Origin: Pycnococcus provasolii
Taxonomy: Eukaryota; Chlorophyta; Pseudoscourfieldiophyceae; Pseudoscourfieldiales; Pycnococcaceae
DNA length: 64,000 bases
NCBI GenBank assembly: GCA_938743325.2
Contig: OW568871.1
Coordinates: 558,001-622,000, forward strand
Direction of reading: 5' to 3'
Each line of letters starts with the position of its first letter. The first letter of the stretch is position 1. A program made the position numbers and the translations under genes. The notes beneath the pieces were generated by a model. It did no database searches. It had not been told where the DNA came from and saw only the letters and a program-made list of their open reading frames with translations. Positions 1 through 64,000 of this stretch are shown here, in pieces.

Positions 1-876
1 GTGGCTTGCGCGCGGATGGTCCCATCGCGCCTCGCGGCTTTTCTTGTGCAGGTAGAACGGCACGCCGCTCGCGCTGTCGATGTGGGTATCCCAGTCGCGA
101 GGCACCGGGCACATCAGGCTCTGCACGGCAAGCGTCAGAACGTTCCAGTTCTCGCAGTACCTCTGCGGCGCGCCGAGTGATTGCGCGTGTCGCAGCACCT
201 CGTCCCACGGCGGCGGCTCTTCGACGGAGTAGACGCCGCCCGCGGCGGTCGCAAGCCTGCCTAGTCCTGCGTTCGCGGCACCTCCGAGGCTTGCGCGGAA
301 CAGCTCCTCGTCGATGTCCAAGCGTTCCGTGGATATGTTTGCAGGCATCGCCACGGCTGTGTCGTCGTCGCGTGGCGAGGTTGCGCCCAGAGTGGGCCGC
401 ATGAACGGCGGGTGCGCCACGAACGAGGGAAGCGTGTCGTCATCCGTTCTTGCCGCAACGGTTGGTGCCGACGTTTCTCCTAGCAGGTTGTCAAAGTCAT
501 CCTCCGGCGATGCGAGGGGTCTTGGAGGCCACGGAGGAGATGGTTGCGATGAGGTTGGAGGAGAGTCGTTTGACGTCGTTTGGTGGTACACCTCTCTTGA
601 GTCGTCCGCGCTTTCAGGCGCCGGCGCAATGCGTTCTCCTCTTCTTGACGCTGACGGTTGTTGTTGTTGTTGTTGTTGTTGTTGTGCGGCGTTGCTGTCT
701 TGGCCGCCGCTGTTAAGGTTCGTCGTCGTCGTCGGCGGCGTCGTGTCAGAACTTCCCCCCATAAGGGACGCCTCCGCCGCGCCTGTGCCTCCATGAGCGT
801 TCGGGGAAACAACTTCGTTCTCTGAGCTCCGAGGACTCGGAACGAACACACCAACACATGCACACGATGGACGCAT
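1..876 (-). CDS. WW-domain protein, CEP164-like N-terminal region (partial, 3' part beyond the window)
   Basis: An open minus-strand frame runs from an ATG at 876 (G at -3) to the left edge, about 292 codons, without a stop. An alternative ATG is at 762. The first 170 residues are disordered, with a run of nine Gln encoded by CAA codons near 660-690. The last ~75 codons look ordered: a short helical stretch, then a WW domain whose first Trp is in RDWDTH and whose second is in ARWDHP, separated by a G..FY.H strand. The pattern 'LA....PVPRDW...FY....WDHP' resembles the WW module at the N terminus of CEP164, a centriole distal-appendage protein needed for cilium assembly. Family assignment is inference from that pattern; the WW domain itself is clear. 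The C-terminal part lies outside the window. Confidence 0.6.
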   Translation of the reverse strand, partial: MRPSCACVGVFVPSPRSSENEVVSPNAHGGTGAAEASLMGGSSDTTPPTTTTNLNSGGQDSNAAQQQQQQQQQPSASRRGERIAPAPESADDSREVYHQTTSNDSPPTSSQPSPPWPPRPLASPEDDFDNLLGETSAPTVAARTDDDTLPSFVAHPPFMRPTLGATSPRDDDTAVAMPANISTERLDIDEELFRASLGGAANAGLGRLATAAGGVYSVEEPPPWDEVLRHAQSLGAPQRYCENWNVLTLAVQSLMCPVPRDWDTHIDSASGVPFYLHKKSREARWDHPRASH

Positions 877-2205
877 ATCGAAGAAAACACCGAAGCGCCC
901 CATGAACGTGTTCATGAATGAACTTGAGCAACAATATGAAATACAAAAAAGCTTTGAGCTCAGCAGGCCTCAGGGTACATCAGGGTACCTTAGGGCTTAG
1001 GGTGGCTTGTTGGACTCTTTTGGCAACCTTTAAACGTTTGCTTGCTCGTGTAGGTTGGTATGCTTGCTCGCTTGATGGCAACCACGTTGATGGCAACCAC
1101 CTTGATGGCAAGCACATCTGGCAAGCACAGGTTGGTCTCTTGCTCGAGCATGTAGCTTTCCGGTGAGCCGAAGCAAACGGTGCATTTACCTACCTACCAA
1201 CATCTCCTATTACCAACTTCTTACTGTAAACTCACCCCTTAAAGGTATGCGCTTGACTGGCTTGAGTCGAGCGATTCAGTCGAGCGATGAGCCTCAATGC
1301 CTCATGAGCGAAGATAGCAGAAGATCCAAGAAACACGAGAAGAGAAGACCTCAGGGACTCTACCTCAGGGTAGCGAGAAGAAGAAGAAGCGAGAAGCGAG
1401 AAGATCGCGTCAACACCACCACCTGGTCAACACCTGGTAATGAGTAAGAACTAAGTTGAACACCACCACCACGTGCGACTTCAAGAGGGGCTGCGAAGTG
1501 AAAGCGAACCCTTTGCAAGACCAGGTACCAGGTTGCCTGCCTGTTGCCTCCTGTTACGACTTACCAACTACAGTAGTTGGTACGAGTGGGAGAGACAATT
1601 ATTTGGGTCGAGACCACGTGACCCTGACCAGTCTACGATAGAGAGGGGTGCCCAGAGTCTACAATAAAGTACAGTACTGTACAGTACTGTAGACTGCCAG
1701 AGAAGGCAGAGAGACGTGAGGGAGAGAGAGAGAGAGAGAGAGACGTGAGAGCCCAGAGAGGAGAGAGTTATCCTGCAAGAAACAGCCACCTCTGATGAGG
1801 TCCTCTGCTCCATCGACTAGGAAGTCCATCCTTCCTACCCGGTACGGATTGTGATAAAGGTTTTAGGTAAAATGAAACTGAGCAGGCTTTTTAAGGCACT
1901 CTCGAGTGGCAACCAACCAGCAGTTGCAGTTGGTTTGGTGCTGCAACGTCCACGGGCTAAACCTTTATTTAGGTGGCCTCAGGTGGTGGCCCGTTCTCAG
2001 CCTCACTCACGGCTCCCCCCTCGCTCGTCCTCCAAGGAACCAAGCTGGCCAGGCTCTCCCCCTCCAGCCATCCCATCATCGGGAAAGGGGATAGGGTTTT
2101 AAGCCTTAACTTAAGGGTCGTACAGTATAGGCTCGTCCTCCGGGCTCTTAAGGTTCCCCCAGAGTTTGTTTGTGTGGTGTTTTGATTTCATATTCTGATT
2201 TTTTG
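877..2205. other. Repeat-rich intergenic region between divergent genes
   Basis: No convincing gene is seen; short open frames here lack codon bias or recognisable motifs. It holds several simple repeats: GTTGATGGCAACCAC-like copies near 1070-1130, two TTAGGG-type boxes near 990-1005, two tandem copies of the palindrome ACAGTACTGT at 1671-1690, and a GA dinucleotide run at about 1719-1742. It must contain the promoters of both flanking divergent genes. Confidence 0.6.
1671..1690. repeat. Tandem palindrome, two copies of ACAGTACTGT
   Basis: The perfect 10-bp palindrome ACAGTACTGT occurs twice head to tail, so the 20 bp is itself a palindrome. It is flanked by AGTCTAC on the left and TAGACTG on the right, so partial dyad symmetry extends outward. 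A GA microsatellite follows within 30 bp. Confidence 0.8.
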
Positions 2206-5178
2206 ATGTTCCGGTACTTCTTCGACGACTCGTTTCAGCTTCAGGAGGATTCTTTGAAGTCGGTTGGTTTAAGGAAGGTTGTTTCAGAGGACACAACTTC
2301 AACTTCAGATGCAGATGTTGAAGAGGCTTCTTCTTCTTCTTCAGAGGAGGAGGAGGAGGATGTCGAAGAGGGGCCAACACATGATGAGTCATTTATCTCG
2401 GCCGCCAATCATGTTGGGAAGCATGAAGAAGAAACGCCTTTTAAGCAGCCTTTTCAGTCTTCTCACAGAGAAAGAGAAAAGTCGTCTTTGCAAGTCGTCG
2501 TGCACGACCCTGCAGGGGAGGAGATTCGGAGTAGTAACGGCGACGTCGTTTCCGGCTCAGGAGCTCACGCGAGTGCAAGTACAAGTACAAGTACAAGTAC
2601 AAGTACAAGTACAAGTACAAGTGGAAGCACCATCAAGACGTTCAAGTCAGGGATCACCGACCGGGAAGTTGCCAACACGTTGCGACTCGTCGACATGAAT
2701 GGCGACGGCGAAATCTCACACAACGAGCTTGCCACGATGCTGTACGCAAACGGCGCGGACCTTTCGAGCGTGTATCAACTGTGCGCCGAGCTTGGCCTAC
2801 GCAGGAAAAACGACTCTGTGAGCTGCGAAAAACTCCTCAAGCACAAGGTGTGGCACGAGAAACGTGGACGACTATGGCTGCGTGCCCTGCAAGACTGCCG
2901 GGTGGCTTTCGACAAGGCTGACGTAAACGGCGACAACTACATTGACAAAGACGAACTAGCACGCCTCATCGTCTTATTCACGCGCACTTCAGAGGTGGAC
3001 TTCTGGGTGTCCGAGTTCTTACGCCACGCGGAGGTGGGCACAGACGCTGAGCACATCGACTACGCAGGGTTTGTCAGGGTGCTGTACAACCTGAGGGAGG
3101 GGGGCAAGCTGCGCCACCCCGCCATGAAAGCCGTGGAAGCGTCAAAACTTGTGTCAATGACCACGTGGCGCACGCACACGTCGCAAAGGGACGTGAAAGA
3201 GAAGTTTGAGAAGCTGCCGCCTCACGTCAAGTTTGGCCTGCACCTGTACCGCAAGCACATGGAGGGCGTGTACTCGACGAGCGACGACCTCACGCTTCAA
3301 GAAGACGAGTCCGACCAGTTGACCAGAATCCAGAAACTGCGCATGAAGAAGGACGATGAAAGCGGCATGCACATTCCCGCCTTCTTTCGAAGACACGCGA
3401 TGCTGCTTACGATGAATGAGCGCATCCGCGTCGTCGCGAGCATGGAGGTGTACGGAATGATGAAGGAAAATGTGCCGCTCAACGATGCGATTTACTACAT
3501 GACTTGGGGCTGCCTGGAACCGGACGCGAAGTTGCCGCTGGCGTGGCACATGTACGAGCTCGAGAACAGGAGGCTGAGCTACCGAACGGCGTCATCCGCC
3601 GTGGCACAATTTTCCATGAATAACACTTCGCCTGCGTACGCAAAGAAGGAGAGTCCGCACAACGGCAGCAACGGTGTCGATCGTCTTCAGGCACCGGTCC
3701 GCTCGCCCTCGAAGAGGGAACTGCGCTTCACCGCCGAGGAGTCAACCACGGAGTTGAAGCTGAACAAAATGCTGGAACGGATTAAGAAAGAAGGGAACAT
3801 TTTGCCGCCCTACATCATGTCCGAGGTGCAGCATGGCATGATCCTCTCAACGAAACGCCGTGCGGTTGTGCTGGTGTTTTTGGCATCCCTCGTATTCTCA
3901 ATCGCGCTTGAGGCGATTTTGGTTGTGATGACTGCTGCGATCGAGACGGCGGCCCAAAACGAGTCACAGAGAGACTTCTTGGCGAATCTCTTGGCAGGCA
4001 AAGAAGTGTCGGATGTGTGGCAGTTTGCCCTGATATTGATGCTCGTGTTCTTGGTGGCTATTGTTCTTCAGGTTATCGTGCTACTAAAATATTCGCTCTA
4101 CCTGAGCTTCCTGACGCCTCGCTTCGCGGGAATACACGTCTGGCCGATTGACGGTGAGGAACACGACACAGAACACTTTCTTGCCTCAAATCTCATTCGC
4201 GTTGCGCTTGAGCTTCCGTTTGACACCCTCGCGGCGTTCGGGATAAATCCTCTGCGACATGCGACCAATTTCGAGGTCTATTTGAAACAACAGCTTTCGA
4301 AGAATTACATCAAGGCTTTAGGTGCCATCTTTAAGGTGCTCGGCCGGCGAGTTCTGGTACGCGTCGTTGCAGGCTTTCTGATTGGCTTCGCGCTGATTCC
4401 AATCGTCGTGTACATTAACTGCCGAGTTTGTTGGAGGGTGGTAACGCGGGTTGCAGTTTTCTCGCTTATGCCAGCCTACACCGTGGCGATGATGGACGAG
4501 CTGCTTGAGATTCACTTTCCCTCTCGAATCGATGAGAGTGGGCTTACCGTCGGGACCGTGCGTGAAAATAAAATCGTGGGCGAGTGCGCGATACGTGCCA
4601 TTGCCGTGGTGATAGCCAAGAAAAAATACTTCCATCCGTCTCACGAGCTTCTTTTAAAGCATCTAGCGACGCGCTTCGAATTCAATCACTTCGAAGACTT
4701 CGACGCCTTCCGTCGATTGGGTTATGCTGATATAGAGGACACGAAACCGAAGAAGAAGATAGTCGCTCGAGGCGCTGTGTCTAACCGGGAATACGAGGTG
4801 CTTCCCTTGCCTGCTCATCCCGTCGAGCTGGAGAATGAGAAGTACTTCATATCGCTCTTCACAAATATCGCGGAGAAAAGCCACGTGCGCTTCGTTTTGC
4901 AGGTGCTTGCATTCACCCTCATAGCCGACTCGGAGATGAGGCCGAATGAGCTGCTATTTTTTCGAAAGGTGTGCAATGCGCGCAGCATACGCTCCAATCT
5001 CGTTGGCTTGAAGAAAGCAAATAGAAGGATTCGCGAATGTCGCCTTGACTTGCACGACATCTTGTCGATTCCCACCGTCATCACGGATGATGGTGAGGAG
5101 CTTGAGAGTGATTACACACTAATGTCGAGGCTATGGCTTCTCATAAATGAGATTGACTCAGTTGTGAGCGGCTTTTGA
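2206..5178 (+). CDS. EF-hand multi-pass membrane protein
   Basis: 990 residues from the ATG at 2206. The N terminus is acidic and Ser-rich (runs of Ser then Glu) and includes a Ser-Thr dipeptide run encoded by a hexanucleotide repeat near 2572-2621. Two canonical EF-hand loops follow: DMNGDGEISHNE at about residue 163 and DVNGDNYIDKDE at about residue 239, with acidic residues at calcium-coordinating positions 1, 3, 5 and 12. The C-terminal half has hydrophobic segments near residues 550-578, 602-632, 716-740 and possibly 745-770. The likely role is a calcium-sensing integral membrane protein. I do not recognise the membrane domain as a named channel or transporter family. It is divergent from the partial gene on the left and convergent with the amphipathic-repeat gene on the right. 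Confidence 0.85.
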   Translation: MFRYFFDDSFQLQEDSLKSVGLRKVVSEDTTSTSDADVEEASSSSSEEEEEDVEEGPTHDESFISAANHVGKHEEETPFKQPFQSSHREREKSSLQVVVHDPAGEEIRSSNGDVVSGSGAHASASTSTSTSTSTSTSTSGSTIKTFKSGITDREVANTLRLVDMNGDGEISHNELATMLYANGADLSSVYQLCAELGLRRKNDSVSCEKLLKHKVWHEKRGRLWLRALQDCRVAFDKADVNGDNYIDKDELARLIVLFTRTSEVDFWVSEFLRHAEVGTDAEHIDYAGFVRVLYNLREGGKLRHPAMKAVEASKLVSMTTWRTHTSQRDVKEKFEKLPPHVKFGLHLYRKHMEGVYSTSDDLTLQEDESDQLTRIQKLRMKKDDESGMHIPAFFRRHAMLLTMNERIRVVASMEVYGMMKENVPLNDAIYYMTWGCLEPDAKLPLAWHMYELENRRLSYRTASSAVAQFSMNNTSPAYAKKESPHNGSNGVDRLQAPVRSPSKRELRFTAEESTTELKLNKMLERIKKEGNILPPYIMSEVQHGMILSTKRRAVVLVFLASLVFSIALEAILVVMTAAIETAAQNESQRDFLANLLAGKEVSDVWQFALILMLVFLVAIVLQVIVLLKYSLYLSFLTPRFAGIHVWPIDGEEHDTEHFLASNLIRVALELPFDTLAAFGINPLRHATNFEVYLKQQLSKNYIKALGAIFKVLGRRVLVRVVAGFLIGFALIPIVVYINCRVCWRVVTRVAVFSLMPAYTVAMMDELLEIHFPSRIDESGLTVGTVRENKIVGECAIRAIAVVIAKKKYFHPSHELLLKHLATRFEFNHFEDFDAFRRLGYADIEDTKPKKKIVARGAVSNREYEVLPLPAHPVELENEKYFISLFTNIAEKSHVRFVLQVLAFTLIADSEMRPNELLFFRKVCNARSIRSNLVGLKKANRRIRECRLDLHDILSIPTVITDDGEELESDYTLMSRLWLLINEIDSVVSGF
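2572..2621 (+). repeat. Coding hexanucleotide microsatellite (AGTACA)n
   Basis: About eight tandem copies of a six-base unit, read in frame as alternating Ser and Thr inside the disordered N-terminal region of the EF-hand protein. Copy number changes would keep the frame. Confidence 0.85.
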
Positions 5179-5447
5179 GATTTAACTTGTACTTGTAAAA
5201 TGCAAAGAAAATATACAATGGACATACTTTACTCCCTGTCGATGAACCAACTGGGATCCCACGATGAATTCCCACCACCAACGGAGGAGGAGGAGGAGGA
5301 GGAGGAGGATTGTAACACGACGTGTACTGAACTCGTGTTACAGTTTTCACTCAAACCCATTCAAATCTCCCCTCCACAACAGCACCAAATCTTCAGTGAG
5401 CAACAACAAATGGAACATCTACGAACATGATTCTCTAGCAAATCTAG

Positions 5448-6827
5448 CTAGGCTTGGAAAGGCGAAATAATCCATCCTGCAGCAATATTCGTAACCTTTC
5501 CGAGGCCTCTTATTGTGTTTAACCACCACGGTGTGGTGGATGATGACGATGATTTCTTCGTGCGGTCGACTGCTGACTTTGTGACGTCCTTCGTGCGATC
5601 AACCGCTGACTTTGCGACGTCCTTCGTGCGGTCGACTGCTGATTTTGTGAAGTCCTTCGTGCGATCGACTGCTGATTTTGTGACGTCCTTCGTGCGGTCG
5701 ACTGCTGATTTTGTGACGTCCTTCGTGCGATCAACCGCTGACTTTGCGGCGTCCTTCGTGCGATCGACTGCTGATTTTGTGACGTCCTTCGTACGATCAA
5801 CCGCTGATTTTGTGACGTCCTTCGTGCGGTCGACTGCGTCCATCGTGTGGTCGACTGCTGATTTTGCAATGTTCGTTGCACGGCTCGCTGCTGACTTTGC
5901 GAACTCTTTCGCACGGCTCGCTGCACTCCTCGCAATCTCGTCAAGATCAACGTTGTTGTCACTGGTGCTGCTGTTGTTGATGTGTTCGTTCTCCTCGCCA
6001 GTTCTCGTCGTCACCTTATCTTTCCTCTTCTTGCGTCGCTCTTTTTCAGGAGCAACCCCGCTTGTGTCATCCTCGTCGTTTTCGTCCTCGTCGCGTTGAG
6101 ATTTCGTACGCTTGCGCCCACCACGATGTTGAAATGGTGCTGTGACTAGATACCCGATGGCTTGTGCAGAAATGATTGCGACCAATCCTCCGATGACGTA
6201 ATCCACAGCAGACCGCTTCGGCTCGTCGTCACCTTCACTACTGCTGGTCCTCCTCTGCCTCTCTGGTGTCGTCGCATCATCGGTAGTGCTTCGTCTGTGC
6301 TTTTGCGCCGCCACTGACGCCTCGTCGAGTTGCTGGTTGATTTGTCGAATCTTCTCGTTCCACCTTTTTTCAAGTGCCGCAACGTCACGCTCGAGAACCT
6401 GTCTCGTGTGAAGTGCTCTCCCGACACGTGCCTGAAGTTCCTCGAGCTGCTTTTCGTCAGGTGATTGACTACTAGTGTTGTCAGCGTGACCACTACTACT
6501 ACTGCCACCACCACCATTATTATGATTGTCCCCACCACCATAAAGCTGGTCATCGCTCTTTCGTCTGCTCACTTGCTCCATCACCTCGACGCGCGCACGC
6601 GCGAGCGGCGTCGCCGCGGCGCGCACCTCCTGCGTGAGTGCTTGTGCTTCTGAGACGGCATCCTCGAGTTCGGAGAGCACCTGCGACGGATCGATATTGT
6701 CCGACATGATTTCACCTTCACCACTCCGTCGCGTGTCGTCAGCACCACCAGGTGGGTGGTTAGGAGCAGGCGACTTATGGGGTGATGAGGATGGCGGCGG
6801 TGGAGTTGTCGTCAGCCACGTTGGCAT
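5448..6827 (-). CDS. LEA/apolipoprotein-like protein with tandem 11-residue amphipathic repeats
   Basis: 459 residues from the ATG at 6827; an in-frame ATG at 6707 is an alternative. The N-terminal half has disordered segments and a coiled coil (about residues 120-170). One hydrophobic helix follows (VDYVIGGLVAIISAQAIGYL). Then comes a charged linker with KRKDK-type clusters and a run of about nine 11-residue repeats of the form KSAVDRTKDVT (residues ~328-424). The C terminus has a second hydrophobic stretch with Trp. Eleven-residue periodicity with Lys/Asp and Ala/Val faces is typical of group-3 LEA proteins and of lipid-surface-binding helices in perilipins and synucleins. Either desiccation protection or lipid-droplet/membrane coating is plausible. 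The repeats differ by single substitutions (VT, AA, FT, VA), suggesting recent expansion. Confidence 0.8.
   Translation of the reverse strand: MPTWLTTTPPPPSSSPHKSPAPNHPPGGADDTRRSGEGEIMSDNIDPSQVLSELEDAVSEAQALTQEVRAAATPLARARVEVMEQVSRRKSDDQLYGGGDNHNNGGGGSSSSGHADNTSSQSPDEKQLEELQARVGRALHTRQVLERDVAALEKRWNEKIRQINQQLDEASVAAQKHRRSTTDDATTPERQRRTSSSEGDDEPKRSAVDYVIGGLVAIISAQAIGYLVTAPFQHRGGRKRTKSQRDEDENDEDDTSGVAPEKERRKKRKDKVTTRTGEENEHINNSSTSDNNVDLDEIARSAASRAKEFAKSAASRATNIAKSAVDHTMDAVDRTKDVTKSAVDRTKDVTKSAVDRTKDAAKSAVDRTKDVTKSAVDRTKDVTKSAVDRTKDFTKSAVDRTKDVAKSAVDRTKDVTKSAVDRTKKSSSSSTTPWWLNTIRGLGKVTNIAAGWIISPFQA
5556..5846 (-). repeat. 33-bp coding tandem repeat (about nine copies)
   Basis: Near-identical 33-bp units encode the 11-residue amphipathic repeat of the LEA-like protein. 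The opposite strand is also open across the array because the unit length is a multiple of three. Confidence 0.85.
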
Positions 6828-7316
6828 TCACCACCGAATCACCACGGACGGAGGAAGGTTGACTAGTAGTACTTAGTAGTACTAAGAAGGATGTTGTTGT
6901 TGTTGTTGACCACCACCTGCTAGCAGTGCACCACCACCACCTTCTTCTCGACTTCTCCTTCGCTGTGATTGATCGATCGACCAGGGGGTGGGTGGGGTGG
7001 GGACTGGGGTGGGTTCGTGGGACAGTTTGGTTGTTGATTTTCTGATTCTTGATCCATCTTTGGCGGACCGCAGAGATATTAAGATAACCCACCCATTTTG
7101 GACGGGTGGGCCTGAGAAAGTGGGGATCCGCCGTGGAATGGGAACCCGGGGCGGTGTGTGTGCGGAAAAGGTTTTTTTTGGTTTGGGGACACCGGTCGGG
7201 TACTCGGGTTAGGTCGGGTTAAACTACACACTCGCCGTGTACCACCACCTCACGTCTTGCGCGGGGAACATGTGCGGCGTGTTCGTGTCACCGATACGCC
7301 GCCAAGTGAACGCGAG
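6828..7316. promoter_or_regulatory. Divergent intergenic region with a G-rich tract
   Basis: This is the spacer between two divergently oriented genes. It contains a GTT trinucleotide run near 6893-6905 and a run of G-blocks at 6984-7013 (GGGGG, GGG, GGGG, GGGG, GGGG, GGG separated by one to three bases) that fits a G-quadruplex pattern on the plus strand. No TATA box was identified with confidence. Confidence 0.5.
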
Positions 7317-8156
7317 ATGGAGTACCTCAAGTCGAAAGGAATTGTGGAAGCCGATGGCGCGGCATATCCTGGAGCCGGCGCCGCTATGCAAGCTGCTGCA
7401 GCAATGCTGCAGTTCTCTGCACCATCGCAGCAGAACACACAAAACAGCAACCCACTGGATCCCGCTAACGACGTAATCTTCGTCGTCTCGTACAACGACA
7501 GTTCGCACCTGATAGACGACCCGAGGCAGCCAGCCCACCACCAGAACAACAACAGCCAATACTCCTCCAAGAATGAAGCTGCTAAACTCGTCGGCATCGT
7601 TGCTCACGTCAAGGCATGCGTCGAAAAGCGGCGGCCGGACTGCGTCTCCCGCGTCGCGCTAGCAGCCGCCGGCGTAAACCCAAAATACATTTACGCTGCT
7701 GATCAATATTCCCCGGACGGTGCGTATGAGGCTGTATCATGGGCGATCGGGAAATACTATCGCGACGACGAGAAGCTGCTCAACCGGGCCATCACTGAAT
7801 ATACTGAGCTGTGTGAACGCCATGCAAACACGTACTTCGGCCGAACTGAAAACGGAAGGCAGGTTGCAAAGAGTTACGTCGACTCGCTTGGCGACCACGA
7901 GGTGCAGCTATTTTACGCACAAGCAGAAAGGAATGGCAAGTCCGCGCTGTCCGAGCTCGCACGCAAGTTATGTTCGCAAGTTAGTGGAAATGGGGCGTCA
8001 GAAAGAACGAATAAAGCTGTGGGGTTGACACGCACAAAAACAAGAAACAGGCAGGCAGTTGAGACGACAAACGGTTTGCTGAAAATAAAGAGTGCGGTTG
8101 TGTACCAAGCAAGGACTGATGGAGTATATGGACCTAGGGGTTTGTTGCTTTGGTGA
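7317..8156 (+). CDS. Unrecognised protein, 3' end supplied by an inserted LTR
   Basis: 279 residues from the first in-frame ATG at 7317 (MEYLKSKG). There is an Ala/Gln-rich N-terminal segment, a VIFVVSYNDSSHL strand-like stretch, and a long helical C-terminal half (KLVGIVAHVKAC ... WAIGKYYRDDEKLLNRAITEY). No known domain is recognised. The last 13 codons and the TGA stop (8154-8156) lie inside the left LTR of the copia element that begins at 8117. The native C terminus has therefore probably been replaced, and the gene may be truncated. It could alternatively be a remnant associated with the retroelement, but no LTR is seen upstream of it. Confidence 0.5.
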   Translation: MEYLKSKGIVEADGAAYPGAGAAMQAAAAMLQFSAPSQQNTQNSNPLDPANDVIFVVSYNDSSHLIDDPRQPAHHQNNNSQYSSKNEAAKLVGIVAHVKACVEKRRPDCVSRVALAAAGVNPKYIYAADQYSPDGAYEAVSWAIGKYYRDDEKLLNRAITEYTELCERHANTYFGRTENGRQVAKSYVDSLGDHEVQLFYAQAERNGKSALSELARKLCSQVSGNGASERTNKAVGLTRTKTRNRQAVETTNGLLKIKSAVVYQARTDGVYGPRGLLLW

Positions 8157-8268
8157 AACCCCCACTGGAGATTTGTTTTGGTGAATTCGGTTTTGGGGAA
8201 AACCGTCTTGAGTTTCAGGACGTGGTGTATTTATAGTGGGTGACTGACAGCCCACTATAAACTCCCCC
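8117..8268 (+). repeat. Left LTR copy
   Basis: 152 bp matching 8400-8551. It contains an 11-bp inverted repeat TTTATAGTGGG / CCCACTATAAA with a 10-base loop at 8230-8261. The neighbouring open frame on the plus strand ends within it. Confidence 0.9.
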
Positions 8269-8399
8269 CGGAGGCGATGCTCGCAGACCCGTTCACCAAA
8301 CCGCTCTCGCAGAAACAGCATGCTGCCATGATGCACATCATCATGAATGGGGGAACGATGTGTCAGAAATCGCAGGAGCCCGATGTTGACAAGGGGGAG

Positions 8400-8551
8400 T
8401 GATGGAGTATATGGACCTAGGGGTTTGTTGCTTTGGTGAAACCCCCACTGGAGATTTGTTTTGGTGAATTCGGTTTTGGGGAAAACCGTCTTGAGTTTCA
8501 GGACGTGGTGTATTTATAGTGGGTGACTGACAGCCCACTATAAACTCCCCC
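8400..8551 (+). repeat. Right LTR copy
   Basis: 152 bp matching the left copy, preceded directly by a polypurine tract. The TATA-containing hairpin is repeated at 8513-8544. The true LTR end may extend past 8551, because the left copy could be truncated at its 3' end. Confidence 0.85.
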
Positions 8552-8605
8552 TATGGAATAATTACTCAAGACGGTAATGATGGAGACGATATGTAATGAG
8601 TGGCT

Positions 8606-9052
8606 ATGGACCACCGACGCGCTTCAGCTGGCGGCGCGCTGGCGGCTACGCTGCTTCTACTTTACTATTGTAATGTCATTCTCTCTTTCTACTTACTTCT
8701 TTACTTGTTCACGAACCCTACAGCGCCATGGCTGCTCCCTATTCCGTTAAGGACACAAAGCACAGAAGGCACGGGGAAACAGAATTGGCGGAATAGCGAA
8801 ACACGTACCTTTATCGAAGCGTTGACTGAGCAGTTCAGTCACGTTCGAGCGGAGTTCGCAAGATTTTCCGCCGAGGAGGCGGAGCATAGTGCTGCTGCTG
8901 CCGAAAACCCTAGCGGTAACGATGAGGATGGAGCTACCGGTACCGACGTGCAAGAGCTGCGAGACTTCTACAAAGAAGTAGCGAGCTCACTCGACGCTGC
9001 TGACGGCGACGCTGCTGACGGCGACGCTGCTGACGGCGACACACCGTCGTAA
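8606..9052 (+). CDS. Small membrane-anchored or secreted protein of unknown function
   Basis: 148 residues from the ATG at 8606. A long N-terminal hydrophobic segment (about residues 10-38, rich in Leu, Tyr, Phe) looks like a signal anchor. It is followed by a helical, acidic C-terminal part and a terminal run of three AADGD repeats encoded by 15-bp tandem units (about 8994-9040). There is no recognised domain. It lies just downstream of the retroelement remnant, so part of its upstream sequence may be element-derived. Confidence 0.5.
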   Translation: MDHRRASAGGALAATLLLLYYCNVILSFYLLLYLFTNPTAPWLLPIPLRTQSTEGTGKQNWRNSETRTFIEALTEQFSHVRAEFARFSAEEAEHSAAAAENPSGNDEDGATGTDVQELRDFYKEVASSLDAADGDAADGDAADGDTPS

Positions 9053-9392
9053 CGGCGTGACGGCAGACATACCGAAATTACGCCGAATGACGAATGCCGA
9101 ATGAGGGCCGAATGGGGGCCGAATGGGGGACTTTGTAACCCGAATCGATTCGTTGAAAACCGAACGGTCCATCCTAGGTGTGCATACTTCATTTACTTGT
9201 TCTGTCTTCGTTTAGGTACAGGAACTTCTTCTTGTAACCCCAATAGTCTGGAAAAAAAAAAAAAAAGGGGTTAGTGACGATCGATCCGAGCAAAATCCCT
9301 TCGGATGAATGAACCCCTTATTTCCATCATCCGAGTTTGCGCTTTTTTCCGCCTTTTTCCGCTCCGCCATACCCCTCCCTGCCCTCCATACC
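9053..9392. other. Intergenic region with short GAATG-rich repeats and a poly-A run
   Basis: Imperfect CCGAATGGGGG-like units lie at 9085-9130 and a 14-base A run near 9252-9265. An upstream in-frame ATG at 9309 could lengthen the next gene by 28 codons but has a weak context. Confidence 0.5.
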
Positions 9393-10814
9393 ATGGTGCG
9401 TCTGCTGTCCCCCGTCGGCGGCGGCCTCTTTTTGGCACTTTTGGGTGTTTTTGGTGTTGCTTATCGGCGGCGTCGCAATGGAGGGGATAATAAGAATACT
9501 CGTGCTGGTGCTCGTGGTGGCTCTCGTGCTCACAAGGGTAAGGGTAAGCCGCACAAACTCAGTGATGGTGGTGGTGATGGTCTCAAGAGTGGGGGATCTT
9601 CTTCTGCGGGGGGTGGATCTTCTTCTTTCGTGGAAGCGCGCGATAACGTAGCCTTGCAGTTGACGCCTGCGCTCAAGCCGCGAACGGCGCAAATCAAACT
9701 TGCGACGGACGTTGTCATGGGATGCAGCACGCTCGCTGGCATGTTCACGGCACTGCCCGAAGGTGACGCAGTCAAGACGGTGGAGGCGGCGCTCCTCGCG
9801 GGAATCAAGACGTTCGACACGGCGCCGCACTACGGGCTGGGACTCAGCGAGGAGAGACTCGGACGCGCGCTCGCTATGCTCTCAACCATCGCAAAGCTGA
9901 CGCCGGGGAAGGTACAAGTCTGGACCAAGGTTGGACGTGTCATCTACGACTCCTCGCGTGGAGAGACGGCCCCGAAGGACGCCGACGTCGAGCACGGGAA
10001 CATGGCCGGAAACCCTGGATGCATCTTCCCAGAGACGTCAAAGACGCGCACGCCAGTGCTCGACTACACGGCAGACGGCGTGCGTCGTTCGTTCCACGAT
10101 AGCCAAAGGCGACTGCGCCTCGAACCCGACAACTTATCAGGAAAAGTTTCAGGCAGGAACTCGCCGGGTCTCGTGGAGCGAAACGTTCTGCTGACTGATA
10201 GCGGCATCGTTGGCGTGCGCGTGCACGACGCGGAGACAGAGGAACGATTTGCAGCCGCGATGAAGCCTGGCTCTGGTGCGGTGGACGGCATGGTGCAGCT
10301 GCGCAAGGAGGGACTCCTAACTAACGTGAGCATTGGCATGAACGATGCTAGCTACGTGCTGCGCATGATCGAAGGGAAGCCAAATGGCACGTTCAACAGC
10401 GTGATGCTCGCAGGTTCGTGGAATCTGCTTGATCAGAGTGGCCTTGGCGTACTAAAGGCGTGTGACGCAAGGAACATCGAGGTGCATAACGCCGGTGTGT
10501 TCGCGAGCGGTCTGCTCGTCGGCGGGTCGACATACCGCTACTCGAAGGCGCCGCCGGAGATGGTGGCGAAGACTGAGCGCTGGGGAAAGCTCGCCGCGAA
10601 GTTCGCGGTGCCTCTACCTGCCGTTGCACTGCACTTCGCGTTCGCGCCCGCGGTGGTGTCGAAGGTGGCTGTTGGACTGAAGACGCCTGCGGAGGTGGAG
10701 TCGACGAAGCGCTGGCTGAGCACCGCGATCCCCGCCGCGCTTTGGTCTGAGGCGAAGACGGCCGGCCTTCTCGACGCCGCGTGCCCCACCCCTGGTTCCA
10801 TTCACGCACGATAG
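9393..10814 (+). CDS. Aldo/keto reductase family protein (D-threo-aldose 1-dehydrogenase-like)
   Basis: 473 residues from the ATG at 9393 (A at -3, G at +4). The N terminus has a hydrophobic anchor (residues ~8-24) followed by RRRR and a Gly/Ser linker. The NADP-dependent aldo/keto reductase barrel then starts near residue 100. The catalytic tetrad is visible: Asp142 and Tyr147 in FDTAPHYGLG, Lys179 in VWTKVGR and His278 in VRVHDAE. FDTAPHYGLGLSEERLG is the signature typical of the fucose/galactose/threo-aldose dehydrogenase branch, so it probably oxidises a free sugar to its lactone or reduces the reverse substrate. The N-terminal anchor is unusual for the family and implies membrane attachment or organelle targeting. 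The C-terminal part is conserved through the cofactor-binding end. Confidence 0.85.
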   Translation: MVRLLSPVGGGLFLALLGVFGVAYRRRRNGGDNKNTRAGARGGSRAHKGKGKPHKLSDGGGDGLKSGGSSSAGGGSSSFVEARDNVALQLTPALKPRTAQIKLATDVVMGCSTLAGMFTALPEGDAVKTVEAALLAGIKTFDTAPHYGLGLSEERLGRALAMLSTIAKLTPGKVQVWTKVGRVIYDSSRGETAPKDADVEHGNMAGNPGCIFPETSKTRTPVLDYTADGVRRSFHDSQRRLRLEPDNLSGKVSGRNSPGLVERNVLLTDSGIVGVRVHDAETEERFAAAMKPGSGAVDGMVQLRKEGLLTNVSIGMNDASYVLRMIEGKPNGTFNSVMLAGSWNLLDQSGLGVLKACDARNIEVHNAGVFASGLLVGGSTYRYSKAPPEMVAKTERWGKLAAKFAVPLPAVALHFAFAPAVVSKVAVGLKTPAEVESTKRWLSTAIPAALWSEAKTAGLLDAACPTPGSIHAR

Positions 10815-11220
10815 ACTACGACATGCAACAACCTCATGGTAATAAATAAGAGTAACATAAAGTTAGTGATAAGCCACTACTAAATAGTCTATCTTACACA
10901 GTACCGGTAGTTCTTACATAAAGTGACACGTACATATGGTTGTTGTCACCCACTCCCGTAAAATCGTGTCACTGAAGTCCTGTTTAAAAAGTTATGCTGT
11001 TCCCACCCATAAAGTTTACCAGTAGGGTAGTACTACATAATTCCTGAGCTTACCACCACGATAGACTAGTTGGTCCCACCACCACCACCAGGTTCCACCA
11101 CCACGTCCGTGATCAATTCATGCTCCTGATGCCCCCCTGATCTGATGGATCGATCACCCGGCACTTCACAGATTTCACACAAGTTCCCGCTGACGGACGG
11201 ATCGGCGGGCGGCGGGTGTG
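10815..11220. other. AT-rich intergenic region
   Basis: No gene is seen. The first half is rich in A/T (3' flank of the reductase gene). The second half contains ACCACC-type runs near 11075-11105 and a palindrome-like GATCGATC near 11149. The promoter of the following glycosyltransferase gene must be at its right end. Confidence 0.5.
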
Positions 11221-12939
11221 ATGATGGCGGTGTGGTGTGGCTGGCGTGGTATACCTTTAGGTACGCGTCGTGGTATGGCCTGGTACCTGGTGGTGCTGTG
11301 CGTCCTTCTTGACTTGACAGTGACAACGACTCAGAAGCCAGGTGCTGCAGCCTCGTCATGTCCGGCCGCAGACGACGTCATAGCCGCACGTCGGCTCGCG
11401 CGCGCGCCCTTGCCCAACCGGTGCCGACGGTGCTCTGCCAAGCACGACATGCCGGCACGCACGTTCGTGATCGCAGGTGCGATTGCGGACGCGGCGAGTG
11501 CGCAGTCAGCCATGCAAGCTATTGCAGGAGTCTCGGCACAGGCGGACGAGGTGGTTGCCTTGATGGACGCAACGCGAGGCGCAAGCTCGCTGAGAGCCGC
11601 GTCGGCGGCGCGGCTTTCGTCAGCCACACGCGCCGCCGCCGCCGCCGCACTCGGGACAAGTTGCCGCGGTGAGAAGCTTGAGCGCGTCATGCTCGTGCAC
11701 CAGTTGACTGGCGGCGGCGGCGGCGGCGCGAACGTCGCTTCTGCCGTGGATGCGATGGTGCGACTGTCCAGCGGCGAGTCGATCGTGCGCGTGCAGCCTC
11801 CAACCTGCGCCAGCGGTGGGCGCGGCAACCCTTCGCTGCCGTCCACGTCGTCCGCAGGCTATGCATTTGACTCGGTCGCAGCCGCTGGGCGAGGTGGGAG
11901 CGACGCCTGCCGCGAAGAAATGGCCAAGGCGCTAAGCGCTTCGCCGGATATTCCTCGCTCCTCCGCGCTCGCTGACGCGCCTGTCTGCGCAACTTCGTCC
12001 GACGCCGTGTCCGTATCCGTTATTGTGCAGTACTTCCGCCGACCCAGCATCGTGCGTATGCTTGCGCAGCGCATCGCCTCCACTGCCCGCGCGCTTTCGC
12101 GTCGCAAGACACGTGTGGAGGTCCTCGTCAACCTGGACAGCCAAGGCTCGGTGGCGCTGTGGTACGGTAGCCTCGGCGACAGCGTCGAGGGATATCTCGT
12201 GGAGAGCGGAAATGTGCACGAAATTCGCGCATACAACCGCCTCGTTCGCATGTCACGCGGCGCGGTCACCGTGCTGCTGCAGGACGACGATATGCCACCT
12301 ACGAGGCCGGTGTGGGTGTCGAGCGCGCTCAGGCTGCTGGAATCACGCTCGGACATCGGCCTGCTCGGCGGTAAGGCGGGCACCGTTCAGGGCGGGAAAT
12401 GGAGCGGCAAGTACAGCCCGAGCCTTGGGCGACGTCTCCCGAACCGTCTACCGCTGCCTTCGTCGGCACGCGAGCCGAAGACGCGCTTGCCACTTCTCTT
12501 TACCACGCTCGTGAATCTCGCGCCGTTCGCCTTCCGGAGGAACGAATTTCTCGGCATGGGCGGATTTCACGCCAACTACAGCTGCCGCGGCGAGGCTGGC
12601 ATCGGCATGGACTACGAGCTTGCGCTGCGAATGTGGAAGAGTGGCCTAAAGGTTGGATTGTACGAGCACGGCATGCGCCACGACGTTGGTGACAGCGGCT
12701 CAACGGGAACGCGAGCGAGCGCCGCGAAGTGGCGGATGCGCAACGAGATTGAGTCTCGCAATACTGCGCTGTACGAATCTTCTTTCAAGGGTTTCTACTT
12801 GAACCACCTGAAGGCGAGAGGAGGTGGCGGTGCGTCGCGGCTTGGCACTTTGAGGGGCATGAGCTTCCGGAGCTTGAGTCCTGTGCACAAGCTGGTTACA
12901 GCGGCGAACGACGCGTTGCTATCAGGTAAGGCTAGTTAA
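11221..12939 (+). CDS. Type II membrane glycosyltransferase, GT-A fold (GT2-like)
   Basis: 572 residues from the ATG at 11221. An N-terminal signal anchor (WYLVVLCVLLDL, residues ~22-34) indicates a Golgi/ER lumenal enzyme. A variable Ala/Ser-rich stem follows. The catalytic domain begins near residue 262 (VSVSVIVQYFRRPSIVRML, the first beta strand of GT-A enzymes). It contains the metal-binding acidic motif LLQDDDMPP at about residue 355 and an acceptor-side motif GIGMDYELALRMW near 462. The overall order matches family-2-like glycosyltransferases that use a nucleotide sugar. The donor and acceptor cannot be told from sequence. The gene is convergent with the F-box gene, and its 3' flank contains a ~150-bp repeat shared with another glycosyltransferase gene in this window. 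Confidence 0.8.
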   Translation: MMAVWCGWRGIPLGTRRGMAWYLVVLCVLLDLTVTTTQKPGAAASSCPAADDVIAARRLARAPLPNRCRRCSAKHDMPARTFVIAGAIADAASAQSAMQAIAGVSAQADEVVALMDATRGASSLRAASAARLSSATRAAAAAALGTSCRGEKLERVMLVHQLTGGGGGGANVASAVDAMVRLSSGESIVRVQPPTCASGGRGNPSLPSTSSAGYAFDSVAAAGRGGSDACREEMAKALSASPDIPRSSALADAPVCATSSDAVSVSVIVQYFRRPSIVRMLAQRIASTARALSRRKTRVEVLVNLDSQGSVALWYGSLGDSVEGYLVESGNVHEIRAYNRLVRMSRGAVTVLLQDDDMPPTRPVWVSSALRLLESRSDIGLLGGKAGTVQGGKWSGKYSPSLGRRLPNRLPLPSSAREPKTRLPLLFTTLVNLAPFAFRRNEFLGMGGFHANYSCRGEAGIGMDYELALRMWKSGLKVGLYEHGMRHDVGDSGSTGTRASAAKWRMRNEIESRNTALYESSFKGFYLNHLKARGGGGASRLGTLRGMSFRSLSPVHKLVTAANDALLSGKAS

Positions 12940-13266
12940 ATTAAGTAGTAAGTGTAAGTGTAAGTGTAAGTGTACAGTTATTTGTAAGTGTTGCAAGACA
13001 TGCACGGTTTGGTGGCGATGGCGACGACATCAACGAAAACAAGTCGCAACCGGAGACCTCACTACGCCAACGAAAGCGCCCTGATAAAGTGATACAACCT
13101 TCGAAATCATTTGCGCCATGTACAAAAACGCGCAGTGAATGGCACCGGTGAAAGGACTGAATGGTGAAAGTGAATGGTGTGAATAGACGACCGCTGGACA
13201 GAGTCAAGTAGACTTCATAATTGAATGAGGGATCTCAGGTGGTATTACTCTTTAAAGCTCGTGTTG
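12940..13266. other. Convergent intergenic region with GTGTAA repeats and a shared dispersed repeat
   Basis: Just after the stop codon there are four GTGTAA-type hexamers (about 12949-12972). From 13089 to 13238 lies a segment closely similar to 42292-42442. No gene is called. Confidence 0.7.
13089..13238 (+). repeat. Dispersed ~150-bp repeat, copy 1
   Basis: By eye, roughly 85% identical to 42292-42442 in the same orientation, including the end blocks GTGATACAACCTTCGAA and GAATGAGGGATCTCAG. Both copies lie 3' of a glycosyltransferase gene and before a convergent gene. Confidence 0.85.
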
Positions 13267-16122
13267 TTATTGTCGAAGTTCCAGCGTGCGCGCTAGCTCG
13301 CGGCGCAAATTCTCCACCTCCGCGAGAGCCTCGTCGTGTCTCGCTTCTGCCGCGTCGCGCTGTGCTCTAGCCTCGTCGCGCTCCCTCTCCGCTTCCAACC
13401 GCTCGATCTCAGCCACGGCTCTATGTGCCGAGGCGATGTCACGCTGGGTTTTAGCTGCCTCTTGCTCTGCGATAGTCGCATCGCGTTGCGCCAAAGCCTC
13501 GTCGCGCTCACGCTCAATCTCGTGCACATGCTCCGCCTCCGCCTCGTATGCATTCCGCCAAGCAATGGCATTGTCGCGTTCCGCAATCGCATCGTTTCGT
13601 TCACGCTCAATACAGCGCAGACGCTCCGCCTCCGCTACAGCGTCCTCGTGATGCCATAAAGCCTCGTCGCGTAGTTGCAAAGCGTTGTCGCGCTCACGCT
13701 CAATCCCTTGTAGCCTCTGTACCTCCTCCACAGCCTGTCGCGCTATCGCCGTTGCCTCTTGCGCTGTCGCCACAGCCGTACCCCTGAGAACTCTACCGTC
13801 GCGGATTTCTTGTTCCAGAAGAGATATGCGAGATAGAGCGCCGAGGAAGCTCGCGTTCAGGCGTGGCACGGCAGCCATAATCCCAACCACGTCGACTTGT
13901 GGCACATTCATGTCGTCTAAGTATTCCATCATAATATCATTCATGCTTCGAGCCATAGATACAATCGGTCCCGCGGGGTGATGGTTGAAGAGTAGCTCGC
14001 GCTGCGACCCGAACCATCCAAAATAGGGGGACTTGCTCAGCAGATGCGTTCTAGTCAGAACATTATCAACGAAAGCCTGAGACGACGGATTGCTACTCGC
14101 GTGGGCAACACCCCAAAGCTGCGAGAGGATAGAGAACGCGAGATCTGCCTCAGTATCTCCTTCGCGTACACGTCCTTGGTCATCGAATACGAGGTCATTG
14201 AGAGGGGTGAAAGGCGCCCCACCTAAACCGAGCGCGACGTTCTGTACGATGGCAATATCAGCCTCCACATGTCGGTCACTGCTCTCAAGGCTCCGTTGGA
14301 TGCGTTGGTGGCGACGTGCATGCTGGACGCCTGCGGCGGCATCAAACTCACAAGGAGTGACCAGCGTCTTCATCATACGCAATGTCGCGATGCGCACATT
14401 TTCGTTTCTCGAAGTGAGGTGCGGAGTGATGGTAGCCACGTGCGTCTTAGCCACGTGCGATCGGAGAAATCGAGTCTGCTCGGTTGTTATTCCCTCAAAA
14501 TCTTGATCAAGGCCCAACACCGTCACAAGCTTGCACAGCTCGGTGTGGGTTGCGTGATTGTTGTTGTTGTTGTTGTTGTTAGGCGCCAGCCTACGTACAA
14601 TCTCGTCGACGAACGCCAAGCCTAAAGCGCGCCACTCAAGTAGTGGCTGCATGATTTGCCGTTGCCAGTATCGGAAACCCTCCAACTCTTCGACGAAGAA
14701 TTCTTCTTCCATCTCCTCGTCGTCCTCCAAGTCCACTTGTACTAGTTCACGCACCTCGTCTAAGGACATCCACCATTGTGTCTCCTGCATGGTCGTTTCA
14801 GAATCTAGCTCCTTTGCCATGTACCAACGTGCAACTGTCCCCTCATAACTTGATGTGTTTCCACCAGAAGATCCGATGATCATCAGAAGATTGAAGGCTG
14901 ATGATTGAATCTCGCGTATCGATAGGCTCGGATTATGGACTTGGTCAGTTGTAGGTGTCTCACTGCAAAGTATGGAAACGAAACGCTTGCAAATTTCGCG
15001 CAATGGCTCGACGCTTGCGTCGAAAGGTTCCAGCCTTTGTGGTTGCGGGAACGACTCATCTGTAGGAGGTGGACTTAGCGCAAGCTTCCTCATCTCGTCG
15101 TCTTTCTCGCATATCGTGCGGATGGCGCCAATCGGTTGGAATATTTGCAGTGCCACAATCAGAGATAGACGCGCGTGCCTAAGACGTTCGATCCTGGTAA
15201 GGGCATTTGCATATGGAAAGATGGACATGTGCTCTTCAGGCACCATCACCTGCTCAAATGCGTCAGCGACATGATTGAGCAAGTCGCTTGCACCTTTAAT
15301 CCATGCGGCAGGACATGCTCCTCCGGTAAGCGTCCACCCGAGAAGAGGTTCCTCTTTTTCCCATGGGATCACCACGCAGTACAAAAGATTGACGATCGCC
15401 TTAGCGACCGTCATGTTCTTCTTCATCAGTTTGGTCTTGTCAGTGAAGCTTTGCACGTTCTCAGTTTTTTCGATGGTATGTTTGCAAGGCAAATGTACCA
15501 TCATGTGCGCGTTTGCTACTCCTATACGACGATGCATGTTGACGTCGCGGTAGAAGAGATCCTTGGTCGATGGTATACCGCTCGCACTCTTGTTTTGCAT
15601 TTCCGTGATTAGACGCCTGAAGAGCTTGTCGAAGGGAATGTTGACGAAACCGATGCGAGTTCCACGCGCAATCATCGATAAGCATGCGACGTGAGCTGCC
15701 CACATCGACAAGTAATGTTTTTTAGCCTGATCCGTTGTGACGAAGTCATACGACACTTCAGCCCAAACTTCTGCCTTAGGAAGACACAGGTCATATGCGA
15801 ATGTAGTAGTGGTATTATCGCGTACCTGACGGCGCTCTTCAGCTCTTCTAGGCACAAGAGACGTGTCGATGATGACGTAGTCTTCGTCAAGGGTGTCCTT
15901 CTCATCCTCGACGAGCCGCATGACGAAAATGTGAGCTCCATGCTCAGTAACGCACTCGTGCCAATCTTTGCATACGGCGCTTGCACGCACGGCGTCTGAC
16001 GCGCGCGCGAGTCGGAAGATTTGAGCGAGCACCTCACCACATAGAGTGTGCCACGGCGGCGTCGGCGGTACAGTTGTATCATACAACTTCCGCTTCAGAC
16101 GTGGACTTCGTCGAGGCGCCAT
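13267..16122 (-). CDS. F-box protein with C-terminal coiled coil
   Basis: 951 residues from the ATG at 16122, which has AAATGG context and starts a basic SPRLKRK stretch. The frame is open 81 codons further upstream, but this would overlap the divergent promoter. An F-box-like motif is at about residues 25-60 (LCGEVLAQIFRLARASDAVRASAVCKDW), the segment that binds Skp1 in SCF ubiquitin ligases. The middle is a long helical region with an acidic stretch and a poly-Asn run encoded by GTT repeats near 14558-14580. The last ~170 residues form a strongly heptad-like coiled coil made of repeated RERDEALAQRDA-type units. The probable role is a substrate adaptor; the substrate is unknown. The C-terminal repeats have diverged but still share an 11-14-residue pattern. 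Confidence 0.75.
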   Translation of the reverse strand: MAPRRSPRLKRKLYDTTVPPTPPWHTLCGEVLAQIFRLARASDAVRASAVCKDWHECVTEHGAHIFVMRLVEDEKDTLDEDYVIIDTSLVPRRAEERRQVRDNTTTTFAYDLCLPKAEVWAEVSYDFVTTDQAKKHYLSMWAAHVACLSMIARGTRIGFVNIPFDKLFRRLITEMQNKSASGIPSTKDLFYRDVNMHRRIGVANAHMMVHLPCKHTIEKTENVQSFTDKTKLMKKNMTVAKAIVNLLYCVVIPWEKEEPLLGWTLTGGACPAAWIKGASDLLNHVADAFEQVMVPEEHMSIFPYANALTRIERLRHARLSLIVALQIFQPIGAIRTICEKDDEMRKLALSPPPTDESFPQPQRLEPFDASVEPLREICKRFVSILCSETPTTDQVHNPSLSIREIQSSAFNLLMIIGSSGGNTSSYEGTVARWYMAKELDSETTMQETQWWMSLDEVRELVQVDLEDDEEMEEEFFVEELEGFRYWQRQIMQPLLEWRALGLAFVDEIVRRLAPNNNNNNNNHATHTELCKLVTVLGLDQDFEGITTEQTRFLRSHVAKTHVATITPHLTSRNENVRIATLRMMKTLVTPCEFDAAAGVQHARRHQRIQRSLESSDRHVEADIAIVQNVALGLGGAPFTPLNDLVFDDQGRVREGDTEADLAFSILSQLWGVAHASSNPSSQAFVDNVLTRTHLLSKSPYFGWFGSQRELLFNHHPAGPIVSMARSMNDIMMEYLDDMNVPQVDVVGIMAAVPRLNASFLGALSRISLLEQEIRDGRVLRGTAVATAQEATAIARQAVEEVQRLQGIERERDNALQLRDEALWHHEDAVAEAERLRCIERERNDAIAERDNAIAWRNAYEAEAEHVHEIERERDEALAQRDATIAEQEAAKTQRDIASAHRAVAEIERLEAERERDEARAQRDAAEARHDEALAEVENLRRELARTLELRQ

Positions 16123-16384
16123 TTCTTTGCCTCCTACAGTGAGTGATGGGACCACGTGCGGGGGCTGTGGTAGGTGCGACGGAAGAAATCGAATTCCAGT
16201 CGAATCCAAAAGTCGCTCTCCAACAAAACCCCGAATTGCGAATTCCCTCCCTTGCCCTTGGAACTGTTCCTCCTTTACGGCTTTTCGCAATGTACCACAA
16301 TGTACCGGGTAGTGTTGCCAGCGTGGCGAAACCAAGCCTACCTTGGGCTTTGATTTGGTTTCCACACGAATATTTGTTGGAGTG
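16123..16384. promoter_or_regulatory. Short divergent promoter region
   Basis: 262 bp separate the start codons of the F-box gene (minus) and the OsmC-like gene (plus), so both promoters must share it. GAATTCCAG and CGAATTGCGAATTC-like A/T-centred motifs are seen, but no certain core element. Confidence 0.45.
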
Positions 16385-17002
16385 ATGGCGACGTTGGCGT
16401 CACGAGCGTTTTCTAGAGTGTTTTTGTATCCTCATGGCATGTTTGGACGGTTGGGTTTGGACTCTCCTGGACGGTTATTGAGTCGTCTACACACGTATGC
16501 GCTCACAGCTGTAGGCACGTCAACTTCGACTTCCACCTCGTTTCAACGTGCTCCTCCTTCCACCACGTCGTCTCACTCGTCGTTTGTCGTTCACACAGAC
16601 ACGCTCGCGTCCGACGGTGGCACCGACACCGCGCCGCAACCCGTCGAACTGCTTCTTGCCGCACTCGTGGGATGTGAACAGGCGACCGCGCACTTCGTAA
16701 GCAGACACATGCGTGTCGATAAAAAGCGAGTCAAAATTGACACGATCAAGTTTGACTATCACGCCGTCCGAGACGAACGAGGCGCAGCAAGTTTGCCTTT
16801 GCACAAGGAACCGCCGGCACCCGCACGACTGCTCGCTGTTTCGGGAACGGCGAGTGTGCGACTGGACGAACCAACGGATGGTGATGACGCGGAACGCGCT
16901 GTCGCAGAATTGGGTAAGCTGGTACACGCTCGCTGTCCCGTGGCACAAACACTGCTAAGCGCTGGCGTCTCTTTGGACGTGCGTTGGTGTATAGCAAAGT
17001 AA
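16385..17002 (+). CDS. OsmC/Ohr-family protein, organelle-targeted
   Basis: 205 residues from the ATG at 16385. The N terminus (MATLASRAFSRVF ... RLLSRLHTYALTA) is Arg/Ser-rich without acids, suggesting a mitochondrial or plastid presequence. The conserved OsmC features follow: PVELLLAALVGCEQATAHF with the first redox Cys (about residue 97), and ARCPVAQTLLSAGVSLDV with the second Cys (about residue 183). In this family the two cysteines reduce organic hydroperoxides, so the product is probably a peroxidase-like detoxification protein. The length is normal once the presequence is removed. It is convergent with the TPR gene (58 bp apart). Confidence 0.85.
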   Translation: MATLASRAFSRVFLYPHGMFGRLGLDSPGRLLSRLHTYALTAVGTSTSTSTSFQRAPPSTTSSHSSFVVHTDTLASDGGTDTAPQPVELLLAALVGCEQATAHFVSRHMRVDKKRVKIDTIKFDYHAVRDERGAASLPLHKEPPAPARLLAVSGTASVRLDEPTDGDDAERAVAELGKLVHARCPVAQTLLSAGVSLDVRWCIAK

Positions 17003-17060
17003 CAACAATAAATTTACAGTAGAACGTAAAGTGTCAAACCACTCTAGTATAATATAGTCT

Positions 17061-18995
17061 CTAGTACAGCCTTCTGAGAGTTCCCACGTCGCCTTCACCT
17101 GAGACTGCAACGAGCGTTCCGCACACATCCTGACGTGCCAGCTCCCAAGCACGGTCTAGCACTGACAACGAAGCCTCATCCTTCGACGTGCGCAGCACAC
17201 CAGCCAAACGAGGCACCGTCCCAGAGACTACCTTGAAGGCAACGCTCACCACCTTGGGCACTCCGAGGCGAGCATGCGTGGCTGGCGAAAAATCGCCGTA
17301 CGGATGCTCGAGAATGCGCAGAATCACGTCAAGCAGACTTCGTGTAATCTCGATCATCGCTTCGCACACATCTTCTGGTGCACTCGTGGCGTCGACATAC
17401 ACGCGAGGCTTTGCTTCACCCGTGACTCGTAGGAAAATCGCGTGCAGCGACGCATCGACAGCATTGTCCAGCTGCTGCTGCTGATGATGAGGCGACGACG
17501 CCAGAGAGGTTGTGTCCGGAAATGCCGCAGACAGCACCGCAGCCTCGATGAGGTTCAAGCCTGGCTCAATCCCTGGAATCAGCGATTCATACGCGCGCAA
17601 CCCAGCCTCGCCAGCACGACGTAGCGTTGCTCGAAGACGACCTTCGTCGAACAGCCTCCAGTGCGGAAGCTCGAGCACGCTGTTACCCCGCGCGAGGTCT
17701 CTCCGAGATTCGTCCTCGTGGTCTCGTCTCACAGTTTCAAACGCACCGAGAGCCTGCTGCATGTGCTCTTCGTCGTCAGCCGACGACGCGACTCGCGCAA
17801 GGCAGTAAAGAAAGAGCGGCGACCCGCCATCCTGACAAACGCGAAGAAAGAGGCTCATGGGTTCCGCGCGCGCGCCGAGGAGCAGAGAAAGGTACCCGAG
17901 CAGAAAGAGAAGCGTGCCATCGTTGCGCGGCGTGTGGAACTTTCCTTCCGGCCCGCCGACGAGCGCCTTGCGCAGCTCATCCACGGCAGCGCGCACCTTC
18001 CCGCGCGCCGCGAGATTTAGAGCGAGCTGAACCCACGCATCCGCCTGATCAAAATTGATGCGTATGCTCTGGCGGTACAACGGCTCAGCCTCGTCGTGCC
18101 GGCCGAGCGATTCCAGCACACTTCCCATGGTTGTGTATGGCCGCAGGTAATTTGCCTCGGCGCGGATGGAGCGCTGCAGATACGTGAGCGCCGTGTTCGC
18201 GTCATCGAGATGAAAGTACAGCATGCCAATCTGGCAGAGAGCCTGGTAGAACGTCGGCTCGAGCGAGGTGGCTCGTTCGAGCAGACGGATCGCCTCGCGC
18301 GCATCCTTTCGCGCAATCGCCTCGCCAGCCTCGGCGTGAAGTCGCTTCACCTCCGGATCCCTGTCTCGCTCCTCCGCCTGCAGTGTGATGTCCGTGGCGG
18401 TCGTCTCCTTCTTCTTCCTTGCCTCCTCGTCCTGATTTTTCAGCTCCTCCTCAATCTCGCGTGCCTCGCTCTCGTCCTGAGCATGCTCCGAGGCACGCCT
18501 CTCCGCCTCCATCTTCCGACGTGTGAGGTGCTCCTCGTCGTTCACGTCGTTCGTCTCAATCAGACTCAGGCTCTCGGCGTAGTCCAACGATGCGCGTTTG
18601 TAGCCTCCAAGCTTCATGTGCACCTCCGCACGCCTGTAGAATGCCTTGTGCCAGTTTTGCTCCGTCAACGAGATCGCCTTCTCGGCGTGTATGAGCGCCT
18701 TGTGCGTTTCATCCGCGAGCAGGTAGGACGCCGACGCGTTTGAGTGAAGTGCGGCTATTTTTTTCATAGCCTCGCGGATGTCCTGCCGACGCTGGGCGTC
18801 AGCCTTCGTTGACCCTGCTTTCTGCTGCGTCAGGCGTGCGAGCTCCGCGAACGTGACGTCTGAGGATTCGTATTCGGACGTGAGCAAGGAGGCGGCGTGA
18901 GCGAACGACGACGCTGCGTCGAGATATGCGCCGGACGCGTAGAGAGAACGCGCCGAAGTGAGCGCGGTGGAGCTGTCGTCGTCCGCCGTCGTCAT
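17061..18995 (-). CDS. TPR-repeat protein
   Basis: 644 residues from the ATG at 18995 (MTTADDDSS). At least two clusters of tetratricopeptide repeats are visible. An N-terminal set resembles co-chaperone TPRs (AALHSNASASYLLADETHKALIHAEKAI, then WHKAFYRRAEVHMKLGGYKRA). After a charged coiled-coil linker (residues ~165-230, EEELKNQDEEARKKK) there is a second set (EPTFYQALCQIGMLYFHLDDANTALTYLQ and following). The C-terminal 250 residues are helical and unrecognised. TPRs mediate protein binding, so a scaffold or chaperone-adaptor role is likely. The arrangement TPR - charged linker - TPR resembles DNAJC7/TTC-type proteins, but no J domain is seen. Confidence 0.75.
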   Translation of the reverse strand: MTTADDDSSTALTSARSLYASGAYLDAASSFAHAASLLTSEYESSDVTFAELARLTQQKAGSTKADAQRRQDIREAMKKIAALHSNASASYLLADETHKALIHAEKAISLTEQNWHKAFYRRAEVHMKLGGYKRASLDYAESLSLIETNDVNDEEHLTRRKMEAERRASEHAQDESEAREIEEELKNQDEEARKKKETTATDITLQAEERDRDPEVKRLHAEAGEAIARKDAREAIRLLERATSLEPTFYQALCQIGMLYFHLDDANTALTYLQRSIRAEANYLRPYTTMGSVLESLGRHDEAEPLYRQSIRINFDQADAWVQLALNLAARGKVRAAVDELRKALVGGPEGKFHTPRNDGTLLFLLGYLSLLLGARAEPMSLFLRVCQDGGSPLFLYCLARVASSADDEEHMQQALGAFETVRRDHEDESRRDLARGNSVLELPHWRLFDEGRLRATLRRAGEAGLRAYESLIPGIEPGLNLIEAAVLSAAFPDTTSLASSPHHQQQQLDNAVDASLHAIFLRVTGEAKPRVYVDATSAPEDVCEAMIEITRSLLDVILRILEHPYGDFSPATHARLGVPKVVSVAFKVVSGTVPRLAGVLRTSKDEASLSVLDRAWELARQDVCGTLVAVSGEGDVGTLRRLY

Positions 18996-19103
18996 CAGCA
19001 CTTGTTGTGATCGAAGCGGAGGCGCTTTTTTCGAAGCTTCCCCTGAACGAAGGAGAAGATCAACCCCGAAATCAAACCCCGAAACCAAATTCAAGAAAAT
19101 ATC

Positions 19104-20531
19104 TTACATAATGCTATCCATACATTTATCACCCTTGTTGGTTGTGATGTCCTTGTCGTCGTACACCACAAAGGCAAAGCAGACCATATGCCCACTCCCG
19201 GACTCTGTCATATAGGACGTCACGCAATAAGGACCGCGAAGCACGGAAATTCCATCAACCACGCTATGCTCGAGGGCACCCATCCCACGACCGGCGCTTC
19301 TCGCCGCGGCGAGCAGAGACCGCTGTCTATCGAGCGACTCACGCGCGAGCGCGACAGCCTTGTCAGTCGCACGCGTCGCACGGTGCGCAACGCGCGCAAG
19401 GTGGCGCTCGTGCCTGCTTCGTCCGTGAACACTGGCCCGGTAGCACAGTCCACGCACGATGGCATCATCCTCTGGGTCAACGACACGCTCTGCGTCATCT
19501 TGCATCGCCTCAGCGGCACGCGTCACCGCCGCGTCGAGTGTTTTCAGAGTTGCAAGGCGTGGTGCCATCTCAGCTGCCGCCTCTTCCACCTCATGGCTTT
19601 CCCACGAACAGAGCAATTCCGGGCGATTTGTAGCGCGATGCTTTGTGACGATGAGATCTGACATGTCGGCTCGCTGTGCTGTACAACTTCCGCTACGCAG
19701 CTTGCGACGATGTCGTCGCGAAGCTGCCATGAATGTTTCCGCAACCTTGTAAATCACAGCCTCTCTCGATGCGTGCTCCGCATGTGAAGAATAGGTTGAT
19801 AACGTCACTGCGATTACGCCACCATCTCTTGCATTGGCCACCGCGTCGGATATCTGCGCTTCGCGACCTTGCACACCTCCCGTGTGGTCTAAATAAATCA
19901 CGGCATAGCCAGGAGCATTTTGTGACCGTGCCGTTCTCTCAGAAAGATAGCGTCCCACGTCGGCAGCGACGGGCAGGCAAGTGCTCTTACGCCGCAGCGC
20001 CGCAACGGTCGGCGTTGACGTGTTTGGAACAAAAATGTTGTTCGCGTGCACTCCAGCGTCGTGCAGAGCGGTAGACGTGTTCGCGGAAGCGCCGTCAAGC
20101 ACGAGTGCCGTGACTGGCCGATCGTCTTTTTTCGATACGGCGATTGCGTGCATAGCGAGTCCCTCATTTATTGTAGCCTTGCGTCTATTCGGCGTCACCT
20201 CGCCACTGAATCTGTCTGGTTGCGTCCACTTGCACGTCTTGTTATTCGGGTCGTGCAGTTCTTTCAGAAATTCGCGCTCCATCGCCCGTGCGAACTCAAC
20301 TTCACACCACTCCTCAGACTCAGAAGATTGCTGCTGCTGTTGTGTACAAGAGGCGGATGGAGGTTGTCGTCTGGCAAGTTTGCAAAAACTATGGTGGTGG
20401 TGACGATATTGATCATGATAATGATAATGATGGTGTGGATGTTGATGAGGTTGCGAGGTTGCGAGGTTGCGACGAGCAGGTGCTGTGGAACCTCCTCTGC
20501 CCCAACCACACGAACGAGAACGAACGAACAT
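19104..20531 (-). CDS. Rossmann-like protein, possibly methyltransferase-related, with His-rich N terminus
   Basis: 475 residues from the ATG at 20531. The N terminus is low-complexity (His/Tyr-rich then Gln-rich, residues ~28-70) and Arg-containing, possibly a targeting region. A core of alternating strands and helices follows: TALVLDGASANTSTALHDAG, then NIFVPNTSTPTVAAL, then YAVIYLDHTGG, then GGVIAVTLSTYS. This order (nucleotide-binding loop, acidic residue, then a strand ending in LDHTGG) fits a SAM-dependent methyltransferase-like Rossmann fold, but no definitive motif is present. The C-terminal quarter is helical and ends with strands. It is 108 bp from the TPR gene on the same strand. 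Function is not established. Confidence 0.65.
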   Translation of the reverse strand: MFVRSRSCGWGRGGSTAPARRNLATSQPHQHPHHHYHYHDQYRHHHHSFCKLARRQPPSASCTQQQQQSSESEEWCEVEFARAMEREFLKELHDPNNKTCKWTQPDRFSGEVTPNRRKATINEGLAMHAIAVSKKDDRPVTALVLDGASANTSTALHDAGVHANNIFVPNTSTPTVAALRRKSTCLPVAADVGRYLSERTARSQNAPGYAVIYLDHTGGVQGREAQISDAVANARDGGVIAVTLSTYSSHAEHASREAVIYKVAETFMAASRRHRRKLRSGSCTAQRADMSDLIVTKHRATNRPELLCSWESHEVEEAAAEMAPRLATLKTLDAAVTRAAEAMQDDAERVVDPEDDAIVRGLCYRASVHGRSRHERHLARVAHRATRATDKAVALARESLDRQRSLLAAARSAGRGMGALEHSVVDGISVLRGPYCVTSYMTESGSGHMVCFAFVVYDDKDITTNKGDKCMDSIM

Positions 20532-21036
20532 GATACACTGGTCAAAGTTACAGAATACGACCTGTACTGTACTGTATCACAGCAAGTGAATGTGGTTAAG
20601 ACCGTATGGACGAACCACCACGCCAAGGGAAGGGTGACACGGCGCCGCCACGTCGGATGAAGTACCTAAAATCCGAAAGAAAAACAAGAGGGCAATAAAA
20701 GGGAAAGGGGAGGAGGAAGACCGTAACCCTAACCGTAACCCTAACCCTAACCCTAATGCCTCCTCCGCCCCCTCGATGAAATCGCCCTCTCTCTGCACCA
20801 AAGTCCAAATACCCCGACCAAATATGCCATGTTTCCCATTTGTCGAATCGAATCGGGTCCTGCCCGAGTAATTCTTTTGGAGGTGTGAGTTCTGCAGAAG
20901 CCTTTTTTCGTTTTGTCACACTTCGATTTCTTCTGGGACTGCTGCTGCGCATGCTTTGCCCTCGTTCCTTCTCTCTGCGACGTCCGGGTAACGCATCTTC
21001 ATTTTCTAATCTACAGTAGATAGTACTTATAGATCT
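20532..21036. other. Divergent intergenic region containing an interstitial telomere-type array
   Basis: No gene is seen. It contains GATAATGATAATGATGG-like repeats at its left border (inside the preceding gene's His-rich region) and the six-hexamer CCCTAA/CCGTAA array at 20721-20756. It separates two divergent genes, so promoters lie on either side of the array. Confidence 0.6.
20721..20756. repeat. Interstitial telomere-type repeats, six hexamers
   Basis: Exactly six contiguous hexamers read CCGTAA, CCCTAA, CCGTAA, CCCTAA, CCCTAA, CCCTAA. The complement is TTAGGG with a TTACGG variant. Confidence 0.9.
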
Positions 21037-21819
21037 ATGGTGATGACTTCCTCTTCTGTCCTTGCTGCGGCGGTGTGTGCCTCTGTCCTTGCCTCGTCTG
21101 CTGTCGTCGATGCAGTCCCGTCGCGTCGCGCCATTGAAAAGGCGACGCCATCCATATCACTCAACACGCTGCCTGCGCCGATTCTTAAAAGCACCTACAG
21201 CGTCAAAAGCGATGATGAAATGATGATCAACCGTCCTTTTGCTATGATCGAAGTGTTTGAGGACAACAAAGACATGCCGCAGATCATTGACATCTCGATG
21301 ATGGTGGTTGACGATAACGTCAACTCATCCTCTGGTTTATCCTCCTTCTTTGATAATACATTCTTTGACGATTTCAGCATGCCAAGTTTGTATGACCTGA
21401 CGATGCCAATGCACGACGTCTTCGACGACACATTCGACAGCATTCAAAACTTTTTGAGCCCTTTCTTTAGCGGGGAGGAAAGCCTCGCAGCAACTCCCGA
21501 CGTGGACGTGGGTAAAAAAAACATGAACATGCCAACTCTACCAACCCGTCAAGTCACTCTGCGTGACTTGACGCTGCCGGTACACGACTTCGCCAACAGC
21601 ATCCTTAAGAGCATTCAAAACTTCGTCGCCCCAAGTCCTGTCGCTGACGATGATGACAACATCAGCGACGAGAATGGTGTTGTGGCACAACTTGACAACG
21701 AGCAGCATGAAGAGGAGGAGGAGGAGTCGACGACGAAGGAGGAGGTGAACTTCAAGAAGCCAATTTGGAAAGATGAAGACAAGGAGGAGTTACTGGCGCG
21801 TGCTATGCTTGAAGTGTGA
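21037..21819 (+). CDS. Secreted acidic protein with two internal repeats
   Basis: 260 residues from the ATG at 21037. A signal peptide is clear (VLAAAVCASVLASSAVVDAVP, cleavage near residue 26). The mature protein is acidic and Asp/Met-rich. A ~27-residue motif occurs twice: SLYDLTMPMHDVFDDTFDSI followed by QNFLSPF, and TLRDLTLPVHDFANSILKSI followed by QNFVAPS. The C terminus has an Asp/Glu-rich stretch and ends in a short helix. There is no recognised family. The gene is more A/T-rich than its neighbours. It is probably an extracellular or vacuolar protein. The next gene, convergent, is also small and secreted. Confidence 0.65.
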   Translation: MVMTSSSVLAAAVCASVLASSAVVDAVPSRRAIEKATPSISLNTLPAPILKSTYSVKSDDEMMINRPFAMIEVFEDNKDMPQIIDISMMVVDDNVNSSSGLSSFFDNTFFDDFSMPSLYDLTMPMHDVFDDTFDSIQNFLSPFFSGEESLAATPDVDVGKKNMNMPTLPTRQVTLRDLTLPVHDFANSILKSIQNFVAPSPVADDDDNISDENGVVAQLDNEQHEEEEEESTTKEEVNFKKPIWKDEDKEELLARAMLEV

Positions 21820-21925
21820 ACTTAGACTTACGTTGTTAAAAGCTGATGATAGTTGATGAGATTGGTGAGACCATGATACAGACTCACAATTTTTTGTTTT
21901 CTTTGTTACTTCAGTTCCATCATTT

Positions 21926-21961
21926 GATTCTACAACAACAACAACAACAACAACAACAACT
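21926..21961. repeat. (CAA)n microsatellite in a 3' flank
   Basis: A run of ACAACAACAAC units lies between two convergent small secreted-protein genes. Confidence 0.8.
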
Positions 21962-21980
21962 CCTTCTTCAATCTTCACTT

Positions 21981-22352
21981 TCAACACAACGTCAGTTGGG
22001 CGCACAGTTCCTTTGGCGTAAGGTCGTCGATTTTTTTCACAGCATCCCAGATGGCGTCTTTGTTCTTGTCGATTTGCTGTTTGCATGGTTCAGACAAGAT
22101 GGCGGGAAGATCGTCGCAAATCATGCCGAGAGCATCGACGAGCTGGTCTTCATTTTTGATTTCTTTCGTCTTTTCGAGCACTTGCGCCGCGTACTCTTGG
22201 CATTGCTCGCACAGCGGCGTATCGTCGCGATCGTTGAGAAGATGAAGGGGGGCCGTAGCCGCGCGTACGCCAGTGACACAAGCTGCCGTGGTGAGCAGCA
22301 CGACCAAAAGGAAGGTGGCAAAGACCATTGAAGAAGAGCGCACCATCATCAT
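21981..22352 (-). CDS. Saposin B-like secreted protein
   Basis: 123 residues from the ATG at 22352. A signal peptide (FATFLLVVLLTTAACVTGVRA, cleaved near residue 31) precedes one saposin B-type domain. Six cysteines are spaced as in the family: C48 and C51 (CEQC), C79, C90, C117 and C123, which would give the usual three disulfides C48-C123, C51-C117, C79-C90. Helices between them are amphipathic. Saposin-like proteins bind and disturb lipids, acting as sphingolipid-hydrolase activators, surfactants or antimicrobial peptides. The acidic composition here favours a vacuolar lipid-binding role over membrane lysis. It is convergent with the acidic secreted protein gene. A TTAGGG-type box lies about 130 bp upstream of the start. 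Confidence 0.85.
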   Translation of the reverse strand: MMMVRSSSMVFATFLLVVLLTTAACVTGVRAATAPLHLLNDRDDTPLCEQCQEYAAQVLEKTKEIKNEDQLVDALGMICDDLPAILSEPCKQQIDKNKDAIWDAVKKIDDLTPKELCAQLTLC

Positions 22353-22635
22353 CTTATTTCGACACACGTGTGTTTGTGCAGTGAAAAACCCAAGGATTGC
22401 CACAGCAGGAGGAGTAACGGCGGCTCGAGCAGGTGCGCAAGCAAGCGAGAGACAAGTTCACCCGCATGCCGATATAAATTATTAGGGTTATGGCAGGTGG
22501 TTAGGGCTTCGGTTTTGTTGATTCCGTTTTTCAGTAAAAAGTACCCGTACTACGGATAGGAATCTTTTCAGGTGAAAAATTTAGACATGTATGTTACTGA
22601 CTGGGTACAATAATGTACAATTAATTCTCTTCGTG

Positions 22636-25338
22636 TCACCCACCGGAGGATGCCTTCTTATTCCTCGTCTTCTCGCGATAATACAAACAATCGCGCTTGT
22701 GCGTGCGCCAATCATTGGATTGGCACTCACTACTGCAGTAGCGCGCCGTGTCACACTTGCAAGAACGCAAACGCGTCCCTTCGTACATCGCTTCGCTCGG
22801 CGTCTTACCACACCACATGCAATTTCGAGCAACCATGGATGACAACATGCGCACCTCGCGTGTCAAGTCCGCAATCTGAGACGCTTGCTGTGCAAGCAAA
22901 TCTTCCATCGGCGACGGTTCCGGATGTGGCGCGGTATCCGATTCTTCTAGCACTTGCAGGTCCTTGATTTCCTCCGCCAGAAAGAACATGGACTTGGCCT
23001 TCTCGTTCTTGTCGTCGAACACAATGCCGTTCTCGAGTTCAATTAGTCCATTCTCAGCGTCTTTGATGCGGATCGTTCCTTCATACCGATACGGTCTCTG
23101 TATCTCGGTTCGGCCAAAGGGTTTCAAGGTGAATGTCACTTTCTTCCCAACTGCCTTAAATGCAGTGGCGAGAGGACCTTCACCGTCTTCGCAACGAGCC
23201 GCCTTCTCCTCCTTCTCGTCCTCAGCCTTGTGGCGCGCTTCAATCTCCGCGGCGCGACGCTGCTCCTTCTCCTCCTTCTGCTTCCTCTCCTTGGCTTCGT
23301 TTCTCTTCTTTGCCTTCTCCTTCTCCGCAGCTTGCCTGTTCTCCTTCCCAAGATCATCGAGGATCTTGAGACCAAGCACGTCAGCTTCCGCCGCCGCCGC
23401 CTTCTTCGCGGCATGCTCCAAAGCTGCCGTCTCGATGCGCATCTGCAGGTACGGCAAGATCATGTGCTGACTCACCTCCGCGCCAAGGTCAACGCACAGG
23501 ATATTCGTCAGCAGCTGCTCCTGGTGCGTGATAGCAGCCTGCGCAACTTCGATCTTGTTGTCGATTTCCTTGATCATATCCATGATCTGGTTGAAAGTGT
23601 TCGCGTCGTCCTCGTCGCTTTGTAGATCCTCGTAGACGCTCTCGAGGAACTCGCGCCTCGTGCGCTCAATCCTCGCCTGAGTCGCCTCCTCACGCTCCTC
23701 CATCGCGCTGTCGATCTTGTGTCCGGAGATGTCAATCAGCATCTGCATCGTCACCCTATTCCACAGTTTGAGCCCTTTGCGCTCGCTCGTTAGACTATCT
23801 AATTTGTTTTTGCATTCATCTCCAATCCCCTCCTCAAGCTGCTCGAAGGTGAACTCGCCCTTGGCAATCTTGAGACTGATAAATCTTCGTTTGTCAGTCG
23901 TCATTGTGCGAAGCTCGTGCTCCCGTAATGCAATCGTCGCGTTCGTCAGAACCTTCTCGCGTAGAAGCAGCGTTTTTATCTGCTCGTCGTTGATGTCAGG
24001 GTGCATGGGTGGTGGTGGTAGGATTTCGTTGGAGCCGGTGGATGCTGTGGATGGACCAGCTTCCTGGCCTGCAGGAGTATCGCCGTTCGACGACGCGGAT
24101 GAGCCGGAGGCGGCTGCTGCCGCCGCGGCACGCTTCTGGTACCTCGGTATTCCAGCAGTCTCACTGCGCATCTGCATTATGTTTTTTATAAGCCTTCTCG
24201 CATGCAACCTCTCCTTCTCGTATTGCTCCAGCTTCTCGAGTGCGCGCACGAGTCCCTCGTAAGCCTGCTGCGCGGCGCTGGCAAGAGACTCGCATCCCAG
24301 GGTGCGATTCGCGGACGCTCGTGCCTTCTCCATCGTGTACACGATGCGCCCGAACACCCAGTCGAGCACGAGACCGCGACAGTCTTTGCTATTCTTCACA
24401 CGGCATGGTTGCCCATCCTCCCCAATCTGTTGACGTTCCAGGTGTTGCAGCCACTTGGGGTGCACATTCATCTCCGCCGCCTCCTGGTCGTACGTGAAGA
24501 GGCCAATCTCCTCCTCGATATCGTCGGGATCGTTCGGATTGCGCGGCTTGTTGAGCTCCGCGGCGTATCCTTCGACACGATCGAGCAGAAACTCCGCGCA
24601 CCTCTCCAAGCTGTCTGTGCTGAGCAGCTCAAGGTCCGCGTACACGATTTCTGTGTATTTGTATTTCTGTGATTTCTGCGTCGACTGTCTCTCTCCGTCG
24701 GGTATCTCGTCGTTGACGAGGCGAACCACGGGCAGGAGGCACGAGTCGAAGAGGCACTGCTCTTCGTCGCGCATGTGTTCGAGGATGGTGGTGATATTGT
24801 CGATGGTCTTTTGGCGAGCCATTTGGGTGAGCTTTTTCGGCGGTGTGCGCCGCTGCCGGTCACGCGTTCCGACATCCTCGTCGAGCTGTCTCGTGTTGTG
24901 TCCGACAGTCTTCAGGAGGTTCGCAATGCGTTCTCGCAGCGCCGTCTCGGCGTGCGTGGGTGGTCGTCCCGGCTGAACGGGCTGGAGCTTGAGGTTGTGG
25001 TTGGTGGTGAGATGTTTGCGTAACTCCTCGTATGTGCGGAAGGTGTGCGTGCTTTCTCCCAGGTCATTCCACATCTTGCACGTGGCGTGCGACTTCATAC
25101 GCGAGAGACACTCGTGGAGGATTTTTATCATACCAGGGGTACCAAAGGCTTCCAGGTCACACAAAGGCACACTGTTTAAAAGCAGATGTTGTTCTTGATA
25201 AGTCAGCTGCGACCAGAAGTTCGTCACGACATGATTAGGAGCCGGTGTGGCCGTCCGAACAGCTGTTGCTATTGTTGACTTGACGGCGGCCGTGGCCGTG
25301 GCCGTGGCCGTGGCCGTGGACGCCACAGCAGCCACCAT
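22636..25338 (-). CDS. MYND zinc-finger protein with long coiled coil
   Basis: 900 residues from the ATG at 25338. The N terminus has an Ala-Thr dipeptide run encoded by GGCCGT-type repeats (about 25284-25318). The middle is mainly helical. A Lys/Glu-rich coiled coil lies at about residues 690-745 (KEKAKKRNEAKERKQKEEKEQ). The C-terminal MYND zinc finger has ligands C840, C843, C860, C862, C868, C872, H880 and C884, including YCSSECQSNDWRTHKRDC. MYND fingers bind proline-rich peptides, often in chromatin or degradation adaptors. One spacing (C860-x-C862) is one residue shorter than the common C-x2-C. There is no SET or other catalytic domain, so a protein-interaction role is likely. Confidence 0.8.
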   Translation of the reverse strand: MVAAVASTATATATATAAVKSTIATAVRTATPAPNHVVTNFWSQLTYQEQHLLLNSVPLCDLEAFGTPGMIKILHECLSRMKSHATCKMWNDLGESTHTFRTYEELRKHLTTNHNLKLQPVQPGRPPTHAETALRERIANLLKTVGHNTRQLDEDVGTRDRQRRTPPKKLTQMARQKTIDNITTILEHMRDEEQCLFDSCLLPVVRLVNDEIPDGERQSTQKSQKYKYTEIVYADLELLSTDSLERCAEFLLDRVEGYAAELNKPRNPNDPDDIEEEIGLFTYDQEAAEMNVHPKWLQHLERQQIGEDGQPCRVKNSKDCRGLVLDWVFGRIVYTMEKARASANRTLGCESLASAAQQAYEGLVRALEKLEQYEKERLHARRLIKNIMQMRSETAGIPRYQKRAAAAAAASGSSASSNGDTPAGQEAGPSTASTGSNEILPPPPMHPDINDEQIKTLLLREKVLTNATIALREHELRTMTTDKRRFISLKIAKGEFTFEQLEEGIGDECKNKLDSLTSERKGLKLWNRVTMQMLIDISGHKIDSAMEEREEATQARIERTRREFLESVYEDLQSDEDDANTFNQIMDMIKEIDNKIEVAQAAITHQEQLLTNILCVDLGAEVSQHMILPYLQMRIETAALEHAAKKAAAAEADVLGLKILDDLGKENRQAAEKEKAKKRNEAKERKQKEEKEQRRAAEIEARHKAEDEKEEKAARCEDGEGPLATAFKAVGKKVTFTLKPFGRTEIQRPYRYEGTIRIKDAENGLIELENGIVFDDKNEKAKSMFFLAEEIKDLQVLEESDTAPHPEPSPMEDLLAQQASQIADLTREVRMLSSMVARNCMWCGKTPSEAMYEGTRLRSCKCDTARYCSSECQSNDWRTHKRDCLYYREKTRNKKASSGG

Positions 25339-26370
25339 GACGGTTGTGAGCTACGACTTTATTAGCTAAGGTAGGAGGGAGGTGAGTGAGCCTATTATCT
25401 ATTCTCTATAGGGAGATTAGGATGACGCCACTTTTTAAGCCAATGGGAAGCGGGCCGGTTCCCCGATGATGATGTTTCCCGATGACGGACTCTTCCGAGA
25501 GAAAAAAACTAAAAAAAAGGGGGTGGATGGTGAGGCTGACGCGCCTAATACTGTACCGGTTGGGAAAGAGCTAATGTCGACATCACCTGATCCCATCACC
25601 TGATCCCAATTCCCATCACGTTTTTAATTCCTCAGACTGTCAGAGAGATAATGGCTGATCCTTTCTGGCCAAAGCTTTCTCTTTCTGTGCCCAATTAAAT
25701 CTGATATGCCATTTCACATTTGTATTTCTCGAGAGGGCAACGTCGCGTCGGGTTGAAGCGTACCCTAGTAGGGTGACGCACTGACGCGTCGGGCCCTCCA
25801 CGCAGCCTGGGAACCCTCTCTTTGGAACCTAAGCCGGCTACCTTTTTAAAGTTTTAAGCGCGATGAGCGGAGACTTCCGAGAGCGAAGTTCGACCAGTTG
25901 ACGCGCCTCAAGAGGAGCATCGGTGCCGCCTCAACCTTATAAGTCTGATGAGCCCTGTGGGAGCTCCGGAGGCTCTCCGGAGGCAACGTGACGGAAACAG
26001 TTTGAAAACCATGGTACATACAAGGAGGGATCCCCAAGAGGGGGAATTCCCAAGGCAAGAGGAAAAGGGTTCGGGTTTTCTTGGAGAGGAACCTTGGGTT
26101 CGGGTTTTCTTGGAGAGGAACCTTGGGTTAGGGTTTGATTGGAGAGGAACCTTGGGTTAGGGTTTGATTGGAGAGGAACCTTGGGTTAGGGTTTGATTGG
26201 AGAGGAACCTTGGGTTAGGGTTTGATTGGAGAGGAACCTTGGGTTAGGGTTAAAATTCGGCCTGCTTTGCCTGTATCTCCCCCCCCGCCATTTCTCCTTT
26301 CGTTTCGAAATCTTCACGCCCTCTTGTCAGCTTGTGCTCTGCTCTGCTCTGCTCAGTGCCTCAGTCAGTC
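25339..26370. other. Divergent intergenic region with a minisatellite
   Basis: About 1 kb without a supported gene, between divergently oriented genes. The left part has AT-rich and GC-rich patches, including an AAAAAAACTAAAAAAAAGGG run near 25502. From 26079 to 26251 a 29-bp unit is repeated about six times, ending 120 bp before the start codon of the CABIN1-like gene. Several dyads such as CTCCGGAGGCTCTCCGGAG (25964-25983) are present. Confidence 0.65.
26079..26251 (+). repeat. 29-bp minisatellite with a telomere-type core
   Basis: Six head-to-tail units of form TTGGAGAGGAACCTTGGGTT followed by AGGGTTTGA. Unit starts are near 26081, 26110, 26139, 26168, 26197 and 26226. The first two units have GGGTTCGGG and the last four GGGTTAGGG, so the repeat evolved toward or away from the telomere hexamer. 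Confidence 0.9.
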
Positions 26371-29300
26371 ATGGAGCTCGGCATCGCCGCGTTGCCTGAG
26401 TCCCAAGTGTCCCTCGACAGATTCATCAACCAAGTCGAAGGATCCAGTGGTGGTGGTGGTGGTGGTGCTTTCAACAATAATGTCGGGGGGGACGCTTTTA
26501 TCACGCACGGCTTACGTGACTCCACCCCATCCCATGGAGTCGCTCGAGGTGGTGCTGCTGGTCTTTTAAAGGGGTCATCTGCCAAGACCATCGAAGCGGA
26601 AGAAACGTCACTCATACAAAAGTACTCAGCTGCTTTGAACCTGGGTAACACAGACGCCGCCGCCGCGGCGCGCGTGCTCACGGAAATACTCGAACACCCG
26701 CTCATGACAAACTCACCCTCGCCGGCGTCACCGACGCTCGTCAGGCTGGGATTCCTCGCGTGGAAGAACAGAGGCATGTTCGAGGAGGCGGCGGGAGACC
26801 TGCGCGGCGCGGCACGCGCATACGCCAAGGCGGTGATGCGCGACGCTACAGACGTCGGGCTGTGGGTGCGTCTCGGGAGGTGTGCGGCGGCGCCCGCGAG
26901 CACACCCCCGAGACTCGACATTGCCAAGTACGCGCTCGAGCGGGCGCTGCGTGCAAGCCCGGAGAACACGCTCGCATGGCGGACGCTTGGCGCCGTCGCG
27001 CGGCGCATCGGCGACGTCGCGTGCGCTGAGAAATGCACGAAGGCGCTCGCAAAGGCAAGGAGCCTCGACTTGGAGACGTGCGAGAAGCTCATTGGCACAA
27101 CGTACGAAACTGCCACGGCTGGGGCGGGGAAGGAGGTGGTAGCTGCAGCAGATGCGCTGAGAAACTCCTACCAAGCTGCACCGGCAGCTCTGTCTCTCGA
27201 GACGACGACGTGGGCCGCCGTAGTCTCAGCGTTGGGTGAGTTCCTAGCAGGCGACGGCTCGCTTGCGCCTTGCGCAAAGCTCGAGGTGAAGCAACAGCAG
27301 CCACCCTCTCCGCCGCCGCAGCAGCAGCAGTGCGCACCAATGGATCCAGAACCAACGCCGCCGTCAGAGAAGCCACCCTCTCCGTCTCCAAAACCACCTC
27401 CTTCACCGCCGATTCTAGGATCGCAGCACGCGCCCATTGATCTCGAGCAAGAGCAGCAGCCACCACAATCACAGCCACCACCACAATCAACAACAAATCA
27501 GGGTGGTGATGAACAGCAACAACAACAGCCGAAGACGTCGCGTTCAGGCCGGACGCTGCGATCGCGTGTGCCTGAAGCAATAACAACTTCTCAGGCGGCG
27601 GCTAGCAATTCCCAAGCCGCCCCCCGAAACAAAAAGACGGTGATTACGCGTGATGCCCACAGCGAGCTCATGCCATTGCTGGAGCGCCAAGCTCGCTCGC
27701 TCGTGGCGTCTGCCTCTCATCGCGACTCTGATGGAATTTCGCAGCAGCAACCTCAATCGACGGCCTCGCAGGAAGAACAGGCGAATGCTGTGCGTGCATT
27801 TGTGAAGAGCTGCGCTTGGCCTTCCCCAACAATCGATATGGCACGCAAGGCTATCATCAGTGCCTCCGCGGCGGTGGAAGCTGCCATGGACGGCGAGGGA
27901 ACCGCCCCCGTCGCCGCAGCAATCCTGCGCCTCGACGAGGCTATCGTGCGTCGCGGCGTCTGCGTGAATTTGCCGTCGTCGACGCGAGTCCTCCTGGCGG
28001 AGCTTTGGCTCGACCGAGCGCTCGACGAATGGAGGCAGGAGGCCAACGATTCAGCGAAGCACGCGGCTCAGAAATGTGAGCAGCACCTAAGTCTGGCGAC
28101 GGCGGAGCAGAACATGGTCACAGATGAGAACACCACGACTTCGAGCCCTGTCGCATCACTCGCGTTGAGACGGTCGTGGCTCCGTGCCACGCTCTGCGCA
28201 CATCGTGCCGCCTCGGCACTCGCGGCGGCAGTGCGGCGGATACAAGCTTCTGGAAACAGCACCGGTACGCCTAAGAGAAGGCGACTCGCCGTGGAAAAAA
28301 AGAATGACGGCTCGCCTGTGCCAACCGAGATTGAAAGGAGCCGACTCGAGCATGCTTGTGACGATGCCTTCGAAGCTCTCGTGAAGGGAGCACCGGGCAC
28401 AGCACTGTATGCGCGTCACCGACGGCACGACAGCGAGATTAGCAGTTCGGCGGCGAGAAACCTCGTTCGTAGCCTGCGCATTGGCAACGCCGCAAGTGCC
28501 GCGAGCGGCATTCTACTCCCCGCTGGCTCCCACGGAGAGGCTAAGAGCATGCTCCTGCACTCTCTCTTCGACCTTCCCAGCGCCATCCAGGAAATGCCCG
28601 AGGACGTGACGACCTCGCCCGCGCGATCATCCGAGCTTGACGTGCTTTCAATGCTGCGCAAGGCTTGCCGCAAGGGCACACCGCGCGACATCAATTGCGA
28701 GCTCACCGCGGCACTGCGCATGCTCCACGTTTCCACGGCGTCGTCCATGACTTCGTCTTCAACTAAGGCACCGTCGCGTCAGGCGGTCGAAATGCGACAC
28801 GCCGTCGACGCGTTCATTAGCCTCGCAGAGGCTGCACGCAAATTTTGGATGGCTCGCCTGCAGGTATCGAGCGATGCGGTGGTAACCGCGGCTCAGCCAT
28901 CCTTCTGTCGCGACGCGGGTCGTCGCGCAGCAGTATCGCGTGACGCCAAGCGGCTTTTACCAAGAGCCACCAATCTCTTTGGGCGCATATACTCCAACCC
29001 GGAGTCGGTCAACGGGCGGCCAGGTGGCATCGTGGTCGCCGCATGCGGGCTGATGGCCCTTCATGACATGTGCTTTTGGGCGGAAGAAGATGGCGGCGTC
29101 GACGATCGCGATGCCGCACTTGCGCGTGGGATCGAGGCGAGCCGTGTTGTCGACAAGTTGTGCTCGCTGCTGCGAAGCCGCGGGGAGCTTTTCGGCTTCA
29201 GATCGCGCTTCGTGCTCGACGTCCTCCTGCGATCACGCTCCGCAGCTTGGGAGCCCTGGCAATGGAGCTGGGGTGCAGCTGCAGAGGTGCCAGCGTACGT

Positions 29301-32300
29301 CGCGACGAATGCCAACGGCACGGGCGTGCGCATGATTCTGCCTTCGCACGGGGTGCCAAGCTGGCTTCCGATGTATATGAGTGCACGGAGATGCGCCATG
29401 TGGCTAGCGGGCTTAGGTCAGGTTGGTGATGAAAACGACGGCGACTTTGGCGATGAACCGCACATCTTCTCCGCGACCGACGAAGATCTCCGCGAGATTG
29501 CTCCGAGCTCGATGAACGAAGCTGCTGATGTTTGGTTTCATGTGCACCTTGACGTGCTGCGCCTCCTCGATCCTGAAGGGTCGTCGGCTTCCAACAAAAA
29601 AGCAAAGGAAAAGATGCACGCTGGAGGTGGCCCAATGGCTGAGGATGAGTTGGAGGCGGCGTTGGCGGCGTGGCCCTGCAATTCCACATGGCCGCTATCT
29701 GAGAGCGCAGGAAAGGCTCTTGCGCTGGCCTCTGTTCCTAGTATCCCAGGACGTCTCAGCATCGCGCCGTGGACCGTGCCAGGTAGAGGCGTATCGCTAC
29801 CTGCTAAGAAGAAGGCTGCCGCAGTGCTCGCGCGCAAGATTTCGAAATTCTATCCAAGTATGCTGGAATCTCAAGGAAACGGCGGTGCGTCGTACACACC
29901 GCTAGCGTGCCTGTTTGGCACCATGGGCGATCACTTCGAGGCGGCACTCGAGGAGTCATTGCAGAACTCGACGAATTCAATGCTCCGCGGCGAAAAGCCG
30001 GTTCACAATATGGCGGAGCTTTTTCGCAATTTCCTACCCCGCGCATTTACTCCCACGGATGCGGTGAGCAGCGCGTTCGATTTCGTTCACGCCTCGCTGC
30101 CACTTTGCTGCGTGAACTTGGAAATCGGGTCGCGCTGGCACCCTGGCGAGAAGCAGGTCGAGGGCGAGTATCTCAAGGTGCTAGAAGATAGCGCTGGCGA
30201 GGATTTGTTGCCTCCGGATTCGAGCCTGCTTGCTCCACCTGGTCCGGACCTGCTGCATTTCTCCTCGTGCTTTTCCGACGACGAAGACGACGAAGGCGGC
30301 CGTGGTGGCACGCCGAAAAAGTTGGGAAAGCGTGCGGCAATAGCGATCGACGATGGCGGGGAAGAAGCGAGTGCGTCGAGACGAGCAGCCTCCCCACTCG
30401 CGCGTGCCACGGGCTTGCTCACATTCTACCGCCACATTCGATATCAAGTGATTGACGTTGTGCACAACCCGTTCCGCGTGAGCACATGGCACGTGTTGGG
30501 CAGTTCATTTGAGAGCGCATTCGACGCGCTTGCGAACGACGCTTCTATGCTTCTCTCTCCGGACACTGCGGGTGAGGCGCTCACCTCAGACGCTGCCATG
30601 AATGGCGCAGAGGATGCTCCCCTGCTCAATCTAGAGCACGCCGCGGAGGGTGCTCCACCCTACTTCTCGCTCGCCATGGTGGGGCCGTTCGCGCGCAGGC
30701 TTGCGCCTCGCGAAGCGGCACGCTTGTTACGGAATCAGGCGCGAATTTGGTGTGACGCGGCACGTCGATGCTTCCTCATTGCACGTTACGTCGCAGGGCA
30801 ACGCATCGATCAGGCAACAACAGGCGCAGAGATCGTCCTAAGTGGCGACAAGAAGCTGGGCGAGGATATGGTTGATTTGGCTTACGACATTGATCTAGAT
30901 CTCTGCGAGCTATGTCTGGATACATGCACGCATGCACCGCCTTTCTATGTGCCACGCCTGCAGTGGTGGCTCGAGTCACGAGTTCCAGCAAATGCGATCG
31001 CACCGCCAGCATCACCACCGCGTACTAAGCCGGGAGATGGCTTGGATCGTCCGACAAGGCACGCTCTCGCCGCGGCTGTTGCGGAACTTGTGCCACGCTT
31101 TCATATTCCCATCCCATATGCCACCACATCGGCGGCGGGCGTGGGCGCCGCCGCCTCGCACGATGATTTTCACCGCACAAAACTCTACCTAGACTCAGCG
31201 GATGCCGTCGCGAAGTACTCGGCGTCGAAAGCCAGCACTGCTGAGGAAGCTTTAGACGCGCTGGAGGCGGACTGGCGCCGTGCACTGTTTAGGGGGCGCC
31301 GACTTGCTAAGCTTTCGAACGTCCAGGCTGCGTGTGGAGCAATGCAAAGCTATGCCATCTCCAGCAAGCGTGGCGAGTGCGACTTCGGTTCCTTCGAGCC
31401 ACACTTTCGCCTTCAGGCGATGCGAATCAAAGTACTACTTCGCTTCTGCCACACAAGCTACATCGTCGCTTCGCCCGATTTTAAGAGGGCGGATCTTGTT
31501 AGCTTGTGGCGATCGTGCGTTCTCGAAGATGTGGAGGCGAAAGGCTTAGACCTTGAGCAGCTGAAAAATGCCGCGATCGCAGCGAGCACAGAGCACGCGT
31601 GCCGAATCCAGCCTGCGATATCTTCTTCGGGCAACGTCACGAGACATGGAGCTGCCATTGCACTTGTTGACGCGCGACGGGCTCTGTTGGATATTGTCGA
31701 GCGATTTCCTCAATACTACAAGGCTCGACGCTGGTTGGCGCGCGCGACTGTTGCGACGTACGTGCTTCGTGAATTAGATCGGCGCGACGAAAACGGCCCT
31801 GAGATGGCGAATGCTGGAGGTACTAGTACAACTGAAGTGGACGCCGAATGGGCCGATACGAATGTGTGGTCCCAGCTCGGTGTGCCGGCAACTCGAAGCG
31901 ACGCGCTTGTGGTGGCGAGATCGTACGTCGGCTTTTGCTTTGGAGAAGGAGCGACGGCGGGCGCGGATCGCTTAAAAATCGACATTAAGGAGATTCCGGG
32001 AAATGGCTGGAAGGCGAAAACGGTTGCCACTGCCACGACTGCAGCAGCTACGCTCGTCCCATCTGAGGTGGGTGTGGTGAGTGACGAAGACATGCAGCAA
32101 CCGGCTCAAGCGCATGCGCTTGCCAGCGCGTCGCCATCCGAAGTGCCTTCCGGAGCGGTTGCTCTAGAAGGCGCGAAAGACAAGCCATTCTTCGACACGA
32201 GTCAAATCAAGCGACCGGGCGTAGAAGATCAAAGCACGCGCAAGTTTGTCATGCATCTGCGAAACCTCGCACATCTGTACACGAATCTGCTCGACGCTCA

Positions 32301-33828
32301 GGGCGACGCCAAAACTCTCACTCAGCTTTACGAGCTGCTGACGACAGATAAGCAATGGAAAAAATCCTGTGCGGACATCGCTGCCATGATCTGCGCCTTG
32401 ATTGTGCGTCGCGCTGGGGAGTTGATAAGAGCCAGAAACAATGGGATGGATGTCTCGTCATCTGCGCCCGATCAAACTACCCTGGGCGTAGCGCGCGCGG
32501 CTCACCGCATGTACGTGACGTTGGCTCCTGCATGCGTGTTGCAAGAAAGCACGGTTGACGTCCCCGCGGAGGAACATGCCGTCGGTGGTGACTGGCGCGA
32601 CGACGCTGCGCGTGCTAGAATTGCCGCGGGTGCTGCGGCAGCTGCCAGCCTGCCCGAGGATCGCAAGCTTCTCGCAGTGGGCCTTCGCCACGTTGGCAAC
32701 GACGAGCATGAGAAGGAGTCGGGCGTGCAGCTGCGACTTCCAGGCAACCTACAAAGCCTACGTGAGCACCGCGTGCTTGTGGCGCACGCGCTCTGCCTGC
32801 AGGATGACGCGAGCTTGATCAACGAGTTGGAATCGGCATCTCAGCTTCACTACGTGTGGCTTACCGCCGAGCTGCGATCGAGCCTTCCGCTTGACCAAAA
32901 AACTGCGGAGGATGAACCCTGGCGACGTGCGATTGAGCTCCTCGTCGAGGCTTGCGAGATTTGCACGTCGCTGAAAAAGGTGAGTGCCGCATTTTCGCGA
33001 TTACCAGCAGCCACGGCTGCGGAAAAGCACGCGACGCATGCTCGATGTGCGACGGAATCTCTGCTGGGGATTGTGAGTTGGTTGCTGGACTCTGGACGTG
33101 CGATTTCACATGTCGCGAGCACCGAAATTTTACACCTTGCATTCCTTTGCCACGAGGGAACAGTCGAGCCATGGAGCGAGCTGATCATGGAACGGGCGAA
33201 ACCTCTCGTGGTGAGGGCGTACCATGCCGTAATATGCACGCCAATGGCACCCAGCTCGACGAATGCGGACGAAGCGCTTGGCTTTTGTCGCCGTTCTCCA
33301 CCGTGGGTTCCCCTCGTCGCGAAAAAGGTGGAAAAGGTGGACAAGAGCCAAGGGCGTGGGCGTGGAAAGCCTCAACGTGGGGGTGGTGCCAGCGCCGCGG
33401 CGCCAGCGCTGGCGCCATCCCGTCCCCAAATTCACCATCCTATCAAGTCTCGGCGCCTCCTCGAGAAGGAGGAAAAGGAAAGGGAGGCGGAGGAGGCGCG
33501 CATTCGCGCTGAGAAGGAGGCTGCAAGGCTCGCAGAGGAGGAGGAAGAAAAGAGACGTGCAGCGGAGGCGGTGGCGGCGGCGGCAGCGGAGGCTGTGGCG
33601 GCGTTGGAAGCGGCGGAGGCGGCGGCGGCGGAGGCGGCAGAGGCGGCAGAGGTGGAGGGAGCAACTGCCGCAGCAGCAGCAGTAGCGACTGCGATGGATG
33701 AGGAGGAGGATGAGGAAGAGGCGGAGCTGCGGAGGATCGAGGAGGCTGCTGCTGCTGCTGAAGCGGCCGCGGCAGCTGCGGCGTTAGAAACGGCAGAAAT
33801 GGAGGTGGACGTAGTGATCTTAGATTGA
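26371..33828 (+). CDS. CABIN1/Hir3-like subunit of the HIR histone chaperone complex
   Basis: 2485 residues in one uninterrupted frame from the ATG at 26371. Tetratricopeptide repeats lie near the N terminus (about residues 65-230). The segment DATDVGLWVRLGRCA, then AKYALERALRASPENTLAW and CAEKCTKALAKA, follows the order of the corresponding CABIN1/Hir3 TPRs (LW..iG, A..AfEegL...P.hw.c, C...i.kAl). A Pro/Gln/Ser-rich disordered insert occurs at about residues 305-420, then a very long helical region, and a C-terminal Lys/Glu/Ala coiled coil with Ala-rich runs. HIR subunits deposit histone H3.3-H4 independently of replication. Size and TPR placement fit (CABIN1 is ~2200 residues). The match outside the TPR region is weak by eye. 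Confidence 0.7.
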   Translation: MELGIAALPESQVSLDRFINQVEGSSGGGGGGAFNNNVGGDAFITHGLRDSTPSHGVARGGAAGLLKGSSAKTIEAEETSLIQKYSAALNLGNTDAAAAARVLTEILEHPLMTNSPSPASPTLVRLGFLAWKNRGMFEEAAGDLRGAARAYAKAVMRDATDVGLWVRLGRCAAAPASTPPRLDIAKYALERALRASPENTLAWRTLGAVARRIGDVACAEKCTKALAKARSLDLETCEKLIGTTYETATAGAGKEVVAAADALRNSYQAAPAALSLETTTWAAVVSALGEFLAGDGSLAPCAKLEVKQQQPPSPPPQQQQCAPMDPEPTPPSEKPPSPSPKPPPSPPILGSQHAPIDLEQEQQPPQSQPPPQSTTNQGGDEQQQQQPKTSRSGRTLRSRVPEAITTSQAAASNSQAAPRNKKTVITRDAHSELMPLLERQARSLVASASHRDSDGISQQQPQSTASQEEQANAVRAFVKSCAWPSPTIDMARKAIISASAAVEAAMDGEGTAPVAAAILRLDEAIVRRGVCVNLPSSTRVLLAELWLDRALDEWRQEANDSAKHAAQKCEQHLSLATAEQNMVTDENTTTSSPVASLALRRSWLRATLCAHRAASALAAAVRRIQASGNSTGTPKRRRLAVEKKNDGSPVPTEIERSRLEHACDDAFEALVKGAPGTALYARHRRHDSEISSSAARNLVRSLRIGNAASAASGILLPAGSHGEAKSMLLHSLFDLPSAIQEMPEDVTTSPARSSELDVLSMLRKACRKGTPRDINCELTAALRMLHVSTASSMTSSSTKAPSRQAVEMRHAVDAFISLAEAARKFWMARLQVSSDAVVTAAQPSFCRDAGRRAAVSRDAKRLLPRATNLFGRIYSNPESVNGRPGGIVVAACGLMALHDMCFWAEEDGGVDDRDAALARGIEASRVVDKLCSLLRSRGELFGFRSRFVLDVLLRSRSAAWEPWQWSWGAAAEVPAYVATNANGTGVRMILPSHGVPSWLPMYMSARRCAMWLAGLGQVGDENDGDFGDEPHIFSATDEDLREIAPSSMNEAADVWFHVHLDVLRLLDPEGSSASNKKAKEKMHAGGGPMAEDELEAALAAWPCNSTWPLSESAGKALALASVPSIPGRLSIAPWTVPGRGVSLPAKKKAAAVLARKISKFYPSMLESQGNGGASYTPLACLFGTMGDHFEAALEESLQNSTNSMLRGEKPVHNMAELFRNFLPRAFTPTDAVSSAFDFVHASLPLCCVNLEIGSRWHPGEKQVEGEYLKVLEDSAGEDLLPPDSSLLAPPGPDLLHFSSCFSDDEDDEGGRGGTPKKLGKRAAIAIDDGGEEASASRRAASPLARATGLLTFYRHIRYQVIDVVHNPFRVSTWHVLGSSFESAFDALANDASMLLSPDTAGEALTSDAAMNGAEDAPLLNLEHAAEGAPPYFSLAMVGPFARRLAPREAARLLRNQARIWCDAARRCFLIARYVAGQRIDQATTGAEIVLSGDKKLGEDMVDLAYDIDLDLCELCLDTCTHAPPFYVPRLQWWLESRVPANAIAPPASPPRTKPGDGLDRPTRHALAAAVAELVPRFHIPIPYATTSAAGVGAAASHDDFHRTKLYLDSADAVAKYSASKASTAEEALDALEADWRRALFRGRRLAKLSNVQAACGAMQSYAISSKRGECDFGSFEPHFRLQAMRIKVLLRFCHTSYIVASPDFKRADLVSLWRSCVLEDVEAKGLDLEQLKNAAIAASTEHACRIQPAISSSGNVTRHGAAIALVDARRALLDIVERFPQYYKARRWLARATVATYVLRELDRRDENGPEMANAGGTSTTEVDAEWADTNVWSQLGVPATRSDALVVARSYVGFCFGEGATAGADRLKIDIKEIPGNGWKAKTVATATTAAATLVPSEVGVVSDEDMQQPAQAHALASASPSEVPSGAVALEGAKDKPFFDTSQIKRPGVEDQSTRKFVMHLRNLAHLYTNLLDAQGDAKTLTQLYELLTTDKQWKKSCADIAAMICALIVRRAGELIRARNNGMDVSSSAPDQTTLGVARAAHRMYVTLAPACVLQESTVDVPAEEHAVGGDWRDDAARARIAAGAAAAASLPEDRKLLAVGLRHVGNDEHEKESGVQLRLPGNLQSLREHRVLVAHALCLQDDASLINELESASQLHYVWLTAELRSSLPLDQKTAEDEPWRRAIELLVEACEICTSLKKVSAAFSRLPAATAAEKHATHARCATESLLGIVSWLLDSGRAISHVASTEILHLAFLCHEGTVEPWSELIMERAKPLVVRAYHAVICTPMAPSSTNADEALGFCRRSPPWVPLVAKKVEKVDKSQGRGRGKPQRGGGASAAAPALAPSRPQIHHPIKSRRLLEKEEKEREAEEARIRAEKEAARLAEEEEEKRRAAEAVAAAAAEAVAALEAAEAAAAEAAEAAEVEGATAAAAAVATAMDEEEDEEEAELRRIEEAAAAAEAAAAAAALETAEMEVDVVILD

Positions 33829-33930
33829 TGGATTCGTTGCGTTGTGAAACACTTGTAGAGTAATGATTGATAATTTGACGTAACCTTAGTAAATCAACGT
33901 TGTTCCAATTACTGAATGAGCAATCTTAGG

Positions 33931-34872
33931 TTAGAAGAGCGCCGCCTCGACGTCAGACGCGCGCGGCGTTGCCACGGTGGAGCTGACGTCTGCATAGTAC
34001 GCCGACACCTTCTCGAGCGCATCGACGAGCTGGTCCGCTGGCTTGGTTGCTTTCTCCGCCACGACTTCCACCTGGTCCTCCGACACGCGCAGGGCTGCGA
34101 GAAGTGCGCCGTCGAGTGAGTCGAAAGCCTTCACGGCGTTCCCTTGCAGGTCATCGGGCAGTCCCGCGCCGTCTTTCAGCTCTCTGAGCGCCGGCCTGAG
34201 CTGCGCGAGCGCGCTAGGTGCCGCCGCTTCCTTATCTCGAAAGCTGAGTCGTATGGCGTCGATCACTCCTCGCGAGGTTGCGGTTTTGTTTCCAAGACCG
34301 GTGGCGATTTCGCGCGCTTCGTCGAGCGCCTTTCTGACGAGCGGCACGTATACCGCCGCGGCGTTCGCGGACTCTTTCTTTTTGATGTACCGTCCCATTC
34401 CCCGTCTGCTCTTACTCTCTTCGGCGGCGTACGCTGGTTGCGCTGACCACCACGTTGACGACGATGATGCCGCCAGGAGCATCGTGGCGACGGCACCCGC
34501 CCTGAATGAGGCTGAGATGGCGTCAAGGATGGCAGAACGCCGAGAAGTCACCACTGAGGTCACCACCCCCCCACCAGGTGATGATGAAACTGAAACGAGA
34601 GGAGGAGCCGGTGATGGCGAAGAAGACGATGGCGAAGAAGACGAGTGACAAGTGAAAAGAGCTGAGGACTGGCGGCACTGACCAGAACTTCCAATCGTCG
34701 TCGACGGAATCGTCAACGGAAACGAACCACGACGACGAAACGAACCACGACGACGAATTGAACCAGAACACGTCCCTAACCCACCACAGGCAAGAACGCC
34801 TGAGCCTGACCGAGACGAAGCCTGACCCTTGGCAAACACATTTCCGCCAAGGCAGCCACGGTGAGCTGACAT
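33931..34872 (-). CDS. Thylakoid-lumen protein precursor with twin-arginine signal
   Basis: 313 residues from the ATG at 34872. A bipartite plastid presequence is visible: a Ser/Arg-rich transit region (residues 1-105), then SRRSAILDAI (twin Arg 111-112), a hydrophobic core (AGAVATMLLAA), and an AYA cleavage motif near residue 149. This is the standard layout for Tat-dependent import into the thylakoid lumen. The mature part (about 163 residues) is helical and begins with a basic GMGRYIKKK motif. It is comparable to small lumenal PsbQ-like or PSII-maintenance proteins, but I cannot name the family. It is convergent with the CABIN1-like gene, 102 bp apart. Confidence 0.8.
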   Translation of the reverse strand: MSAHRGCLGGNVFAKGQASSRSGSGVLACGGLGTCSGSIRRRGSFRRRGSFPLTIPSTTIGSSGQCRQSSALFTCHSSSSPSSSSPSPAPPLVSVSSSPGGGVVTSVVTSRRSAILDAISASFRAGAVATMLLAASSSSTWWSAQPAYAAEESKSRRGMGRYIKKKESANAAAVYVPLVRKALDEAREIATGLGNKTATSRGVIDAIRLSFRDKEAAAPSALAQLRPALRELKDGAGLPDDLQGNAVKAFDSLDGALLAALRVSEDQVEVVAEKATKPADQLVDALEKVSAYYADVSSTVATPRASDVEAALF

Positions 34873-35000
34873 ACTTACTGCACTGCTGCGAGGGAGTTGC
34901 GATTGCGATCAGGAGGATGGATCAGTGTTTGTGGCTCTTATTAGGGGGATCTCACGGATATGGGGAGAGATTTTTCCGTGGTGGCGATTGGGGGTTAGCG

Positions 35001-35028
35001 CCCGCCCCCGGGGCCGGGCCCGGGCGGG
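35001..35028. other. GC-only hairpin or G-rich structure
   Basis: CCCGCCC and GGGCGGG arms (35001-35007 and 35022-35028) enclose a G/C-only loop. It lies 52 bp beyond the restored-frame stop of the flanking minus-strand gene, so it would be in its 3' region. Confidence 0.6.
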
Positions 35029-35079
35029 GGTGGGAAATAACTGAAGAGTACACCGCGCGCATCTGTTCATCTCTCACTA

Positions 35080-36028
35080 TTATTCCATGTAGGTACGAAA
35101 TTCGAAACGCTGACTGCCTCCGTCGAATACTATGAGGTAGCTGCCAAGCTTTCCATTGATGTCCGTGTGAACGAGCGCGCCGCCGACGCGATCTGTTCGT
35201 TCGGGCTGGCGATCGAACGTGAATTAATTCGCTGAATCGTGCATCAGCAAGCTTCGCCTCGAAGACCGCTTCCATGCCGGACGCGAAGGGCACGTGGCCA
35301 AAGCAGGTGTCCTGCCAGCCACCGAACCTTAGCACCTTGTCCTCTTGGTTCGCTGTCGTGATCCGCCAGTAGCTGTGCTTGCCTGCGGCGACGACGTGGT
35401 GCAAGCGCGCTGGCGCAATGTGCACGCCGAGCTCGTGCACGAGCGAGCGCGTCTTCTGTTTTTTGCTCTCCAGTGCAACTTGCTTCCGGATGCCATCGTA
35501 AGCTGACGAGTCCTTCATGAACGGTGGTGACGGAGCTTGCGCGGCAGCTATCACTTGCAAGTCGGGCCTGCGGAAGTTCTTCTGTGGGCGCATGTTCCTC
35601 GTAGGAACATGACGCTTGCGGGCAGCAGCTTCCGCCGCAGCGTCCGCCTCGTCCTGCGCGGCGAGCTTCGCCGCGTACTTCGCGTCTTCCTCGACCTGCT
35701 TCGCTGTTTCAGCGGCCTCCTTAGCATCTTGCACCTCCTGAAGCTGCTTGAGCTCTTCATACAACGACAACTCCCCCGTGCAAAAGTATGACGTTCGGCG
35801 GGCTAGGCCCACCAACGCGGCGGGAATTCGCCGCGGGCCGATGTCCGCCCGGGCGCCGGTGGCACCACCGGCCCCCGGTGGCGGCGCGCGCTCGCGTGCG
35901 CGCGCCTCCCGCATCCACGCCGCTTTCGCGGCACGACGACGTGCGTCGTCGTTGTTGCCCACCATGAAATGGCCACACCTGACGCCACCAAAGAAGGGGG
36001 GTCCGGAAACGCCGGGCCCACCACTCAT
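35080..36028 (-). CDS. Unrecognised protein, disrupted by a one-base frameshift near its C terminus
   Basis: From the ATG at 36028 (alternative 35965) the frame runs through an Arg/Ala-rich N terminus and a coiled coil (residues ~92-140, QEVQDAKEAAETAKQVEED). A globular part follows (SYWRITTANQEDKVLRFGGW, then EAVFEAKLADARFSEL). At 35221-35230 (palindrome GAATTAATTC) the sensible reading changes frame. The original frame continues as Arg-rich sequence to 34952. The adjacent frame instead gives TFDRQPERTDRVGGALVHTD, GKLGSYLIVFDGG and FEFRTYME, with a TAA at 35080-35082. I therefore place the end at 35080 with a one-base shift. It could be a sequencing error, a recent mutation or a recoding site. 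The protein family is not recognised. Confidence 0.6.
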
Positions 36029-36177
36029 AAATCAAAGCCAACCAGGGATCCCCATTTCAACGGGACCCGGGGGGCCCCAGACAGAGGCCCGGAGTCCGGG
36101 GCATGTTTATCGGTCAAAGACAGGTGTCAAAGACCCCTTGACTGAGGTTGTTGACTGGCCCCCATCCTGCCATTCCA
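36029..36177. promoter_or_regulatory. Compact bidirectional promoter
   Basis: 149 bp separate two divergent start codons. It contains a G/C-rich dyad (GACCCGGGGGGCCCC near 36063) and no clear TATA box. Confidence 0.5.
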
Positions 36178-37434
36178 ATGGCGTCACTTGTCCACTTTAG
36201 CACCGCTCCTCTCCCTACCGTCGCGCGTAACAGACTACAGGGAACGTGGCACCTCGGCCCCGTCGCGTGGGGAAAAGCCGCTCGATCCGACGCCGCCTTG
36301 GCGTTCGCACAAGGTCGATACGGATGCTGCGAGTTCATCTTAAGGCAAATTTTAGCAGTCTCCAACGACGAACACGCGGGGACTGAGGAAGGATCGTCGA
36401 ACGTCTCCAAGGCGCAACTCATGTACAGACTCGCGCAGTGCTGCTACTTCGCGGACCGAGCACACGAACAGGAGGCGTGGCTTGCAAGGGCACTCGCGCT
36501 ACTCGACAACGCCATCGCACTCGGAGACGCGTCGACGGAGCCGGGGTGCGTCGCAAGGTACAGGTGCATCGCTGACCTGTGCGCGTGCGCGTCCAGGAGG
36601 GCGGCGCACGCAAAAACTCAGCCGGAGGCGAACGCCGCCGCTACGCAGGCGCTCACGCTGGCGACGCGCGCGCTAGGTATCGCCGAGTGCATCTTCGGAG
36701 GATTTCACACAGGCACTGCCGAGGCGTGTATGCGATACGGCGCGTGCCAGCAACGTCTCGCGCGCTACGAGCAAGCTGAGGAGGCTATGCGACGCGCGTA
36801 CGGAATTCGTGCTGCGGTGGACGGCGAGAGGCACCCAAATACCGCGCGCGTCTGCAACGCGCTCGCGCAGCTATACCGTGCTACGCACAGGCCGGAGCGC
36901 GCGGAGAGATTCGCCGCGCTCGCGCGCGCGTGCGCGACGCCAGAGCAGTGGGCACGCGAGCAGCGCATGCTCAATGCGAATTCGGCGGGAGCTGGACCGG
37001 GCGCGAATAGTGCCGCGCTCGCACAGCGCCTCAACGCTGCTCGCGCGAACGTGATGGCGCTGCCGTGCGACGCGTTCGCGCGAGAGGCGGTGCAACTTCC
37101 GCCGCAGAGGGCGATCGTTCCATCAGCCGCCGATCCACCTCACGTCATACCTTCGAAGTTCGAGCCGCCGCCGCACGAGCTTCCCGGGTGCATGCGCCCA
37201 ATGGCTCCACTTCTTCCCGCCGTCGGTGTTGCGGCGGAGACGATGCGGCACCGCAAGCGCACGTCCACCGTGGGGCCATACCGTGAAGCGCCTAGGCTCG
37301 AGCGTAAGCCGCAGGTGGTGCCTAAGCTCGACCTCGCGCTCGTGCATGACGATGAACTCGACGACGAGTGGGACGACATGGCAGGTGTGCAGAAGTACGA
37401 CGACGACGACGGTGAAGAGGATGAAGACGATTAG
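36178..37434 (+). CDS. TPR protein with kinesin-light-chain-like repeats and acidic tail
   Basis: 418 residues from the ATG at 36178 (CAATGG context). Helical repeats of the long (~42-residue) TPR type are visible: AQLMYRLAQCCYFADRAHEQEAWLARALALL, then ALTLATRALGIAECIFGG, then YEQAEEAMRRAYGIRAAVDGERHPNTARVCNALAQLYRA. The DGERHPNTA....LAQLY pattern is typical of kinesin-light-chain/NPHP3-type TPRs. The C-terminal third is Pro-rich and basic, ending in an acidic Asp/Glu run of ~15 residues. The role is likely protein binding; the partner is unknown. The sequence is very GC-rich with many CGCG motifs. Confidence 0.75.
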   Translation: MASLVHFSTAPLPTVARNRLQGTWHLGPVAWGKAARSDAALAFAQGRYGCCEFILRQILAVSNDEHAGTEEGSSNVSKAQLMYRLAQCCYFADRAHEQEAWLARALALLDNAIALGDASTEPGCVARYRCIADLCACASRRAAHAKTQPEANAAATQALTLATRALGIAECIFGGFHTGTAEACMRYGACQQRLARYEQAEEAMRRAYGIRAAVDGERHPNTARVCNALAQLYRATHRPERAERFAALARACATPEQWAREQRMLNANSAGAGPGANSAALAQRLNAARANVMALPCDAFAREAVQLPPQRAIVPSAADPPHVIPSKFEPPPHELPGCMRPMAPLLPAVGVAAETMRHRKRTSTVGPYREAPRLERKPQVVPKLDLALVHDDELDDEWDDMAGVQKYDDDDGEEDEDD

Positions 37435-37473
37435 TGTAATATTTCTTTGTTTCATTTTTTGCAAGAGTTTCTT

Positions 37474-38484
37474 TCAGAAGAATTCACGACGCAGTTGTCG
37501 TGAGTACCTTCGCAATAACCAATACGCGGTGGTACCAATGACTGCGCCCGTGGCTGCACCAACCCAAAATGCCTCTTCCCACGATTCCCACAACTTTGGC
37601 GCCGTCTTTTCTGATGGTTCAGCAGCTGATGCTGCTGCTTCGATGGCTTTCACCGCTCCATTGCCTTTGCTAGACGACAGTGCCATCGCGATGATGAGTC
37701 GCTTCTCCCGCCGCAGCTTCGCATTGATGCGTCGCTCTCGCTCAGCCGCCCGTCGTGCGATGCGAGCCTCTGACGCAAGATAATCGAGGCAAACCCTGAC
37801 TCGAGAGAAGTGGGCACGAGCTGCCGCCTCCACGTCAGGCATTACTGTAGAAGCATCATCGGAACGCGGCGAGCACATCTCCGCGTCAGCAACGAATTGC
37901 ACGGCAGCAGTTGCCATCGTCTCTCCTCGCTCCAATCTTTCCATCGCGTCATCGACCATACCACGAAGGCGTACGTCCCGCTTCCGCTGTCTCATCCGTG
38001 GCGAGATGATGGATGATGATCTGCTGCTGTCCAATCTGTTCTCGTCATCACTCGAGCCTCGGCTACCTCGCGCTAGCTTCATCACCAGCAGTTTTGCATT
38101 CCACGGCGATGGCAGTCGTCCATCATCGTCAAGTTCGCATGGTACTTGCGAGAACACTTCGCCCAGATTCTCAGGGGACATCAAGGACGCACGGTGGCGG
38201 TGCACGATGGTGCAACATGGTGCAACAGCGCCGCCGATCCTGGGTGTGGACGCGGGAGAAGAGTCTCGTGACCGTGTGTCTTCCACCGCCACGGACAACC
38301 CAGCGCATGGTGTGTGCCAAGACAAAGGCGTTGTTGTTGCTGGTGTCGTGCCCACCGTCGTGCCTTGAACAAAGTGTTCGAGTGAGGCGGTGCATACTCT
38401 GTCGGCAGTTCTCTCGCCGCCATTGTCAAAACCAGGGAAATCCGTGACGCCATTGACTTCGTAAAAGACTTGATGTCGCGCCAT
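37474..38484 (-). CDS. Tail-anchored protein of unknown function
   Basis: 336 residues from the ATG at 38484. The N-terminal 150 residues are Ser/Thr-rich and probably disordered. A helical, basic region follows (RMRQRKRDVRLRGMVDDAMERLERGE and ARIARRAAERERRINAKLRREKR). One hydrophobic segment near the very C terminus (AFWVGAATGAVIGTTAYWLL, then RRYSRQLRREFF) has the layout of a tail-anchored membrane protein with a basic lumenal/intermembrane tip. No domain is recognised. It is convergent with the TPR gene, 39 bp apart. Confidence 0.65.
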   Translation of the reverse strand: MARHQVFYEVNGVTDFPGFDNGGERTADRVCTASLEHFVQGTTVGTTPATTTPLSWHTPCAGLSVAVEDTRSRDSSPASTPRIGGAVAPCCTIVHRHRASLMSPENLGEVFSQVPCELDDDGRLPSPWNAKLLVMKLARGSRGSSDDENRLDSSRSSSIISPRMRQRKRDVRLRGMVDDAMERLERGETMATAAVQFVADAEMCSPRSDDASTVMPDVEAAARAHFSRVRVCLDYLASEARIARRAAERERRINAKLRREKRLIIAMALSSSKGNGAVKAIEAAASAAEPSEKTAPKLWESWEEAFWVGAATGAVIGTTAYWLLRRYSRQLRREFF

Positions 38485-38792
38485 GATGTAGAGTGGTAAA
38501 TATTTTAATTCAGGTTTTCAAGACATTGTGATTTTCGAGGTGGAAATCCCCGACTCGACTCCGCAACTGGAGTTCCGGAAGGGCGGGACACCGGTCGAGC
38601 CATTCCTGTGGCGAAGCGTGCATCACAATGTGGTGGCAAGTTGATGTTCATGTCCGCATCGCGGACGCGGCGGCGGCGGCGACGGCGTGGCGAAGACGAA
38701 CGAAAGAGGAACAATAATGGATTGGATTACTGTAAAAGAATTTTGGTCAAATGCGGTTTCAGTGGCAAGAGCACCGTCATGCTATGGTACAT
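38485..38792. other. Short intergenic region
   Basis: 308 bp between two minus-strand genes. It contains a CGGCGGCGGCGGCG run near 38667-38682. No gene or clear motif is seen. Confidence 0.5.
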
Positions 38793-39956
38793 CTATTGCT
38801 TCGTCGTCTGGCGCTTCGAGTTCTCCTGGAGGTTCACGCGCGTGTAGAGTGCCATGCACACAAGCGCCATGAACGAGCCCACCATGCTCTTCGAGGTCAT
38901 GCCATTATCGAAAACGAGCATTCCCATGATGATGATGCTGATCGTCTTGAAGAGAGCCAGCACCGCGTACGTGACTGGGCCGAACGTGCCGTTGATGGAT
39001 ACCGAGCTCCAGTTGACGCAAAAGGAGAGGCAGGCGGACGTGATTAACAGCGTGTAGCCGGGCACTCCGAGTTCGCTGAAAAAGTGCAGCTTTTGGACAA
39101 TTAAGGCGAACACGCTCGGCGCCATGCGCGCGTTCTGCGCCTCGTCGAATATACCAATAATGGGCGAAGGCGGCGTGTGCGTGCTGCGCGTGTACTGCAT
39201 CGTGATTGTCTTAACGATGAGAGCGCCGCCGCCGTACTCGAAAACGAATGCAGCGAAGAACATGTAGACGGAGGAGAATACGAGCGTGATGTCGAGAACC
39301 TGCACTGTGACGAGGTGATACGCCTTGTGCAGGTAGCCGAATATCACACTCTCGAGGCTCGTGGCCGCCACGGCGCTGAGTGCGAACGTGACGCCGACGA
39401 TGCTCGTCTCGAGGTCGCCCACCGTGGCAAGACCCACGAATGCCATCATGGCTCCGAGGAGGATCGCGCGCTTGACCGATAGCCTCTTGCCAAGCCAGAA
39501 GTACTCCACGGTCGCTACGAGTGGTCCCTGTGTTAGTTTGGCCAGTTGGTACACGCCGACGGAGTTCACCTTGAGGCTAAGCTGGCTGAGGATCACGCTG
39601 CTCGCCTGCATCATAGCGACGAACATGAGCAGAGGCAGCGGCACGCCAGCCTTATGTGCCGACTCAAAGACGCGCGCCTTGTTTGCTATTTTGAGGAAGA
39701 GGACGTTCACGCACAGGTGTATGCACGAGAGCGTGAATGGTGGGAAACCCGTCTGACGGAACAGCCGCTTGTTCACGTACACGATGGCGTTCGTGATGAG
39801 GAAGTTGAAGGTGAGCAGGAATGCTCCGTGCAAGTTCGATCCGCGCGCCATGCCGAGCGTCTGCTGCTGCTGGTGCTGCTGCACCTGCTGGTCTGTTGTT
39901 TGTTTCTGGCTACTTGTGTTTTCGCTCACCACGTCCCCCGTCGCCGCGGCTTTCAT
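38793..39956 (-). CDS. Drug/metabolite-superfamily transporter (nucleotide-sugar / triose-phosphate translocator type)
   Basis: 387 residues from the ATG at 39956. A Gln-rich N-terminal tail is followed by about ten hydrophobic helices. Family features include NKRLFRQTGFPPFTLSCIHL in the first helix pair, LVATVEYFWLGKRLSVKRAI with the conserved Lys-Arg in the fifth helix region, and a C-terminal NWSSVSINGTFGPVTYAVLALFK segment. The latter matches the TPT/nucleotide-sugar transporter signature (...PVTYAV.G..K.....). It would exchange a nucleotide sugar for the monophosphate in the Golgi, or a phosphorylated C3-C6 compound in plastids. No plastid transit peptide is evident, favouring the Golgi/ER. 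An insert of ~35 residues (SPIIGIFDEAQN) lies between helices. Confidence 0.8.
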   Translation of the reverse strand: MKAAATGDVVSENTSSQKQTTDQQVQQHQQQQTLGMARGSNLHGAFLLTFNFLITNAIVYVNKRLFRQTGFPPFTLSCIHLCVNVLFLKIANKARVFESAHKAGVPLPLLMFVAMMQASSVILSQLSLKVNSVGVYQLAKLTQGPLVATVEYFWLGKRLSVKRAILLGAMMAFVGLATVGDLETSIVGVTFALSAVAATSLESVIFGYLHKAYHLVTVQVLDITLVFSSVYMFFAAFVFEYGGGALIVKTITMQYTRSTHTPPSPIIGIFDEAQNARMAPSVFALIVQKLHFFSELGVPGYTLLITSACLSFCVNWSSVSINGTFGPVTYAVLALFKTISIIIMGMLVFDNGMTSKSMVGSFMALVCMALYTRVNLQENSKRQTTKQ

Positions 39957-40512
39957 ATTTGCGTTTCGACAGAGATCAAGCAAGCTGGTTTTGCAAGCTA
40001 ACAACACGCTAACAAGCTGGTGCCCAAAAGGCTTAAAGCCAAGCGACTGAAATCGAGGAATCGAATCGAGTCTAAAATGAACACAAATGAAAACTCAAAC
40101 CAGGCCACAGCTTACAAAGCGCGGCCTTACCTTACCAAATCAAATCAACACACACGACACGATACAACAATTGAAATATGTGGAACTGCGCGCGGATGCG
40201 GATGCGGATGCGGATGACTGAGGGACGCGCGAGGGTTCCTCCACCCTTCGCTGGACCTGAACTCCCGCCTAAGGGGGTGCCACTCGTTGACGACTCGGGG
40301 CTGAACGATTTTCGTTTTCCGGTGGTCTCATTTTTGCCCGCTGGAATTCCCGTCGCACGTGCGTTGCGTTGCGTTGCAAGCCACACAATAATGGCGACAA
40401 TGGCGGTACATGTAGTACAATGAGGCTTGGTAGCACTTTTGTGTTGTTTTCGGATAGTATCCATTTTTGTGTTGCGCAACTAATAATTTTATATAATAAT
40501 TCATAATCATCG
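39957..40512. promoter_or_regulatory. Divergent intergenic region
   Basis: 556 bp between divergent start codons. It holds a GCGGAT hexamer run at about 40193-40216 and GCGTTGCGTTGCGTTGC at about 40360-40378. A/T-rich sequence (ATAATTTTATATAATAATTC near 40484) lies about 20 bp before the start of the glycosyltransferase-esterase gene and could hold its TATA element. Confidence 0.5.
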
Positions 40513-42285
40513 ATGGTGGTGGTTCGTCTCGTTCTGTCCGTGACGACGACGCCTTCGAGACTTCGCTCACCTCTCTCCGGGCCCGGGGTGGCTACTAGCG
40601 TATCGACGGCACTGGCGTCCGCGCAACACGCGGGATTCGTCCTAGGCGCATCTTTAAAGCTCATGATTCACATACCCATCGCAACCGTGCAAGGACGACC
40701 GCCACACGCACAATACCCCGAATCGATCGACGACGATGACGTGCCCGCGTGGATGCGACAATTCGTCGTGCCACATCCCGCAGACCTGGGACCCATACTC
40801 AAGCTGCACGGCGCCGTCACAGCACAAAGCGTCGCGCCCGAAGACTTGATTCTGTACTTCGACGACGACACCGCTTACCCACTCGCGTGGGTGACCGCGC
40901 TCATGCAGTGTGGAGCCGCAGCCGCGTGCGGGTCCGCACTCGACACGGCACTCAGACCAGTCGCACCTGGGAAATCTGGCGCTAGCATCGCCGAAGGATG
41001 GGCGGGCGTTCTCGTCGCCAAGCGAACCTTCATGACGCCGCAGTGGAACGCGCTCGTAGACGCAGCCTCGCAGGACGAAGAGGCGTACCTGGCTGACGAC
41101 GTCGTCATATCTCTATACCTGCAAAGCGTGGGTGCGGGAATGGGAGTCGCCGGAGAAGCGGATGGTACGGTGAATATGGCGGGCACGACCCAACCGCCTT
41201 TGGCGTCGGTCGCAGCTCGCGTTCGAGATAGACCGCTGTGCCGCCGAACGCTCGCGGCGGGAGGCCTCGACATTGGCAAGCAAGATGACGCGCTGTCGCG
41301 TACCGGAAAGGCGCACGCAGAGAGGTATCGGAAGGTGGCAAGGCGCATACGTGCGGGCACGCTCGGTGCACTTGTCGTGCCACCCGCTCCTCCGCCCCCA
41401 CTTCCGCCGCCCACGCCTTGGCCTGCGACTCCTTCGCCCGTACCCTTGATTGTGCTCATCGGTCAAAGCAACATGGCTGGCCGAGGTGGAGTGCACCGAG
41501 TGGATGGGATGAAGAAATGGGACGGCATTTTGCCAGCCGCGCTGAGGGAGGACTGCGACGGCGTGGCGGCGTTCATGGCATTCGAGGCGCCACCTGACTG
41601 GATGCCAGCTGGGAGAAAAGTCGATCCACCGGATGCTTCCGGAGGGGCGCTTCTTGCCTGGCAGCCGGCGCGCGAACCCTTGCATGCGCGCCTCGAACCA
41701 CCAGGCAAGGTGGCTGGCGTTGGCCCTGGCGTACTTGTCGCTCGACAGCTTGCGAAGATTGCGCCCAATGGATGCGTAGGCGTGGTTCCCTGTGCGGTTG
41801 GCGAAACAGATGTCGAGCAATGGCGGCATGGCGGCGCGATGTTCGAGGCGGCGATGGAGCGCGTCCACGACGCAAGAGTGGCTGGCATGACGGAGCTTGC
41901 CGCCTGCGTATTCTTCCAGGGTGAGAACGACTGCGCGAGTCCCGAGCGCGCTTCGGATTGGCCGCATCAGGTGGCTGGCGTGGCGTCTGACGTTCGTCAC
42001 GCGCTCGATGCGCCCCACCTACCGTTCGTTGCGGTAATCCCATCACCAGATCCAACCGGGCCAAATGGGCGCTGCATATGTGCGCACGTTGACGTTCTGC
42101 GTGCGTCTGCGCATACCGCGGCAGCGTCATCGTCCGGCGACGTAATTTGGGTCGACGCATTTGGCCTGCCACTCGCCGCGGATGGCGTGCACCTCACCAC
42201 GGAGGCCCAAGCGGAATTGAGCGGCACGCTCGCGCACGCTATCGCGCAGGCTGTGCAATGGACAGCTGAGGACGTTGTAACATAA
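40513..42285 (+). CDS. Glycosyltransferase-like domain fused to a SASA/CE6-type carbohydrate esterase
   Basis: 590 residues from the ATG at 40513. Residues ~1-280 look like a GT-A glycosyltransferase: RLVLSVTTTPSRL first strand, LILYFDDDTAYP metal site (Asp117-119), and EAYLADDVVISLYLQSVG, a motif common in algal glycosyltransferases. A Pro-rich linker (residues ~290-312) leads to an SGNH-hydrolase domain of the sialate O-acetylesterase/CE6 type. Its blocks are intact: VLIGQSNMAGRG with nucleophile Ser319, FFQGENDC (469-474) and ADGVHLTTEAQ with Asp557/His560. One polypeptide would therefore add a sugar and remove acetyl esters. No signal peptide is seen, which is odd for Golgi glycan work. 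A shared ~150-bp repeat follows the stop codon. Confidence 0.8.
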   Translation: MVVVRLVLSVTTTPSRLRSPLSGPGVATSVSTALASAQHAGFVLGASLKLMIHIPIATVQGRPPHAQYPESIDDDDVPAWMRQFVVPHPADLGPILKLHGAVTAQSVAPEDLILYFDDDTAYPLAWVTALMQCGAAAACGSALDTALRPVAPGKSGASIAEGWAGVLVAKRTFMTPQWNALVDAASQDEEAYLADDVVISLYLQSVGAGMGVAGEADGTVNMAGTTQPPLASVAARVRDRPLCRRTLAAGGLDIGKQDDALSRTGKAHAERYRKVARRIRAGTLGALVVPPAPPPPLPPPTPWPATPSPVPLIVLIGQSNMAGRGGVHRVDGMKKWDGILPAALREDCDGVAAFMAFEAPPDWMPAGRKVDPPDASGGALLAWQPAREPLHARLEPPGKVAGVGPGVLVARQLAKIAPNGCVGVVPCAVGETDVEQWRHGGAMFEAAMERVHDARVAGMTELAACVFFQGENDCASPERASDWPHQVAGVASDVRHALDAPHLPFVAVIPSPDPTGPNGRCICAHVDVLRASAHTAAASSSGDVIWVDAFGLPLAADGVHLTTEAQAELSGTLAHAIAQAVQWTAEDVVT

Positions 42286-42291
42286 ACCTTT

Positions 42292-42442
42292 GTGATACAA
42301 CCTTCGAAGTCGCCTGCGCCATGAACAAAAACGCGCAGTGAATGGCACCGGTGAATGGGCTGAATGGTGAAAGTGAATGATGTGAATGGACGACCGTTGG
42401 ACAAACTAAAGTGCAACTTCATTAGTGAATGAGGGATCTCAG
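42292..42442 (+). repeat. Dispersed ~150-bp repeat, copy 2
   Basis: Starts 7 bp after the stop codon of the glycosyltransferase-esterase gene and ends just before the stop of the convergent acetyltransferase gene. It matches 13089-13238. Confidence 0.85.
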
Positions 42443-42443
42443 T

Positions 42444-43472
42444 TTAAATCGCCGCGTCTGTACTCAAGTTTCGCATCAGCAGGTAGTGTCCCGACTCGGC
42501 GATTCCAATCTTGGTCAGCAAACCGTTCGTACGCTTCGTGATGTCCTCCGATGTCAAACTTGCTTTGGCATCCGCGGGCTCGAAGTATCCCTGCCCCTCG
42601 AACAGGCCAAGCGCCTCCGGGTTGTCCGCACGCACGTGCATGTATAGCTTGTTGCATCCAAACGACTCAGTCACCTCCTCCGCCGCCTTGAGGATAGCCT
42701 TACCAAGTCCCTGGCGACGGAACGTTTTGTTCACGGCAACGTCTGCGAGGTACGCCTCGTTCGGCGGCGTTTCTGGCCTGAGCTTCTCCGCACCAAACCT
42801 GTTAGCGCCTGGAAGGCTCACCTCCGCCATGGCAGCCACCTCGCCTCCTCCTCGCTCTCCGAGTCGCAAGACCATCAGCAGTCGCCCGCTCTGCGCACTG
42901 GACTCGACGCCAAGTCGAAGGCCCTCCAGCACGCGCTCGCGCTGGTCCTTGAACATTTGCTTGTTGTCGACACCAAATTTCTTCTTGAAGAACACCGCCA
43001 TGAGCAGGTCTGCACACTCCTCCGTATCCTTCAGCTGCAGTGGCGTGGTGCAGCACGGCGCGCCTGCCTTTGTCTTTCCCACGACTGCAAATTCTCCGAG
43101 CGCCTCAGCGTTTTGTGCGACGTCCGCCGCGCTGGCGTACGTTCGCGGCGGGTCGATGACGAACTTGCCAGCTTTGAGCTGTACGGCGAAGAACTGCGGT
43201 ATGTTCGTTTCGTCCGCACCCATTCCCGGATTCACGCCAATCGGAGTTGTTGGAGTCGAGCTTGACAACAACAACTCGTCATCAACCGCAGATTGTTGCG
43301 TTTCCAGCGCCGCCGCGACGAGAGACGCTTCGTCATTGGTGGCGGCATGAATGCGAGTGCGAGTGCCTGTGAGTCGGACTACTCTATTATTCCTAGAAAG
43401 AGATTGAGAGATGTGAAAGATTCGACTGTGAGCGTGAGCGTGAGGCGAGACCTTCAAAGGTGAAGCCGCCAT
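42444..43472 (-). CDS. Plastid-targeted GNAT acetyltransferase
   Basis: 342 residues from the ATG at 43472. The N-terminal ~60 residues are Ser/Arg/His-rich with few acids, consistent with a plastid transit peptide. The C-terminal half is a GNAT fold. EAYLADVAVNKTFRRQGLGKAILKAA is motif A with the acetyl-CoA pyrophosphate loop RRQGLG (about residues 248-253). NKLYMHVRADNPEALGLFEGQGY is motif B with the usual N..A..LFE..GY. Plastid GNATs in plants acetylate lysines or N termini of stromal and thylakoid proteins. This protein is longer than a minimal GNAT, with an unrecognised N-terminal domain (residues ~70-160). Confidence 0.85.
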   Translation of the reverse strand: MAASPLKVSPHAHAHSRIFHISQSLSRNNRVVRLTGTRTRIHAATNDEASLVAAALETQQSAVDDELLLSSSTPTTPIGVNPGMGADETNIPQFFAVQLKAGKFVIDPPRTYASAADVAQNAEALGEFAVVGKTKAGAPCCTTPLQLKDTEECADLLMAVFFKKKFGVDNKQMFKDQRERVLEGLRLGVESSAQSGRLLMVLRLGERGGGEVAAMAEVSLPGANRFGAEKLRPETPPNEAYLADVAVNKTFRRQGLGKAILKAAEEVTESFGCNKLYMHVRADNPEALGLFEGQGYFEPADAKASLTSEDITKRTNGLLTKIGIAESGHYLLMRNLSTDAAI

Positions 43473-44506
43473 GGCTTACAGATATGTCGGAAATAGAACA
43501 CGTAGTTTGGGAGAGGGCGGTGGTTCAGAGAGGGCCGAGAACTATCCACAAAGATCACGCAGGGGAGGATCCCGTGATTCGAAGATGAGAGATCAGGATC
43601 CCATCGCTAAAAATTAAGCCTTAGATGGTTTTAGGGGGATCCCTTGTTGTATGGAACTTGTGTCCTTCCCTTCCATGGATTCCTACCACCATAAGACACC
43701 ACCATAGGGCTGCACCATAGGGCTGCCATATTCGGCTGCCATATTCAGCTGCCATAGGGCTATTGTTTTAGTGGTAGCCGCCGACGTTGACGAGGTTGCG
43801 AGACGACAGGCCGGATCGTGGCAGGACGTGCAAGTTGCCACGGAAAGTTGCCACTGTGTAGACTAAGTTGCAGTGCATTCTCGCCCCTTCGCTACATTTT
43901 ATGTTATTTTAGCCACCTTGTGGTGATTCTTGACCAGTTGAGTACATACCTTAGTCTAACTTACAGTACAGTACATGTAGTTGACCAGCTGAACCTATCG
44001 TAAGTTAAGGAAGTTAGAGAGAAGGCAGACAAGGCAGGCAGAATAGTCAAGGAGCCGTCTCGTCTCGGACTCTCAGCTGCTCAGCTGATTGAGGCCATAG
44101 TCTAACGAGTCGCGTGCGCCGACCGGCCGTGTGCGGCCTCGTGTGCGGCCTGGCCTGGTTTCCCCATTTTCGCCCACTTACGCTCATTTCGTTCGTTCCG
44201 ACCGCCTTCCTGCGGCCTGCGGGGCACTGCCGTGCTGTGCTCGGCGCGTGGTTTGTGCTCGGCGGCGGCTCAGAATCGTATCATCAGCAGGCCGGGCCTT
44301 GCCGTGGCCTTGCAGCACGCCGTGTTCCGGTTCCGGTCACAAGGAGCACTGCTGGCTGGCTAAACAAGGCGCTTGTGTGCGTGCGTGCGGCAAGCCGGCT
44401 TGGCTTGTTGTCGTGCGCGCGTGCGCCGGCGCCAGCCAACCGGGGTGGGTGGGAGGGGTGGAAGTGACAGCAGTCACAGGCGGTCTCCGCCGGATAGAAC
44501 GTAGCG
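43473..44506. other. Divergent intergenic region with short repeats
   Basis: About 1 kb without a convincing gene. Near 43705-43765 there are tandem-like copies of CACCATAGGGCTG and GGCTGCCATATTC. The right part (44110-44460) is open in some frames but low in codon bias and with no motif. The promoters of the GNAT and of the low-complexity protein gene are here. Confidence 0.55.
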
Positions 44507-46222
44507 ATGTTCGCGCGACTGCGTGGCCTCGGCAAAAGTCAAGAAGACAAAATGGCCAGGTCGCCCTCAGGGCACCTTGGCTTGCCGCTGCCGCTGCCGC
44601 TTCCCATCCCACCGCCACCTGACGAGGCTACGCACGGAAACGGAAACGGAAACGGAAACGGAAACGGAGTGCACCACCCTATGCCGTTGAAAGGTAAGGA
44701 AGAGGAAGTGCCACACGACGTCGACACACAAGCGCAAGAGCCTGTGGATAGCCCAGAGGCGTCGCAGAGCTCGAGCTGGAATAGCAAGAGTTTTGACACG
44801 GCGCTGACGGCGATGGAGCGCATGACACTGGAGAGTGGTAGTGGCATCTCTGGCTCGGCAGCCTCACACCGCCACGACGCCGCGGTACTACCACCTGGAG
44901 ACACGTGCGCGAAGGTGACGACAGAACGTGCGACGCAGACATCCCCGGTAGAGGTGGTGACCAGCCCACCCGAACGTGCGACGCAGACATCCCCGGTAGA
45001 GGTGGTGGCCACCCCTCCCACGGCGCTCGCCACGGAGACGGCGCGCTCGCCGTACAGCTCGAGCTGGAGCAAGGGGTTGCGACCCTCGCGGTCGGAGACG
45101 GACCTCGCTAGCCAATACTTGGAAGCCACCACCGCAACCACGCCACGAGGCGATGCCGTTGCATATCGTTTGCCTGAACCGACCAGCGGCGAAAAGACTG
45201 CGCCCGACGAGACCACACCACAGCGCCGCCGCCGCCGCCGCCGCCACCGCCACGAAGAACCAGATTCGACTGCCGCAACCCCGTCGAGCACGACGACACT
45301 TACGGCGTCCTTCTCCACCCCTCCACACACGAATTCGCCGTATTCGCCACCACCCGCAATTGACGAGACTACGCCAGAGACTACGCCTTCGCATGAACAT
45401 CACCGCCACCATCATCGACACCACCATCGCCATCGGGAGCACGACGCTGATGCACCGGAGGGTGAGGAGGCTAATGAGGAGGAGCGTCGCCGTCGCCGTC
45501 ACGAAAGACACGAGCGCAGGAGACGAGAAAATGCCAATGGTGAGGTGGGCGGTGAGAGCAAGCACGAGGAACGGCGGCGGCGCCACCGCACACGTACCGC
45601 CGTAGACGAGGGTGATGGCGAGCACCATCACAGACGACGTCACCGCCGATCACACGAGAAGGAGAGAGAGCCACCGCAGCCCGCTGAGCCATCTGAGGCC
45701 AATCAGGGCATGGGTGACATGGCACGCAGACAGGCTGGTTCCTTCTCGCTGACTCGCCTGCGCAACGCGGCGGAAATTGCCAAGGAGCGCGACGATGACG
45801 ATATTCAAGAGAGTCTAAAGCTGCGCGAGGAGCTCATCACGCTTGCAGCAACAATGGCTGGCTTCCCTGGCATTCCCGTCGAACGCTCAGAAGGCAAGGT
45901 GACATTTTCCACGGGCTTGCGAGTGTACGAGTCGCTCTTCGACGCCACCGTGAAGAGCGTCGTACAAGCCGCGGACGAGGGGACGCCGCTGCGCAGCCTC
46001 GCAGTGCGCCGTGCGGTAGCCGCGGCGGAGGAGGCGCTCGTCGCCGAGCTTGGCGACGACGTCGACAGCTCTGTGCATATGGCGCTCGATGCTGCACGCT
46101 CGGTGGCTGAGGCAAGCGCAAAGCGCTTTCGCGACGAGGAGGCGATGGAGCGAGTCGCTGGCAAGGCAATGCGTGTCGCGGTGGATTCATACCTGTTGAG
46201 TTGCAGTACGCCGAGAGGATGA
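44507..46222 (+). CDS. Low-complexity Arg/His/Glu-rich protein with a small conserved-looking C-terminal domain
   Basis: 571 residues from the ATG at 44507. Most of the protein is disordered. It has Leu-Pro repeats (LPLPLPLPIP), a Gly-Asn dipeptide run encoded by GGAAAC repeats (44635-44668), and a 16-residue direct repeat ERATQTSPVEVV+4 encoded by exact 48-bp units (44924-45019). It also has Arg and His clusters (RRRRRRRRHRH, HEHHRHHHRHHHRHREH) and RRRRRHERHERRRRE runs. Residues ~415-565 look folded and helical (SLKLREELITLAATMAGFPG ... RVYESLFDATVKSVVQAADE). The Arg-rich tracts resemble RNA- or chromatin-binding segments, but no domain is recognised. Confidence 0.6.
   Translation: MFARLRGLGKSQEDKMARSPSGHLGLPLPLPLPIPPPPDEATHGNGNGNGNGNGVHHPMPLKGKEEEVPHDVDTQAQEPVDSPEASQSSSWNSKSFDTALTAMERMTLESGSGISGSAASHRHDAAVLPPGDTCAKVTTERATQTSPVEVVTSPPERATQTSPVEVVATPPTALATETARSPYSSSWSKGLRPSRSETDLASQYLEATTATTPRGDAVAYRLPEPTSGEKTAPDETTPQRRRRRRRHRHEEPDSTAATPSSTTTLTASFSTPPHTNSPYSPPPAIDETTPETTPSHEHHRHHHRHHHRHREHDADAPEGEEANEEERRRRRHERHERRRRENANGEVGGESKHEERRRRHRTRTAVDEGDGEHHHRRRHRRSHEKEREPPQPAEPSEANQGMGDMARRQAGSFSLTRLRNAAEIAKERDDDDIQESLKLREELITLAATMAGFPGIPVERSEGKVTFSTGLRVYESLFDATVKSVVQAADEGTPLRSLAVRRAVAAAEEALVAELGDDVDSSVHMALDAARSVAEASAKRFRDEEAMERVAGKAMRVAVDSYLLSCSTPRG
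44924..45019 (+). repeat. 48-bp coding direct repeat, two copies
   Basis: Units 44924-44971 and 44972-45019 encode ERATQTSPVEVV followed by TSPP or ATPP. Confidence 0.85.
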
Positions 46223-47218
46223 ATGGCGAATGCTAGCGCTAAGTTTTGGTCGTCTCAACAATAGGATTGTGTGCCTTGTGTGTCATTTTGTGAACTTTTT
46301 TTTCGTAATTTTGTAATATTCGTAAATACTTCCTATCCTATCCACCCTCTATCTACTGTGTGCACGTCCTATAATTTAGTAACCTCTTCTGTCTGTGACT
46401 TCTTCGTCGACGTGCACCGTCCTTTTGCGCGTTCACCACGATGCGCGAGTTGAGTACGTAGTACGTACATTTATTTTGTGGGAAAAGGGGGTATGTACTG
46501 ATGGTAAAGGTAGCCCCTCTAAGGTACGGATAGTAGGGTAGCGAGGTGACCGTTGAGATGATAAAAAAGGAAAGGGAAAGTCAAAACTCAAAAGTACCCA
46601 ACCCTTCCCCGACTTAGGCATTAGGGGCCACACCGTTTTAGACCGACTCGATGTAAAACATTTCCCGCCCACAATCCCCCCCTTTCAGCCTTTTGGCTTT
46701 TGTTGTTGTTGCCCACCAACCAATGTGACCGTTGGAGTTTGAGTTTGAGTTTGAGTTTCCGCAATATTCGGTACGATTCCCGCCCTGACCGACCCGACCC
46801 GACCCGTCCCGTCCCGTTCGGGAGGGAAAATTGTACAAAGTACAATTTTCCCCGCCCTTTCGTCTTCATTCTCCACCTGCGTACGTAACCTTCTACCCTG
46901 CCTGCTTTCCCTGCCTGCTTCGCGTGTGCGTGTGTGCGTTTGCGTTGGCGTTGGCGTTTGCGTTTGCGTTTGCGTTTGCTTGTGTGCTTGTTTGTGTGCG
47001 TGCGTGTTGTGATATGTTTGTGTGCTCCTGCTGCTGGCTGCGTGCTCCCCACCATTTGATTTGATGATTGTTTTCTACTTCTGTTCAAAAAACAAACATG
47101 CACTAACTTTAAAAAATAATCCATACAACAACGATAAACAACAATAACAAATTGTATGGCAGGCTGTCTTCATTCAGCCGCACGCAACAAACAACAACAA
47201 CAGCTAACAAGAACAACA
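46223..47218. other. Intergenic region upstream of alpha-tubulin
   Basis: About 1 kb without a supported gene. It has GAGTTT repeats (46737-46758), GACCC/GTCCC pentamers (46788-46815), a perfect 13-bp hairpin (46824-46852), GCGTTT repeats (46940-46978) and A/T-rich sequence with CAACAA runs just before the tubulin start. It contains the tubulin promoter and 5' UTR. Confidence 0.6.
46824..46852. repeat. Perfect inverted repeat (13-bp arms, 3-base loop)
   Basis: GGGAAAATTGTAC at 46824-46836 and GTACAATTTTCCC at 46840-46852, about 370 bp upstream of the tubulin start codon. It could form a hairpin in DNA or RNA or be a dimeric protein site. Confidence 0.85.
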
Positions 47219-48577
47219 ATGGGACGCGAGGTCATCTCACTCCACATCGGTCAGGCGGGCGCGCAGATTGGCTCGTCTTGCTGGGAACTCTTCTGCCTCG
47301 AGCACGGAATTGGTAAAGATGGTGCGCCGATCCACAAAGATGGAAAGACAATCGGCGGGCAGGACCAGTCAGGTGGCACGTTCTTCGGTGAAACGGCGTC
47401 TGGAAAGTTTGTGCCACGTGCGCTGTACATCGATCTCGAGCCCACGTGCATCGACGAAGTGCGTACGGGCGAGTACAAGGATCTGTTCCACCCCGAGCAG
47501 CTCATGTCCGGAAAGGAGGATGCCGCGAACAACTACGCGCGCGGACACTACACGGTCGGCAAGGAGGTGATCGATCAGGCGATGGACCGCATCCGTAAGA
47601 TTGTCGACGGGTGCTCCGCGCTGCAGGGCTTCGCCGTCTTCCACAGTGTCGGTGGTGGCACGGGATCTGGTCTTGGATCGCTGCTCCTCGAGCGTCTCAG
47701 CGTGGACTACGGCAAGAAGAGCAAAATCTGCTACACGGTGTTCCCGTCGCCGAAGATCGCCACCGCGGTCGTCGAGCCGTACAACAGCGTGCTCTCCACG
47801 CACAGCCTGCTCGAGCATGCGGAGGTTGTGAACGTGCTTGACAACGAGGCGGTGTACGGCATCTGCAAGAACAACCTCGACATTCAGCGCCCGTCGTACC
47901 TCAACCTCAACCGCCTCATCTGCCAGGTGATCAGCGCGATGACCGCGAGCATTCGCTTCGACGGACAGCTCAACGTGGACATCAACGAGTTCCAGACGAA
48001 CCTCGTTCCGTACCCGCGCATCCACTTCATGCTCGCGTCGTACGCGCCCATCATCTCCGCGGAGAAGGCGATGCGTGAGAAGCAGAGCACGAATGACATC
48101 ACCATCCAGGCTTTCGACGCGCAATCGATGATGGCGAAGTGCGACCCACGCCACGGCAAGTACATGGCGACGTGCCTGCTGTACCGCGGCGACGTCACGC
48201 CCAAGGATGTCAACGGGGCGATCCAGCTCGTCAAGAGCAAGAGGGCTGTTCAGTTCGTCGACTGGTGTCCCACTGGCTTCAAGACGGGAATCAACTCGCT
48301 GCAGATGATTCCGCCGCCGGGAAGCGAGATTGCGAAAGTGGAGCGCTCCGTCTGCATGGTGGCCAACTCCACCGCCATCTCCGAGGTGTTCCACCGCATC
48401 GACCAGAAGTTCGACCTCATGTACAGCAAGCGTGCGTTCGTGCACTGGTTCGTCGGCGAGGGTATGGAGGAGGGCGAATTCTCCGAGGCTCGCGAGGACC
48501 TTGCGGCGCTCGAGAAGGACTACGAGGAGGTGGGTGCCGACGGCACGGCTGAGGCTGAGCCTGAAGAGGGATTCTAG
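47219..48577 (+). CDS. TUA: Alpha-tubulin
   Basis: 452 residues from the ATG at 47219 ([14 protein letters not shown]). Hallmarks of alpha-tubulin are present: the GTP-binding loop [17 protein letters not shown], the catalytic Glu in [13 protein letters not shown] that hydrolyses beta-tubulin GTP, a Lys at the K40-equivalent (DGKTIGG), [20 protein letters not shown], and the C-terminal [27 protein letters not shown]. It is noticeably divergent for an alpha-tubulin ([40 protein letters not shown]). The tail is short and ends EEGF, so the terminal aromatic residue is Phe rather than the usual Tyr. It is intronless and rich in G/C at third positions, typical of high expression. It forms microtubules with beta-tubulin. 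Confidence 0.97.
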
Positions 48578-48763
48578 AAGAAGAAGATCGTGCGCGCGCG
48601 ATGATGGATGGGCGGGGAGATGATTGCGACAATCCGTGACGAAATTCTCGAACAAGAAGAGTTGACGAGACTTGATGATGATGTACGCAAGATGATACAA
48701 CAAGCGAGCCAGGAAGAAGTAAAATCGAGCGGTTCGTAACAAAAAATTCAAAAAACATATCCA

Positions 48764-50248
48764 TCAACACGTCGACGAGCTGCGTAGCTGCCATGTTGAC
48801 GACTCCATATCGAATTCCCACAAATCATTAAGTTTCTTCTCATCATAAGACTCTCCACCAAACACCACGAAACGACCGTTTCCGTATTTATCCGCGCCTG
48901 GCAGCCAACGTGCAGCAGGCCCCGTCGTGCTCTCGTTGCCACTCTCCCAATTACTAGTCGTTAGATTGAATTTCCACAGATCACCGAGAGGTCCGTATAA
49001 ATCGTGCGACTGGTTTAGGCCACCGCGTCCGCCAAAGAAATACAGAGTGTCGTCTTTTCGGAAGGCTGCATGATGGTCGCGTGGCATGGGATGACCGTTG
49101 AGATCGGATGTCTTGTTGGGCAGGAAATCCAGTGCAGAAATCAGCTGCCACGTGCCGCCGCTGTCACCGTCAGCAGCGGGCACAAACTGCCAAATGTCGT
49201 TCATGTACATCCAATTGTTTAGCCTTCCAAAGGCTAGTATGAAAGCTGCTGCTGGTGCATTCTTCGACGACGACGACGTAAGAGAATGGCCTTTCCTGGG
49301 TATGGGTTCGTCACGATCCTTCCACCATTTCCAGACGTCGATTAACTCCCACCCTGCCACAGCCGTGTCGTTGCAGCCATAGACGCAGCGCCAGTTTGCA
49401 TTGATTATGGAGGAGTTTGCGTCAATTAGAATATTGTCCTCGTCGTCGAGCTCGAGTGGCAGCTGCCACACATCTCGAAAGACACCTCCACTTTCGTTGC
49501 GTCCTCCGTAGAGCCAGTACGATGCGACACTGCGATTCTTCGCGTCGCGAGTGATAGTCGCGGCATGCGCTCTTCTTTTTTTTGGTTTCACCGTCGTGTT
49601 CACTTGATACCAGTGAAACGTTTTCACGAGCTTATCCTTACGTTCGGTGATAATCCACGTGTCGTCGAAAAATACTCCTTCGAGCGGCGGCTGCAGATTG
49701 GGGTCACCACCGAACATCACGGCGAACGAATCACCGAACGTTGCGATGGACGATTTTGTGCGCGGCTGCGGCATGGACAGGTGGTGATGAGACGCAAGAT
49801 CGTCGTGCGGTATACGAATCCATCTTGAATTCATTGGACGATCCAATCGGTACAGCCAAGCATCGTGCAGAAGCTTTTCGCCCTTGGATACGCCGCTCCA
49901 TATGATTGCTGTCAATGACGGCGACGCTTTGCTATTTAGAATAGCGAATGCTCCAGGCGACTTCCGGCACGGCGGCTTGCCCTTCCACTGCAGGTTTGCA
50001 ACGTAAGCGCTCGTGGCGTACGCGGAGATGGATATGAGTACGATCACAATTGGGAGCATGACGAATCCCGTTAGACGAAGCGGGTACGGCGCGACGATTA
50101 TGTCGGACCATTGTAGGTTTCGGCTGTTTCTGGCTGTGTCGTACATATCACCGCCAGTAAGATTCTGATCGTGGCGATGTGGAGGAGGAGGATTCGATGA
50201 CAGAAGCGGCTGGCGCAGAGGCGCTGCTGGAGTGGTGGTGGACGCCAT
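48764..50248 (-). CDS. Kelch-repeat type II membrane protein
   Basis: 494 residues from the ATG at 50248. A cytosolic N terminus rich in Pro/Ser is followed by a single hydrophobic segment (about residues 58-84, GFVMLPIVIVLISISAYATSAYVA). The remaining ~400 residues carry Kelch-type blades, for example SFAVMFGGDPNL, SYWLYGGRNESGGVFRDVWQLPL, AFILAFGRLNNWMYMNDIWQF, TLYFFGGRGGLNQSHDLYGPLGDLWKF and RFVVFGGESYDEKKLNDLWEF. That is about six blades, enough for a complete propeller. Several N-x-S/T sites suggest glycosylation on the outside. It is likely a cell-surface or endomembrane receptor-like protein; no catalytic domain is present. Confidence 0.8.
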   Translation of the reverse strand: MASTTTPAAPLRQPLLSSNPPPPHRHDQNLTGGDMYDTARNSRNLQWSDIIVAPYPLRLTGFVMLPIVIVLISISAYATSAYVANLQWKGKPPCRKSPGAFAILNSKASPSLTAIIWSGVSKGEKLLHDAWLYRLDRPMNSRWIRIPHDDLASHHHLSMPQPRTKSSIATFGDSFAVMFGGDPNLQPPLEGVFFDDTWIITERKDKLVKTFHWYQVNTTVKPKKRRAHAATITRDAKNRSVASYWLYGGRNESGGVFRDVWQLPLELDDEDNILIDANSSIINANWRCVYGCNDTAVAGWELIDVWKWWKDRDEPIPRKGHSLTSSSSKNAPAAAFILAFGRLNNWMYMNDIWQFVPAADGDSGGTWQLISALDFLPNKTSDLNGHPMPRDHHAAFRKDDTLYFFGGRGGLNQSHDLYGPLGDLWKFNLTTSNWESGNESTTGPAARWLPGADKYGNGRFVVFGGESYDEKKLNDLWEFDMESSTWQLRSSSTC

Positions 50249-50446
50249 GGTAATAGTGTGAAGAAATATGCTGTATATGATGTGAGGGACTGAGGGGATG
50301 TTTTTTACTTTTTTTCATCAGAACCAGAAACCTAAACGAAGAGGGGAGATTACGATTTTGTGCTGTTCTTCACGACGACAGAGTTGTTGTTCACGACGAT
50401 GATTATGCAAGGTCGTCATGATGCAAGGCTATACTTTTTGGTTACA

Positions 50447-51307
50447 CTATAAACAACTGTTCGCATATTCGCGGCAGCACAGAGGGTTGGAGTACGTGCT
50501 CACGAAAGCGTTGAGCGTCGTCGCGGAATCCAGGATTAAGCATGTTCCTGGAACTACGCCGCTGTTTGCACCTGTCGCGCTCGTCGCCCCGCAGCAGCAT
50601 CGCACGCACACATTTCGCGTTTCTGCGACATTCTGCGACGTTCCACTAATGCCAGGAAATGTCATGCTGATGCAAGTGCTGGAGGCATCAATCTTTTCGC
50701 AGTCGGCTTGCACACCGCACGGTATTGCACAGTACTGCAGTTTTTGCATGTTGCCGATTATTGGGTCATTTTGATCGAGACCGTTCGGCGTTGTCAACCA
50801 GCAGGTACGCAAGTGGTTGTCAAAAATGCCAAGCCTTTCGTTATCTCGCCTGCGTTGATCTTGTAAGGCGTTCAAACTTCCCGAGCTAAGTGGCTGGCAT
50901 TCGTTCGGCGTGTACCTTGCGTCGATGTTGCGTACAGTATCATTAATGGTGCCTCGACATTGGAACCGGTCGACGAGGTTTGGTGATCCCGTGTCTGCTT
51001 TTGCGCACGTCGCGAGCGGCAGTCGCGCGTGCGGGTCGTAGTAGAAGTACGAGCTTTTTTGCTTAGGCACGAGCCACTTTTTGGTGTGCACCTGTTTGGC
51101 GAGCGTTTTTTGCAAGAGATCGTTGAGATAGAACCCGTTATCGTTCGGAAGGATCGCTGGAAATGCCGAGGAGACCATCCCGCGATTATTGTGGTTGTTT
51201 ATAATACGATCACCACCACTTCTTGCTGAGGATAATAAAATGATAGACGACGACGACGCCATCACCATCATCACCATCATCACCACCACCATCACCATCA
51301 TCCTCAT
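50447..51307 (-). CDS. Cysteine-rich secreted protein of unknown function
   Basis: 286 residues from the ATG at 51307. The first ~25 residues (MRMMVMVVVMMVMMVMASSS) are encoded by a CAT/CAC trinucleotide run and form a Met/Val signal-peptide-like segment. The mature part contains about 13 cysteines, several in pairs or clusters in the last 100 residues (CAIPCGVQADCEK, CVRCCCGAT, LCCREYANSC), suggesting an extracellular disulfide-rich domain. No family is recognised. The use of a microsatellite as signal peptide is unusual, and the exact start is uncertain because seven Met codons are in frame. Confidence 0.6.
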   Translation of the reverse strand: MRMMVMVVVMMVMMVMASSSSIILLSSARSGGDRIINNHNNRGMVSSAFPAILPNDNGFYLNDLLQKTLAKQVHTKKWLVPKQKSSYFYYDPHARLPLATCAKADTGSPNLVDRFQCRGTINDTVRNIDARYTPNECQPLSSGSLNALQDQRRRDNERLGIFDNHLRTCWLTTPNGLDQNDPIIGNMQKLQYCAIPCGVQADCEKIDASSTCISMTFPGISGTSQNVAETRNVCVRCCCGATSATGANSGVVPGTCLILDSATTLNAFVSTYSNPLCCREYANSCL

Positions 51308-51603
51308 CCTCGTCGTCGTCGTCAAAATCAGGAAAAAACAAACTACAAAGTCACTACCACGTATTAATAGCACCACTCACTCACGAATGGTTGTCTCGTC
51401 TTGTCTCACGACAACAACTGTCACGACCGATTTCAGCGAGCTGCCGTCACGAATCACGATGAGCGAGCTGCCTGCCGTCACGATGAGCGAACGATTTCTG
51501 TGACAGCGCAGCGCAGCGAGCTGTCAGTCAGTCACCGAGCGACACCCGGTCAGCCGGGGCGGGGCCCTCGAGAACGGAGAAAGAAAAGAAGGGAGGAAAG
51601 GAA

Positions 51604-51863
51604 AGCAGTCTCATTAGAGGGAGCTCCTGGGTATAAGAAATGACATTTCGTGGGTATAGCGATTCTGGACAAATTTGGTCGGGAGGGTTAGGTTAGGTTA
51701 GGGTTAGGGTTAGGGTTAGGGTTAGGTTTATAACAGTAAAATGGTCGAGGCCAAGTTAAACCCTAATCTGAAAGTTGTCTCGACCAAATGTCTCGACCAA
51801 AAGTTCGCTATACCCACGAAATGTCATTTCTTATACCCAGGAGCTCCCTCTAGTAGCAGTCTC
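51604..51863. mobile_element. Non-autonomous Mutator-like element with telomere-type interior
   Basis: A 242-bp element (51613-51854) has long terminal inverted repeats: 48 bp perfectly matched (51615-51662 against 51805-51852), 50 bp with one mismatch when the outermost two bases are included. It is flanked by an exact 9-bp direct repeat AGCAGTCTC (51604-51612 and 51855-51863), the target-site size typical of MULEs. The interior has no coding capacity. It contains about seven TTAGG/TTAGGG-type units (51687-51728) and three TGGTCG-type copies. Transposase must come from elsewhere in the genome. Confidence 0.9.
51687..51728 (+). repeat. Telomere-type repeats inside the Mutator-like element
   Basis: A run of GGTTA/GGGTTA units: two short GGTTA units, then four GGGTTA units, then a degenerate end. 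A single CCCTAA occurs on the other side of the element centre (51760-51765). Confidence 0.85.
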
Positions 51864-52257
51864 GTGATTCGGGGTTCAGTTGGTTTATTAAGCGTGATTA
51901 TTCGGGGTTTCCTAAGTAACGTGGTTTCCTACCCTGGGTTTCATCGATCGATCCGTGGGTACAACAGAACTCAACTCAATAGTCTATCAACGACTTCCTT
52001 CCTTCCTTCCTTCCGACCTTTTCCTTCGACATTCGAGGCTTCTACGTAATAAAAAGGACAGGAAGTTTGAAGAAGCTTGAATTTCAGGGCGTAATCTACC
52101 CGTACCACTCAAACCAGGGGACTATATTTCACACGTTTTGAGTTTTCCCCTCCTCCCCTCCCCGAGCGAGTCCCCGGACGCACCTTCTCACTCACACGCT
52201 AAAGTTTACTCAGACCTTCTGAAACAAGGAATCCGCACCCTGGCTCATTTCAATTCC

Positions 52258-54792
52258 ATGGCGGGTGTTTCTTTTGTCTTCTTTTTCGTGCTCCTCGTCT
52301 CTCTCTTGGTGGCGTCACCACAGGGGGATGGTGGTGTCTCCGCCCGTCCCTCGTACTCCAATGGAGGCGGTGCTCACACCACCAACTATTGGCAGCAGCA
52401 GGCCTCGTCGTCGTCATCGCCGATGCGTGCGAATCGAAGGTGGATACAGGAGGGATTTCCTGAGATGATGATGCCGTCACCACCGCTACCGACGCAGCAG
52501 CAGCAACCACCAGCCCCTATGGCTCCACCACCGCCTGATGTACAGCTGATTAGTACCACCAGCGAGCCGCCAGCACCACCAGTCGTCCTTGGTGGTGACT
52601 TCGACGAATCAACGTATCCCGTCAGCACGAGCCCGATCATGATGGACGCGGCATCCTCGGTACCCTGGAACCTAGGATTCCGCTCGGAAGCATCGGACAC
52701 GCCAGAAAAGCCGATGCTCCTCGACACATCCTCACCACTTCTTGGAAGTCTTACGGCAGGAGAAAGGCGATACTTTGAGATCAACACAACAAACAAAGAC
52801 GTGCTGATCATCCTCGAGTCTATAGGCGGTGGTGACATCGATGTCTACTGTACGCCCGCGGACGGTTTGCTTGGTTTGATGAAGCCGTCACCGTCCTTCT
52901 CCGTTTGGAAGTCCGAGCACGGTGCAGGACACGACCATGTCTTCATCGGGCGTCGTGACAGCTTCTATTCCACAACGGTGAACTGCGTGCTTACCGCCTT
53001 CACGTCGTCAGATTTCAGCCTCACCGTAGAACTTACGGAAGGTGAGCGCAACGCCAATTCTTCGACTATCGCTGCGATGAATGACGTCTTCCGCGATTGC
53101 TGCACGGAGTCGCCGATGTCCTGCATGCTGTGGAAGGAAACGGCGATGTCGATCGATGCGGTGATGCCGGCATCCGCGCTGTGTCATATGGATGGCGTCG
53201 CACTCTGCGATGCCAGTGGCGGTGTCACCCATTTAGACCTGAGCAACTTCGACATGAGATGTGATGCAGGCGGCTCCTTGAAGGATGCACTCGGTAGCAT
53301 GCAAACTTCGCTGGTGCGTCTCGACATCTCGGGCAATCCATCCTTGACTGGTGACATTGGTGAAGTACTTATTGCGATTCGTGGAGCACCACTCCAAAGT
53401 CTTGATGCGAGCAAGACGTCTTTGAAAGGCACGATTGATTCGAACGAGCTCTTCTGCGAAGGAGGTGGCGATTCTCGTCTATCATCCCTTCACTCACTCT
53501 CGCTGGAACCAATTCATGATGAAGAAGATGATCACAATCATGAAGATGGCCACGAGATTACGATGACTTTTCCGGCGTGCCTCCTTCGCTCTTCGCTCGT
53601 GGAGCTGGTTGTCAGGCACGTCGACGTTCCCAGCGGAAAACTTTTCGACGCTTCGTCCACGACGGATCTGCCCCAAAACAATCTCACAACACTTGTGTGC
53701 GAGGACTGCAATTTGAAGGGATCTCTTCCGGAGAGCGTGTTCACTGCATCGCCTAAGCTCATGATCATCAACCTTGAGAACAACGAATTGACAGGAGAAA
53801 TGCCCGAGCTCGCGGCGGAGTCGCCCATCGTCAGCATAGAACTAGATGACAACCAGTTCGCAGGACGTCTGCCAGCGAACTACGTGAACGCCAAGGACAT
53901 TGGGCATATCAGCGTGTCCAACAATCGCCTCACAGCACTTCCGATGGATCTCGATGTTCCATCACCACCTGCAAAACTTTCGCTCTTCATGGCTAGCAAC
54001 AACAGCATCAGCGGTTCAGTCCCCAACTGGCTTGTGATGGCACCGGAACTCATGGTCCTGGATCTCGGAGCCAATGAGCTTTCTGGAACTCTTCCCACGC
54101 AGGACAACCTCTTCCCAACTGCACGCATCGTAATCCTCGCCAACAACACGTTGAGCGGAGAATTGCCAGATGCGTTCCAGGACAGCTCTCTGTTCTCTTC
54201 ACGCATTGTCACGATGGGTCCTTTCGCTCTGAAGCACGTGCTCGACTTAACGAACAACGCCCTCAGCGGAAGGCTTCCCGTCTGGCTTGCGGAGATCCGT
54301 GCTCCTCCGCATCTCGACGTCAAGCTGTCAGGAAACTACTGGAGTGACTGTGAAGGTGAAGACGATCGCGAGATGCAGCTGTCTCTTGCCGCTTTTGGGT
54401 GGACTGGTGCGTGCATCAAATTGGATATGGATGGCCTGCACACGCATTCGACAGATGGTCCTACCGACATCCAAACAACCGTGGATCTACCTCCTGCTGC
54501 TGGTGCTCAAGAGGAGATTCTTTCTGTTAAGGTGGAGCAAGAAGAACCGTCACGAGGTGGTGTGGAGGAGGAGACGACGACGACGACGACGAACGCTGTG
54601 ACAACTGAGGAAACGACGACGACGACTCAGAAAAGTCGCGCGGGCATGATTGGCTTGAACGCCTTTCTGGGCACCGTGCTCGCTCTAAGCGTCGTGGCTG
54701 TAGTCATCTTGGCTGTCCGTCACACCAGGATGAAACGACGCAAGGAAGCTGCAAGGCGATTTGTGGCAGAAATGCCCAACGTCAACGTGTAG
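52258..54792 (+). CDS. Leucine-rich-repeat receptor-like membrane protein without kinase
   Basis: 844 residues from the ATG at 52258. A signal peptide (VSFVFFFVLLVSLLVASP) is followed by a Pro/Ser/Gln-rich region and a ~100-residue beta-rich module (ERRYFEINTTNKDVLIILES ... GGDIDVYC) resembling a PPC-type adhesion domain. Then come ~10 plant-type leucine-rich repeats with the LxGxLP pattern (NLKGSLPESVF, NELTGEMPELA, NQFAGRLPAN, NSISGSVPNWL, NELSGTLPT). A Thr/Glu-rich stalk encoded by GACGAC repeats (54571-54590 and 54614-54630) leads to one transmembrane helix (FLGTVLALSVVAVVILAV) and a short basic cytosolic tail. It is a receptor-like protein; signalling would need a partner because no kinase follows. 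Confidence 0.85.
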   Translation: MAGVSFVFFFVLLVSLLVASPQGDGGVSARPSYSNGGGAHTTNYWQQQASSSSSPMRANRRWIQEGFPEMMMPSPPLPTQQQQPPAPMAPPPPDVQLISTTSEPPAPPVVLGGDFDESTYPVSTSPIMMDAASSVPWNLGFRSEASDTPEKPMLLDTSSPLLGSLTAGERRYFEINTTNKDVLIILESIGGGDIDVYCTPADGLLGLMKPSPSFSVWKSEHGAGHDHVFIGRRDSFYSTTVNCVLTAFTSSDFSLTVELTEGERNANSSTIAAMNDVFRDCCTESPMSCMLWKETAMSIDAVMPASALCHMDGVALCDASGGVTHLDLSNFDMRCDAGGSLKDALGSMQTSLVRLDISGNPSLTGDIGEVLIAIRGAPLQSLDASKTSLKGTIDSNELFCEGGGDSRLSSLHSLSLEPIHDEEDDHNHEDGHEITMTFPACLLRSSLVELVVRHVDVPSGKLFDASSTTDLPQNNLTTLVCEDCNLKGSLPESVFTASPKLMIINLENNELTGEMPELAAESPIVSIELDDNQFAGRLPANYVNAKDIGHISVSNNRLTALPMDLDVPSPPAKLSLFMASNNSISGSVPNWLVMAPELMVLDLGANELSGTLPTQDNLFPTARIVILANNTLSGELPDAFQDSSLFSSRIVTMGPFALKHVLDLTNNALSGRLPVWLAEIRAPPHLDVKLSGNYWSDCEGEDDREMQLSLAAFGWTGACIKLDMDGLHTHSTDGPTDIQTTVDLPPAAGAQEEILSVKVEQEEPSRGGVEEETTTTTTNAVTTEETTTTTQKSRAGMIGLNAFLGTVLALSVVAVVILAVRHTRMKRRKEAARRFVAEMPNVNV

Positions 54793-54907
54793 AGAGGAGT
54801 GTGGAGCTGGGAGCCTGGCTGGGTCAAGAAGAGAAGTGCAATTGTTGCAACCATTATGGCAAAACATTTTGAAACAAACATATTTCACTCACTTACTTCA
54901 ATTTACT

Positions 54908-57900
54908 TTACTTTGACGACGTAATTTCTGCGGACATCATCTCCACCTCCGTATCCAACTCGCTGTACAATTCCTGGAGCTCCTTGATTCTTTCGTCATC
55001 CGCGTCCCAGAATCCTCGCCCATGAAGCTCCAGCATTCTCCTAACAACATTCTTGAAAGCCTCCGGGTTCGCCTCGCGCAACTTCTCACGCATCGCCTCA
55101 TCCGCGACGTACGTCTCGAAGCTCTGGTCGTACACAAAGTCGTCCTGGAATCCTGCGGTTCCTGCCCAGCCAACCATCGCCGTGAAGCGCTGGGATATTT
55201 CGAAAGCTCCCCCGGAGCCCTGCTCGCTCATCGCCTCCGCCCATCGTGGATTGAGGAGTCGTGTGCGGTATTCCATTCTCAACGTCTCGTCGAGCTCCTT
55301 CGGATCGTCGTCGCCAAACGTCTCCACAATGCTGCAACCCACCTTAGATGGATCCGCGCCAGACTTTGCCTTGGCTGAGCGCGCCGCGCTGAGCAAAGCG
55401 CCGGTGTTCGCGTAGTACTCCTGGATGTCCGTCAGGCCGTACTCCACGGAGTCGATCGCCTGCACCACGCGATCTGTGGTCGCGAGCAGAGAGTTGAGAA
55501 CCTCCGGCCTCGCCTCGCCTCGCTCACCGCCGCGCCCGTAGCTGAATGAATTGCGATTTACCCACGTGTCGCCAAGCTCGTCTCCCGACGTCCAGTTCCC
55601 AGCACCAACGCGCTCGTTCACCATGCTGCCGTAGTCACCCGCGGGATTCGAAAACAGACGCGCGGTCCCCCTCTCGATGCCCTGGGCCTCCATCGCCCTT
55701 GCGTGCTTTCGGATGAAGTTCCGCTCCTCCGGCTCGTCTGCTGCCGCGGCGCGCTCGAACAGATCGTCGAGCAGACTGACGACATTCGCGAACGTGTCTC
55801 TGAAAATGCCGGACATGTTGCACAGAACGTCCACACGAGGCCGTCCTGGTGGCTGCAGCTCGTCGAGCGGGATCAGCTCGAAACGCGCAACACGGCCCGT
55901 ACCCTCTGCTACCGCACGCGCTCCTACGAGCTCGAGTGCCACGGCGACGCTCTCACCCTTCGTCTTGATCGCGTCGAGACCCCAGAGATTCACGCTCACC
56001 GTCTCGGGGTACACGCCATCGTTGTCAGCCACGTGCTTCGCCAAGATAGCCCGCGCCACCGCGCCGCCTCGCGTCGTCGCGGAGGCGCTGGGCATGCGGT
56101 ATGGGTCAAGTGCGTGGACGTTGCGTCCCGTGGGGAGCACACCCGGTCCGTCGCGGAGCAGGTCGCCACCCGTCGCGGGGGGCACAAATTCGCCATTCAG
56201 GGCGCGGACAACACCGTCGAGTTCCTCGGGAGTGCGCTCGAGCAGCTGCTTGATTTCAATCGCCTCACGAAGCTTCGCCTCGTTCTCAGCGGGGAAGGCG
56301 AGCGACTCACCACCGACTTCCACCTTGCCAGCACACACCGCGGCCACCGCCTCCGTGGAAAGCGAGTCGCCAAAGTACGCCTCGAGGTACGACACAAGCA
56401 CGCCCTCCGTGGGTTTCTGGCCGAGGGTATGGAGTCCAGATGAGAACAGGCGCTGCTCGAGAATGCTGAGGTAGCCGTAAACGTCGTCGGCGTACCGATC
56501 GAAGAGCTCGGGGGAGGTGGACTGCACATCCTCTGCATCTCCCGGGAAGGGAACGTCTGAGGTGAGACCTGCTTTTTCAATCGCTTGCATAATCTGCTCG
56601 CGGAGCGCGAGTCTCACGTCCGCAACGTCAGCGCCCTGCGCCTCACGATATTCGGTGAGCACGGCGCGCGCCTCAGTCAGCGCTGCGTACAGTCCCGAGC
56701 GACCGTACGGGGGCACGTTGTAGCTGACTAACGTTCCGTAGCCGCGTCGCTTCGCCACAACACTCTCGCTCGGATTATTCGCGGCGTAGACGTAGACGTT
56801 CGGTAAGTCAGCAAGGAGTGTATCGCTCCAGCTGTCGTACCCGGTATTGCCCAGCGGGCTACCTGGCAGCCACTCGACAGTGCCGTGCATACCCATGTGT
56901 AGCACGGCATCCGCCTCGTAATCTTCCGAGAGCCACTTGTAGAACGCCGCGTACTGCGGATGCGGCGTGAGGTCGCGCTCGAATAAGAGGCGCATGGGAT
57001 CTCCCTCAACGCCGAGCGCTGGCTGCACGCCAAAGAACACATTGCCGCACTGCACGCCAGCCACGACGAATCCCGACCCGTCCTGCGCGGTTTTGATGCC
57101 ACGATACGCACGAAGATCGCCCCAGGCACTCTGCATGTTCCTGACCATGAGATCACTGGACGGCAGGAAGGGCAGAGGTCCCCACTCCGTTGGTCCGTAT
57201 GATTCGGGAAAGGAGAGCCACTCCTTGAGCAGCGACGGCGACACGACGGTGCCACCCGCTGAGGCAGTATTCGAGGACCCAATCGCCTTTTCAACCGCCT
57301 TCGATGCAGCTCCCATGCCTCGCGCCGCGGCAACCTCGCCCTCGAGCTGACGGAGAACCTCGACGATCGACTCACCCGTTGGCAGGCTGCTGCGATCTCC
57401 ATCATTCGAAAGCTGGTAGCCCTCGTCCGCAAGGCGCGCGATCATCGCGTCAAGACTATTGGGCACATTCAGCAGCGCGGCTGTCCCTGTGGCGCCCACG
57501 CCCGGTGGAAATCCGTACAGGATGACCGCGATGCGCTTTTCGCTCTCCGGCTTGCGTCGCAGTGACACCCACTTTTTCAGGCGCCTGGCTAACGCAACGA
57601 CGCGCTCCTCGGCGAGGAAGATATCGTCGCCCACCAGCCCACCGAGCGTCACGGTGTCTATTGCTCCGTCAAGCTCGGGCAGAGAGTACAGCACGACCGA
57701 CTGCAGGCCGGCAATGCCGTCGCGAGCCCAGCTTGCCATGTCCTGTATGAGGAGCGGTGCGGCAACAACGTACGGAACGTTCTTGGATTGCAGGATGGTT
57801 GACGCGATGTCTTGCTGCCTTCCAGCCTCCATGGTTCCCGCTGGGCCCCCGACGAGGGGAAAGCCGATCGTGCTGACGATCGCGTCCACCATAATTTGCT

Positions 57901-59455
57901 TGCTCTGATCTAGCTTCGATGATCCCACTTGCTGGATTTCATGCTCGGTTGTGAACAGATCGCGCACGACGGTGTGCGCCTCGACGCCATTAATAAACAC
58001 GGGAACTGGCAGCAGATCTTCGCACTCGAGACGACGAATGAGCTGATCGATGTACGGCTGATTGGTGATGACGTGCTTGCGGTAGAGCAGCATACCCACG
58101 ACGGTTTTCGCGGCGTTCGGTTTTTGTTGTCTGTACCACGTCATGTAGTCTGGCAGCGACGTGAAATATCGCTTGTCGTAGTCGGGATGGTACACACCCA
58201 AAGCGGGCGTCTCTATGAGTTTCTGTGGCTTGAGGCGTTGCGAAGACGACTCGTCGAGCAGGTATTCTTTTGCGAGCGTCAAAAATGCCTGCTCGACATT
58301 GTGCTTGCCAGCCTGATTCCAGTACGCGTATATTTGCAGCCAGTTGCGCAGGTCACGCGCCTTCTCTCCGGGAACGAAGCGCAGAAGTGCCGGCCCAATC
58401 TTCAGGAAAGACAGATAACCGACAAGCTTGTCCTCTTCGCGGTTCGAGCCGAACTTGGACAAGATTGCCTTGACCGCGGGCGGCGGACCAGCCTTCTTGC
58501 CGTCTTTAGGTGGCTTCATGGTAAACGTGCCAATGCGTGTGCTGCTCATCAGCTCGAGAGCGGACTCGAATACCAGTCGAGTTGGTATATCTTTAATTCG
58601 CGCGTTGAGCCACTCCACCTGATCGTAGTCGAATAGCAAGGACATGAACACCGCGTTGGCTTGTGCTAGTGCCGATTCGACAGCCTCTGGGTTGCTCTCG
58701 ATGTCTCGGTCGCTGAAGACTTTTATGGAGACAGATTTTGGCAGGTTGAGCGAGTTGTACAGCGAGACGTTGAACGACTCGAAGCCTGTAATGAGAACGA
58801 CGTTTGCTGCTGGTGCTGCTGTTGTCGCGGGTTCTTTTTCTTCGTCTTCGTCTTCTGCAAGCGCCAGAACCTGGCGGGCGTCGGCGTTTTGTATGTGCTT
58901 CTCTAATTTGGCACGAGCTCGATCGAGAAGCAGGCGTGTTGACGCGGCGTCGCGTTGAAATGCCGTCCACTCCGGTTTGGTTTCTGCGCTTTGCATAATT
59001 TTTGAGAAGGTTTCTCCGTCTTCTTCCAGAGCGAGTCGCTTGAAGGCCGCCTCGTCGTTGATGCGTTCGTCGACTGTCGAGAAGAAGTTTGAGTAGGCAT
59101 CGTCAAGTGATGTTTGCATTGAGGAGACTTCGTTTGCTAGCCTGAGACGCTCCTCCTCCTGCGCCGAAGCGTCGGCGGATGCGTCGTCATCATCCGGGTT
59201 CATCGCGAGGATCTCCGCAGAGAACTGCTCCGCGGGCGAAGAAGATGACGCGGATGCCGAGGAGGACGAAGCATTGCGATAACCCCCTCCTAACCCCCTA
59301 CTGATAGCGGAGGAGCTATGAGGAGCACGATGAGCAGAGGCAACACCATAGACGTGAGCACCATAGACGTGAGCACGAGAACGAACGCACGCATTCTTGA
59401 CGCACGCGCTACGCACAGACATCCTCCTCAAGGACGTCGACGTCGACGTCGGCAT
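54908..59455 (-). CDS. CHLH: Magnesium chelatase subunit H, plastid precursor
   Basis: 1515 residues from the ATG at 59455 (a second ATG, 59422, would also leave a transit peptide). ChlH binds protoporphyrin IX and, with ChlI/ChlD, inserts Mg2+ in the first committed step of chlorophyll synthesis in the plastid. The N-terminal ~110 residues are Ser/Arg/Ala-rich (transit peptide plus linker). The ChlH N-terminal domain follows (VVLITGFESFNVSLYNSL, then FMSLLFDYDQVEWL). The CobN/Mg-chelatase core includes LHMGMHGTVEWLPGSPLGNT, YVYAANNPSESVVAKRRGYG and LVSYNVPPYGRSGLYAAL, and the C-terminal part FEISQRFTAMVGWAGTAGFQ. The protein is about 120 residues longer than the usual ~1380-1400, mostly in the N-terminal extension. 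A TTAGGG-type box lies ~150 bp upstream. Confidence 0.97.
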   Translation of the reverse strand: MPTSTSTSLRRMSVRSACVKNACVRSRAHVYGAHVYGVASAHRAPHSSSAISRGLGGGYRNASSSSASASSSSPAEQFSAEILAMNPDDDDASADASAQEEERLRLANEVSSMQTSLDDAYSNFFSTVDERINDEAAFKRLALEEDGETFSKIMQSAETKPEWTAFQRDAASTRLLLDRARAKLEKHIQNADARQVLALAEDEDEEKEPATTAAPAANVVLITGFESFNVSLYNSLNLPKSVSIKVFSDRDIESNPEAVESALAQANAVFMSLLFDYDQVEWLNARIKDIPTRLVFESALELMSSTRIGTFTMKPPKDGKKAGPPPAVKAILSKFGSNREEDKLVGYLSFLKIGPALLRFVPGEKARDLRNWLQIYAYWNQAGKHNVEQAFLTLAKEYLLDESSSQRLKPQKLIETPALGVYHPDYDKRYFTSLPDYMTWYRQQKPNAAKTVVGMLLYRKHVITNQPYIDQLIRRLECEDLLPVPVFINGVEAHTVVRDLFTTEHEIQQVGSSKLDQSKQIMVDAIVSTIGFPLVGGPAGTMEAGRQQDIASTILQSKNVPYVVAAPLLIQDMASWARDGIAGLQSVVLYSLPELDGAIDTVTLGGLVGDDIFLAEERVVALARRLKKWVSLRRKPESEKRIAVILYGFPPGVGATGTAALLNVPNSLDAMIARLADEGYQLSNDGDRSSLPTGESIVEVLRQLEGEVAAARGMGAASKAVEKAIGSSNTASAGGTVVSPSLLKEWLSFPESYGPTEWGPLPFLPSSDLMVRNMQSAWGDLRAYRGIKTAQDGSGFVVAGVQCGNVFFGVQPALGVEGDPMRLLFERDLTPHPQYAAFYKWLSEDYEADAVLHMGMHGTVEWLPGSPLGNTGYDSWSDTLLADLPNVYVYAANNPSESVVAKRRGYGTLVSYNVPPYGRSGLYAALTEARAVLTEYREAQGADVADVRLALREQIMQAIEKAGLTSDVPFPGDAEDVQSTSPELFDRYADDVYGYLSILEQRLFSSGLHTLGQKPTEGVLVSYLEAYFGDSLSTEAVAAVCAGKVEVGGESLAFPAENEAKLREAIEIKQLLERTPEELDGVVRALNGEFVPPATGGDLLRDGPGVLPTGRNVHALDPYRMPSASATTRGGAVARAILAKHVADNDGVYPETVSVNLWGLDAIKTKGESVAVALELVGARAVAEGTGRVARFELIPLDELQPPGRPRVDVLCNMSGIFRDTFANVVSLLDDLFERAAAADEPEERNFIRKHARAMEAQGIERGTARLFSNPAGDYGSMVNERVGAGNWTSGDELGDTWVNRNSFSYGRGGERGEARPEVLNSLLATTDRVVQAIDSVEYGLTDIQEYYANTGALLSAARSAKAKSGADPSKVGCSIVETFGDDDPKELDETLRMEYRTRLLNPRWAEAMSEQGSGGAFEISQRFTAMVGWAGTAGFQDDFVYDQSFETYVADEAMREKLREANPEAFKNVVRRMLELHGRGFWDADDERIKELQELYSELDTEVEMMSAEITSSK

Positions 59456-59605
59456 GCTAAAGTTTATGCTGAGCCGAATGCGAGGCCTGCTTCGTGTGCG
59501 GAAAGGGAACTCCGGGGGGGGAGGGGAGGAAGAAAATCTCAAACCAGGAAATTCTGTGGCTCCTGAGTGTCTGTGTCAGCCTCGTTGGGTGGGGGGAAGG
59601 AAGGG

Positions 59606-59636
59606 ATCCGGGTTAGGGTTTAGGGTTACGGGCTGA
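59606..59636 (+). repeat. Short telomere-type box upstream of ChlH
   Basis: Reads GGGTTAGGGTTTAGGGTTACGGG, with both TTAGGG and TTTAGGG spacing. It sits between the ChlH start and the end of the next minus-strand gene. Confidence 0.8.
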
Positions 59637-59673
59637 CGGGTTCCTGGAATCTTAAGCCTTAGCTGGCATGTTT

Positions 59674-62600
59674 TTACTTCGCGGTTGAGTGACTCAGCGC
59701 CGTTTGCGCCACCTTCAGCGCCGCAACTCGCTCACCCTCCGCCTCTGCTGCCGCTCGACCCAACTGACGCACTAGCACACCGCCTCTATCAAGAACACGG
59801 TAGAGCGTGTCCGTGGCGGCGATGCGCTCGTTCAGTAACGCGCACGCCGACTCGCTCGCACCCGCGCCGCCGTGCGCGCATCGTGCCAGCTCCGCCGCCC
59901 TGTCGCGACGCAGCGCCTCGACGTCGCCAGCCAGGCGGTCGCGGCCGTACGCGCGCGCGCGCGCGTCCATCGCAGCCGTCGCCGCTTTGTAGAGGCGGCG
60001 GTCCTTCGCGTGGAGACGCTCCACCTGCTTCGTCGCGAACGGCGTCACGTCGCCAACGTGCGCGTCGGCGCCGTGGAACTCCTCCAGCGCCTTCTTGCGC
60101 CCCTCCTCGCCGCCGTCGCCGAGCAGGCGCTGGCGGCGGAACGCCATATCCGCGTATGCACCCAGCTCAGCCTTTCCGTCGGCTGCCCGCCGAAACGGCG
60201 GCAGCACGCCGTGCGCCACCAGCCAGGCCCGCAAGAGCACGATGCTCTCATCGAACCTCTCGTGCACAACAACAAAACATTCGTCGCTCTCCAGAAGAGA
60301 CCCAGGCAACGCACGCGCCTGCCGATTCACGAGCGGCTGACTCGCCATCGGCCAGTCGAAGTCACCCTCCAGCTCATCGACGGATGCGCCCTCATTCTTC
60401 GCGAGCCACTCCTCCAGCGTGGAATTCAGGAGACGCGACCATCCAACAAACTCCCAGTCGCTCAAGAATCGTCGAACAGGGTCACGCACGCTGCTGACGA
60501 CGAGCGGCGATGAGCCAAGCAGCCTTGTGCCAAACTCCAGCGAGTGGTTACCCGTGATGTGAGCTAGAAAAACGTCAGGCATCTGACTCACCTTGGCCAC
60601 GGAAGTTCTCACTTTCAGGTCCGCAGGATCGAGGTAGTCGTACTGCGTGCCATTGCCGGTGGGTGCCATCGTTCCCCACAGCGTGAAGTGCTCGACGCGC
60701 CGGCTTGGTCGATACACGCGCCGGTTCGTATTTAGCGCGAGGCGCGCCAGCACACTCGCCAGAACCGTGGATGCCGTCTTGTGCGTCTTGATGAGCATGA
60801 TTGGCTTTTTGCGCTCGCTCTCCTCTTCTTCTGCAGCGCAGCTCTCGTCCTGAACAATCGCCGCCTCTCGACTCAGCGCGTCAATCAGGCGCACGGCATA
60901 CTTGAGATTGATCGCCTCCGTCTCAAGCGCGGCATGTGCAGCTTGCAGGGCACCTTCGACGTCACCTCGGTTGTACATCACAGCCGCAAGCATTTCCCAA
61001 GCGCGCCCACGCTCGTGATCCTTTGCTGACCGAACCGCCCTGACGGCTAGTCGCGTCGCGGCATCTCGCATAATTTTGGAGAAAGCCACATCCTCGTCGT
61101 CCGCAAGCATGAGAAGTGGGAGAACGACATGCGCCGTGGCGTTGATTGACACCGGGTCCACCTCAAGCGCAGTTGCGATGTGCTTCCAGCTCGCTTCGCT
61201 CAGCGCGAGTGTATATCCCAGTTCGGAACAAACGAAGTTGCTGGTTGCAGCGGCAAGCTCAACACGAGCCCTGGCATGCGCCTTCGCACCCGCGGGACTG
61301 TTCGCAACAAGCTGCGACTTGCTGTAGCCGTCCGCAAGTGCTCTCTCCAGATTCCAACGCGACGCATCCGTCCACATGCGTTTGGATGTTTGGAAAGTTC
61401 GCACCGCTTGTATGGTATTTCCGACGATCGCAGCGAGCGCTCGGCTTTCCGACTTGCACGTATCTGTCTCATGAGAGCTTTCTTCTGCGACGGTAATGTC
61501 GGTGAGGTTCTTCAGCAGGCTTTGCAAGTCAAGGCTTGGCGATTCTGTGATGTTCTTGTCATTCACGACAAATGCGAGCGCGCGGGACAGCGTTTCGTCG
61601 GCTGCCAGCGTGGCGCACAGCCGCCGGGGCGACGAGGTTGTGAATTTGCCGTCGACCATGAGCGGGTCCCCGCTGTGCATCTGCATGACCGAGGGGTTGA
61701 ATGTTTTCTCACTCGTCGTCGCGTCCGTGGCCAGCACCACGCAGAACGACGCAACGCGCGCAAGGCAAGCGGCAGTAGCGGTTAAAGTTAGCGTATTTTT
61801 GGTCATGCCGCGCGTCGACGGTCGTTTGCGCAGTTGTTGCATGTGCGAGCGAGTCGTGACTCCTATCGTTGGAGTCGACGTGTTCGGTGGTGCCAGGTCG
61901 TCTTCAAGTTTGTCCACCTTTTGGCTTCTGCTCTGAGAGGAGGAGGAGGTTGTCACGTGCATGTAACTCGCAAAGCCTACGACAAACACGGCAAAGCCTC
62001 TTATGAGTGTGGGCCATCGCCGGTCGCAGACGTACTGCAGCATGCTGCTGATGGCCAAGCCTCCGACCGCCGCACATCCTTTGGCAACACCACCAAGCTT
62101 TCGCGTGACGAGTCCAACGAGCAAACCGCCAACGGCGTTGATCCACACGACGGGCGAAGTTGACACGCTGACAGCGTCACTCCACGACCCTTTCGTCGTG
62201 AGAAGGATTGGGAGCACAGCAAAGAGCGACATTTCGATGGAAAACCACGCGACTGGGATGGCTGAAAACTTCCGCATCAGCCGCTGGCAAATGCATGCCG
62301 AGAGCCCGGAGAGGGCTGCCGCCAAAAGCACGCACGTCACACCACTTGCGACGACGAGCGTGCTGTTGTCGACGGCATCTTTTGGGCTGCTTGCTTGTTC
62401 TTGATTGCAGCTCAGCGGCATCGCGGCAGCCCCGAGCGCGGAGATGGCGGTGAGCTGCTTACGCGTTTGTGCCTCACCGAGTATCAGATACGCGAAGAGA
62501 GCGGTCCAGAGGATTTTCGTCTGCACGAGTGCGGCGAAGGTTGCGCCGTCGACGTGTCTGCTCGCGAACGCCATGAGCAGGTTTTGCACCATGTACAGGA

Positions 62601-62859
62601 CTGCAGGGATTCCCGCGAGTGCGAGTTGCGTTGACGTGGTGTTGCTGAATGCTTTTTTGATGGCACCATTTCCCGAAAGCAGCAAGGCTGCCGTCGCCGT
62701 GACCGTTTTCGCCGCCTCGATGGCGATGACGATTCCCGCGCTGCTGATGGAGTGCGGTATGGATCGCGCGAGATGCGACTGGATTCCGTAGATGGACGCG
62801 AGTGCGCCGAGGCAGACGAACGCCAATCTGCGCTCATTTTCATTCATCATCACGATCAT
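59674..62859 (-). CDS. Fusion of nucleotide-sugar transporter, TPR segment and galactose-3-O-sulfotransferase-like domain
   Basis: 1061 residues in one frame from the ATG at 62859. Residues ~1-300 are an SLC35A-type nucleotide-sugar transporter with about ten helices, including YMVQNLLMAFASRHVDGATF and LVQTKILWTALFAYLILGEA. A basic cytosolic linker (MQQLRKRPSTRGMTKN, ~340-355) precedes an extra hydrophobic helix (~357-380) that would act as a signal anchor. A TPR-like helical region (~550-665, GRAWEMLAAVMYNRGDVEGALQAAHAAL) follows. Then comes a sulfotransferase: IMLIKTHKTASTVL is the 5'-phosphosulfate loop of PAPS enzymes (residues ~688-700), and VVSSVRDPVRRFLSDWEF is the 3'-phosphate site (~787-804), closest to galactose-3-O-sulfotransferases. 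Topology places the transporter ends in the cytosol and the sulfotransferase in the Golgi lumen. Confidence 0.8.
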   Translation of the reverse strand: MIVMMNENERRLAFVCLGALASIYGIQSHLARSIPHSISSAGIVIAIEAAKTVTATAALLLSGNGAIKKAFSNTTSTQLALAGIPAVLYMVQNLLMAFASRHVDGATFAALVQTKILWTALFAYLILGEAQTRKQLTAISALGAAAMPLSCNQEQASSPKDAVDNSTLVVASGVTCVLLAAALSGLSACICQRLMRKFSAIPVAWFSIEMSLFAVLPILLTTKGSWSDAVSVSTSPVVWINAVGGLLVGLVTRKLGGVAKGCAAVGGLAISSMLQYVCDRRWPTLIRGFAVFVVGFASYMHVTTSSSSQSRSQKVDKLEDDLAPPNTSTPTIGVTTRSHMQQLRKRPSTRGMTKNTLTLTATAACLARVASFCVVLATDATTSEKTFNPSVMQMHSGDPLMVDGKFTTSSPRRLCATLAADETLSRALAFVVNDKNITESPSLDLQSLLKNLTDITVAEESSHETDTCKSESRALAAIVGNTIQAVRTFQTSKRMWTDASRWNLERALADGYSKSQLVANSPAGAKAHARARVELAAATSNFVCSELGYTLALSEASWKHIATALEVDPVSINATAHVVLPLLMLADDEDVAFSKIMRDAATRLAVRAVRSAKDHERGRAWEMLAAVMYNRGDVEGALQAAHAALETEAINLKYAVRLIDALSREAAIVQDESCAAEEEESERKKPIMLIKTHKTASTVLASVLARLALNTNRRVYRPSRRVEHFTLWGTMAPTGNGTQYDYLDPADLKVRTSVAKVSQMPDVFLAHITGNHSLEFGTRLLGSSPLVVSSVRDPVRRFLSDWEFVGWSRLLNSTLEEWLAKNEGASVDELEGDFDWPMASQPLVNRQARALPGSLLESDECFVVVHERFDESIVLLRAWLVAHGVLPPFRRAADGKAELGAYADMAFRRQRLLGDGGEEGRKKALEEFHGADAHVGDVTPFATKQVERLHAKDRRLYKAATAAMDARARAYGRDRLAGDVEALRRDRAAELARCAHGGAGASESACALLNERIAATDTLYRVLDRGGVLVRQLGRAAAEAEGERVAALKVAQTALSHSTAK

Positions 62860-63776
62860 CAAAATCAAGCAAAATCAAGCAAGCGTCGTAATAATCAATC
62901 AATCCCTCAGGACTCCTCCTGAGGAGGGAGTGAGGAGTGAGTGGCGGCACCTGGTGGTTGGTTGTGCCGACGAGTGGTATCCTATACGAGTGCGTTTGCT
63001 TTTGTGTCGCCGCTAAGTACTTTAGCTAGTGTGAATGACAGTGACACACAACACAATACAAAGTTAACCTTAGTTGTTGGTGATGACAGATACAGGGACA
63101 CAAGTCAAGTAACGGCTCGGCTGTCACACACACACACACCTAGCTAGGATTTAGGAAGGCGTACAACAGGGGCCCACCCACCCACCCATTCTCGAGGGTA
63201 GAAATCTCACTCCGAAGTCCGAACTGGACAGGCACTAGGCAACCTCAAAACCCGAATGTTAATGCATGGAACCCCGAAATGCAAAAGGGACCCGAAAAGC
63301 AACCCATCAAGCATGAAGCAACCTGGTTGAGGGGCTAATAACCCAACCTCATCATGAGGGAGGGGTTCGTTGGTGACATTCTCCCCCGTCCCCCCTTGGC
63401 CCCTTCCAGACCCCCCCTCCCCTCATCCCAGGTCTCTCTCTTCCCCAAGCCAAGCTTCTTGCTTGGGGATCCACCCATTGGCCTTGCGGGGGGCCTTCCT
63501 TGGTCCCCTTCCTTTCCTTCGGGCTGTCGGGGGAGTTGTTAACTTTCCCGGCCCCCTGCTCACTCAGAAAAAGCCTGCTTTGTTGTTGTTGGTTTTTCCC
63601 TCCCTCGTTTTCCCCCTCTCCCGCCCCCCTTTCTCCGTTTTCTCCCCTGACAGACAGATCCCCGGTGTCATTCTCATTCATTCTCACACGCACGCAACAG
63701 CTGTCATTTTGCTCACGGCTTTGTTCATTTTCTCTCTCTTTTGTGGAACCATAGATAGATAGGAACAACAGCAATC
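62860..63776. promoter_or_regulatory. Divergent intergenic region
   Basis: About 0.9 kb without a supported gene. It has a dyad CAGGACTCCTCCTGAGGAG near 62908-62927, an ACACACACACAC run at 63126-63138, CCCAC repeats at 63173-63186 and long polypyrimidine stretches (63380-63650) leading to the next gene. Open frames in the polypyrimidine DNA are compositional only. Confidence 0.55.
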
Positions 63777-64000
63777 ATGGCGGACGGCGTTCCTCCGTCC
63801 CCCGCGACGAATTTGGGACGAAATTCCATGTCTCAGAACTTTCACAGCGCACTCTCGCACGACCCATCTATGATGATGATGAATAACAATCAACCGCTCA
63901 TGTCGCCGCTCATGCAGCACCGCTCGCCGTTCGCGAACAGATTCGCCGCGCTCTCGAACCAGACGATGTCGCAGACGAACACAGCCTTGACAACCGCGAA
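63777..64000 (+). CDS. Partial gene of unknown product (5' end only)
   Basis: A plus-strand frame opens at an ATG at 63777 (ATCATGGCG) and stays open to the right edge, 74 codons. The sequence is Met/Asn/Ser/Gln-rich (SMSQNFHSALSHDP, then four Met, NNNQPLMSPLMQHRSP), typical of a disordered N terminus of a regulatory protein. No domain is reached. Confidence 0.55.
   Translation, partial: MADGVPPSPATNLGRNSMSQNFHSALSHDPSMMMMNNNQPLMSPLMQHRSPFANRFAALSNQTMSQTNTALTTA

Follow-up and report, generated by a model that had tools for sequence, protein, structure and literature searches.

A single gene on the minus strand of the window, the 64,000-base stretch of DNA analysed here, appears to encode an SLC35A-type Golgi nucleotide-sugar transporter fused to a type II Golgi enzyme of the Gal-3-O-sulfotransferase family, a reading to which we give a probability of about 0.6. 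Judged from the sequence, this is plausibly a new combination of two known families, for which a mechanism can be proposed. The gene occupies one stop-to-stop frame without internal stops; counting from the first Met it comprises 1061 codons. The initial annotation had described the same single frame with the same coordinates and had not given the strand; plus-strand translation of 59674-62859 contains many stops. The frame corresponds to positions 617674-620874 of a 900,609-base contig, far from the contig ends, and the genome searched comprised 32.3 Mb in 46 contigs. Residue numbers below refer to the stop-to-stop frame, in which the first Met is residue 6. The features of the frame are:

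59674..62874, minus strand: the entire frame from stop to stop (1066 codons and the stop codon); its first Met lies at 62859
61951..62859, minus strand: nucleotide-sugar transporter half, residues 6-308, with the PF04142 match at residues 48-281 (62032-62733)
61807..61950, minus strand: hydrophilic linker, residues 309-356, coding-like in the shared frame
61729..61785, minus strand: extra membrane helix predicted from hydropathy, residues 364-382; the first Met of a would-be separate gene is at 61806
60805..61725, minus strand: probably helical stem, residues 384-690, from low-confidence models
60907..61056, minus strand: weak TPR-like stretch, residues 607-656, from a Pfam score below cut-off and PDB matches
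60220..60846, minus strand: Gal-3-O-sulfotransferase match PF06990 (Pfam), residues 677-885
60766..60789, minus strand: the sequence KTHKTAST, presumably the 5'-phosphosulfate-binding loop
60466..60492, minus strand: the sequence SVRDPVRRF, presumably the 3'-phosphate-binding loop
59677..60219, minus strand: C-terminal part, residues 886-1066, in which Pfam reported nothing at E 1 or better

Directly downstream of the fusion lies a gene for a CobN/Mg-chelatase H-type protein (window 54908-59542, minus strand, a frame of 1544 residues), and the short telomere-like sequence GGGTTAGGGTTTAGGG occurs between the two genes at window 59610-59625. A further SLC35-like carrier, of the PF03151 triose-phosphate transporter family, is encoded at window 38793-40094 (minus strand). 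Because of the adjacent chelatase-type gene and 46 chlorophyll-binding matches in the genome, some of which are pieces of one gene, the sequence indicates that the host is a photosynthetic eukaryote, likely a green alga. Twelve of the chlorophyll-binding matches have an identical score (92.2 bits) and form two clusters of six, at G000:C31:133072-142609 and C31:360395-366434, about 218 kb apart.

The domain content of the chain was examined with Pfam. In the full chain the nucleotide-sugar transporter family PF04142 matched residues 48-281 with an E value of 7.5e-14 and 52 bits against a cut-off of 27, and the transporter half scanned alone gave 54.4 bits, in agreement with the SLC35A-type assignment made initially. 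The Gal-3-O-sulfotransferase family PF06990 matched residues 677-885 (E 1.3e-9, 38 bits against a cut-off of 27), with 45.4 bits for the C-terminal 439 residues scanned alone; the best stretch covers positions 55-259 of the 402 in the profile, or about half. Both motifs that had been named as PAPS-binding loops are present within this match, and we take KTHKTAST and SVRDPVRRF to have these roles. The NCBIfam models gave no match to the fusion chain.

The TPR-like segment proposed between the two domains is weak. No TPR model reached its cut-off in the chain (TPR_2, 10.9 bits vs 27; TPR_CcmH_CycH, 13.7 vs 42), and the best PDB matches were designed TPR proteins at an E value of 0.0016. The full-chain structure prediction that the initial annotation had called for was run with a single-sequence method and was too poor to serve as fold evidence, with a mean pLDDT of 40.0 for the whole chain and 38.5 for the sulfotransferase half. 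In these same low-confidence models residues 416-681 were largely helical, and the stem between the extra helix and the sulfotransferase is probably helical.

The two families differ in their abundance in the genome. PF06990 has one match only, which is the fusion itself, and a search with the sulfotransferase half found no other match in the genome at E 1. Further sulfotransferases are represented by nine PF13469 and six PF00685 matches, partly in the same genes; PF03567 gave no match, with the positive control equally silent. PF04142 has 12 matches at E 0.001; the frames of the other 11 are 330 to 626 codons long, and none of the 11 coincides in position with a PF06990, PF13469 or PF00685 match. 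Scans started from exact peptides confirmed no relatives of the transporter half in viral contigs and none of the C-terminal 439 residues in bacterial genomes, archaeal genomes or viral contigs. In the available text of a review, chlorophyte polysaccharide sulfotransferases are detected by PF00685, those of red algae mainly by PF03567 and PF06990, and those of brown algae by all three (PMC11625862). Since the chlorophyte enzymes in that review are detected by PF00685, PF06990 would be a less usual family for a green algal enzyme. In the available text of another paper, however, a figure legend marks algal sequences with PF06990, with no lineage apparent there (PMC4659905), and carbohydrate sulfotransferases are reported in chlorophytes in a text whose available part gives no PF06990 count (PMC12506393).

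A Sulfotransfer_3 domain also occurs in a very large gene on another contig. The minus strand of G000:C22:237401-308161 (loci L036, L043 and L046-L053) contains a stop-free frame of 23,586 codons, the last 1095 of which encode ketoacyl-synthase and Sulfotransfer_3 domains; the domains of these last codons suggest a giant gene of the polyketide-synthase type. The end of this frame recurs as a second, opposite-strand copy at and around G000:C22:308673-308831 (plus strand, L038), some 500 bases past the start of the frame; L036 (from residue 708) and L038 (from residue 180) share 388 identical residues.

The membrane topology was derived from hydropathy and charge. SLC35A proteins have ten membrane helices and two cytosolic ends; in the fusion, ten hydropathy peaks fall in residues 17-307 and one more at 364-382; the count of ten is approximate, as three peaks overlap end to end (84-132) and none occurs at 141-160, where the fifth helix is expected. 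The net charge is +6 before the extra helix (residues 340-363) and -2 after it (383-406), which by the positive-inside rule would place the sulfotransferase in the lumen. The second membrane anchor that had been proposed to carry the sulfotransferase into the lumen is supported by these values. Residues 384-1066 contain six N-glycosylation sequons, compared with 2.5 in shuffles (P 0.028). The topology is less settled because two weaker peaks above threshold (419-437 and 572-590) fall in the presumed luminal part. A Golgi location with a luminal sulfotransferase is proposed and considered likely, and the predicted layout is the one that would result from attaching a whole type II enzyme, beginning at Met357, to a transporter.

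PDB sequences matching the transporter half were the mouse (6OH4) and maize (6I1R) CMP-sialic acid transporters, and identity to the mouse protein (CST) was 22.4% (61/272) by phmmer and 20.5% by MAFFT. The residues described as critical in SLC35A1 are Y214, which is Gly in SLC35A2, and E52, K55, K124, T128, S188 and K272 (Li and Mukhopadhyay, PMC8411240, available text). The latter six, which are shared with SLC35A2, are all kept in the fusion; Y98, Q101 and N102 are likewise conserved, and the phmmer and MAFFT alignments agree. Other hallmarks are lost. The TM6 glutamate, present in mouse CST and in all eight aligned paralogs, is Gln in the fusion (the alignment took in 8 of the 11 other PF04142 matches, leaving out L016-L018). 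Positions N210 and Y214 are both Ser, Y117 and Y121 are replaced by Phe and Val, and the YAD/TDN motif preceding K272 is missing. An initial suspicion that the transporter half had decayed was examined by this residue-by-residue check, in which the critical pocket was found to be kept though other hallmarks were lost.

These substitutions bear on whether the transporter half still transports. It could be a degenerate, non-transporting anchor in a real fusion, serving only to place or oligomerise the sulfotransferase. Besides the lost hallmarks, this would fit with the replacement of the SLC35A2 beta-phosphate glutamines Q129 and Q278 by Met and Asn and with a PF04142 score that is the lowest of the eight best matches in the genome (53.6 bits vs 106.7 to 199.3 for the other seven). 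Retention of all six critical pocket residues speaks against it, whereas among the seven strongest other PF04142 proteins only L008, L009 and L013 keep the full set; one or more of the six are missing from each of the other four (L007, L010, L011 and L012). We consider an inactive anchor unlikely on this balance, and the conserved pocket makes transport activity of the fused half the somewhat better supported expectation. At the nucleobase end the fusion carries the small residues S, G and V at positions 214, 261 and 260, nearer to the G, A and V of SLC35A2 (PMC6508934 and PMC8411240, available text) than to the CMP type. A UDP sugar as substrate is a low-confidence guess from these positions.

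Another explanation is that two adjacent genes share a frame by chance, namely one for a transporter and one for a type II sulfotransferase whose start would be Met357 (61806). The transporter would then either end in a different frame reached by splicing or have lost its stop through mutation or assembly error. The initial annotation had placed the Met of MTKNTLTLT, as a possible start of the second gene, at about 61804; the motif is present at 61780-61806 on the minus strand, with its first Met at 61806. Residues 357-383 do resemble a type II N terminus that carries a signal anchor of its own, and some paralogs have C-terminal tails at least as long as the linker. One PF08449 gene split across two adjacent frames on contig C9 suggests that introns occur in this genome. 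Furthermore, at a stop density of 0.040 per codon (8 of the 22 intergenic pieces of the window) a 48-codon linker would be stop-free by chance in 14% of cases, and both stop-free and in the same frame in about 5%.

Because luck of this kind would arise about 5% of the time, the coding character of the linker was scored with a three-periodic order-3 Markov model, trained on 14 other long frames and 22 intergenic pieces of the window with the fusion excluded. In the shared frame the linker (residues 309-356) scored 0.17, which ranks it at the 26th percentile among 222 coding windows scored leave-one-out. Of 1110 intergenic window-frames, which are not independent because they overlap, 3.1% reached this score. 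Eight 48-codon windows covering residues 261-404 ranked at the 10th-29th percentile of coding, at scores reached by 2.5%-7.5% of intergenic window-frames. The shared frame was the best of six in all eight, narrowly so at 333-380 (0.14 vs 0.12). Plain codon scores over 40 codons were ambiguous at residues 341-380 (-0.05 vs -0.07 for the next frame). The Markov score also dips in undoubted coding sequence, with window 170-217 at the 13th percentile and another frame higher, and at window 400-447 the shared frame ties with another one. The coding score of the linker is support for the shared frame, not proof.

Other observations also oppose two genes. The transporter would lack any stop in this frame, the frame contains no N, and two gene ends would hardly fit into the 56 residues that separate the extra helix from the last peak of the transporter. 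The polyadenylation motif TGTAA follows 5 of 18 gene stops and is absent from the whole fusion frame and from the 200 bases beyond; since it is also missing after the fusion's own end, it is uninformative as a test for gene ends. The most enriched pentamer after gene stops in the window is AGTAA, found after 9 of 18 (200 bases each), about 7.5 times the expectation, a value that carries no correction for multiple pentamers; it is a possible 3'-end signal. Since two adjacent genes would need an absent stop or splicing, the fusion is favored, and both halves are very probably encoded by one true fusion and a single mRNA, as far as the genomic sequence can tell. Two genes sharing a frame by chance seem rather improbable.

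The initial annotation had also raised the import of PAPS itself by the fused transporter. Known PAPS carriers are SLC35B members, belonging to PF08449, a family that was absent from the Pfam matches of the fusion chain at E 1 or better, and the fusion frame is not among the 15 PF08449 matches found in the genome at E 0.001 or better. These 15 include fragments of a single gene and proteins from other transporter families, one of which is the PF04142 protein L007. The protein closest to human SLC35B1 is L024 (164 bits, vs 137 for L023 and 124 for L022), and by motif L022, L023 and L025 presumably resemble SLC35B2/B3, the PAPS-carrier-like type. Since the fused half is of the SLC35A type and the genome has separate SLC35B-type carriers, PAPS import by it is unlikely. 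The linkage to a sulfotransferase and the replacement by Ser of the CMP-type tyrosine Y214 at a nucleobase position could be read in favor of a fused carrier that takes in PAPS or exports its by-product and so feeds the attached enzyme directly, but the SLC35A-type Pfam and PDB matches and the 15 PF08449 matches elsewhere (five with at least 116 bits) make this very improbable.

For the single fused gene, the following arrangement may be proposed. The cytosolic C terminus of the transporter would continue directly into the sulfotransferase's former cytosolic tail and its signal anchor, giving the order transporter helices, cytosolic linker, one more helix, and then the helical stem and catalytic domain in the lumen. 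Because a cytosolic C terminus meets a cytosolic tail, such a join would cost nothing in topology. The fusion would hold the sulfotransferase at the point of nucleotide-sugar entry; sugars attached by a neighboring glycosyltransferase could then be sulfated at once, with PAPS arriving by other carriers. Functional coupling of transport and sulfation is offered tentatively. A naturally evolved one-chain Golgi machine, with an active transporter and a sulfotransferase covalently joined so that import and sulfation occur 1:1 in one spot, is a more doubtful proposition.

The effect of transporter-transferase closeness on flux is difficult to assess as long as the two are distinct proteins. A fusion that arose in nature would, if true, be genetic evidence of selection for such closeness and would help to match transporters to the sulfated glycans that they serve. 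In laboratory work it could also be used as a construct of fixed ratio, to be cut and rejoined.

The fusion can be compared with several known systems. The open-access literature, a scope with most subscription journals outside it, contained no transporter-sulfotransferase domain pair among the matches listed. Like the SLC35A transporters of mouse (6OH4) and maize (6I1R), the fusion has PF04142 and the critical pocket residues, and its hydropathy predicts about ten helices; unlike them, it has lost some hallmarks, is 20-22% identical to mouse CST and is longer by about 710 residues, which include a second enzyme. It resembles the galactose-3-O-sulfotransferases in its PF06990 match over cut-off, its PAPS-loop motifs and the type II-like anchor ahead of them, and differs from them in a probable helical stem of about 300 residues, in the whole transporter preceding the anchor and in a best match that covers about half of the PF06990 profile. 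A transferase-containing fusion is described for the sulfated fucan pathway of the brown alga Nemacystus decipiens, in which a sulfotransferase-domain gene is joined to an alpha/beta hydrolase, where the partner here is a transporter; an RT-PCR product of matching size was obtained there, and in the available text its authors state that the fused mRNA needs further examination (PMC6418280). In Golgi membranes SLC35A2, A3 and A4 assemble with MGATs, which are glycosyltransferases, according to the available text of PMC6453868, a precedent that speaks for the fusion reading. In those assemblies, as in the proposed fusion, a transporter is held beside a luminal transferase; there the partners are separate proteins, whereas here they would form one chain with a sulfotransferase.
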